From positions 1 to 33,188 of the IMG/VR virus record IMGVR_UViG_3300031758_000306: a DNA stretch of 33,188 nt, one strand, 5' to 3'. This DNA comes from a virus. The notes beneath the pieces were generated by a model, which did not search any database, was not told the origin of the DNA, and saw only the letters and a program-made list of their open reading frames with translations. Positions 1-33,188 of the stretch are shown in pieces. The position numbers and the translations under genes were made by a program. Numbering within the stretch: the stretch's first letter is position 1; each line of letters opens with the position of its first letter.

Positions 1-216
1 TGCGACCAGTCGCCGTAGCTTGCGCAGCACGGGTAGATGCCAGCTTATAGGTATCGTTTAGCATGTTGCCAGCATTAATCTTGTATAAGACCTTTGCCAG
101 CATTTCATCGTTTTCAGGGTTGAGATACGCCTGCTTCATCAGGTCAAATATCTCTCTGTTGTTCTGATACGAGGCAACACGCAAGCGGACAATATCCGAC
201 GGCAGCTCTTGATACG
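1..216. repeat. Left copy of 216-bp terminal direct repeat
   Basis: Bases 1-216 match 32973-33188 throughout except position 128 (c) against 33100 (t). On the minus strand the change is GCG versus GCA, both alanine. The repeat lies inside an open reading frame that stays open across the join, which fits an assembly overlap of a circular or permuted molecule better than a true packaging end. Confidence 0.95.
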
Positions 217-820
217 TGTTCCGCATTTGCTCAAGCTCGGAAATCAGCTCAGTGCCAAAGCCCTTGGACTTGGCGTCAGCTATTGTCTGTTCCCAGCTTA
301 GGCGCTCTGTGCCGATGCCAGCAGAACGGTTAAGCGACTCAACCATCTGCTTAAAGTCGTCTGGTCCTTCAATACGGTTCAGGTTGACGACATTAACTTC
401 TGTAGTGCCAGCAGCAGGCGTTTGCTCAATGTTCGCTTCAACAGCCTTTAATTGTTGCTGTGCCTGTGTAACCTGTTCTTGTACGGTACGCTTGCCCGGC
501 TTCTTACGCACAGGCTGAGTCACTACCTTAGCTGGCTCTGCAATTTCAGCAGCAGCTTTGCCACCAAGGTTTGCAGCCTCATCAGCCAATGCAGAACCTT
601 TAGCCACACCTTTTGCTGCTGTTGCAGACTTAGATTTCAGCAATCCTTTTATCAGACCTAAGCCAGCAACCTCGACAGGTTCCATGCTTTCGTCAGCGGC
701 AAACTCTGTGTCAACAGGCATCGACGTATCAACATTGGCAAGCAATGGATCAGGCAATGACAATTGCTGCGGGACAATCTCGCCAAGCCGTGTTTCAAGC
801 GAACGATCATCAATAGCCAT
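1..820 (-). CDS. Giant internal virion (ejection) protein, N-terminal part; continues at 33188
   Basis: This is the N-terminal portion of a gene that crosses the circular junction. The ATG at 818-820 directly follows the TAA of the upstream gene (821-823). Position 820 and the internal methionine at 33156 are in the same frame after subtracting the 32,972-bp unit, so 212 codons join to 828 codons for 1040 aa. The first 140 or so residues are Ala/Lys/Gln-rich and low in complexity. The middle is helical and charged. Gene order after gp14- and gp15-like genes places it where T7 gp16 (internal virion protein D) lies. No lytic transglycosylase motif is visible. The role as a DNA-ejection protein is inferred from position and size. 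Confidence 0.8.
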   Translation of the reverse strand, partial: MAIDDRSLETRLGEIVPQQLSLPDPLLANVDTSMPVDTEFAADESMEPVEVAGLGLIKGLLKSKSATAAKGVAKGSALADEAANLGGKAAAEIAEPAKVVTQPVRKKPGKRTVQEQVTQAQQQLKAVEANIEQTPAAGTTEVNVVNLNRIEGPDDFKQMVESLNRSAGIGTERLSWEQTIADAKSKGFGTELISELEQMRNTYQELPSDIVRLRVASYQNNREIFDLMKQAYLNPENDEMLAKVLYKINAGNMLNDTYKLASTRAAQATATGR

Positions 821-1294
821 TTACTTGCTCACTTTCTTTGCAATGTTTGCAGCACCCTTGGCTATGCCCTTAGCGCCTTTGACGTAGCCACCCGGAGCGC
901 CAAACTCACCAGCAAGCTCAAAGCCTTTACCTTCTTCGCTGGTAGCGCCCACGTTCTTGTCCAGCCAAGCCTTGACTTCCTCGGTCGTAGGCAACACGGT
1001 TTTCTCGCTCATGCCTCGCAGGAAAGCATCGATCTTGCTCTCATCTGCGCCACGCTTAAATATCTCTTTGACACCATAAGCAATAGACTCAATGTCTCCG
1101 GGCAAGCCGACAAAGCCCTGCGCAACACCTTTTGCCGTAGCCGCAGTCAACTCCGCTGCACGCTGTGGCGTAACCTCAAGGCCACCAACAGCACCAGACT
1201 TTGCAGGCATGGCATCGCTAGGTCCAGTCTTAGAGACTGGATAGCGACTTTGCATGTACATTTCCATGTACGCTTCGTCAAAGTTCTTAGCCAT
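821..1294 (-). CDS. Small virion-associated protein, unknown function
   Basis: A 157-aa protein sits between the gp15-like and giant gp16-like genes. Its start overlaps the upstream stop as TAATG (1292-1296) and its TAA abuts the next ATG. The centre has a segment beginning PQRAAELTAATAKG and reading on to GLPGDIE, and a later LPTTEEVKAWL segment. I recall this arrangement from N-terminal parts of large podovirus internal proteins. The C-terminus is Gly/Ala/Lys-rich (GAKGIAKGAANIAKK) and could be amphipathic. It may be a detached domain of the neighbouring ejection protein. That is inference; no catalytic motif is seen. Confidence 0.75.
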   Translation of the reverse strand: MAKNFDEAYMEMYMQSRYPVSKTGPSDAMPAKSGAVGGLEVTPQRAAELTAATAKGVAQGFVGLPGDIESIAYGVKEIFKRGADESKIDAFLRGMSEKTVLPTTEEVKAWLDKNVGATSEEGKGFELAGEFGAPGGYVKGAKGIAKGAANIAKKVSK

Positions 1295-3090
1295 TATGGT
1301 TGCACCTTGTTAATAATCTCAAGCTTTTTACGGATGGCAAGAGCTTGATTGGAATCAAGTATCTTTCTTTTTTCCAAGTCATTAACATCACCAACAGTTA
1401 ATGAGTCTGTATTAATTGAGATATTGCTTCCTCTCTTTTTATTATCTTCAACAGCTTGATCGACAATAGACTTAATACTGTCTCTTGCCGCATTTTTATT
1501 AATGTCTTTTGCGTCATTATCTCTATAATTTCCAATAATCTCTAACGCAAGAGCACGAGGAGAATACGATTTTCCTTGACGTGCAAGCTCTTTCTTTGCC
1601 GCAATATAACGACTTCTTACTGCATTGCGCTTATCAAACCTAGCCTCATCACCCTGAGTTCTAGCAGTTACAACATCCGCAACCCCTGCAAAAGCATTTA
1701 TTTCTCTTGATGCTTCACCTTCCTCTTGGTTAAACAGTCTGTCGTCTAAGGCTCTGACAAGTTGTGTATATTGCTTACCACTCATTCCGGTTCGACGGGC
1801 GATTGATTTTAATGAGTCGCGGTCCTCAATTGCGCCACTACTAACTTGGTGCCACAAGTCTCCAAAGACATACTCATCGCCATCCTGCTGCTTTGGATCA
1901 AGATACTTAGCTAGTTCCTCATTAGTAAACGATCCGTTCTGCGCAATGTCTCTGGCGATAGCTAGGCGTTTGTTGGTATCTTCGGTTTCGTAATACTCTA
2001 TTAATCGGTCATGGGTGTACTTTAGCCTCTCATCCTTTTGGCGCTTAGCCTCGCGCTCCGATGCAATATAAGCATCGTTCTCTGCAATTGTTAATGCCTG
2101 ACGAACCTTGGCCTTTACGTCTTCAGTAGCATAGGCCCAGACAGCAGCACCACTTGGCGTAAGCAAACGGCCAAGCTCAAGCATGTCGTTTGACCTTAAT
2201 GCAGGTTTTAATGCCGGATCAGTAAATGCTTTTTCGCTAAGAACCTTTTTTGTCAAAGCATTTGTCAGTGCTTGGTCAATGTCTTTCTGCATACCGGCAA
2301 CACGCTTGTTTGCCAAGTCTGCGCCACCAAGAATCAATGCCTTGTTGCCAAGGTCTTGAGATATAGCATTGACAAGATCACCGACCGGAAACGGAGTGCC
2401 GGTCTCTCTATCAACAGGAAGATCGTTGCTAAACATTACTTCCAGTTCACGCATTGTGTTCTGGTAGTTTACGTTTTCTTTTATTCCATTTGCCGCAATG
2501 CGCTTGTTTGCATCTAGCCGGGCAATGTCTTTAATGACATCACCACCCAATCTAGCAATAGTCGCCCGATACTTTAGCGATGCTTCTGGGTCAATCTGCG
2601 TCAGGGCTTCGCTAGGCCCTTTTAAGATAGCGGCTACCTTTGCCTGTACGTCAGACGCGGTAATATCCTCACCGGCTTCGGCACGAGCATGTAGCTTTAG
2701 CAGCTCATTCCTTGCCTCGATCTCTGCATAGCCAGATACTTCAAGCGCACGGTACTTTTTGACGGCAGCGCTAAAGACATTGAAGTCAGAGCCAATGCCA
2801 GTTTGGATAGACGATACATCGCCCTTGGCAATAGCCGTCAGTTGGTCTTGAGTCAGGCCATTCTCTGCCGCATACTGAAGACCAGCCTTTTGGCTAAACT
2901 TCTCGGCCATGCCAAACATTTGGTTAGATAGCTGATCGATAACATTGCTTAACGATCCGCTGTACCGCGATGCTGCTTCGTATCCTGCGCTGACATTTGC
3001 TGTCGGCATAGATACATTAGGCAGCACAGCGCCCGGCACATTAGCTATCTGTGCTCTACCGCCTTCTACGCGAGGAAGAATGTCTGCCAT
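1294..3090 (-). CDS. Internal virion protein C-like (T7 gp15-like ejection protein)
   Basis: A 598-aa, largely alpha-helical, charged protein lies in the place of T7 gp15, between a gp14-like protein and the giant protein. The N-terminus (MADILPRVEGGRAQIANVPG) is a Pro/Gly-rich leader typical of podovirus internal virion proteins. Long helical stretches with many Asp/Arg/Lys/Ala follow, with no membrane segment. In T7 the homologous protein forms the periplasmic part of the DNA ejection conduit. Identity rests on synteny, length and composition, not on a strong motif. The start is set 2 bases after the upstream stop. Confidence 0.8.
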   Translation of the reverse strand: MADILPRVEGGRAQIANVPGAVLPNVSMPTANVSAGYEAASRYSGSLSNVIDQLSNQMFGMAEKFSQKAGLQYAAENGLTQDQLTAIAKGDVSSIQTGIGSDFNVFSAAVKKYRALEVSGYAEIEARNELLKLHARAEAGEDITASDVQAKVAAILKGPSEALTQIDPEASLKYRATIARLGGDVIKDIARLDANKRIAANGIKENVNYQNTMRELEVMFSNDLPVDRETGTPFPVGDLVNAISQDLGNKALILGGADLANKRVAGMQKDIDQALTNALTKKVLSEKAFTDPALKPALRSNDMLELGRLLTPSGAAVWAYATEDVKAKVRQALTIAENDAYIASEREAKRQKDERLKYTHDRLIEYYETEDTNKRLAIARDIAQNGSFTNEELAKYLDPKQQDGDEYVFGDLWHQVSSGAIEDRDSLKSIARRTGMSGKQYTQLVRALDDRLFNQEEGEASREINAFAGVADVVTARTQGDEARFDKRNAVRSRYIAAKKELARQGKSYSPRALALEIIGNYRDNDAKDINKNAARDSIKSIVDQAVEDNKKRGSNISINTDSLTVGDVNDLEKRKILDSNQALAIRKKLEIINKVQP

Positions 3091-3092
3091 GA

Positions 3093-3800
3093 TTAAATCC
3101 CATACCTAGTCACGTTGTAGGTAATGTCCTGCTTATTGAGCGGCACATCACCTATTAGACTTTTGACAGTTTGCTTAGCACCCTCAAACGGGAATGTCTG
3201 CAAGAACTGCATGCCGCCTTGGAACAGCTTAGCGTCAGCAATCATGCTTGCTCCGCCGACAACATACTTACCTGCCTGCTGCATTGCACGAGTGCTGGAA
3301 ATAGCTGCTTCACGGCCAAAGAATGCGCTGTCATATCCTGCACGCAAAATCTGCGTTGCGTCTTCCAATCCAAAGATTTTTGCCGCCAATGCGCTAAGGT
3401 CAGTAATGCCGACATCCCGATATGCTTGCAAGATGTTTTGCTCTTGAATACCAGCAGCAGAACCTTCACCGTAAGCAACGCCAGAAGCAGCAGCGCGAGC
3501 ACGCGCAGAAGCATTAGCCTTGGCTGACTGGCGCAGGATGTAGTTAGTCTGAATCTTGTAATTGATTGCATCAAAGTCAACTTGCTGACGACGGCGGGCA
3601 GCAGCCAGTTCTGCGTACTCAACTTCCTTGTCTGCACGCATACCTGCCATGCGCAGGTTTTCTTGAGCCTGCACAAGATTGGCCGCCTGCTGGAAATAGC
3701 CTTGAGCTTCAGCCTGCTTACTTGCCGCGTAGCTGCCAGCAAAGCCAGCAATTGCTGTGGCCCCTGCTAATGCCGTACTTCCTGTAGATGGTTCAGCCAT
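3093..3800 (-). CDS. Internal virion protein B-like (T7 gp14-like)
   Basis: A 235-aa protein with an N-terminal small-residue-rich hydrophobic stretch (about residues 8-26, ending GFAGSYAASKQ), then a long Ala/Gln/Glu/Arg helix. A conserved-looking ARARAAASGVAYGEGS turn follows around residue 100. This is the architecture of gp14-type internal virion proteins, whose first helix inserts into the outer membrane during ejection. Its position directly after tail tubular protein B supports the call. The ATG follows the upstream stop by one base. Confidence 0.85.
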   Translation of the reverse strand: MAEPSTGSTALAGATAIAGFAGSYAASKQAEAQGYFQQAANLVQAQENLRMAGMRADKEVEYAELAAARRRQQVDFDAINYKIQTNYILRQSAKANASARARAAASGVAYGEGSAAGIQEQNILQAYRDVGITDLSALAAKIFGLEDATQILRAGYDSAFFGREAAISSTRAMQQAGKYVVGGASMIADAKLFQGGMQFLQTFPFEGAKQTVKSLIGDVPLNKQDITYNVTRYGI

Positions 3801-3801
3801 G

Positions 3802-5787
3802 TTACGTTCCTTGGTTCACAGCGACCTTATATTCAAGGCCAAGCAATGTCATCTTCAAAGGCAATGTCTGTTCAACAATCACAGACGCATCTTTGCTGTA
3901 TCCACGAATACCGACAACCCGCTTGGTGCCAGTAAATTCAGGCACAGGGATGTCCAGCAGTGGATTGTCAAAGTTCCTAAAAGGCAATAGCTGATTGTTA
4001 ATCTTCATGTGCTGCGTCTTGTAAACCAGTGCATTAACCTCAGTAATCCGTTTCTTAAATGACACGCGGCTACCAGTCTGAAGCTTAACCTCGACCGGCA
4101 TCGTCTTGACGTAAACAGTAAACGGTAAGCCAACTTCATAGCTTGTCGTACTGGCACGATCAAAAGTTACAGAGCCAGCTCCGCTAACAGTTTCGTTAGA
4201 TTGCGGCACGCCATCGGTAATGACATTTACTGACTTAGCAATATGCGGAAGACCGCTCGCACTAGCTGAAGCACCACCAGTAAAGGAACAGTCAGTAAAG
4301 CGATCATTGCTAAAAAGCTCAACAAAGTACCGAGTCGTCCCGTTGAAAACACGCTTAACAACTGCATAAATATCCGTTACGTCAACATTAACATCTTGGA
4401 ATTCTCCGTCAGTAATAAACTCTGACGGGGCAATAACTTGCTGGCTACGCAAGATAGAGTATGCAGCCATTGAGCCATCGGTAGAATTTGTAACCAGCAG
4501 CAAGTCGCCTTCGTCCGTGGACGTTGCACGACGCAAAGCCATGCGAGTAGGACCCTTGAGTAAGTGTCCTGACAGCAGGGAAATACGCTGCGTAATGTAG
4601 GTAAGTTGCTGGTCTGAGAACAAGAACTCATTAAGTGCTTTACCCTGACGCTGCACAAACAGCGATCCAGACTCAAGTGACTCTACCCTAGTGCCGGGCT
4701 TGGTGCCATTACGGCTAACGCCTTTGAAGGTAAACGTCGTCGGGGTAATTGGCTCGGTACCTGTCTGCGGAACGTAGAACTCGCCACCAGTGGTAAAGAC
4801 TTGCAAGTCACGACCAGAGATCAGGTCAACAATGACGTTAAGCTGGTTAGTGTCTAGTGTTGCCTCAACAGCATCATCGTCCAGATATTCTGCTGGCTTA
4901 AAGTCAAAGAACAAGCCGATCTTGCTTCCCCAGACAGTAGACGGACGAGACTTGCTGCCACCAAAGTACAGCCTTCCTTCGTGGAAAGATACCGTCCTCG
5001 GCCAGCCTTTAGTGCTCGACCAGACATCTTCGTAACCAGTCTCAAGCTCCCAATCGCCAGAAGCAATGGCCGTCGTATTAAAGAATGGAAACTCTGTAAC
5101 AGCTTCAACCGAAGTGCCGCTAAGATACTTAGTAATGCGGCAGCGACCCTGTGGGCTGGCATTAATGTACTGATTGACGTTACCAGCACTAAACACACTA
5201 GCAGATGCAGTCAGCGTGATATTGCCAGACACGGCAGAAGGAGTTAGCGTCGCAGCAGGATTGCTTGTGCTGATCGAGAACGCATACTTCGGGATGCTGT
5301 CAAACGTAATCGTCGTAGCAGTCCAAGACGCATCATTAGCACCACGGACAATCTTTACTGGCTGCAAGTCTGGGTGGACAACGATCAGCGTATCAGCCGA
5401 TTGCGTCCAGCACAGCGACGACAGCATAGCGCCAGTAATCGAAGCAACGGACAGATAGTTATTCGCACCGCCATTAATTGCACTAATGACAGCGCCGTCC
5501 TTAATGACGTACATCCTGCCAGCCACAAAGCACAGCATGTAGCTATCGTCTACCGAGAACTCAAACGGGATAAGCCTTACACCATTGGCTGCTGATGGCG
5601 TGCTGCTATTGGGCAACTCAAGCACATGCTTGGTGCCGGGACGACGACGCAGACCACCCTGAGGCTGGATCAAGACATTGGTAGCCTTTGCCAGCGAGTT
5701 TGCATATTGAGCAATGTCAACACGCGAACGCAGCAGCGGGTCAAGTTCCCCGGTGCTAAAGTTGGTCTGGAAGTCGATGAAGCGCAT
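3802..5787 (-). CDS. Tail tubular protein B (nozzle; T7 gp12-like)
   Basis: A 661-aa protein opening with FQTNFSTGELDPLLRSRVD and GLRRRPGTKHV, the hallmark N-terminus of T7 gp12-type nozzle proteins (FSGGEL.P...R.D and RRPGT motifs). The body is beta-rich with many Thr/Ser/Val and motifs such as VSFHEGRLYFGGSKSRP, expected for the beta-propeller platform. It builds the tail nozzle beneath the adaptor ring. Its start overlaps the stop of tail tubular protein A as TAATG, which suggests coupled translation. Confidence 0.93.
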   Translation of the reverse strand: MRFIDFQTNFSTGELDPLLRSRVDIAQYANSLAKATNVLIQPQGGLRRRPGTKHVLELPNSSTPSAANGVRLIPFEFSVDDSYMLCFVAGRMYVIKDGAVISAINGGANNYLSVASITGAMLSSLCWTQSADTLIVVHPDLQPVKIVRGANDASWTATTITFDSIPKYAFSISTSNPAATLTPSAVSGNITLTASASVFSAGNVNQYINASPQGRCRITKYLSGTSVEAVTEFPFFNTTAIASGDWELETGYEDVWSSTKGWPRTVSFHEGRLYFGGSKSRPSTVWGSKIGLFFDFKPAEYLDDDAVEATLDTNQLNVIVDLISGRDLQVFTTGGEFYVPQTGTEPITPTTFTFKGVSRNGTKPGTRVESLESGSLFVQRQGKALNEFLFSDQQLTYITQRISLLSGHLLKGPTRMALRRATSTDEGDLLLVTNSTDGSMAAYSILRSQQVIAPSEFITDGEFQDVNVDVTDIYAVVKRVFNGTTRYFVELFSNDRFTDCSFTGGASASASGLPHIAKSVNVITDGVPQSNETVSGAGSVTFDRASTTSYEVGLPFTVYVKTMPVEVKLQTGSRVSFKKRITEVNALVYKTQHMKINNQLLPFRNFDNPLLDIPVPEFTGTKRVVGIRGYSKDASVIVEQTLPLKMTLLGLEYKVAVNQGT

Positions 5788-6401
5788 TAGTACCTCACAG
5801 CCACAAGCTCATAGTCCTCCATAACCTGCGGAGGCTGACCTTGAGCATCGATGTTTGTTGCTTGCCTGAAGTATCCGCCACGGCCATTTTCCGCCGCAGA
5901 GCCGATTGAAAGAGTCTGCCAGTAAGCTGTCTTTGTCTCTTGCTCTGTGATCGGATAGGCTAAATGCCATGCCATCATATACTTCAAAAGCTGAACAAAG
6001 TATTGAGGCATAGCGTACTCAGGAGTCTGGTACGGGTAGTCAATGTAGACTTCTTGGTAATTCGTCAGCAGCTTGTCGCCCTGAATCTCCCATTCTTTGA
6101 CGGGACGGGCATACAAAGCACTGGTCTCAAACACTGCACGGGGGTTGCCAATGCGATCACCCGGCAGTTGGTATTCGTAAGCCCACTCACTAGCAGGCGT
6201 AGTAACAAGTCTTGCAAGCTTAAGTTTCTTGTAAGAAAAAGACCAAGGGTACATGGACAATGCCATGTCGCGCACATCTGGGTACAGCCGGTCGCACGAG
6301 TTGGCTTCATCCGTACCGTCGTTGAACGACGAGATAGGGGTGGCACCTAGCAGGATTAATGCGTCAGCGCAAATAGAAACTGGAGTGTCGCCTGCTGCCA
6401 T
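5787..6401 (-). CDS. Tail tubular protein A (adaptor; T7 gp11-like)
   Basis: A 204-aa protein with the family signature: an N-terminal helix reading ICADALILLGATPISSF, then YPDVRDMALSMYPWSFSYKK. Later come YQLPGDRIGNPRAV and a C-terminal helix around AMPQYFVQLLKYMMAWHLA. Gp11-type proteins form the ring joining portal to nozzle. It immediately precedes tail tubular protein B. The start has a GAGAGG Shine-Dalgarno sequence at good spacing. Confidence 0.93.
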   Translation of the reverse strand: MAAGDTPVSICADALILLGATPISSFNDGTDEANSCDRLYPDVRDMALSMYPWSFSYKKLKLARLVTTPASEWAYEYQLPGDRIGNPRAVFETSALYARPVKEWEIQGDKLLTNYQEVYIDYPYQTPEYAMPQYFVQLLKYMMAWHLAYPITEQETKTAYWQTLSIGSAAENGRGGYFRQATNIDAQGQPPQVMEDYELVAVRY

Positions 6402-6421
6402 CGTGGCCTCTCATGTAATAA

Positions 6422-6455
6422 AGGGCTAGTCCTAAGTTGCCCCAGAACTAGCCCT
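6422..6455 (-). terminator. 9-bp inverted repeat between capsid and tail genes
   Basis: Arms 6422-6430 (agggctagt) and 6447-6455 (actagccct) are perfectly complementary around a 16-base loop. It lies in the 72-base gap between the capsid-associated gene and tail tubular protein A. On the minus strand the arms are followed by only a short TTTATTA tract, so this may be a weak terminator, a processing site or an mRNA stabiliser. Confidence 0.5.
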
Positions 6456-6473
6456 GTGTTGCCTATTTACGGA

Positions 6474-6746
6474 TTAGTCCGTGTCAGTTGCAGATACGGT
6501 CGTACCGTCAGCAATGTCTACCGCAGTAGACGTGACAGCATTCACGTAGGTCAGAACCAGACTTGGAGTAGTCGTGTCGTAAACAAAGATGATGTCACCA
6601 ACCTTCAGGGTGTCCTTCAGCGACAGGAAGTAGTCTGCCGTGTTGACGGTTGCCTGAGTGTCGGCGGTCTTATACAGGTACATCGAGGGTGCATTGCCAG
6701 CTTTGGCAGCGCACACTGTTACCCAACCGGTTGCGGAAAATGCCAT
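6474..6746 (-). CDS. Small capsid-associated protein (possible decoration protein)
   Basis: A 90-aa protein encoded just after the major capsid gene with a strong AGGAGG ribosome site. It is Thr/Val/Ala-rich and predicted beta, with motifs MYLYKTADTQATVNTADYF and LKVGDIIFVYD. Proteins of this type recur next to capsid genes in many podoviruses and siphoviruses. Position suggests a head decoration or spike component. The family function is not known to me with certainty, and no enzyme motif is present. Confidence 0.75.
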   Translation of the reverse strand: MAFSATGWVTVCAAKAGNAPSMYLYKTADTQATVNTADYFLSLKDTLKVGDIIFVYDTTTPSLVLTYVNAVTSTAVDIADGTTVSATDTD

Positions 6747-6761
6747 GATTAACCTCCTAGA

Positions 6762-7604
6762 TTAAGATTCGCGGCAAGTGATCTTGACGATACCTTCATC
6801 GTCAATTGCCACTGCGCCAGCGGAGAACATCGAAGCCACGAGGAACGATGTCTTCTCAGGCACATAGTTGATCTCGGTCTTAGGAGCGATGCCTTCGGCC
6901 AGACCAATCGCATCTTTGTGGAATGCGAAGCAGGTGCGGTCGCTGGAGCCATCGATAGCCAGACCACCTTCGGTACGATCACCAAGTACGTGGAACGTGA
7001 AGCCCAAGAACGTGTTGATCTCACCCTGAACCAGCGCCTTGACGGTGTTGAAGTCAGAGGAAGTAACAGCGGTCTCAGACAGCAGCGAAGCCAACGAGTT
7101 AGCGTGGATGATGATGTGGCGGCCATCCATAGGCACGTTGCCAGCATCCAGCTTCTTCTTAGCTTCACGCAGCTTAGCCACGTTCATGTTGGTGTCAGAA
7201 CCACCGATGTCGTTCGAGACGGTCAGAGAAGTCGAGGAAGCAGTCAGAGCGTCCAGAATCAGTTGATCCTGACGACGACCGATTGCATTCGAGACAACCT
7301 TCACCAGCTCACGACGCTCATCAAAGTTGACCTTAGCCTGCATGAAGATGTCCGAATACTCAGCAGCGATGTAGTCGCTCAGAGTCGCGGTCACTTGCGA
7401 GTAGGTCACATTCAGAGGGGTTACATCAGTCTGCGGAATGCGAACCTGAGCAACACCTTTGCCGATCTTAGGGAATTTGTAGGTGGAACCTTCGACACCC
7501 GAACGGACACGGACAGCAGGACGGAGAACCGCCGAAGCCTGATAGGCTTGCTTAACTTCCGCATCAAACAGGGTTACAAAGGCTGTAGACAGATTAATAG
7601 CCAT
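6762..7604 (-). CDS. Major capsid protein
   Basis: A 280-aa protein without Cys clusters or membrane segments, encoded between scaffold and tail genes. The N-terminus (MAINLSTAFVTLFDAEVKQAYQ) and an early VRVRSGVEGSTYKFPKIGKG segment are typical of HK97-fold major capsid proteins of this phage type. So are the helix YSDIFMQAKVNFDERRELVK and the strand GFTFHVLGDR. An AAAGG ribosome site precedes the ATG. A terminator and promoter candidate lie upstream, in keeping with a need for separate high expression. Confidence 0.92.
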   Translation of the reverse strand: MAINLSTAFVTLFDAEVKQAYQASAVLRPAVRVRSGVEGSTYKFPKIGKGVAQVRIPQTDVTPLNVTYSQVTATLSDYIAAEYSDIFMQAKVNFDERRELVKVVSNAIGRRQDQLILDALTASSTSLTVSNDIGGSDTNMNVAKLREAKKKLDAGNVPMDGRHIIIHANSLASLLSETAVTSSDFNTVKALVQGEINTFLGFTFHVLGDRTEGGLAIDGSSDRTCFAFHKDAIGLAEGIAPKTEINYVPEKTSFLVASMFSAGAVAIDDEGIVKITCRES

Positions 7605-7745
7605 TTGAGTTACCTTTTGACAAAGTTATAAAGAGAGTTCTCGCTGTCGGTGAGCCGGGAAACCGGGCCGTTTGCTTGCAGTAGGGTGCCAGCCAGTTGG
7701 GTACAACCATCTGAGGGTCGGTAATCTGATATGCCTCGGTAACAC

Positions 7746-7783
7746 ATTCTAATCAAGTTTGCCTATAAAGCAAGCCCTGTCAA
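7746..7783 (-). promoter_or_regulatory. Candidate minus-strand promoter for the capsid gene
   Basis: On the minus strand, TTGACA (7778-7783) is followed by TTGCTT (7768-7773), a 16-base gap and TAGAAT (7746-7751). The second pair gives near-normal sigma70 spacing. The perfect TTGACA lies too far upstream for TAGAAT and has no good -10 at 17 bases. It sits just after the scaffold terminator and about 140 bases before the capsid ATG. Confidence 0.35.
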
Positions 7784-7792
7784 TAGTTTTTT

Positions 7793-7820
7793 GTAAAAAA
7801 AAGCCCAGCCGAAGCTGGGC
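7793..7820 (-). terminator. Rho-independent terminator after the scaffold gene
   Basis: A perfect 7-bp stem, gcccagc (7803-7809) and gctgggc (7814-7820), closes a four-base loop that reads TTCG on the minus strand. A run of T follows on that strand (7793-7802). It lies 29 bases past the scaffold stop. Placing it before the capsid gene would lower scaffold-to-capsid read-through and argues for a separate capsid promoter. Confidence 0.88.
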
Positions 7821-7848
7821 AAACCTCGCCGGTACGAGGGAAGGAGCC

Positions 7849-8637
7849 TTAGCCGTATCTCTGCTGGAATAGCCGCTCAACCTTCTGGCGGTACGCAGGA
7901 TCGCTTTCATACTTTGGATCGCCAACCATAGCTTGCAGCTCTAGGTCTGTTGGCATTCCGTCAACCTCTTCCTTGCCTGTTGGGATTCTTCCTTCGTAGG
8001 CAGCCCGAATCTTTGACAAAGCTTGCATCCCACGGGCGGTTCCACCCATGATCTTAAACTCTTCAAAGTCTTCAGGCGACCATACGCCCTTGTTGACAAG
8101 TCCTCTAGCCCAATCGACCATGCCATTAATAATGGCGTTGGCATTTGGACCTAAAGCCTTGCGTTCAGCCTCCATGTCAAAGGATGGCGCACCGGCCATC
8201 TCGTCTGCCTTGGCTGTTATTTCACGAGCCAGCTCGTCAAATGCAGCTTGAGAGACGCCATTCTTTGCAGCCCACTCTGTAAACATGGGGACCATCGGGC
8301 GCTTATCCGCATCTTCGCCAAACGCAGATAAGTCATACTTGCCGTCAGGCGGGGCCTTATGCTTACCTTGGCTGACCAGCTTGCGCATGTCCTTCCAAGA
8401 CTTTGCCATGCCCTCAAGATCAGGCTCATTCTTGTCTTTCTTCCAAAAGTTCTCAGGCCACCAGTCCGGGCGGTCAACCGGTTCGTCGTCAGGAATGGAG
8501 TCTGCTGCACGGTGCTCAACCGTGGTTTCCTTCTCAGCGGGAGCGTTATCATCAGTTGGCTCTACGTTGTCAAGTAGGCCAGTGGGTTCCGCTGCTGCTG
8601 AATCACTAGGCTCGACTGCCGTATTTTCTTCGCTCAA
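7849..8637 (-). CDS. Scaffolding (capsid assembly) protein
   Basis: A 262-aa acidic protein lies between portal-side genes and the major capsid protein. The first 60 residues are disordered, rich in Glu, Asp, Ala and Pro. Then come RPDWWPENFWK, a short GMAKSWKDMRKLVSQGKHKAP segment and a helical C-terminal half. The C-terminus carries basic residues (YRQKVERLFQQRYG), as in scaffold proteins that bind capsid through a basic tail. The WWPENFW and YDLS motifs are typical of podovirus capsid assembly proteins. The start overlaps the upstream stop as ATGA. Confidence 0.88.
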   Translation of the reverse strand: MSEENTAVEPSDSAAAEPTGLLDNVEPTDDNAPAEKETTVEHRAADSIPDDEPVDRPDWWPENFWKKDKNEPDLEGMAKSWKDMRKLVSQGKHKAPPDGKYDLSAFGEDADKRPMVPMFTEWAAKNGVSQAAFDELAREITAKADEMAGAPSFDMEAERKALGPNANAIINGMVDWARGLVNKGVWSPEDFEEFKIMGGTARGMQALSKIRAAYEGRIPTGKEEVDGMPTDLELQAMVGDPKYESDPAYRQKVERLFQQRYG

Positions 8638-8888
8638 AATTTCCTCGCTCTATCGATTCGGGATTCTATCTCTTTGACTAAAGAGCATCGTCCCTCCAAA
8701 AAATAGCCGTAGGATGGATCACTCCCCGGCCCCCAGCATGGTTGCTCAATGGTTTGACTTCTTAGCCATTTAAGCAACTTCTGCCCTTCCTCTGTGCCAA
8801 ATACACGCAAGCACAGCTTATCCGTATCGCTAGACTCCGGTGGAGTCATAGCTTTCTGCATCTCTTCTAAGTCATCCCAACCGGCCAT
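8634..8888 (-). CDS. Bbp19-like small phage protein
   Basis: An 84-aa protein with the pattern VFGTEEGQKLLKWL, then DPSYGYFLEGRCSLVKEIES. It matches the Bbp19-type family (named for Bordetella phage BPP-1) seen beside portal and scaffold genes. In that family an FxxxxGxxVLxxL helix is followed by DPxxxAxxEGxRSLVxxI. Function is unknown; position suggests a head assembly role. It overlaps the cupin gene upstream by 17 bases and the scaffold start by four. Confidence 0.8.
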   Translation of the reverse strand: MAGWDDLEEMQKAMTPPESSDTDKLCLRVFGTEEGQKLLKWLRSQTIEQPCWGPGSDPSYGYFLEGRCSLVKEIESRIDRARKF

Positions 8889-9198
8889 AGGGGTCTCCGT
8901 CTGTTATTAATTCGTTATCTAGTTCGAATTTTTCTGCTTCGCTTAGTGCGTGGATGCAGTACCAGATGGCATCTGTCTCCGTGATAATTACGTGGGAAGT
9001 ATTAGCCTTAATCTCTATGCAGGCTGGCGCTTCGTACTTGGTTTGCACGCCATCGACATCGACATAGACCGTACCTTTTGCCAGAAGCGACAGATGAGAA
9101 TAAGGGTGGATATGCTGCGGCACAGCCCACCCTTTAGGAAGAAAGTATTCTTTGGCGTATAAGCCAGCCGCGAAGTGGTGTTGAATATCAGGCTGCAT
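8872..9198 (-). CDS. Cupin-fold protein in the head module
   Basis: A 108-aa single-domain cupin. Motif 1 reads VPQHIHPYSHLSLLAKG (residues 27-42), giving His29, His31 and His35 as candidate metal ligands. Motif 2 supplies His69 (NTSHV). The usual motif-1 glutamate appears replaced by His35. Beta strands such as GTVYVDVDG and ACIEIKA fit the barrel. It overlaps the portal stop by 11 bases, so it is translated with head genes. Whether it is structural or enzymatic cannot be told. Confidence 0.82.
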   Translation of the reverse strand: MQPDIQHHFAAGLYAKEYFLPKGWAVPQHIHPYSHLSLLAKGTVYVDVDGVQTKYEAPACIEIKANTSHVIITETDAIWYCIHALSEAEKFELDNELITDGDPYGRLG

Positions 9199-10792
9199 TG
9201 GTCTCCTGCTGCTGCGCCATTGCCATAGTTATATTCTGCTCTGTCTGCATATTCTGCGCCTGTTCCAGCATGTAAGCGCGCTCTGCGGCAGAGTTACGCA
9301 CGGCTGACGGGATTCCAAACTTGTCAGCAATATAGTCAATCAGGTCGCCTGTCTTCACAGCAATCTGACCTTCTGGGCCAAGGGTGCTGGCAATCTGCAT
9401 GAACTGCATAATGTTATTAATTTCCTCCATGTTCTGCGCCATAGCCAGCGGGGCTACAGGGCTGACCTTAACCTCAAGGCCATTGACGCGCAGAGGCATA
9501 TTAATCAGGCCGCGCTCATCCATAACTTGCAGGATACGAGCAACCATCGGGATCATCGTCTCATTAATCAGACGACCAAAAGCAGAGCCAAGGTTTTGCG
9601 CCAGTTCTTTCATGCGCTCAACTACCTCGGTCGCTGACCGGGCAGACATATTGTCTGGTGGCAAAGACTCGTCCAGCAGGGTACGCTTAACATTCTGACG
9701 CAGATCGTTAATCACAATCTGGCTGACATTAAAGTCACCGGCACGAGCTAGAGGGCGCAGTGATTCACCCTGCGGGCCACCGTTTCTAGCCACAGGAATA
9801 ATCGCACCCGGAACAATCTTTACTGTTTGAGGGTTCAACACGCCATCGTCTGCTGCGGTATACACACCAGCCACAGCCAGAGATGCGTTCTTAAGCAACA
9901 GCTCAAGGGTTTTGTTTAGCGTCTTAATGTCTGGCAGCGCAGTCAACAGCGGACCACGGCCATAGATTTCGCCAGCCACTTTTGCATATCGGCTAATAAC
10001 CCACGGAGACGAGTTCATCCGACGATAGACGATCTCTTCCTTGCCGCCAGTAACGCAGATTACGTGATAGCACCAGTCGCCACGTTCGTAATCCAAGATG
10101 GTGGCTTCCATCAGATCAAAGTCATCTGTAGGCTTGGCATCGATCATGTTCTGCATATGATCGGAGAACTCTGCATCACGCCACTGCTGCTTAATTGCCT
10201 CGCCCTTCATGCGCATACGGCGGTAGATTTTGTCTACTTGACCGTTTGCACCTTCCTCAAACGACACGAGGAACAGCGGCACAGGGATAAAGTTAAGCGG
10301 AGAGATGTCGTCTCCCGGCTGGATCATCATGCAGGCAGTGCCTACAGCCATGTCCATTAGGAATTCGCCAATAGCAATGTCGAAGTTCGACTGCTTAATG
10401 GCTGTGAACATCTCTTCCATGTAGACATCGAGCACTGCTTGAGCCTGCTGCTTTTGCTCAACTGGAACTTCCGAACCCGGCTCTAAGCGGCACCATTTAC
10501 GCTGCGGAGGAAAGATGCCAGACTGTAGACGATTAGCAAAACGCTGAGTACTATTAATGGCAGTAGAGTCAAAGACCCTAGCCATCTTCTTGGCACCTTG
10601 AGAGTTGCCATCGTAGTATCCATAAAGTTGGCGCTGAGGCAGAGCAAACTCATAAGCATCACGGTATAAAGACTCGAACAGGTCTTTGTTTCGCTGTGCT
10701 TTCTCTGCACGCTTTAAGATTTCCTCTAATGGCAGTCGCTTGCCTTGAGGAACCTTGCGGCGCGTACCCTTCATGTAGGAAATTTCAGCCAT
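9188..10792 (-). CDS. Portal (head-tail connector) protein, T7 gp8-like
   Basis: A 534-aa protein of the podovirus head-to-tail connecting family. Signatures include LFESLYRDAYEFALPQRQLY near the N-terminus, DSTAINSTQRFANRLQSGIFPPQRKWCRL and an RMNSSPWVISRYAKVAGEIYGRGP segment. The late SARSATEVVERMKELAQNLG segment corresponds to the stem and crown transition. It forms the dodecameric DNA channel and packaging motor dock. The ATG overlaps the upstream stop by eight bases. The C-terminus is Gln/Met-rich. Confidence 0.94.
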   Translation of the reverse strand: MAEISYMKGTRRKVPQGKRLPLEEILKRAEKAQRNKDLFESLYRDAYEFALPQRQLYGYYDGNSQGAKKMARVFDSTAINSTQRFANRLQSGIFPPQRKWCRLEPGSEVPVEQKQQAQAVLDVYMEEMFTAIKQSNFDIAIGEFLMDMAVGTACMMIQPGDDISPLNFIPVPLFLVSFEEGANGQVDKIYRRMRMKGEAIKQQWRDAEFSDHMQNMIDAKPTDDFDLMEATILDYERGDWCYHVICVTGGKEEIVYRRMNSSPWVISRYAKVAGEIYGRGPLLTALPDIKTLNKTLELLLKNASLAVAGVYTAADDGVLNPQTVKIVPGAIIPVARNGGPQGESLRPLARAGDFNVSQIVINDLRQNVKRTLLDESLPPDNMSARSATEVVERMKELAQNLGSAFGRLINETMIPMVARILQVMDERGLINMPLRVNGLEVKVSPVAPLAMAQNMEEINNIMQFMQIASTLGPEGQIAVKTGDLIDYIADKFGIPSAVRNSAAERAYMLEQAQNMQTEQNITMAMAQQQETNAA

Positions 10793-11114
10793 TATCTTTC
10801 TCCAACTTGTACTTCTCTAATAGGTTCCTGCCTTTTGCGGCAAGACGTTGCGCAGAAGCAAACGTCTTTGGTATTGGTTCACCCCAAGCATTTGCGGCCA
10901 ATGCCAATCTTGTCGGGTCGCCATCCTCATCAACCAATGGGCCGCTAGGGTTTGTGTAAAAGCGCGTTAAGAAAGACCCTTTGCGTCTGGCTTTCTCGCC
11001 AGTTGGACTAGACTCTTTGACTCCCGGCTGCAAGTTCTTGCTTTCACCAGACGACTCAAACTTACGCCTGCCAGCCTCAGTCAGCCCGCCTTCAGGGTCC
11101 TTGTACTTACTCAC
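10785..11114 (-). CDS. DUF6321-like small basic protein
   Basis: A 109-aa protein beginning GGLTEAGRRKFESSG. It continues through LQPGVKESSPTGEKARRKGSFLTRFYTNPSGPLVDEDGDPTRLALAANAWGEP, which I recognise as the DUF6321 pattern found beside phage portal genes. The start is GTG (11112-11114), sharing bases with the upstream TGA as GTGA, so coupled translation decides the start. It is Lys/Arg-rich at both ends. Function is unknown; a DNA- or head-associated role is possible from its place. Confidence 0.8.
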   Translation of the reverse strand: MSKYKDPEGGLTEAGRRKFESSGESKNLQPGVKESSPTGEKARRKGSFLTRFYTNPSGPLVDEDGDPTRLALAANAWGEPIPKTFASAQRLAAKGRNLLEKYKLEKDNG

Positions 11115-11269
11115 TTACTGCCCCTAGCTGCTGCCATATTGTCAATTAAATTTGGGTAAGGCCGACCAGCTTTCTGTGCACGGCGCATGGCGTTGCGCTT
11201 CTCTGCCTCGCTTAGTTTTTGCGGCTTGCCTAAATCCTTTGGTCTAGCTTTATCCCATACTTCTTTCAT
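11111..11269 (-). CDS. 52-aa basic protein, unknown function
   Basis: A short frame starts at ATG 11267-11269 after an AGGTGAG ribosome site and ends at TGA 11111-11113, sharing bases with the next gene's GTG. The product is Lys/Arg-rich: MKEVWDKARPKDLGKP, then KLSEAEKRNAMRRAQKAGRP, ending PYPNLIDNMAAARG with a short tail. I recall similar mini-proteins near portal genes in other phages. No domain name is assigned. The good ribosome site and the tight GTGA coupling make it credible. Confidence 0.72.
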   Translation of the reverse strand: MKEVWDKARPKDLGKPQKLSEAEKRNAMRRAQKAGRPYPNLIDNMAAARGSK

Positions 11270-11279
11270 ATCTCACCTT

Positions 11280-11867
11280 TTATTCGTACCACTCAAGCGC
11301 CAAATAAGCAGCATGTGCAGTGCCGTTTACATTGGTTAGCCTGAACAAATAGTTTGTCAAAGGTTTTAAAACATACTCAAGTGATCCTGTTGTGCCACCG
11401 GCAGACTTTTTGCCTGTTCCACCGGGGATAATCTGCGCATCTAGCTGCGTCCCGAGCGAAGATACTGTCGGGTTTATTATCATGGCAACTTGGCTGCTAG
11501 TCGTATAATTGCGATTCCTATTGAGAGGAGTGAATGGCGTACCACCCGTAGCAGTCGTGCCTTCATAAACGTATATCTCCGCATCTCCAAGGCATAGTGC
11601 ATCAAGAGTCATGTGTGGCGTGACGCCAGCCGCTGCCGCAAGAACAATATCAATGCTTGCACCATCACCTAATGGCGCTGACTTTGGGTATGTCTTATAG
11701 GCAAACCAAGCTCTGCCGTCGTGATTACGCTGGTGGTTTACATCCACCATAATCATGGGCGCATCAGCACCGGCAATCACATAATTGCCAGCATTATTCT
11801 TTTGAACCTGAGTTACAAACCTAGACTTTGTGGTTAGTGATTCAAGTTCTACCAGAGTTACGGCCAT
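11280..11867 (-). CDS. Putative virion protein, beta-rich (head fibre or decoration type)
   Basis: A 195-aa protein without charged clusters, rich in Thr, Ala, Gly and Val. The C-terminal part reads LEYVLKPLTNYLFRLTNVNG followed by TAHAAYLALEWYE, a beta pattern shared by small phage virion proteins that end in an aromatic strand. It lies between DUF6496-like and basic mini-genes, in the head module. I cannot name a family with confidence. A surface or decoration role is inferred from composition and position only. Confidence 0.7.
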   Translation of the reverse strand: MAVTLVELESLTTKSRFVTQVQKNNAGNYVIAGADAPMIMVDVNHQRNHDGRAWFAYKTYPKSAPLGDGASIDIVLAAAAGVTPHMTLDALCLGDAEIYVYEGTTATGGTPFTPLNRNRNYTTSSQVAMIINPTVSSLGTQLDAQIIPGGTGKKSAGGTTGSLEYVLKPLTNYLFRLTNVNGTAHAAYLALEWYE

Positions 11868-11869
11868 GA

Positions 11870-12025
11870 TTAGGCTTTCTGCTTAGTAGCCTTACGTGCT
11901 TCTGACAGCGCGATAGCCTGAGCTTGCTTTGGGTCCTTGACTACCGGGCCACCTTTACCAGAATGCAGGGTACCAGACTTGTATTCGCGCATTACTTTCT
12001 GCACTTTCTTCTGGAACTTATCCAT
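11870..12025 (-). CDS. DUF6496-like small basic protein
   Basis: A 51-aa frame: MDKFQKKVQKVMREYKSG, then TLHSGKGGPVVKDPKQAQ and AIALSEARKATKQKA. The order of a KVxKVMxEYKxGxLxSG helix, a loop with a KDPKQA motif, and AIALSEARKA is the DUF6496 signature known from phage and bacterial mini-proteins. Its ATG shares bases with the upstream TAA (TAATG). It is strongly basic. Function is unknown. Confidence 0.8.
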   Translation of the reverse strand: MDKFQKKVQKVMREYKSGTLHSGKGGPVVKDPKQAQAIALSEARKATKQKA

Positions 12026-12627
12026 TACAGTGACACTCCCTTAGATAACATTGGACGTGACAGGCTACGAACACGAGCGCGTAGACGGGCAAGGCGACGC
12101 TCACCAGTTTCACGCTGCGTCATCTCAGTTTCTTGACGGGTTCTAGCAATTTGAGCCTGACCAGAGGCTGTTTCTTCCTGAATCTGCTTTTGCAAAGCAG
12201 CCATATCTTGTTCTGCTTTTGCTAATTCAGCCCTTGCCGCATCTTCTTCAGCTTTTGCTGCTGCCTCTTGATCTTTTAACTCTTGAGATTTAACTGCTTC
12301 TTGAATAGAAACAGCAAGATCAGGGGATGAAGCCATCATCCTTTCAAGCATAGCGACGCTAAAGTTCTTTGGATTAATAGCAAACTCTGGGCAACCAGAC
12401 TCTTCGTTGATGCTATTCTTCTCGTGGCCTACGGTGTACTGGTCCATGTCCATGCCAGCAGCCTCAAAGGCTTTCTTTAGAGGCTCAGCCAGCTTTTGCA
12501 CAAGCGGCAACGGGAGAACAACCTCGCCGGGAGTCAGGTGGCCCATGACGGTATCGCCATTCTCACCTTTCTCGGCCATGTCTTCCATGTCTTCTTTCTC
12601 TTTACCGACGTTGATTTCGATGTCCAT
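12025..12627 (-). CDS. Coiled-coil head-module protein with GDTVMGHLTPGE motif
   Basis: A 200-aa protein with an acidic N-terminus and a GDTVMGHLTPGEVVLPLPL segment (residues 24-42). That segment resembles the xxxHLTPGExVLP element found in tape-measure-like and podovirus head-module proteins. A long Glu/Ala/Gln/Lys coiled coil follows (about 105-175). The C-terminal tail holds RLRARVRSLSRPMLS (181-195), which also occurs in the preceding gene's product. It lies between TerL and portal. Function is unknown; it is probably a structural or assembly factor. Confidence 0.72.
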   Translation of the reverse strand: MDIEINVGKEKEDMEDMAEKGENGDTVMGHLTPGEVVLPLPLVQKLAEPLKKAFEAAGMDMDQYTVGHEKNSINEESGCPEFAINPKNFSVAMLERMMASSPDLAVSIQEAVKSQELKDQEAAAKAEEDAARAELAKAEQDMAALQKQIQEETASGQAQIARTRQETEMTQRETGERRLARLRARVRSLSRPMLSKGVSL

Positions 12628-12636
12628 AGCCGTTCC

Positions 12637-13056
12637 TTAGATAGCAACTGAAGCGCCGAGGGTAGAAGTCTGGTCTGTGCCTAAAACTCCCATCTCTGGG
12701 TTGATACGAACGTCAGACAATAGGGCGCGACGGCCAGATCGGACACGTGCACGCAGGCGGGAGGACTCTTCCTCGCCTAGCTTTCTGCGCTCTGCCTCCA
12801 AAGTATCAGCAGTACGCTTAGCTTCAGCCTCAAGGCTGGCCTTTTCCTGCGCGTACTTTGCTGTTTCAGCAGTCAAACGCTCACGAGCAACAGCCGCTTG
12901 CTCTTTCTGCGCGGCAATTTGCTGTTCCATCTGCTGTGCAGCACGACGAGCCTCGGCTGAAGATGCCTCACGAGCCTTACGTGCAGCGGAACTTGCCCGG
13001 TCAGCTTGATAAACAGAGCCTGCCAAGGTGGCAGCAGCTACCCAAAAAAAAGGCAT
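12637..13056 (-). CDS. Coiled-coil small protein with N-terminal hydrophobic segment
   Basis: A 139-aa protein. Residues 1-15 (MPFFWVAAATLAGSV) are hydrophobic. Residues 20-95 form a continuous Ala/Glu/Arg/Gln coiled coil. The tail carries RLRARVRSGRRALLS (100-114) and then a loop ending MGVLGTDQTSTLGASVAI. The basic motif is shared with the next gene. It is the first gene after TerL, just past an inverted repeat. Perhaps membrane- or capsid-associated; no known domain recognised. Confidence 0.7.
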   Translation of the reverse strand: MPFFWVAAATLAGSVYQADRASSAARKAREASSAEARRAAQQMEQQIAAQKEQAAVARERLTAETAKYAQEKASLEAEAKRTADTLEAERRKLGEEESSRLRARVRSGRRALLSDVRINPEMGVLGTDQTSTLGASVAI

Positions 13057-13118
13057 AGGACCTCCAAATACGAAATATCTGAGGAAATTCTATCGACTTT
13101 GCCTTAAACATCAAGGAT

Positions 13119-13139
13119 ATGATAGCACTGCGCTATCAT
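13119..13139 (-). promoter_or_regulatory. 8-bp perfect inverted repeat after TerL
   Basis: Arms atgatagc (13119-13126) and gctatcat (13132-13139) flank five bases. The repeat begins three bases past the TerL stop, in the 86-base gap before the next gene. The minus-strand sequence after it lacks a T run, so it is a weak terminator at best; a protein operator or RNA processing hairpin is equally possible. Confidence 0.45.
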
Positions 13140-13142
13140 TAT

Positions 13143-14699
13143 TTAAGCAAAAACGTCGAAGTCTGTAGCGGCAGTAGATTGCATGCCCATTGGCACACCT
13201 GATCTACCTGAATTGGTTGTCATTCTTCTATGTTCGCCACCACCAAGCAGCAGGTATCCGAAGGCGTCACCTACGTGGGAGTGTTCATTCTTGTTTGGCG
13301 AGTCCCTAAATCGTTCTTGTCCTGCGCCGATGGCTACTCGTTTGAAGTGGTAGCCGCCAGCCAAGGACTTTCTTAATAATTTGCAACTCTTGTCTACCAA
13401 AAGCCCCGGTTTGCCGTGGATTAACCTTTGCATTGGGGCGGCCCCTGCCTCGCGTCGTACTTTAAAGTCGTTAGACGGGGTAGGTTGAGCGCGTAATCCG
13501 AGGGTTCGCAGGTGGTCAAAGGCTGTGACTTCGTAGATAGCGTCACGCTGCATACCTGCGGGATCGCCCCAGACCATAATCTGAGACTTGGGGAATCTGG
13601 CGTTTAGTTCACCCAGCAATTGCTGACCGAATCGCTCAAGGCCCATGTCAAAAGTGACAATCTCGTGCAGGACATGCCATGCCCCTGAGGGCATTTTCTG
13701 TCCAATTACTGCGGCTGGGGTCAAACCAAAGTCTAGTCCTACGTGGATGGGCAGGCTTTGGTCGTACTCTAAGTCTGCCGACATCATATTGTCGTCGTAC
13801 TCAGGCCAGACGGGTCTGCCTTCCTGAACGTAGGTGTATTTACCTTCTGCGTAGCAACGAATCCAATCTAGGTTCTTGCCTAAGAGCATTTGCTGGTAGT
13901 AGCCAGCGGGGAGGTTTGAGATATTTTCAGCTTTGGAGTTTGGCTTCCACCATCTTCCTGCGCTATATATAAAATCGTTTGCTTCAGGATTGTCTGGTAA
14001 TTCTCCCAGATCAGCTTCGACGACGCCTCCGGGCTGTCTAAAGAACTCCCATTTATACGCACCACTCATCTTCTCCTTTTCAGCCATCCTAAACCACCAA
14101 TGGTCGTCGTCCATAGGGTTAGTGTCAAGGATAATGCCATGCCAAGTAGCGCCGCCATCACGCTTAGTGGGATAGCGACCAACACGATGAGTAAGACCAT
14201 CGATAACAGCTTTAGGAAGTTCCCTAGCTTCGTTAACCCATGCCCCGGTAAGCTCAAGTGACAGGAGCTTCCTAACGTCTTTCGGCTGATCCAGCGCAAG
14301 GAATATCACCTCACAGTCAATGCCAGCAGCGCCATCTCTTGCTGGCAGTTTAATATGGTGGGTAATCGGTGGCGTCCACAGTAAAGGACCAAAGGTATTC
14401 TCAGGAAACAGGTCTAGCCACGTCTTAATCGTCGTGGTTTTGAGCATTGGATAGCTATTCCTGACAATAGCGAAGCGGCTGTACTTAATGCCATCGATGG
14501 GGCTAGGTGCTTGCTGCACTGCCTTCATCATAATCTCTGCGCAGCAGGCATAAGACTTACCGCTACCTACAGGACCCATGACGCCACGAACAAAACCTTT
14601 AGACTGCAAGAACTTCCAGACGACAGGGCTAGTGGAAAAGTCTAGGTTTAGCCCTGTGACGGGCATAGCTTTTGAGCCTGTATCTTTGGTTTTGCTCAC
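13143..14699 (-). CDS. terL: Terminase large subunit (TerL)
   Basis: A 518-aa packaging ATPase and nuclease. Walker A is GPVGSGKS (residues 42-49). The Walker B region is GAWVNEARE (152-160), with Glu157 as likely catalytic residue. The coupling motif lies near LDTNPMD (191-197). The C-terminal nuclease shows Asp323 (VGLDFG), Asp379 (VWGDPAG) and Asp478 (HSHVGDAFGY). These are the expected acidic triad. The start is GTG at 14697-14699, overlapping the upstream TGA as GTGA. An in-frame ATG at residue 12 is the alternative. Confidence 0.96.
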   Translation of the reverse strand: MSKTKDTGSKAMPVTGLNLDFSTSPVVWKFLQSKGFVRGVMGPVGSGKSYACCAEIMMKAVQQAPSPIDGIKYSRFAIVRNSYPMLKTTTIKTWLDLFPENTFGPLLWTPPITHHIKLPARDGAAGIDCEVIFLALDQPKDVRKLLSLELTGAWVNEARELPKAVIDGLTHRVGRYPTKRDGGATWHGIILDTNPMDDDHWWFRMAEKEKMSGAYKWEFFRQPGGVVEADLGELPDNPEANDFIYSAGRWWKPNSKAENISNLPAGYYQQMLLGKNLDWIRCYAEGKYTYVQEGRPVWPEYDDNMMSADLEYDQSLPIHVGLDFGLTPAAVIGQKMPSGAWHVLHEIVTFDMGLERFGQQLLGELNARFPKSQIMVWGDPAGMQRDAIYEVTAFDHLRTLGLRAQPTPSNDFKVRREAGAAPMQRLIHGKPGLLVDKSCKLLRKSLAGGYHFKRVAIGAGQERFRDSPNKNEHSHVGDAFGYLLLGGGEHRRMTTNSGRSGVPMGMQSTAATDFDVFA

Positions 14700-14941
14700 G
14701 CTTTACCCCTTTCGAGGATTGCAAATGCTCTTGCTCGAAGGGCGTTATAGGCTTCTTCGTCGTAGCTATCCACATCTTCCATAACAATCTTTACGCATTG
14801 CTCTCGTTCTGCTGCTGCGACTAGGGCGGCGAAGCGTTTAATTTCATCGTCCCAATAACCGTCTGTTATCCATACGCGACCGTTATCTGCATCAGTAAAT
14901 CCAGCTTCCAGCGCCATGCGGGTAATGTCATCACGGTTCAT
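14696..14941 (-). CDS. 81-aa protein between terminase subunits, unknown
   Basis: Begins MNRDDITRMALEAGFTDAD at ATG 14939-14941, overlapping the TerS 3' end by 11 bases, and ends in a GTGA overlap with TerL. It resembles small phage proteins with a DDxxRMAxEAGF opening followed by a helical AALVAAAEREQC segment. A later stretch is acidic (EDVDSYDEEAYNALRARA). No catalytic motif is seen. Coupled overlaps on both sides argue that it is translated. Confidence 0.78.
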   Translation of the reverse strand: MNRDDITRMALEAGFTDADNGRVWITDGYWDDEIKRFAALVAAAEREQCVKIVMEDVDSYDEEAYNALRARAFAILERGKA

Positions 14942-15371
14942 TAGAGGGCTCCACGTCGATAATCTCAGGGGCTTTGACATTAATTCCGATAACACTGGGC
15001 TTATCTGATTCGTCAGCAGTATCCAGTAGTCCACTAGCCTTAGCCAGTATTCTCAGCACACCAACTTTATCGTACAGTTCAATGTCCAATGTTCTGGTGG
15101 TGTTTCCGTCTTTGTCGGTACGCTCGTTGACCTTAATAGACTTAATAGCTTGCAGGGCATGCTCTGGGATGTCTTTGCTGGGCTTGACCTTAATATTGCC
15201 CATGTCGTCCCATTCCATCACATCGGTTAGCTTTGTATTAGCGATGGTCAGCAGGGAGTAGGCGACTGCCTCTCTGTTCTTGGCGATAGTGGCTGAACCA
15301 CCCAGACGCTGCTGGACGTTCTTGACTCCACCCCAATGCTTTATGCTTGGAATTTGTTTAGTGACTGCCAT
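14931..15371 (-). CDS. terS: Probable terminase small subunit (TerS)
   Basis: A 146-aa protein upstream of TerL. An N-terminal helical DNA-binding-type region (KQIPSIKHWGGVKNVQQRLG) is followed by SIKVNERTDKDGNTTRTLDI and LYDKVGVLRILAKASGLLD. That C-terminal arrangement is typical of podovirus small terminases, where a helix binds the large subunit. The ATG at 15369-15371 has AAGGA upstream. A GTG 52 codons further upstream would be an alternative start but adds a sequence unlike TerS. It would recognise viral DNA for packaging. Confidence 0.8.
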   Translation of the reverse strand: MAVTKQIPSIKHWGGVKNVQQRLGGSATIAKNREAVAYSLLTIANTKLTDVMEWDDMGNIKVKPSKDIPEHALQAIKSIKVNERTDKDGNTTRTLDIELYDKVGVLRILAKASGLLDTADESDKPSVIGINVKAPEIIDVEPSNEP

Positions 15372-15709
15372 AGTGTCCTTGTAGTTCCTCGTCTTTCCGA
15401 GGTGTCTGTGTGGTCTTCCAGCATGGAGCTCGTAACGAGACTGGTCCACACTGCCGGTGTTAGCAGGAAAAAGCATAAACCTGCGGCACCTCCGGCTGGC
15501 CCAATACTTATACGACTGGACACTCACCTCTTTCTCGTGAGCTGTGGTGCGGTCAGCTCGTCAGCAAGTGCCCATGCGTGTAAGTGCCGGTCTTTCCCGG
15601 CTGTCAGATTGACCACTGACCTTGGGTTAATCAAGTGGGATAGCTACGCCTGTGTGCGCTCCCCCGATTACTCAGAGGCACAGTATCCGCTTTCCCGCTG
15701 CCATTTATA
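15372..15709. other. 338-base stretch without a confident gene
   Basis: Between the 98-aa gene and TerS. On the minus strand it has a short GTG-started frame (opening VVNLTAGKDRHLHAWALADE, about 30 codons) ending TGA. That stop shares bases with a GTG which opens a frame running into TerS. A second minus frame (15341-15523) has a hydrophobic run (GAAGLCFFLLTPAVWTSLV). The stretch also holds a small hairpin cctcg/cgagg close to TerS. No promoter stands out. Its content is unresolved. Confidence 0.4.
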
Positions 15710-16006
15710 TCAAAACGGTATGGGATCGTCTATATAATCATTCTTATCGGCAGGGGCATATCCATTGCCCTTATCTATACTATGCTGGCTCATCGTAGGC
15801 TGGGCTGCAACCATCTTCCCAAGCTTGACAGAATAGAACACCTCTCCATTCTTAGTCTTTTTCTCCCACGCAGACAGATAAAACTCCTGCCCATTTAACT
15901 TCATCTTCCCAGACCAGTCAGGACTACTCTCCGACTTCTTCTTCTTATTCAAAAACAAGTTGCCATTGTCATCACGCAACTCATATTGCTTATTACCATT
16001 ATTCAT
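15710..16006 (-). CDS. 98-aa phage protein, unknown (ssDNA-binding-like composition)
   Basis: Starts MNNGNKQYELRDDNGNLFLN with a GGAGAG ribosome site five bases upstream. Motifs GKMKLNGQEFYLSAWEKKTKNG and VFYSVKLGKM form a beta-rich, Lys-rich core. Small proteins of this pattern are common in phages next to DNA-metabolism or packaging genes, with no established role. The C-terminus (KNDYIDDPIPF) is acidic and ends in Phe. That pattern is reminiscent of the acidic tip of single-strand DNA-binding proteins, though the rest does not let me claim SSB. Confidence 0.75.
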   Translation of the reverse strand: MNNGNKQYELRDDNGNLFLNKKKKSESSPDWSGKMKLNGQEFYLSAWEKKTKNGEVFYSVKLGKMVAAQPTMSQHSIDKGNGYAPADKNDYIDDPIPF

Positions 16007-16097
16007 GTGGCTCTCCGTTTAAGAGGAAAATAACATTAACACAGTTTTCCTGATCTGCTATATACTTATCTCGTCTGTTTCGCACCAGATAGTAAGA

Positions 16098-16166
16098 ACC
16101 CATTAGCAAGGCCTTGCCTCCGGTACTACGGGGGGTGCGAACAAGGTCTTCCTAGTGGGTTTTTTT
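16098..16166 (+). terminator. Long imperfect hairpin with T7 tail
   Basis: On the plus strand acccattag (16098-16106) pairs with ctagtgggt (16152-16160) with one G-U. The stem continues with aaggccttg against caaggtctt. Seven T follow (16160-16166). An inner cctccg/cggggg pair is also possible. It has the form of a rho-independent terminator or attenuator for plus-strand transcription. The ATG at 16167 begins directly after the T run. Confidence 0.65.
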
Positions 16167-16391
16167 ATGTCTATAGAACTTACAGCCTTAGAAAAGTCTA
16201 CCCAGAAGAAACGGGAGAACCTTGAGCAAGCCATGAAAGACTGGCGAAAACAGTTATCCCAAGAAATTGCAAATAAGAAAATAACTAAGAAGAATATTTC
16301 CAATAAGGAAAAGGTTAAGAAAGAGAAATCAAAAGCCCGACATTCTGCGAATAGACTGATAAATTCGTTTGAAAAGGGCTGGACGTTCTGA
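16167..16391 (+). CDS. Small Lys-rich basic protein
   Basis: 74 aa from ATG 16167: MSIELTALEKSTQKKREN, then a Lys/Glu/Gln/Arg coiled-coil-like region with KKITKKNISNKEKVKKEKSK, ending FEKGWTF. Highly basic, so possibly nucleic-acid binding. The ATG has no Shine-Dalgarno sequence. A GTG at 16155 inside the terminator's right arm has AAGG eight bases upstream and would add MGFF. No homologous family is recognised, and chance coding cannot be excluded. Confidence 0.5.
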   Translation: MSIELTALEKSTQKKRENLEQAMKDWRKQLSQEIANKKITKKNISNKEKVKKEKSKARHSANRLINSFEKGWTF

Positions 16392-16901
16392 TACATTGTT
16401 TTAAAGACGGCAGTTGGCGAACAGTCGCCCGTCGAGGCTAAGCTAGTGACAGCACACCCTTAGCCTGCAAGCAGGTCGATACTGTGAAGGTTGATTCCGT
16501 GAGGATAGGCCTTGGTTATGGTGGCGAAAGCTTCCTGTAATCTGGTGATACCACAGCGCTCTAACAAAGCGAGACTTGATGCTCCAACTGCTTTGCTCAC
16601 AACTTGTCACCTTTATAACTGATGTATTTACTACTATCGGGTGGCCGGTTACGCAAAAAAGAAGCATCTAGGCCTTAAGACTCCATTAGAACCACTAACC
16701 TCGAAGCACAGCCAGCAGGCCACAAAAGCCTGTAGGCAGTGCGTCATACAGCGCTTTATACAAAATGTTCATTTAAAAGCGCAATATTAGACTTAAAAAA
16801 AATTAAGACTCAATCCTGTAGGCCACAAAATATCAGCAAAAAATTGAGAGTAGGACCCAGCGATACAGGCGACCCCCGGGGGGAGGGCATATCGCCTCTT
16901 C
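16392..16901. other. 510-base stretch rich in repeats, no confident gene
   Basis: Holds short plus-strand frames only. One is an ATG at 16519 (opening MVAKASCNLVIPQRS) ending TGA within TGATG. Another is a GTG frame at 16641 (opening VAGYAKKKHLGLKTPLEPL, about 48 codons). It has AT-rich segments (16755-16810), the direct repeat aggccacaaaa (16717-16727, 16820-16830) and cctgtaggc (16729-16737, 16815-16823). A GC-rich hairpin lies at its end (16860-16897). It separates the regulatory pair from the late block, so it is a candidate origin, control region or untranslated RNA. Confidence 0.5.
16860..16897. promoter_or_regulatory. Nested inverted repeats downstream of the winged-helix gene
   Basis: Two alternative pairings share one site: gcgata (16860-16865) with tatcgc (16890-16895), and aggcga (16867-16872) with tcgcct (16892-16897). 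The palindrome cccccggggg (16873-16882) sits in the middle. It starts five bases past the stop of the minus-strand gene. A T-rich tract comes about 20 bases later on that strand. Terminator or switchable control structure. Confidence 0.5.
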
Positions 16902-17627
16902 TCAGACTGCTAACCGTGCGAAGTATGACAGACGATGCGGAGGCTCTCTGCGAAACTGCCGCCAATCATCAAACACACGGCAAACCTCGGCCTCGAATGC
17001 ACCAAAACTAACCCCGGCCTCAGCAATTCTTTCCAAGCTTGCAATGTCTTCAGGCGTTACAGTTCTGCTAATGTTAGCAGACTGGCAGGCGGACTTCCAC
17101 AGTCTCACACACTCCACAACCCTTAACTTTTCCTCAACACTGTTTCCCCGCGTTAATCCTTCTGTCTCAACTGTTACTTTCTGCGGCTCTTCAGATTTAA
17201 CATTTGAGGCTTCGATTGACTTCTGAAGGATGCGCTGTTGATGTCCCGGCGGCTTATCTTCGAAGGCAATAACTTGCAGCAGTTCATTAGTTGACAACTT
17301 CTCATCGTAGATTACCCGCATGATCTGCGCAGTTCTCCCCCAACTGTGATTTTTGACCTTTGTGATATATCCCCACGCGACGAGACGTTTCATCTGTCTG
17401 CTGATTGTTTGCCTTGTGACGCCCAAGTCTTTGGCTAGATTGTCAAAACCCGGCCAGCATAAGCCCGCCCTGTTCGCATAACTACTGACTGCGACGAGTA
17501 GTTTTAAGCTTGTGAACTTCAGCCGTCTGTCCCTGACCGCCCGAATCGGGATAATTGAATATGCCCTGCGATCTACCGGCGGCTGTTGGACAATCTTCGG
17601 CGGTTCCGGCAGTTCAAAGCTTTGCAT
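16902..17627 (-). CDS. Winged-helix regulator or replication initiator-like protein
   Basis: 241 aa. Residues 22-107 form an HTH_36-type winged helix. RAYSIIPIRAVRDRRLKFTS leads to NLAKDLGVTRQTISRQMKRL (63-82) and AWGYITKV. That organisation is seen in plasmid RepA-like and phage replication/regulatory proteins. Residues 160-241 are a helical C-terminal domain with many acidic and aromatic residues (FDDWRQFRREPPHRLSYFAR). It overlaps the RHH gene by 14 bases. It is the only candidate initiator in the genome; a pure transcription role is equally possible. Confidence 0.8.
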   Translation of the reverse strand: MQSFELPEPPKIVQQPPVDRRAYSIIPIRAVRDRRLKFTSLKLLVAVSSYANRAGLCWPGFDNLAKDLGVTRQTISRQMKRLVAWGYITKVKNHSWGRTAQIMRVIYDEKLSTNELLQVIAFEDKPPGHQQRILQKSIEASNVKSEEPQKVTVETEGLTRGNSVEEKLRVVECVRLWKSACQSANISRTVTPEDIASLERIAEAGVSFGAFEAEVCRVFDDWRQFRREPPHRLSYFARLAV

Positions 17628-17796
17628 CTTTTATCATCCGTGCAACCTTATCCGACGTGCTTTCCTGATTCCGGCAGTATTCCCTGATTGCCTGCTCCAC
17701 GATCCTGCTGCGGCTTATCCTGCTGTCATTGGCAAGCTTGTCCAACATCTCCCGGACGTCTTCACGTAACCTAATGAATGTCGCTTTTTGATTCAT
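17614..17796 (-). CDS. Ribbon-helix-helix DNA-binding protein
   Basis: 60 aa. MNQKATFIRLREDVREMLDK has the ribbon strand (KATFIRL), helix A (REDVREMLDKLAND) and helix B (SRSRIVEQAIREYCRN), as in CopG/Arc/MetJ folds. It is the first gene of the minus regulatory pair. It is transcribed away from the early plus-strand block, so it probably binds operators in 17797-17919 and controls both directions. The C-terminal tail (DKVARMIKDAKL) is basic. Partition- or antitoxin-like use is possible, but no ParA or toxin is beside it. Confidence 0.88.
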   Translation of the reverse strand: MNQKATFIRLREDVREMLDKLANDSRISRSRIVEQAIREYCRNQESTSDKVARMIKDAKL

Positions 17797-17840
17797 AGGC
17801 GCATGCTATCACTTTGCAATAATCAATCAATATTTATTTA

Positions 17841-17868
17841 TTGACGTTCGCCAATTACAGTCTATCCT
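17841..17868 (+). promoter_or_regulatory. Candidate early promoter
   Basis: ttgacg (17841-17846), 16 bases, tatcct (17863-17868): 5/6 and 4/6 matches to sigma70 boxes. It would start transcription about 45 bases before the ATG at 17920, inside the divergent RHH/early intergenic region. Confidence 0.5.
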
Positions 17869-17872
17869 TCGG

Positions 17873-17898
17873 TTTGTCAGCACTGCTGGCATTTGTCA
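17873..17898. promoter_or_regulatory. Candidate operator: repeated tttgtca around cagca-c-tgctg
   Basis: tttgtca occurs at 17873-17879 and again at 17892-17898, 19 bases apart. Between them lies an odd palindrome cagca-c-tgctg (17878-17888). Placed just after the early -10 box and next to an RHH gene, it is a plausible repressor site. Confidence 0.45.
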
Positions 17899-17919
17899 AC
17901 TAACCGGAAAGGTCAGACA

Positions 17920-18075
17920 ATGAAACCATTTAATCTATTTCTCTCAATCGTTTGCCTCCTGCTTGCGGGCTTCGTTCTTGGCGCATGGTATCTCGGCCAA
18001 TTGGATAACCTCGAATTCACCTTTGCTTTCGGCACTGCCCTGTTCGGCGGTGCAATGGCAGCTTTGGAATTGTGA
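17920..18075 (+). CDS. 51-aa small membrane protein, first early gene
   Basis: ATG 17920 follows GGAAAGG at 17906-17912. The product MKPFNLFLSIVCLLLAGFVL has a clear N-terminal membrane segment (5-25). A second weakly hydrophobic Phe/Ala/Gly stretch ends MAALEL. An in-frame ATG at 17893 lies upstream but lacks a ribosome site. No family recognised. It could be an inner-membrane early factor such as a superinfection or host-takeover protein; that is speculation. Confidence 0.7.
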   Translation: MKPFNLFLSIVCLLLAGFVLGAWYLGQLDNLEFTFAFGTALFGGAMAALEL

Positions 18076-18082
18076 GGCCGCC

Positions 18083-18283
18083 ATGTACCAAGTGACCTAC
18101 TTCAAACGCTTTGTGTCCGGCCCTCTGAAGGGCATCGAGATTAAGGATATTGTCAAATTTCCTACTCATCCGGCAGCAGAGCAATTCGCCCAATGGTGCG
18201 ACATTCCTGAGGTCAAGAAACCGGCAGCAGGCGTTAGCGAATACCTGACAAGCTTTCCAATCATCGAAGCAATTGCACATTAA
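18083..18283 (+). CDS. 66-aa early protein, unknown
   Basis: MYQVTYFKRFVSGPLKGIEI begins at 18083, seven bases after the preceding stop. The sequence is mixed alpha/beta with conserved-looking SGPLKGIEIKDIVKFPT and an aromatic AEQFAQWCDIPEV segment. No motif is recognised. Short length, tight spacing and early position suggest a host-takeover or small regulatory protein. Confidence 0.68.
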   Translation: MYQVTYFKRFVSGPLKGIEIKDIVKFPTHPAAEQFAQWCDIPEVKKPAAGVSEYLTSFPIIEAIAH

Positions 18284-18307
18284 TTAACCAAAGAGGAAAT
18301 TAATATC

Positions 18308-18721
18308 ATGATGAATACTACTATTTGCAACACTGAAGACGTGATCGACAGCCGCGACGTAATCGCCCGCATTGAAGAACTGGAAGAAATGGTTGCAGAT
18401 TACGAAAATCCGGAAGGCATTTTGTCATTACATGATGAACACCTCGAAGCAAAAGCCGAGCTTGCGGCACTTCGCGCGCTAGCGGACGAGGCCGAGGATT
18501 CCCCCGACTGGATTTACGGCGAGCAACTTATTCGCCGGTCTTATTTTGTAGACTATATCGCCGAGATTATCGATGACTGCTACGAACTGCCGAAAGAATT
18601 AACCTCCGGCAATTGGCCTTACAGGCACATCACCATCGATTATGAGGCCGCAGCACGGGAAGCTGAACAGGACTACATGTCCGTCGATTTTGACGGCATT
18701 GAATACCTTATCCGCGCTTAA
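18308..18721 (+). CDS. Acidic ArdA-like antirestriction candidate
   Basis: 137 aa, about 35 Asp/Glu against about 10 Lys/Arg, so strongly acidic. The N-terminal half is a coiled-coil (RDVIARIEELEEMVADYEN). The C-terminal half carries IYGEQLIRRSYFVDYIAEII, then WPYRHITIDYEAAAREAEQD and YMSVDFDGIEYLIR. This ends like ArdA (…DYEAxARDLxxxDY…G.xY.F). ArdA proteins mimic B-form DNA and block type I restriction enzymes. Expression early in infection fits. The call is by pattern; the N-terminal part differs from classic ArdA. Confidence 0.68.
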   Translation: MMNTTICNTEDVIDSRDVIARIEELEEMVADYENPEGILSLHDEHLEAKAELAALRALADEAEDSPDWIYGEQLIRRSYFVDYIAEIIDDCYELPKELTSGNWPYRHITIDYEAAAREAEQDYMSVDFDGIEYLIRA

Positions 18722-18735
18722 TCGGAGGCTTAATC

Positions 18736-19026
18736 ATGAGTCTACATACTCCCGGCCCGTGGAATCTTAATAACAACACTACACACTGGAAAACAAATAT
18801 CTTCAGTATTACTGTGCGCAAACATGGCGTACATGCAACCGCCGTTGCCAATATCCCGGCACGAGCAAAGATACCAACCTCGGAGGCATGGGCAAATGCC
18901 CGGCTGATAGCAGCAGCGCCTGACATGCTTGGAGCACTGCAAATGCTCGACATACGCGGCGGGCTTGGCCTGCAAACGCACGAATATATTCGCTCAATTA
19001 TTAATAAAGCAACAATAGGTGAATAA
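18736..19026 (+). CDS. Phage early protein with HTPGPW and NARLIAAAPD motifs
   Basis: 96 aa. The opening LHTPGPWNLNNNT and the middle ANARLIAAAPDMLGALQML match a very widespread family of small phage proteins of unknown role. A GGAGG ribosome site sits seven bases before ATG 18736. No catalytic residues have been assigned in this family to my knowledge. Confidence 0.82.
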   Translation: MSLHTPGPWNLNNNTTHWKTNIFSITVRKHGVHATAVANIPARAKIPTSEAWANARLIAAAPDMLGALQMLDIRGGLGLQTHEYIRSIINKATIGE

Positions 19027-19028
19027 CC

Positions 19029-19214
19029 ATGCTCACATTTGACCCTGATCTGCCCAAATTAACCGCCCACAGGCCGCCCACACGCGCAGAGATACGCTTC
19101 GGCTATGGCGCAACCCATTACAAGGACATCCCCCGGATTCTGTTCACAAAACCGGACGGAAGCCTGAAACGTTGGACAGTCTGTCCAATAGACGGTCTCC
19201 GCTATTACCGATGA
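19029..19214 (+). CDS. 61-aa protein, unknown
   Basis: Begins MLTFDPDLPKLTAHRPPTRA two bases after the preceding stop and ends with a stop that shares bases with the next ATG. It is basic, with many Pro and aromatic residues (EIRFGYGATHYKDIPRILF). No family is recognised; the coupled arrangement supports coding. Confidence 0.62.
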   Translation: MLTFDPDLPKLTAHRPPTRAEIRFGYGATHYKDIPRILFTKPDGSLKRWTVCPIDGLRYYR

Positions 19215-19375
19215 CCATTGACGAACTGTTCCGCAGAGCACACGGCCTCACAGAATCAGAGGCCGTGGCTTGCCTGCTACTGCTGAAGTCTGCTACTGAC
19301 TCAGGCATCCCACTATCGGACCAACTTATCGAAGAGACAATATACAGAATCAATCCTGCCGCCGGTCGGGAATGA
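19211..19375 (+). CDS. 54-aa protein, unknown
   Basis: ATG 19211 overlaps the preceding stop as ATGA. Product MTIDELFRRAHGLTESEAVA continues CLLLLKSATDSG to a C-terminal helix. It is short and helical. A longer frame from 19172 exists but would overlap the preceding gene more. No family recognised. Confidence 0.6.
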   Translation: MTIDELFRRAHGLTESEAVACLLLLKSATDSGIPLSDQLIEETIYRINPAAGRE

Positions 19376-19429
19376 GCGCAACTATCTAACCGGCAAAACC
19401 AATTAACAAAATCTATGAAGGAGCTTTTC

Positions 19430-20389
19430 ATGGTTGGAAAAGTCACGCCCAATACAATGCTGTCCGCGTCCCGCTTGCCTGCGGTTATGGGGTACAGCAA
19501 ATACCGCACACCTAATGACGAACTGTCATTCTCAATCGATGCCCTCGGAGGCAAAGAACCTGAAGACATTGGCAATGAGGCAATGCAATGGGGGAACCAC
19601 CTCGAACCCATCGTCCTTCGGGAATGTGCGAAACGTCTACACGCCACAAATTTACAGACGGAATTCATAGACGCTTTTTTCCACCCCAACCTGCCGCTCT
19701 GCTGTTCTTTGGACGGCACCGCAGACGGAATGGGCGCAACCATCGTGTCCAACCCGGAACACGGCATTTATGTGGTAGGTCAGGACGACATTACCCTTGA
19801 CGGACCGGGTATCCTCGAAGCTAAGGTTACAAAGATGGCCCCGGAAGACGTCCTGCCGCTTTACAGGGGACCGATTCAGCTTCAGGCACAAATGGATATT
19901 ACCGGCGCTAAATGGGGCGCTGTAGCCGTGCTATATCAAGCCAGTGAGCTGCGCATATTCCTGTTTGCTCCCCACGAATCTACCATCCGGGCTATTCACC
20001 TAGCTGCATTAGACTTCCAGCGCAGACTTGACATCTGGACAAGCGAGAAACACATCGACTACTATCCGCCTGTCAACTCTGAGGATGCTAACCGGACATG
20101 GCCTGACGGAACCCCCGAAACTGTTTTTCTGGCCGGTGAGTTCGAGCAATATGCCAGAGATATTCACGAGGCAAAGCAGGACATCAAGCAATGCGAAGCC
20201 ATCATTGATGACAGAGAGAAACGCATCAAAGAAGCCATGCAGCAGGCCACGCAGGCAAAGGTCGGCAAGTACACAGTGAGCTGGCCCATGCGTAGCTACA
20301 AGGCTACAGCAGAGCGCATAGTACCCGCCAAAGAATCCTACACAGTGCGGCAATCCAGCCTGTCAATAAAGGAAAACAAAGACCTATGA
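19430..20389 (+). CDS. YqaJ-family viral recombinase exonuclease
   Basis: 319 aa from ATG 19430, chosen for AAGGAG six bases upstream; ATG 19415 lacks a site. Motifs: LSASRLPAVMGYSKYRTPND (11-30), WGNHLEP with Glu59, SLDGTADG with Asp95, and ILEAK with Glu130 and Lys132. IQLQAQMDITGAKWG (149-163) comes next. This is the lambda-exonuclease/YqaJ PD-(D/E)xK fold, which trims 5' ends of duplex DNA. It pairs with RecT encoded three genes later. The C-terminal third is a charged coiled coil. Confidence 0.94.
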   Translation: MVGKVTPNTMLSASRLPAVMGYSKYRTPNDELSFSIDALGGKEPEDIGNEAMQWGNHLEPIVLRECAKRLHATNLQTEFIDAFFHPNLPLCCSLDGTADGMGATIVSNPEHGIYVVGQDDITLDGPGILEAKVTKMAPEDVLPLYRGPIQLQAQMDITGAKWGAVAVLYQASELRIFLFAPHESTIRAIHLAALDFQRRLDIWTSEKHIDYYPPVNSEDANRTWPDGTPETVFLAGEFEQYARDIHEAKQDIKQCEAIIDDREKRIKEAMQQATQAKVGKYTVSWPMRSYKATAERIVPAKESYTVRQSSLSIKENKDL

Positions 20390-20571
20390 AAACGACACGA
20401 GACCTAGACCTGATCGACAAGCACAAGTTCTTTGGCGACTCGATAGCAATTGCCAGATGGCTAGACAATCACGGCATGAAGGAAGAAGCTAAACACATTG
20501 CCAAGATGTACACATACCAAAAGAAGCTGATCGCAGAGATCAGAAAACTACGGAAGGAATTAAAAAAATGA
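20386..20571 (+). CDS. 61-aa Lys-rich helical protein, unknown
   Basis: ATGA overlap with the exonuclease stop. Begins MKTTRDLDLIDKHKFFGDSI and ends in a basic coiled-coil KKLIAEIRKLRKELKK. No family recognised. It lies inside the recombination operon, so an accessory role is possible. Confidence 0.65.
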   Translation: MKTTRDLDLIDKHKFFGDSIAIARWLDNHGMKEEAKHIAKMYTYQKKLIAEIRKLRKELKK

Positions 20572-20816
20572 AAGCATTTCCTTATTCAGTCATGACTTAT
20601 AACCCGAACCATCCAGATAGCCCACGGTACACAACTACTTGGCACGAAGGAATGGACCTGCGCGATTACTTTGCAGCTCAAGCAATGACGGGGGCGCAAA
20701 TATGGGACGCAGTTTTGAACGGCAAAAACACAGTATTTGCAGGAGACGGGCCTAAAAAACTAGCGGAGGTGGCGTATGCAATTGCCGACGCAATGCTGAA
20801 AGCGAGGGAGAAATGA
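20568..20816 (+). CDS. 82-aa phage protein with RDYFAAQAM motif
   Basis: Overlaps both neighbours by ATGA. It contains GMDLRDYFAAQAMTG and a C-terminal YAIADAMLKAREK. This combination (DYFAA.AM … ADaML.aR) is common in small proteins beside phage recombination genes and is of unknown function. Nothing catalytic is visible. Confidence 0.78.
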   Translation: MKAFPYSVMTYNPNHPDSPRYTTTWHEGMDLRDYFAAQAMTGAQIWDAVLNGKNTVFAGDGPKKLAEVAYAIADAMLKAREK

Positions 20817-21898
20817 GCGCACTTGTAACACATAAGGGGTTTACACCTCAGACCATGACAGAGGCTATCGAGTTCTCAGAACGGCTTGCTCGCAGCCAGA
20901 TGGTGCCAAAAAACTATCAGGGAAAACCAGAGGACATTCTTGTCGCAGTGCAATGGGGATACGAGATCGGTCTGGCACCCATCCAAGCCTTGCAGAACAT
21001 CTCCGTTATCAACGGCAAGCCATCGGTTTATGGGGATGCAGCACTGGCTTTGGTGCAGTCCAGTCCGCTCTGTGAAGGCGTTGAGGAATCGATTGAGGGT
21101 GAAGGCACCCAAAACCCAGTAGCCATTTGTATAGTCCACAGGAGAGGCCGTAAGCCAGTTACCTGCAAGTTTTCCGTCGAGGACGCCAAACGGGCAGGAT
21201 TGTGGGGGAAAAGTGGGCCGTGGACAGCATACCCAAAGCGCATGTTACAGATGAGAGCTCGAGGCTTTGCCCTGCGTGACGCATTCCCAGATGTACTTAA
21301 AGGATTGATAACAGTAGAGGAAGCAGAGGATTATCCGGAGGAAGCTAAGCCACGGCCAGTCAAGGACATCACGCCAGCCAATCCATTGGATGCTATAGCT
21401 CCGCCAAAAATGATAGAGGAAATCTATGAGGAGGAAGTTACCGAAAGTGAGCCGGTCGAGACCATCGAACTACCAGCAGATGTTGAGGTCAGTGTCACGG
21501 AGACTGTCGAAGCGGTCGTGGACACACCACAGGAGGAAGCGCAGCAGACGCCAGCAGATGATTCATCGCGGGAAGGTGACAGCTCTACGTGGACTCTGTT
21601 CATTCCGGGCAAGGACTCAATCGATACAGGATCACTTGACAACTGGCTAATTCAGTACAATGATCTGGCCGATAAGGTCGCAAAGGCAGGCAGAGCTGCG
21701 CCCAGAAGCCGCATGACAAAGCTTCGGGAACTACGGGAAGCTAACGATTCTGTTATCAAAGCACTGCCAAACTTGGTGAAGGTGGTTTTGACACAGGCTT
21801 ACCAGACTAGGCTCAAACATCTGGGCGCAATCATGCGGGAAGAAGAAGGAACAACTGATTCAGTGAGGGCAGACAATGGACCACAACGTCAAACTTGA
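20813..21898 (+). CDS. recT: RecT-family single-strand annealing protein
   Basis: 361 aa. Residues 1-180 hold the RecT domain: AVQWGYEIGLAPIQALQNIS, INGKPSVYGDAALALVQSSP and WTAYPKRMLQMRARGFALRD, ending DAFPDVLKGL. It anneals complementary single strands exposed by the YqaJ exonuclease. Residues 185-265 are an acidic, Pro/Glu/Val/Thr-rich linker. Residues 268-361 form a separate helical domain opening STWTLFIPGKDS. The C-terminal extension is longer than in the minimal E. coli RecT. ATGA overlap with the upstream gene. Confidence 0.94.
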   Translation: MSALVTHKGFTPQTMTEAIEFSERLARSQMVPKNYQGKPEDILVAVQWGYEIGLAPIQALQNISVINGKPSVYGDAALALVQSSPLCEGVEESIEGEGTQNPVAICIVHRRGRKPVTCKFSVEDAKRAGLWGKSGPWTAYPKRMLQMRARGFALRDAFPDVLKGLITVEEAEDYPEEAKPRPVKDITPANPLDAIAPPKMIEEIYEEEVTESEPVETIELPADVEVSVTETVEAVVDTPQEEAQQTPADDSSREGDSSTWTLFIPGKDSIDTGSLDNWLIQYNDLADKVAKAGRAAPRSRMTKLRELREANDSVIKALPNLVKVVLTQAYQTRLKHLGAIMREEEGTTDSVRADNGPQRQT

Positions 21899-22106
21899 AC
21901 TGGCTAAGCAATACCTACGAGAGCGCGGCAAGTACATCTTGGAACAGGACAAGAGCGATCCCAACAGGTTCCAACCTACTACCGCAGTGGCAACCAATGT
22001 ACAAATAACAATGAGGGAGTACGTCCATGTTAGAGATAAAAAAACTGCCGAGGCATCCACACAAACTGTTCGACTTTTTGATCGAAAACTTCGATTTAAA
22101 AAATGA
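21876..22106 (+). CDS. 76-aa protein, unknown
   Basis: MDHNVKLELAKQYLRERGKY begins within the RecT end (23-base overlap) after a GAGG site. A QDKSDPNRFQPTTAVATNV segment follows, then a basic tail. Its last 80 bases overlap the HTH gene in another frame, which is unusual for this compact genome and leaves some doubt about where it ends. Confidence 0.55.
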   Translation: MDHNVKLELAKQYLRERGKYILEQDKSDPNRFQPTTAVATNVQITMREYVHVRDKKTAEASTQTVRLFDRKLRFKK

Positions 22107-22251
22107 CAAGAGACTGTGCTTGGAGATTGGCATACAGCCAAGTTCTCTCAGTAAGTTCAGGGCAAAGAAAAGAGCCGTCACCCCAGCCTTAATCCTTGCT
22201 ATCCATGACAGGTTCCAGATTCCAATAGAAGAAATTAAAAATAAATTATGA
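22027..22251 (+). CDS. Small HTH (Cro-like) protein
   Basis: 74 aa. DFLIENFDLKNDKRLCLEIG then IQPSSLSKFRAKKRAVTPAL is a helix-turn-helix: LCLEIGIQPSSLSKFR with the recognition helix around SSLSKFRAKKR. The remainder, ILAIHDRFQIPIEEIKNKL, closes the domain. Small Cro-type proteins of this pattern are frequent in phages. It has GGGAG seven bases upstream. Probably a regulator of early or late genes; the target is unknown. Confidence 0.82.
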   Translation: MLEIKKLPRHPHKLFDFLIENFDLKNDKRLCLEIGIQPSSLSKFRAKKRAVTPALILAIHDRFQIPIEEIKNKL

Positions 22252-22454
22252 GAAGCGTAGCCATCATGCTGCTTATGTTTGCCGTGATCTATGGCTTGGT
22301 CTACAAGCTGACAGAGGAACGGGACAGAGAGTACCAGCGCGGATACCACGACGCACTTACCGGGCAGGGATCAATGGACAAGGCATGCGTGGCATGGTGG
22401 TTCGATGCCAACGTCAAGGATGTTAAGGAAAAAATCTGTGGAAAAAAAAGATAA
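22248..22454 (+). CDS. 68-aa membrane-anchored protein, unknown
   Basis: ATGA overlap with the HTH gene. The N-terminus MRSVAIMLLMFAVIYGLVYK is a single membrane segment. It is followed by a charged stretch (LTEERDREYQRGYHDALTG) and a Cys-containing tail. Topology suggests an N-in or signal-anchor small protein. No family recognised. Confidence 0.65.
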   Translation: MRSVAIMLLMFAVIYGLVYKLTEERDREYQRGYHDALTGQGSMDKACVAWWFDANVKDVKEKICGKKR

Positions 22455-22620
22455 CGAGAAATGGTGCAGCTCATGTCACAACTATCGAGACATAACCAAA
22501 GGGTACTGGAAGTCTTGCAACAGAACTAGACGATGGGTGTGCTTTGATTGTCGAGATAGAAAGTCTCCAAGCTTTTACGGGAAACTACATGCAACGCTGC
22601 CTCAATTGCAGAAACTTTAA
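22438..22620 (+). CDS. Zinc-ribbon mini-protein
   Basis: GTG 22438, with AAGGA eight bases upstream; in the same frame the ATG at 22405 is further inside the previous gene. The product has WCSSC (CxxC), then RRWVCFDCRDRK (CxxC), separated by about 20 residues, which is a four-cysteine zinc-binding site. The rest is Lys/Arg-rich. Similar zinc-ribbon mini-proteins occur in phage early operons, with no known role. Confidence 0.7.
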   Translation: MEKKDNEKWCSSCHNYRDITKGYWKSCNRTRRWVCFDCRDRKSPSFYGKLHATLPQLQKL

Positions 22621-22804
22621 CATGCGGGATTATCCGCAGCACGTAGCAGTCGGCTTTGGCAGATGTATGGCAGCAAGCATAGAGAGACATGGTGCAGTCT
22701 TTATGCCACTGCGTGCCTTAGTTGACTGCGAACAATACTCAACAGCCAAAGAAGGCATCATCGCTAAACGACAGGAGTGGTATGAGAGCCGCAAAGGTAG
22801 ATGA
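22589..22804 (+). CDS. Cys-rich mini-protein with CxxC and GxC motifs
   Basis: ATG 22589 gives MQRCLNCRNFNMRDYPQHVA, followed by GFGRCMAASI and ALVDCEQYS. The pattern CxxCRxF … GxGRC … C is the layout of widespread small phage zinc-binding proteins of unknown function. It overlaps the zinc-ribbon gene in another frame by 32 bases. The next gene starts at an AGGAG site inside its 3' end. Confidence 0.72.
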   Translation: MQRCLNCRNFNMRDYPQHVAVGFGRCMAASIERHGAVFMPLRALVDCEQYSTAKEGIIAKRQEWYESRKGR

Positions 22805-23096
22805 AAACCAAAAGGAAATAGTCAAAGCTTTGCGTCACATGGGCTGTTCGATCCAGCACCTGCATTCAGTAGGCAAGGGATGTCCCGATCTTCTGGTGGG
22901 ATACAAAGGGTTCAATATCCTGATTGAAGTGAAGGACGGCAGCAAACCACCGTCAAGTCAGAAGCTAACCCCGGATCAGGTTATCTGGCACAGAGATTGG
23001 CGTGGTGCAGTTGAAGTTGCCAATAGTCCTGAGCAAGCAATACTCGTGGTGCTCAGAACAGCACGGGACCTAGCCAACTTGGACGATCTTAAATGA
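22782..23096 (+). CDS. VRR-NUC-like PD-(D/E)xK nuclease
   Basis: 104 aa from ATG 22782, chosen for AGGAG five bases upstream. Motifs: HSVGKGCPDLLVGYKGFNIL then IEVKDGSK, giving Asp36, Glu49 and Lys51 as the nuclease triad. The sequence GxPDLxVG…xEVKDG is characteristic of VRR-NUC/Holliday-junction-resolvase-like phage enzymes. It probably resolves branched DNA made by the YqaJ/RecT pathway or trims replication intermediates. Confidence 0.88.
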   Translation: MRAAKVDENQKEIVKALRHMGCSIQHLHSVGKGCPDLLVGYKGFNILIEVKDGSKPPSSQKLTPDQVIWHRDWRGAVEVANSPEQAILVVLRTARDLANLDDLK

Positions 23097-23137
23097 CTCT
23101 TTGGCGTAAAAGAATAATACAGAGGGAAGGAAATCAA

Positions 23138-23365
23138 ATGAGTAAACAACCCGAAGCCCTGCGGCTGGCTGATGAACTACGAGACACGCCATTTGAATCT
23201 ACGCGCTACGAAGCCGCCGCCGAACTGCGCCGATTGCATGAGGTGAATGCTGAGTTGGTGGAGGCGCTTGAAAGAATCGGACTTTACATTGCGCAAGGAG
23301 ATTCTTGGGGCGCTCGAAAGATTGCCGAAGCAACTTTCGTCAAAGCTACAGGAGAACAACAATGA
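23138..23365 (+). CDS. Small phage protein with RLADELR and LHEVNAEL motifs
   Basis: 75 aa from ATG 23138, with AAGGA seven bases upstream. MSKQPEALRLADELRDTPFE and ELRRLHEVNAELVEALERIG match a common family of short coiled-coil phage proteins. Role unknown. A longer frame from 23093 exists but lacks the site. Confidence 0.75.
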   Translation: MSKQPEALRLADELRDTPFESTRYEAAAELRRLHEVNAELVEALERIGLYIAQGDSWGARKIAEATFVKATGEQQ

Positions 23366-23532
23366 CTACATTTATTTTGGCATGGGTTTTAGTAACTCCG
23401 GCTGGAGGGAGTAGACCAACCACATATTCTCCCCCAGTTCAAACACAAGAGGACTGCAAAAAACTTCAAGTTAGTGATTGGCTTGTTGGCACTTGCGTAC
23501 AGATTCGCGTATTGGCAGGAGGTTTGAAATGA
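23362..23532 (+). CDS. 56-aa exported or membrane mini-protein
   Basis: ATGA overlap with the preceding gene and AGGAG upstream. MTTFILAWVLVTPAGGSRPT has a short hydrophobic start that might be a signal peptide. The rest is Thr/Pro/Gln-rich with two Cys (EDCKKL and GTCVQIRV). Function unknown. Confidence 0.62.
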   Translation: MTTFILAWVLVTPAGGSRPTTYSPPVQTQEDCKKLQVSDWLVGTCVQIRVLAGGLK

Positions 23533-23897
23533 CCATCACGCTAACCCGCGAAGAAGCGCATCAGGTGCTGGATGCGTTGGAAAGTTGTTATGACGTTATT
23601 GATTGGCCTGCTGATGGCGAAACTCCTCAAGACGATGCAGCTAAAGTACTCCACGCCAAACTAAGCGCACCCGAACCAGTGCCAACAGGATTTATTAGAA
23701 CGCTGGTTAAAGTTCATGCAGACGGAACAGAAACATGGACAGAGGAGGCTTTTTACACCGCCCCACCACAGCGCGAATGGCAGGGGCTGACGGATGAGGA
23801 TAGACAAGAATTAGCGGCAGAGCAGTACGGTTGGGAAGGTTTATGTTCTGCGGTAGAAGCAAAACTACGGGAAAAGAACTGTGCGCCCAATATATGA
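23529..23897 (+). CDS. 122-aa protein, unknown
   Basis: ATGA overlap with the preceding stop. N-terminus MTITLTREEAHQVLDALESC is a LTREEaxxxLdALe helix seen in several phage families. The centre is beta-like (RTLVKVHADGTETWTEEAF). Then come a short REWQGLTDEDRQELA linker and a helix. The latter two thirds resemble a family where a peptide REWQGLT recurs before helical tails; I cannot assign a role. Confidence 0.7.
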   Translation: MTITLTREEAHQVLDALESCYDVIDWPADGETPQDDAAKVLHAKLSAPEPVPTGFIRTLVKVHADGTETWTEEAFYTAPPQREWQGLTDEDRQELAAEQYGWEGLCSAVEAKLREKNCAPNI

Positions 23898-24300
23898 AAC
23901 ACCTGAAGACTTAGTTCGGGAATCATTAATAGGCAGAACACTAACCGAGATGTGGGGAGTTAGCCTGCACAAGTTGCCGCGTGCATATCACGTTGACTGG
24001 TTGATAGAGAAAGACGGAGATGTCCGTGGCTTTGCCGAACTAAAGTGCAGGTCCAATCCAAGAAGCAAGTACGATACATTCATGCTGTCCCTGCACAAGT
24101 GGATGCACGGCAAGCAACTGGCAGCAGAGATAGCTGGCAAGTTTATGATTATCGTGCAATGGGAAGACGGATTGTTCTACCACCAGCAAGGATGGTGTGA
24201 TGTGAAGTACGGTGTGGGAGGTAGGAAAGATAGGCAGGATGCGCAGGACATTGAGCCTGTGATCTACATTCCTACCTATGCTTTCAAGAGGATTACTTAG
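23881..24300 (+). CDS. PD-(D/E)xK nuclease-like protein, last early gene
   Basis: 139 aa from GTG 23881, 17 bases inside the previous gene. Motifs HVDWLIEKDGDVRGFAELKC give Asp39, Glu53 and Lys55, a PD-(D/E)xK active-site pattern, in a frame with LHKLPRAYHVDW. The family looks like short phage nucleases (HKLP…YHxDx…xxExK). The C-terminus is beta-rich. The gene converges with the Rz gene, overlapping it by eight bases with no terminator between. Confidence 0.78.
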   Translation: MRPIYETPEDLVRESLIGRTLTEMWGVSLHKLPRAYHVDWLIEKDGDVRGFAELKCRSNPRSKYDTFMLSLHKWMHGKQLAAEIAGKFMIIVQWEDGLFYHQQGWCDVKYGVGGRKDRQDAQDIEPVIYIPTYAFKRIT

Positions 24301-24754
24301 CTACTGCTTCGTACTGGGAGTAGCATTGTTTGAGGGCAAGTCGGAGTTCGTCGGCTTCTCTAGCGATCCTGATAAGAACTTCTCCATCTTCTCGGTAAAG
24401 CTCTTTTCCGGTACAGCCACCCTGTCCAGCACCGGAGGCTTTGGACATTCCACTGCCTTCGGCGGGGCGCTCATTCCTGTCGCGCAAGCTGTTAGCCAGA
24501 GCAATGGTACGAGCGTTAATATCTTTAAGCTCACGGTCTTTCTCCTGTCTGATCTTGTCAGCACTGTCCTGCATATCACGCTCTCGCTGACGGGCAGCTT
24601 CCTGTGCAGCAGCATACTCAGCCATCTGCTTGGCCTTCTCTTTGTCCCACTGCGCCTGCACCTTAGCCTGCCCAGCATCGTCACCCTGCCAATGCCCAAC
24701 ACCATAGGCAAGAGCAACAGCAACGACGCTGCCAGCTATGAAGTACGGGTTCAT
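24293..24754 (-). CDS. i-Spanin (Rz-like)
   Basis: 153 aa. N-terminal membrane anchor about residues 4-20 (YFIAGSVVAVALAYGVGHW), then a long charged coiled coil (AQAQWDKEKAKQMAEYAAAQ onward) in the periplasm. This is the inner-membrane half of a two-component spanin that fuses inner and outer membranes after endolysin action. It contains the o-spanin gene in another frame. Start ATG shares bases with the upstream TGA. Confidence 0.88.
   Translation of the reverse strand: MNPYFIAGSVVAVALAYGVGHWQGDDAGQAKVQAQWDKEKAKQMAEYAAAQEAARQRERDMQDSADKIRQEKDRELKDINARTIALANSLRDRNERPAEGSGMSKASGAGQGGCTGKELYREDGEVLIRIAREADELRLALKQCYSQYEAVAK
24301..24534 (-). CDS. o-Spanin (Rz1-like), fully nested in Rz
   Basis: 77 aa beginning at GTG 24532-24534 with AGGAG seven bases upstream. 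Signal peptide VSLKILTLVPLLWLTAC has a lipobox (LTAC) with the modified Cys at 17. The mature part is Pro-rich at first (APPKAVECPKPPVLD) and then helical. Nested in the +1 frame of Rz, ending five bases before Rz, as in classic overlapped Rz/Rz1 pairs. As a lipoprotein it would sit in the outer membrane and bind Rz. Confidence 0.85.
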   Translation of the reverse strand: MSLKILTLVPLLWLTACATGMSAPPKAVECPKPPVLDRVAVPEKSFTEKMEKFLSGSLEKPTNSDLPSNNATPSTKQ

Positions 24755-24918
24755 TTAGGCGGGACCTTGGTGCCATCCAGCTTTTTGTGAACCTTAATCT
24801 TTTTGCAAACCTCTACCTCTTTGCCTTTCTTTATTTCCTTTGTGCAAACTTCTTTCATCTCTCCACCAGCAAAAGCTAAGGCAGGAACAAATGCAATAAG
24901 TGCAATAAGTTTCTTCAT
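24751..24918 (-). CDS. 55-aa exported mini-protein
   Basis: ATG 24916-24918 follows the holin-candidate TAA directly. The product MKKLIALIAFVPALAFAGGE starts with an apparent cleavable signal peptide (AFA-GG). The mature part is Lys-rich with two Cys (VCTKEIKKGKEVEVCKKIKV). Within the lysis cassette, its role is unknown; perhaps a periplasmic accessory protein. Confidence 0.72.
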   Translation of the reverse strand: MKKLIALIAFVPALAFAGGEMKEVCTKEIKKGKEVEVCKKIKVHKKLDGTKVPPK

Positions 24919-25395
24919 TTAAATCTCCGGTTGAGGGGCAGGAGGTGGAGCTGCCTTACCGCCGTATCCAACAATGACGGGAGGGGCAGAGGAAACAGAC
25001 TCCATAACAGGCTCCACGCGCTGCGTAGAGGCTTGCTGTGGCGTCGAAACAGCAGCAGTAGGGGTAGGCTTAGGTGGCTCAGCATCGCGCTCTTTAGCGG
25101 TCGATAAGCCGGGCGGGACAAACTGAGGAAGGGCGTCCTTACCTTTGACGGCAAGGAGGGTTGCAAGACTTCCCAATACGTACTTGCTCATATCGCTCAA
25201 GATTAGGAAGAACTGCTTGTCAGCAGGAGCCATCCCTGACATTGGCTGTGTGACAAACACGACTGAGTACAGGCTTATGCCCACCATCATGATGACGGTG
25301 AAGCAGAAGGTTACGGCAATGGCAAACTTAATTACCGCATCGTGTTGTTCCTGCGTCATTGCAAGGAACTGGCTTATCAGTTTTAGCGGGTTCAT
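24919..25395 (-). CDS. Holin candidate with Pro-rich tail
   Basis: 158 aa. Hydrophobic segment 1 at 22-48 and segment 2 at about 61-83 (FFLILSDMSKYVLGSLATLL). A Pro/Ala/Val-rich acidic tail (90-158) follows. Two membrane segments and the lysis cassette context (next to GH19 endolysin and spanins) make this the best holin. Its first 68 bases overlap the lipoprotein gene, so the ATG at residue 13 is an alternative. The long Pro-rich C-terminus is unusual for a holin. Confidence 0.7.
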   Translation of the reverse strand: MNPLKLISQFLAMTQEQHDAVIKFAIAVTFCFTVIMMVGISLYSVVFVTQPMSGMAPADKQFFLILSDMSKYVLGSLATLLAVKGKDALPQFVPPGLSTAKERDAEPPKPTPTAAVSTPQQASTQRVEPVMESVSSAPPVIVGYGGKAAPPPAPQPEI

Positions 25396-25570
25396 CGGAT
25401 TTCATGTCCTCTGGTTTAGTCAATTGATCCGGGCAAGTTCCAGTGGCCGAACAAATAGGACGCTTGCATTCTCTCTTCTCCCAATTATCAGGGTCCTGAC
25501 AAGGATACCTAAACCTGTCACTGCACCCAGCCAGTAGGCTAAGCACCAAGAATATGTAGAGCTTCTTCAT
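25328..25570 (-). CDS. Small Cys-rich lipoprotein in the lysis cassette
   Basis: 80 aa from ATG 25570. MKKLYIFLVLSLLAGCSDRF is a lipoprotein signal with lipobox LLAGC. The mature part has PCQDPDNWEKRECKRPICSA and TCPDQL. With three further pairs of Cys it is likely disulfide-rich in the periplasm. It overlaps the endolysin by 32 bases. Such lipoproteins recur in podovirus lysis regions; role unknown. A second o-spanin-like or immunity role is possible. Confidence 0.75.
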   Translation of the reverse strand: MKKLYIFLVLSLLAGCSDRFRYPCQDPDNWEKRECKRPICSATGTCPDQLTKPEDMKSDEPAKTDKPVPCNDAGTTRCGN

Positions 25571-26186
25571 AGTGTTTGATCCTGTCCTCAAGCCCGAAGT
25601 AGCCACCATTGATAGCCTTAGTCAGCCCCTTCATATCATTCTGATCTGCAAACCTATTAAGGTTATTGGTCTCCCAAAACCAGCAAGCACTCTGACTTGC
25701 CCCTTCGAACGTCTGCATGTACTCTGCTGCTGCCTCTGGAGTTATCTCCAAACTTGCTGCAAAGTTGCTGTAGTTACTTCTGCCAGTGAGTTGGATAAGA
25801 CCACGGCCACGATAGCGCCAACCGTCACCACTAGACTCAGGGCCATTGCCCATACGGTTAGCATAAATATAGTTCGCAATTGCTTCCTTTTTATTAGGCT
25901 TAGATGCGTACTGTTCAGCGAGTGCATCTGTCTGAAAATACTTTGAGAACTTGGCGCGTAGTGTTGACGCCCGGTAGTTGAGGTTTTCTTCCAAGGCAGT
26001 AAAGCCAGCAGATTCATGGCTGCACTGCGCAAGGAAAGCAGCAATGCGCTTCGGAGTATTGATGTCGTAATCTTCAAGCAAGCACTTGCCACCGAGTTCG
26101 TCTTGAGGACCAGCCAGCGCACTATGCCAATGCTCAACATACTTATTCTTCGGAAGGAACTTCTTTAGTTGTTGCAGTGTTAGCAT
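25539..26186 (-). CDS. GH19 endolysin (chitinase-type muramidase)
   Basis: 215 aa from ATG 26184-26186, with AGGAG seven bases upstream (a GTG lies one codon earlier). Motif AQCSHESAGFTALEENLNY gives HES with Glu59 and the second acid Glu68 (numbers counted from the GTG). Later come RMGNGPESSGDGWRYRGRG and LIQLTGRSNY. This is the glycoside hydrolase 19 fold used by many phages to cut peptidoglycan. No signal peptide is seen, so release depends on the holin. Confidence 0.93.
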   Translation of the reverse strand: MLTLQQLKKFLPKNKYVEHWHSALAGPQDELGGKCLLEDYDINTPKRIAAFLAQCSHESAGFTALEENLNYRASTLRAKFSKYFQTDALAEQYASKPNKKEAIANYIYANRMGNGPESSGDGWRYRGRGLIQLTGRSNYSNFAASLEITPEAAAEYMQTFEGASQSACWFWETNNLNRFADQNDMKGLTKAINGGYFGLEDRIKHYEEALHILGA

Positions 26187-26481
26187 CACGAAACTCCTGA
26201 AACTCTTTGACTATCTGGTTACGAGTATTGCGCATTCGGTTTAGCTCATGCGTAGCAGCAGTCAAGGCGTTATTTAAATCCATGTACAGAATGCCAAGCG
26301 CAGGAATAATTACCACGTACGTTACAGCCATTATTGCCAGACATAGTACAAGTACCCACGATACGTGTGACTCGTCCTTATCAGTAGCACGATTCCCCAC
26401 ATCCACAGAAGGACGAACAGGATCGCGCCAACCCATGTCCCCAGCGCCTTTGCCCTGTTTATTGCTTGGTTTCGTCGCCAT
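26143..26481 (-). CDS. Membrane protein overlapping the upstream gene
   Basis: 112 aa. The charged N-terminus precedes one membrane segment (WVLVLCLAIMAVTYVVIIPA, about 42-61). A charged coiled-coil tail ends TATTKEVPSEE. The last 44 bases overlap the endolysin start. The first 150 bases lie inside the preceding gene in another frame. The start is uncertain: ATG at residue 16 also has a weak GGGGA. Single-anchor proteins of this type are common in podovirus lysis regions; a spanin- or antiholin-like role is possible. Confidence 0.6.
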   Translation of the reverse strand: MATKPSNKQGKGAGDMGWRDPVRPSVDVGNRATDKDESHVSWVLVLCLAIMAVTYVVIIPALGILYMDLNNALTAATHELNRMRNTRNQIVKEFQEFRDANTATTKEVPSEE

Positions 26482-27023
26482 GCTGCTATCTGCGCTTTCG
26501 CAAGTTCTTCAGCGTGTGCCTGCTTTTGTTCTTCAACCGTCTGTTGCCACATCGACTCGAACTTTGACCACAATGCACCAAGCTCTTGGGGTGCGTTATA
26601 AGTCATCTCGTATCGAAGCTCGGCGTACATGGCATCAATCCTTGTCCTGATCCGAACCCTGTGGAGAGCACGCCTTGCTACGGATAAATCCCCCTTGTAA
26701 ACCTTCTTAGCATTCTTCTCTTCCTCCAAGAACGCCTTGGCTATTGCATCGTAAGCATCGACAAAGTTGCCGAGATGTTCCCACACATCATCAAGCGCAT
26801 CGTTAGGATCAGTCTTGCCGATCTTCTGAACACGCTGGACCTCTTCGTTGTACTGCCGCTTTTCCTCGACACTAGGATTAGGCTTGGAAGCAAACTGCTT
26901 TTTCAGGTCGTCAAGAACTTCCTTGACATCCCCGGCTGCGCCCTTAATATCCTTGTAAAGTTTGCAGCCAGCCTTAGCCGCAGCAATTGCAGTGTTTGCC
27001 GCAGCCAGTAAAGTCAGCGGCAT
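26331..27023 (-). CDS. Coiled-coil membrane-anchored protein, unknown
   Basis: 230 aa. N-terminal Ala-rich helix (LTLLAAANTAIAAAKAG), a long charged helical region with many Glu/Lys/Arg, and a C-terminal membrane segment (ALGTWVGAILFVLLWMWGIV, about 191-210) with a basic-aromatic tail (RTSHTYRGYLYYVWQ). C-terminal tail anchoring is distinctive. It lies between adhesin genes and lysis genes. It may be virion- or lysis-related; no family recognised. Confidence 0.72.
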   Translation of the reverse strand: MPLTLLAAANTAIAAAKAGCKLYKDIKGAAGDVKEVLDDLKKQFASKPNPSVEEKRQYNEEVQRVQKIGKTDPNDALDDVWEHLGNFVDAYDAIAKAFLEEEKNAKKVYKGDLSVARRALHRVRIRTRIDAMYAELRYEMTYNAPQELGALWSKFESMWQQTVEEQKQAHAEELAKAQIAAWRRNQAINRAKALGTWVGAILFVLLWMWGIVLLIRTSHTYRGYLYYVWQ

Positions 27024-27029
27024 ACATGC

Positions 27030-27185
27030 TTATGCTTTTAGTACAAGCGTCAGCAGCAGGAGGATGATTGCCCCTGCGCTACTGATAAGAATAGTCTCAA
27101 GGCGTTTCAACCTAGCCCAGATGCCAGCATATCGCTCAGCACAGACAGCTTCGTGTGTATTGAGTCTAGCTTCCAAGTCTTCCAC
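27030..27185 (-). CDS. 51-aa coiled-coil plus membrane helix protein (XhlA-like)
   Basis: GTG 27183-27185, with AAAGGA about seven bases upstream. Residues 1-32 (VEDLEARLNTHEAVCAERYA, then a short GIWARLKRLE stretch) are amphipathic coiled coil. Residues 33-49 (ILISSAGAIILLLLTLV) are membrane. This resembles haemolysin XhlA-type holin partners, where a helical head precedes a C-terminal membrane segment. Short and GTG-started, but the ribosome site and pattern are good. Confidence 0.68.
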   Translation of the reverse strand: MEDLEARLNTHEAVCAERYAGIWARLKRLETILISSAGAIILLLLTLVLKA

Positions 27186-27197
27186 CTTTCATCCTTT

Positions 27198-27569
27198 CTA
27201 TTCTGCTTGTGAAGCAATCCATTGCTGGGCTTGCTCATCCCATGAATACATGCCACCGTCGGTCGGCATCGCAACAGGCGGCTGCCAGTTGGCATCAGCG
27301 TCCAGCGTCCAGCTCGCATAAGGCTGAGGCGGGATGAAGGCATCAAGGCCAACGTCGTATGTGTAGCCGATGCCAGCGTAGTTTTTGCGAAACGGTGTGC
27401 CGCCAGACGTATGCACGCCACCGATTGTGTTGTAGCTTGTGCGCTTGCACACCTGACCGCGAAATTCGCCGTAGTGATGCTCCCAATCAATGCCATCCTC
27501 GCCTTCGTCTTTGCCGACAATGACTTCAGTAACTACATTGTTCTCGTCTAGAAATGCGTAGTGAGCCAT
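27198..27569 (-). CDS. Phage tail-region protein with RKNYAGIGYTYD motif
   Basis: 123 aa from ATG 27567-27569 with GGTGA upstream (MVID start at 27581 is an alternative overlapping the previous stop). Motifs FRKNYAGIGYTYDVGLDAFI and PPQPYASWTLDADANWQPPV are found in a widespread small phage structural protein family seen in marine and freshwater phages. The protein is acidic and aromatic. Virion association is inferred. Confidence 0.8.
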   Translation of the reverse strand: MAHYAFLDENNVVTEVIVGKDEGEDGIDWEHHYGEFRGQVCKRTSYNTIGGVHTSGGTPFRKNYAGIGYTYDVGLDAFIPPQPYASWTLDADANWQPPVAMPTDGGMYSWDEQAQQWIASQAE

Positions 27570-27574
27570 ATCAA

Positions 27575-28441
27575 TCACCATGAAATAGAACCAGTTCCGG
27601 CGGTAAAGGTATAAATAGTATTTCCACCGCTAGTTGTTTTTGTGTAAGTTAATCCAGCGCCAATTGAGGACAAATCAGGATTTGTTGATGGATAGCTGAT
27701 TATCACAATTCCAGAACCTCCAGCGCCACTGGTTGCACGATAACTACCACCGCCGCCGCCGCCAGTATTCGCAGTGCCCGCTGTTCCATTGACTGCGCCA
27801 GAACTACCTGCACCACCACCACCAGAGCCACCAGCTCCTCCAGTGGCGCCAGAACCACCACCGCCGCCGCCAGCGTAAGTGACGCTTGATCCAGTAATTG
27901 ACGATGCAGAACCATTACCACCAGCGCCGCCAATAGTTCCTCCAGCCGGAGCGTTCTGACCAGCAGCTCCTGCGCCGCCACCACCGCCAGCAGGAAATTC
28001 CCCAGCAGCAGAAAAACCATTACCGCCTGCATTACCTTGCCCAACCGTGCCAGCAGCGCCGGTTGTTGTACCAGTTCCGCCCCAACCACCACCACCAGAG
28101 CCGCCTGTGGCGGGCGAATATGAAGTCGTACCACCACCACCACCACCACCACCGCCAGTTGCCGTAACGCTAGAAAATACTGAGTTAGAACCGTTGCCGC
28201 CTTTATTTGCGGTTGCGGCACTTCCACCCGCGCCAACCGTTACGGTATAGGAAGTTGCGGATGCAACAGATAGCGCCCCAGATAGCAAACCACCAGCGCC
28301 ACCACCGCCGCCCACAGTCCAATACCCGGTTTGGTTTGCGCCACCTCCAGCACCACCAGCAACAATTAAGTAATTGACAGATGTAGGAGCAGCAGCAGCA
28401 GATTTAATTCCTGCTAATATCATATTCATGATCCCACTCAT
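27575..28441 (-). CDS. Glycine-rich fibre-tip or adhesin-like protein
   Basis: 288 aa. After a short hydrophobic N-terminus, residues 25-250 are dominated by Gly runs (GGGGGAGG and similar) with Ala, Ser, Thr, Asn. They sit between short beta segments such as SYTVTVGAGGS and SVTYAGGGGG. The C-terminus (GIVIISYPS, TYTKTTSGGNTIYTF) closes with beta strands. This fits phage glycine-rich domains that fold into polyglycine-II helices, as in the Gp38 receptor-binding adhesins of T-even-type phages. It is encoded after the tail fibre. Receptor binding is inferred from composition. Confidence 0.82.
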   Translation of the reverse strand: MSGIMNMILAGIKSAAAAPTSVNYLIVAGGAGGGANQTGYWTVGGGGGAGGLLSGALSVASATSYTVTVGAGGSAATANKGGNGSNSVFSSVTATGGGGGGGGGTTSYSPATGGSGGGGWGGTGTTTGAAGTVGQGNAGGNGFSAAGEFPAGGGGGAGAAGQNAPAGGTIGGAGGNGSASSITGSSVTYAGGGGGGSGATGGAGGSGGGGAGSSGAVNGTAGTANTGGGGGGSYRATSGAGGSGIVIISYPSTNPDLSSIGAGLTYTKTTSGGNTIYTFTAGTGSISW

Positions 28442-28450
28442 GTCAGCCCC

Positions 28451-29077
28451 TTAACTTACGTTGCCGGTAACAACGCAGACTGTGCCGCTGATAAATAAGA
28501 TTGTCGCAACACCGCGAGTCGCAAGAGTCATCGTGTCCTTGTCCGTATTAGTCCCTGCGATATAAGCGGTAGTAATGGAACAAGTGATTGTAATATTGCC
28601 TGTTGTGTTATTAAACAGCGATATGACATCACCAGCAGCAAATGTGCTGTTCGGAATCGTGATCGACCCGCCAGTACCAACGCCAACAAATTCACCAACA
28701 TCTGTTGTTGCTAGTGAATATGAAGTAGTTTTATCCGATCCAGACTGAGGAACATTACGATAACCAACAGAATTAGTCCCATCTGCCGTACAGTTTGTCA
28801 GGGTTCCGCTAGACGGAGTGCCCAAAGCACCACCCGGTGCCACATAGTCAGTGCCAGCAGTCGCTGCACTAGCTACGCCAGAAGTTGCTTTTACAATACC
28901 GCTAAGCGTTGCTCTCTTAACAAGCTTCCCAGTAGTGGAATCAAACAAAACGATTTCAGAGTCAACCGAACTGGCCGGTCCTGATACATCACCAGCACCA
29001 GTGCCAGTTAGCGTATCGCCTGATTGCAGTTCTTGAATCGTAGTCCCGTTTAGAACAAGTGGGTATCTTGCAGTCAT
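28451..29077 (-). CDS. Tail fibre- or appendage-like virion protein
   Basis: 208 aa, beta-rich with many Thr/Gly/Ser/Val. The opening MTARYPLVLNGTTIQELQSG is a recurrent N-terminus of phage tail-appendage proteins. Later segments (ALGTPSSGTLTNCTADGTNS, GVGTGGSITIPNSTF, VISLFNNTTGNITITCSITT) are typical of fibre repeats. Located between the tail fibre and the glycine-rich gene. A fibre-arm or connector role is inferred. Confidence 0.78.
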   Translation of the reverse strand: MTARYPLVLNGTTIQELQSGDTLTGTGAGDVSGPASSVDSEIVLFDSTTGKLVKRATLSGIVKATSGVASAATAGTDYVAPGGALGTPSSGTLTNCTADGTNSVGYRNVPQSGSDKTTSYSLATTDVGEFVGVGTGGSITIPNSTFAAGDVISLFNNTTGNITITCSITTAYIAGTNTDKDTMTLATRGVATILFISGTVCVVTGNVS

Positions 29078-29087
29078 GATCTATCCT

Positions 29088-30638
29088 TTAAGAAACAGGT
29101 ACATTGATGGTTGAACCAGAACGATTGGTAATGGCAAGGAAGCCATTTGTCAGCGGAACTGAAACTAGGCTGCCTGACCTGTTGGTCACAGACAGCGTTG
29201 TAGCGCCACCACCGCCACCAATAGCGCCCCATGCAGTTCCGTCGTAACCCTCAAATGAATCTGAATCCGTGTTAAATCTAAAGTATCCGGCAGCAGGAGC
29301 GCCGTCCCTTTGAGCATCCGTGCCAGACGGTATGATTGCCGAGCCTGTATCGCTAGTCTTTGCTACGCCACCAGATGTGGTAAATGCAGCAGCATCCCAA
29401 GCAGAACCAGTCCAGACATAAAGCTGGTTGCCGGTCGTATTCCAGTAGATAGCGCCAGTCAGCAGAGCATTGCCGTCATTGTCAACAGACGGAGCTGACG
29501 ACTTAGCGCCAAGGTATCTATCGTCGAAACTATCGTAGCTTGCAGCAGCAGCCGTGGCAGAGTTGGCCGCAGCCGTGGCACTATTAGATGCGTTTGTTGC
29601 GCTTGTGCTGGCAGAAGATGCACTGGAGCTTGCAGCTTGAGCATGGTACTTAGCAGAGTATTCTCCACCAGCTACAGCGCCAGATGTCTTGGTTGCCCAA
29701 TCATTTGCAAGGATAGCTGAGGCAGCAGCAGCATCTGCATTCTCTTCAGCATTCTGAATGTCTACAATGTTTGCGGCTGCGGTGGTAATGTCTGCGCTGA
29801 TAGGACCAAGGGCTGCAATGTTTGCAGTTTGTCCTGCCAGTGCTGAAATATCAGAAGTATTAAGTGCAGCGACCTGCGTGATTTCTGTATCGATAGCAGC
29901 CAGAGCAACCATCTCGTCAGACAACGGAGCAAGAATTGCCATCTCGTCCGTGGAGCCAGCAATGGCTGTAAGCTGTGCAGAACTTAATGCGCCGACAGCA
30001 ACCACACTAGCAGATATGCTGGCAACTGTAGTAATGCTTGACGAGATAGGAGCCAGTGTTGCAATCTGTGCAGACTGACCTGCTACGGTAACTATCTGCG
30101 CATCAATTGCAGCCAGCGTTTCAATCTCATCGACGATTGCTGCAATGTCATCCACGTTCGAGCTGGTAGGACCCGGCTCTGGATTACCGTTTGCATCAAA
30201 TGCCAGATACTTGCCAGCACGGTCTGCCTTACGTGGCAGCGTCATGTTAATGTCAGTAGGGTCAGTGACAGGCGCTTTCATGCCGCGCTCTGCTGTCTCT
30301 GCTACCTGCTGAATAAAGATGGTCTGTGCATCCAGCTCATCGTTCAGCGTATTGGCAAAGAAGTCACCACCAGTGGTAAAGTCTGTGGTACGCTGAATTG
30401 TCTTGGAGCCGACAATCGTAATATTGCTAGTGCCAGCAGTGGCGACTAGAGTTACTGATCCAGTACCGTTTGCATTGATGGTTACTGTGTAATCAGTAGT
30501 GAGCGTCAGGAGAGTATCGCCTTTATATACGGCAATATCACTTGACGACAAAATCTCAAACGTAAAGGCATAAGGGCCTACTCCGCTCGGAGAATAGACC
30601 ACACGCCGTGGTACGTTGGATATTGCGTAATCAGCCAT
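29088..30638 (-). CDS. Tail fibre protein with T7 gp17-like N-terminus
   Basis: 516 aa. Residues 1-140 (YSPSGVGPYAFTFEIL, DYTVTINANGTGSV, RTTDFTTGGDFFANTLNDEL, DAQTIFIQQVAE) form the tail-binding domain seen in T7 gp17 fibres. Residues 172-293 hold about 12 decapeptide repeats. Residues 300-370 are Ala/Ser-rich coil. The end has two copies of TNRSGS(x)V(x)VP. The C-terminus is the likely receptor-binding or trimer tip. The start has AGGAG eight bases upstream. Confidence 0.9.
   Translation of the reverse strand: MADYAISNVPRRVVYSPSGVGPYAFTFEILSSSDIAVYKGDTLLTLTTDYTVTINANGTGSVTLVATAGTSNITIVGSKTIQRTTDFTTGGDFFANTLNDELDAQTIFIQQVAETAERGMKAPVTDPTDINMTLPRKADRAGKYLAFDANGNPEPGPTSSNVDDIAAIVDEIETLAAIDAQIVTVAGQSAQIATLAPISSSITTVASISASVVAVGALSSAQLTAIAGSTDEMAILAPLSDEMVALAAIDTEITQVAALNTSDISALAGQTANIAALGPISADITTAAANIVDIQNAEENADAAAASAILANDWATKTSGAVAGGEYSAKYHAQAASSSASSASTSATNASNSATAAANSATAAAASYDSFDDRYLGAKSSAPSVDNDGNALLTGAIYWNTTGNQLYVWTGSAWDAAAFTTSGGVAKTSDTGSAIIPSGTDAQRDGAPAAGYFRFNTDSDSFEGYDGTAWGAIGGGGGATTLSVTNRSGSLVSVPLTNGFLAITNRSGSTINVPVS
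29760..30125 (-). repeat. About 12 tandem decapeptide repeats in the tail fibre
   Basis: In the protein, units such as IETLAAIDAQ, IVTVAGQSAQ, IATLAPISSS, ITTVASISAS, MAILAPLSDE, MVALAAIDTE and IAALGPISAD recur at about ten residues. The consensus is aliphatic-x-x-aliphatic-Ala. The period suggests a regular triple-stranded stalk. The DNA itself is diverged between units. Confidence 0.8.
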
Positions 30639-30669
30639 AATTCAGGCTCCTATGATTTTTGCTAATTTA

Positions 30670-33188
30670 TCAAGGATTTCCGTATATTGGAAGCCTTGCC
30701 TTCGCTTTTTCTGCACGAATCATTACAGACGGCATAGTTGTCAAAAGATTAGCTTTAGCCATCTCGACATACTTTGAGTACAGCGTTTTGATGGTGTTTT
30801 GCTGCTGGTCTTTATCAAGCTGTTTAAAGTCATCCATTAATGCTTCGGCAACTATTGCATCTTTAACAGTCATATTTTTGACAGTCTTGTCCTTTGGGTC
30901 GTAATGCGGAATTTGCTGGGTGCCCAAAGAACTCATCATGTAGGAATATTCCTCTGGCGTCAGCTTCACATTGACCTTATCCACCGTCAGGTTCCTACGC
31001 GGCTTTTCCAACTTGGTCCCTGTAGCAATGATGATCTTGTCTGCTTCGCGCTGCTTGGTCGAGCTGTAACGCACGCCAATTGAAGAAGACAGCCAAGGGT
31101 TTTCAAGGTCGCCACGAAGTTCCTTTTCACCAAGGTAGTCATACGAAAAAGGCAATTCTTCAGACAGCCCCGGAGTACGCGACTTGTAATAATTAAATGC
31201 TTCTTGCCAACCTTTTAAACCAGTATCTAAGTTTGGGTCGGCAGACACATCTCGCTTGTACGGGTCAATTGCTCGTGCCGCTTGGCCTCGTGCAGAACTG
31301 AATATCCCCACGGGAGAACCTTCCAAAGCATATCCAGCAGCCTGCTTAACAGTGGCGTCAATGGCTGCGCGGAACGCTGCTTTAGGATTAGGTACTGTTT
31401 GGCTAAATGCGCCAGCTACGGACGATATAGCCGTCATCACAGGCATTTGGCTTACGTAGTTGTACAAGCCCCAAGCTCCACCCAGAATGATCTGGCCGAC
31501 CTTATCCTGATCGTCCTCATATCTTGCATATTCGACAGCATCGATAGCCATAGCCAATGGGCCAGCAATCGGGTCAATACCACGCAGCGGAACATACAGA
31601 TTGTCGCCAGTGCCAATAGACGGATCAATGTTATTGCTCTTTAGATATTGAACAAACTCTTCGTCCCACTCGCCTTTTTTGAACACTGCGCTGTACGGAC
31701 GCCAGCCAGACGCAAGGTATTCGTTGCGCAAGGCTGTATCGCCGGGACCGCCACCAGTAAACCGGCCATCAGCAACATAGCTACCAATGGTCAGCATAAG
31801 AGTCGATCCCATGCCAAACTTTGCCATAGCAAGCTCAGCCTTGGCACCGCCTGCTTTAACATCTGCCCTCCATTGAGCTGACAGCGGAGCAATCAGCGAG
31901 TGCTGCATAGACTCGCTAGTCACCCATACAGGCGTTTTTACGAACGGCATTGCAATACGAGCAAGCAAGTGGTCGTTTGTAAGTTGCTGTAAGGCAGCAG
32001 CAGAACCAGTCAGCTTACGGCTGAAGGTAATCATGTGCGAAAAGTCTTGGGCAGCAGCTTCTATTTCTTTTGGTGGGTTTGCAAGAACTCGACCAATTTT
32101 TCTTAAACCAGCCTCTTCAACCGAATTTTCAATATTTATGGCTCTAAGTAATTTTTTCTCCGCCCTTTTTGTAGACTTGCCTTCTTCTTTTAATTTAGCA
32201 ATTTCTTTTTCTATTTCATTGACTTTTTGAGAAGCCATAGCAAATGCTTCGCGTTTGGCAATAGCGCCTTGACGATATGCTTGAGCATAAATCTCTGCCT
32301 GATACCCAAGAGTTTTAAATACCTCGTCTGTCGCCATAATTGGGCGGGTACCAAGCAATGTGACAAGATTTGCCCATCCATTAATTCCCTTAATTAAAAT
32401 TTCATTTTCGATGCCGTATTGACGAGCATCAAAAATCATGTTGTTGCCTTCGTACTTGACGCCAGCATCGCTTAGCAGGTCAGCGCCTTCACGCATCTCA
32501 CGGGTCGTGCCGGTCTTTAACGCAACCCAACCAAGACGCAAGGCATCACGACTGGAATTAACCATTCCAGCCAACATGGCAGCAGCCTCACCCAACTCAA
32601 CCTCTCCACCCATACCCATAGTTCTACGCACAGCTCCAGCTACTCCAGCTAATTGACGAGTAGCTACAGAGCTTGCTAAAAATGTCACGTTTGACGTTAG
32701 GTTAACAACATGAGTTCCAGTAGCGGACAACAAGCCAGACTTCCAAGTACGATCCCACAAGTCACGAACCAACCCAACTTTGCCAACTTGATTAATTAAT
32801 TCAAGCTGCGCACCTTCGTCTGTAAGCTGTACGTAAGCATCCATTAGCTTTTTAAGCTCAGGACGCACACCTTCAGTATTGAGCATGGCCTTCATCTCTG
32901 CGCTGTCATACGCAGGAATCTTGCCTGTCACATCCAATGCAATGTCTTCAGCAAGGTTAGGAGTGATCGTAATGCGACCAGTCGCCGTAGCTTGCGCAGC
33001 ACGGGTAGATGCCAGCTTATAGGTATCGTTTAGCATGTTGCCAGCATTAATCTTGTATAAGACCTTTGCCAGCATTTCATCGTTTTCAGGGTTGAGATAT
33101 GCCTGCTTCATCAGGTCAAATATCTCTCTGTTGTTCTGATACGAGGCAACACGCAAGCGGACAATATCCGACGGCAGCTCTTGATACG
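30670..33188 (-). CDS. Giant internal virion protein, C-terminal part; continues from 820
   Basis: This supplies the C-terminal 828 codons and, at 33157-33188, 32 more bases of upstream sequence that repeat 185-216. The 1040-aa product has a mainly helical mid-part. TWKSGLLSATGTHVVNLTSN lies near residue 350-365 and the coiled coil QKVNEIEKEIAKLKEEGKST near 520. Later come AMPFVKTPVWVTSESMQHSL and DNLYVPLRGIDPIAGPLAMA. These helical stretches resemble the large polyvalent-type domain of phage ejection proteins. No peptidoglycan hydrolase motif is visible. The stop is 32 bases before the tail fibre start. Confidence 0.82.
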   Translation of the reverse strand, partial: YQELPSDIVRLRVASYQNNREIFDLMKQAYLNPENDEMLAKVLYKINAGNMLNDTYKLASTRAAQATATGRITITPNLAEDIALDVTGKIPAYDSAEMKAMLNTEGVRPELKKLMDAYVQLTDEGAQLELINQVGKVGLVRDLWDRTWKSGLLSATGTHVVNLTSNVTFLASSVATRQLAGVAGAVRRTMGMGGEVELGEAAAMLAGMVNSSRDALRLGWVALKTGTTREMREGADLLSDAGVKYEGNNMIFDARQYGIENEILIKGINGWANLVTLLGTRPIMATDEVFKTLGYQAEIYAQAYRQGAIAKREAFAMASQKVNEIEKEIAKLKEEGKSTKRAEKKLLRAINIENSVEEAGLRKIGRVLANPPKEIEAAAQDFSHMITFSRKLTGSAAALQQLTNDHLLARIAMPFVKTPVWVTSESMQHSLIAPLSAQWRADVKAGGAKAELAMAKFGMGSTLMLTIGSYVADGRFTGGGPGDTALRNEYLASGWRPYSAVFKKGEWDEEFVQYLKSNNIDPSIGTGDNLYVPLRGIDPIAGPLAMAIDAVEYARYEDDQDKVGQIILGGAWGLYNYVSQMPVMTAISSVAGAFSQTVPNPKAAFRAAIDATVKQAAGYALEGSPVGIFSSARGQAARAIDPYKRDVSADPNLDTGLKGWQEAFNYYKSRTPGLSEELPFSYDYLGEKELRGDLENPWLSSSIGVRYSSTKQREADKIIIATGTKLEKPRRNLTVDKVNVKLTPEEYSYMMSSLGTQQIPHYDPKDKTVKNMTVKDAIVAEALMDDFKQLDKDQQQNTIKTLYSKYVEMAKANLLTTMPSVMIRAEKAKARLPIYGNP
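32973..33188. repeat. Right copy of 216-bp terminal direct repeat
   Basis: Same as 1-216 except t at 33100 for c at 128. A unit length of 32,972 bp follows from the overlap. The two copies lie inside one open gene, so only one exists in a circular reading. Confidence 0.95.

Follow-up and report, generated by a model that had tools for sequence, protein, structure and literature searches.

Background

In phage lambda, the middle of the initiator gene holds ori-lambda, laid out as iterons with an A+T-rich tract after them (PMC7466680). Phage MEP301 (MW452941; Methylophilales, OM43) has already been published as having no DNA or RNA polymerase (PMC8024684); this absence is prior knowledge, and the initiator of MEP301 was previously unrecognised. 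Here we compare these systems with a window that is the whole of one IMG/VR record (33,188 nucleotides, classed as linear by IMG/VR). A preliminary description of the window had reported a polymerase-free phage with a T7-type virion; such a phage is not unique, since MEP301 and the pelagiphage Hodr, both with virions of this type, lack polymerases too. The kind of initiator reported below is known as well. The combination, the intragenic origins of a sister clade and the linked RNA were not described in the literature that we searched.

Results

Completeness of the genome and absence of replicative enzymes

Bases 1-216 of the window recur at 32973-33188 with 99.5% identity (one mismatch), the virion gene truncated at the left end of the record resumes at the right end, and the relative G001 reads uninterrupted across the junction of the window ends. 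End overlaps of their own are present in G001-G003. The genome, at about 32,972 bp, is therefore complete, either as a circle or in circularly permuted form, and, since the record closes on itself, gene absences in the window are trustworthy. The leftward strand carries the genes of a single-strand DNA binding protein (SSB), the terminase and the T7-like virion, the last including tail tubular proteins A and B, the head-tail connector and an internal virion protein. Between the genes for the scaffold and the connector, the virion operon encodes a cupin-domain protein (8872-9198, minus strand; Pfam 1.1e-8). Also on the minus strand, an Rz-like spanin (24295-24754) has a lipoprotein-like Rz1 candidate (24301-24723) embedded in a different frame.

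No polymerase, helicase or primase was recognised among the window ORFs. The sole large ORF without a family match (1294-3090, 598 aa) lies inside the structural block and has no polymerase match. The DnaB_C and DNA_pol_A profiles found no match in the window, and each found none in the 17 genome-size records of the family (0/17), with 14/14 and 10/14 controls detected, respectively. The T7 RNA polymerase profile gave no match, though no positive control matched either. Judged by these profiles and by the sizes of the remaining ORFs, the Autographiviridae/T7-type replication set (single-subunit RNA polymerase, family-A DNA polymerase and primase-helicase) was not found in the window. ORF review and profile searches of this complete record agree with the preliminary description, in which no polymerase, helicase or primase had been seen despite the T7-like virion. 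Its proposal of replication by host polymerases is likewise supported, since with a complete genome and no replicative enzymes the polymerases of the host must copy the phage. A phage helicase loader of the lambda P or DnaC type was not recognised among the early ORFs scanned, and a host loader could substitute for a phage-coded one. No integrase was recognised in the window.

The probable initiator protein and its RHH neighbour

The following features of the window surround the candidate initiator.

15710-16006, minus strand: single-strand DNA binding protein, next in the leftward operon (phrog_18154, 9e-11)
16902-17627, minus strand: replication initiator, 241 aa (PHROGs, Pfam HTH_36, AlphaFold model)
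17614-17796, minus strand: RHH protein of CopG/Arc type, 60 aa, first gene of the leftward operon (Pfam RHH_1, 3.8e-7)
17797-17919: divergent promoter/operator region, from the RHH gene to the rightward early operon (conserved blocks)
19415-20389, plus strand: YqaJ/RecE-like exonuclease (Pfam YqaJ 1.1e-8; phrog_434, 1.5e-31)
20813-21898, plus strand: RecT-like annealing protein (phrog_561, 6e-52)
22722-23096, plus strand: VRR-NUC/Holliday-junction-type nuclease (phrog_93, 8e-14)
23881-24300, plus strand: PDDEXK_14 phage endonuclease (Pfam 1.2e-37)

Both ORFs of the RHH/winged-helix pair were confirmed, with RHH_1 and HTH_36 matches that exceed the Pfam curated cut-offs, and the positions of the rightward YqaJ and RecT genes bear out the earlier statement that the pair is divergent from their operon. 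For the 241-aa protein the HTH_36 match has an E value of 5.6e-9 (36.1 bits vs a cut-off of 25). In PHROGs (O-like/initiation families compared: phrog_391, 345 and 678; phrog_270 and 428), it matches replication initiation family phrog_270 at 1e-12 and O-like family phrog_391 at 9e-9. All 16 of the 16 aligned homologues match phage replication-initiation families, many of them labelled lambda-O-like, and replication-initiation or O-like matches were also obtained for gp55 of MEP301 and for the homologue in a Hyphomicrobiales prophage. Matches to plasmid Rep proteins were weak and partial (E 5e-6 or worse). The profile searches against Rep families that had been suggested as a check consequently point to replication initiation, and the protein stands as the sole candidate initiator, no other being recognisable in the window. 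Of the "plasmid- or temperate-type" look ascribed to the pair, the plasmid part does not hold. Identity as a plasmid Rep/CopG replicon was rejected, the best matches being phage O-like initiators and the plasmid ones weak.

Three parts make up the protein: a winged helix near the N terminus (residues about 26-107), a linker and, at the C terminus, a helical domain (about 170-240) that contains the motif RREPPHRL. The AlphaFold model, whose overall pLDDT of 63 is low with individual domains better predicted, places a winged helix with helices and wing, a linker and a C-terminal helical bundle. A Foldseek search of solved structures returned only generic winged-helix regulators, MarR-type included, and the C-terminal domain has no Pfam family match. 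Among homologues, the winged helix is conserved while the C-terminal domain and the length vary (about 141-345 aa), as seen in L012/L016/L021 vs L006/L008 and the window; this is as expected if the variable domain contacts differing host helicase partners.

The RHH gene overlaps the start of the initiator gene by 14 bp, and the overlap is identical in 22/22 relatives of the window clade. Elsewhere in the wider family RHH genes, where present, are distant from the initiator, and MEP301 has none adjoining it, which shows that the pair is not obligatory. The pair as a whole had been put forward as the candidate initiator; as the RHH gene adjoins the initiator in the window clade only, a required share of the RHH protein in initiation is not supported, and it is probably an operon repressor instead. 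The divergent region 17797-17919 contains the inverted repeat TCAATA-6-TATTGA as well as TTGAC and GTGATAG blocks conserved among relatives. Sigma-70-like sites there are not above chance frequency.

Conservation of the initiator in the family

A TerL-based scan of IMG/VR gave at least 593 candidate terminase relatives, and the loci of 80 were retrieved. Of these 80 loci, 42 have at least 2.5 kb upstream of terL, and 37 of them carry the initiator there, on the terL strand; among those with at least 4 kb upstream, all 25 do. It was also found in every one of the genome-size family records (17/17). The initiator is a core gene of the family, and its arrangement is common to hundreds of uncultured relatives.

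Origin anatomy in sister phages and an origin candidate in the window

In a clustered-repeat search, members of a sister clade with long initiators (303-345 aa) had repeat arrays inside the initiator gene. Five copies of CATRGGCAAC, with spacings of 22, 38, 22 and 12, lie at about +570 to +690 of the gene in L110 and L117.

L110, 8346-8449: iteron array in the initiator gene (clustered-repeat search)
L117, 7935-8038: iteron array in the initiator gene (clustered-repeat search)

Since these spacings are not all multiples of 3, the array is not explained by a repeated peptide. The initiator genes of L091 and L087 hold palindromic CAACCTC/GAGGTTG copies, and that of L084 has a lambda-type iteron array too. 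We compared repeat density in 18 sister phages with initiators of at least 290 aa; positions with at least four repeat copies make up 0.95% inside the gene vs 0.01% outside (0.0095 vs 0.0001, about 100-fold). In 14 of 17 long-initiator loci, the 100 bp with the lowest GC content of the entire locus follow immediately after the array (+677 to +777). The intragenic origin anatomy of the sister clade is the ori-lambda layout. Two phages with very short initiators (145-147 aa), L127 and L071, have DnaA-box-like arrays within 0.7 kb of the gene (TGTGGATAA / TGTTGATAA; L127:503-577, L071:458-535). Repeats of GCAGGCAG in relatives of the window clade were considered as iterons and rejected, as they track Arg-Gln codons in the recognition helix.

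Unlike the long-initiator sister clade, the window does not have iterons and an A+T-rich tract within the gene: direct, inverted and k-mer array scans of its initiator gene found no iterons above chance. No clustered DnaA boxes were found in the window. The features behind the gene are as follows.

16016-16812: replaced segment, no counterpart in L004/L005 (comparison with relatives)
16712-16727, minus strand: repeat TTTTGTGGCCTGCTGG, weak and chosen after the fact
16754-16853: A+T-rich tract, 28% GC, candidate unwinding element, 50 bp behind the initiator gene
16815-16830, minus strand: repeat TTTTGTGGCCTACAGG, second copy (repeat scan)

Among 100-bp stretches of the genome, those at 16254 and 16754 are two of the lowest in GC. 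The tract at 16754-16853, one of the lowest two, has dyads and a fold z of about -3 on both strands, and the candidate region near 16754 contains two copies of TTTTGTGGCCTRCWGG. Moderate evidence therefore favours the A+T-rich, repeat-bearing stretch 16640-16860, just behind the gene, as the best origin candidate of the window. By analogy with the sister phages, in which the initiator gene itself contains iterons and an A+T-rich tract, an origin in or next to this gene is likely. The preliminary description had suggested an origin near the pair; sister-phage anatomy makes the general location likely, and the exact site in the window stays the candidate just named. The GC-skew check that it recommended gave no origin signal: skew tracks gene direction, and skew at fourfold (silent) sites is equal in the two arms (-0.093 vs -0.100).

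Relatives L004/L005 have an initiator 98% identical to that of the window and, at the place of 16016-16812, an initiator-linked RNA. The window's version of the segment is confirmed by its presence in identical, independent contigs, a 74-aa ORF within it (16167-16388, plus strand) occurs only in copies of the window phage, and DNA searches for the segment in phage and plasmid records gave no match. Since 16016-16812 is unrelated in the near-identical L004/L005, the segment beside the initiator has been exchanged as a module. At its edge there is a long terminator-like hairpin (16093-16166, AACCCATTAGCAAGGCC...GGTCTTCCTAGTGGGTT followed by seven T), and the fold z of 16000-16199 on the plus strand is -3.5.

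A structured RNA beside the initiator

Close relatives have a non-coding element of about 300 nt between initiator and SSB that is more conserved than the flanking genes. The 56-nt RNA core is also in MEP301 and many distant members. Examples are listed below.

L010, 8460-8708: structured RNA
L005, 1750-2010: structured RNA
L127, 923-1171: structured RNA
MEP301 (L024), 33363-33607, minus strand: structured RNA

In the core, 8 of 12 pairs are changed on both sides, compared to a shuffled mean of 3.3 and none of 500 shuffles reaching 8, and sliding the pair partners abolishes the signal. The RNA does not stand out by its folding energy (z near 0), so the case for it rests on covariation. Neither the window nor the RNA of relatives matched Rfam, and DNA searches for the RNA in phage and plasmid records found none. 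We then scanned for the RNA pattern without use of the initiator and tested 76 of the loci returned; 12 of the 76 were too short and 64 informative. The RNA adjoins the initiator in 63 of these 64 contigs (initiator before the RNA in 49, after it in 14) and the initiator is absent in one; L058 and L060 have the RNA upstream of the initiator and on the other strand. None of the 63 RNA-linked initiators exceeds 281 aa. The RNA was found in no member of the long-initiator, iteron-bearing clade and is absent from the window itself. It may serve replication or late transcription by host RNA polymerase, and for an RNA acting on host RNA polymerase the comparison is the put RNA of HK022 (PMC9378689).

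One reading, which we hold possible though doubtful, is that this RNA is a working origin element (a primer or copy-control RNA) in most of the family and that 16016-16812 is another version of it. This would extend the explanation by an O-like initiator and does not exclude it. Strong core covariation and the position next to the initiator, on either side, together with the lack of the RNA in the iteron-bearing clade, are consistent with such a role. However, the RNA of most members also precedes the late operon in the same orientation and may be a leader that targets host RNA polymerase, its exclusion from the iteron clade may reflect a single phylogenetic split, and the window does without it. 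Equally tentative is the broader suggestion that origin modules around one initiator are interchangeable, namely intragenic iterons in one clade, a structured RNA that would replace the iteron origin in the others, and a third, unrecognised kind in the window lineage (16016-16812).

Discussion

Taking together the genes, how well they are conserved, a complete genome that encodes no replicative enzymes and the lambda-type origin anatomy in the sister-phage gene, we regard it as quite probable that the 241-aa protein is an O-like initiator that opens the origin for the host machinery, with the RHH protein as autorepressor. Points against this view are the lack of iterons above chance in the window gene, of a recognised phage loader and of a Pfam match for the C-terminal domain, the purely generic winged-helix fold matches, the equal silent-site skew of the two arms, and MEP301, in which no RHH adjoins the initiator. 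We infer DNA binding, melting, helicase recruitment, RHH function and the window origin as follows. The winged helix would bind an origin located in or next to the gene that encodes it, with 16640-16860 the likeliest place in the window, and the initiator would melt that origin. The C-terminal domain would recruit the host DnaB helicase, directly or via a host loader, after which host primase and DNA polymerase III would replicate the phage DNA. Recombination by YqaJ, RecT and SSB may then make concatemers for packaging. The RHH protein, translationally coupled through the 14-bp overlap, would repress its own operon and so set the initiator level.

The pair could instead be a mere transcriptional or lysogeny-type switch, an RHH protein with a MarR-like winged helix, for the divergent early operon, with the origin elsewhere. 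Both proteins are of DNA-binding type, MarR-type regulators appear in Foldseek, the pair diverges from the early operon, and an integrated relative (L027) exists. However, replication initiators make up the overwhelming share of the profile matches, the C-terminal domain is not of MarR type, the window has no recognised integrase and no other initiator candidate, and the sister-phage gene contains iterons and an A+T-rich tract; we consider a switch alone improbable. Replication started by recombination (YqaJ/RecT/SSB or host R-loops), with no dedicated initiator and the winged-helix protein as an accessory, agrees with the YqaJ, RecT, SSB and nuclease genes and with the lack of iterons and skew signal in the window, but is the least probable of all given an initiator in every genome-size record and the sister-clade origin anatomy within the initiator gene itself.

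An O-like initiator of this kind, a lambda-type initiator grafted onto a T7-type virion, would explain how a large aquatic group of T7-like phages can copy their genomes with no replicative enzyme of their own. The analysis puts a name to the initiator and, in one clade, a position to the origin, and the remainder becomes testable. It also brings to light a conserved RNA that has no Rfam match and is linked to the gene of the initiator.

Comparison with known systems

The integrated relative L027 (JAIXTP010000026) occupies about 35 kb (about 63.5-98.8 kb) of a 186-kb Hyphomicrobiales MAG contig; the host genes bordering it were read as mazG at one end and as tatD plus metG at the other. L043-L045 and L027 are the same Hyphomicrobiales prophage, of T7-virion type. 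It resembles the window phage in TerL (68% identical), an HTH_36 initiator homologue, an SSB-like gene and YqaJ, and differs in an extra 687-aa primase-helicase, a tyrosine integrase and a serine recombinase. Its initiator homologue lies two genes from the primase-helicase, a position that favours a role in replication; in the relatives of the window the initiator is kept and this primase-helicase is absent.

Pelagibacter phage EXVC031P Hodr (OQ414635) is likewise a 34-kb phage with a T7-type virion, no polymerase-size early gene, a TerL 42% identical and a YqaJ-like exonuclease. In contrast to the window, its initiation-like protein (15431-15958) belongs to another family, phrog_1408, and is encoded inside the early operon. 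The record OQ414635.1 (L047), titled EXVC031P Hodr, has locus tags EXVC032PBaldr, possibly a labelling mix-up.

Judged by synteny and by related TerL, portal, capsid and tail tubes, the window phage is of the MEP301 type (identity to MEP301: TerL 75%, MCP 80%, connector 70%, tail tubes 59-62%). The two share SSB, YqaJ and the absence of polymerases, and the initiator homologue of MEP301, gp55, is at the equivalent place, annotated as hypothetical. However, the MEP301 initiator has 201 aa, is 30% identical to that of the window and has no adjoining RHH; MEP301 also has ERF in place of RecT and carries the initiator-linked RNA.

Compared with lambda O and ori-lambda, the window phage has no recognised P-type loader and no iterons in its own gene, and it has a T7-like virion and an RHH gene overlapping the initiator start. 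Because the window gene is without intragenic iterons and A+T-rich tract, we do not class it as a lambda-O-type origin system. The likeness is in a short protein with an N-terminal DNA-binding helix-turn-helix domain, in the use of host polymerases and, in the sister phages, in the iterons and A+T-rich tract that the initiator gene contains; judging from its sequence, the 241-aa protein would work like lambda O.
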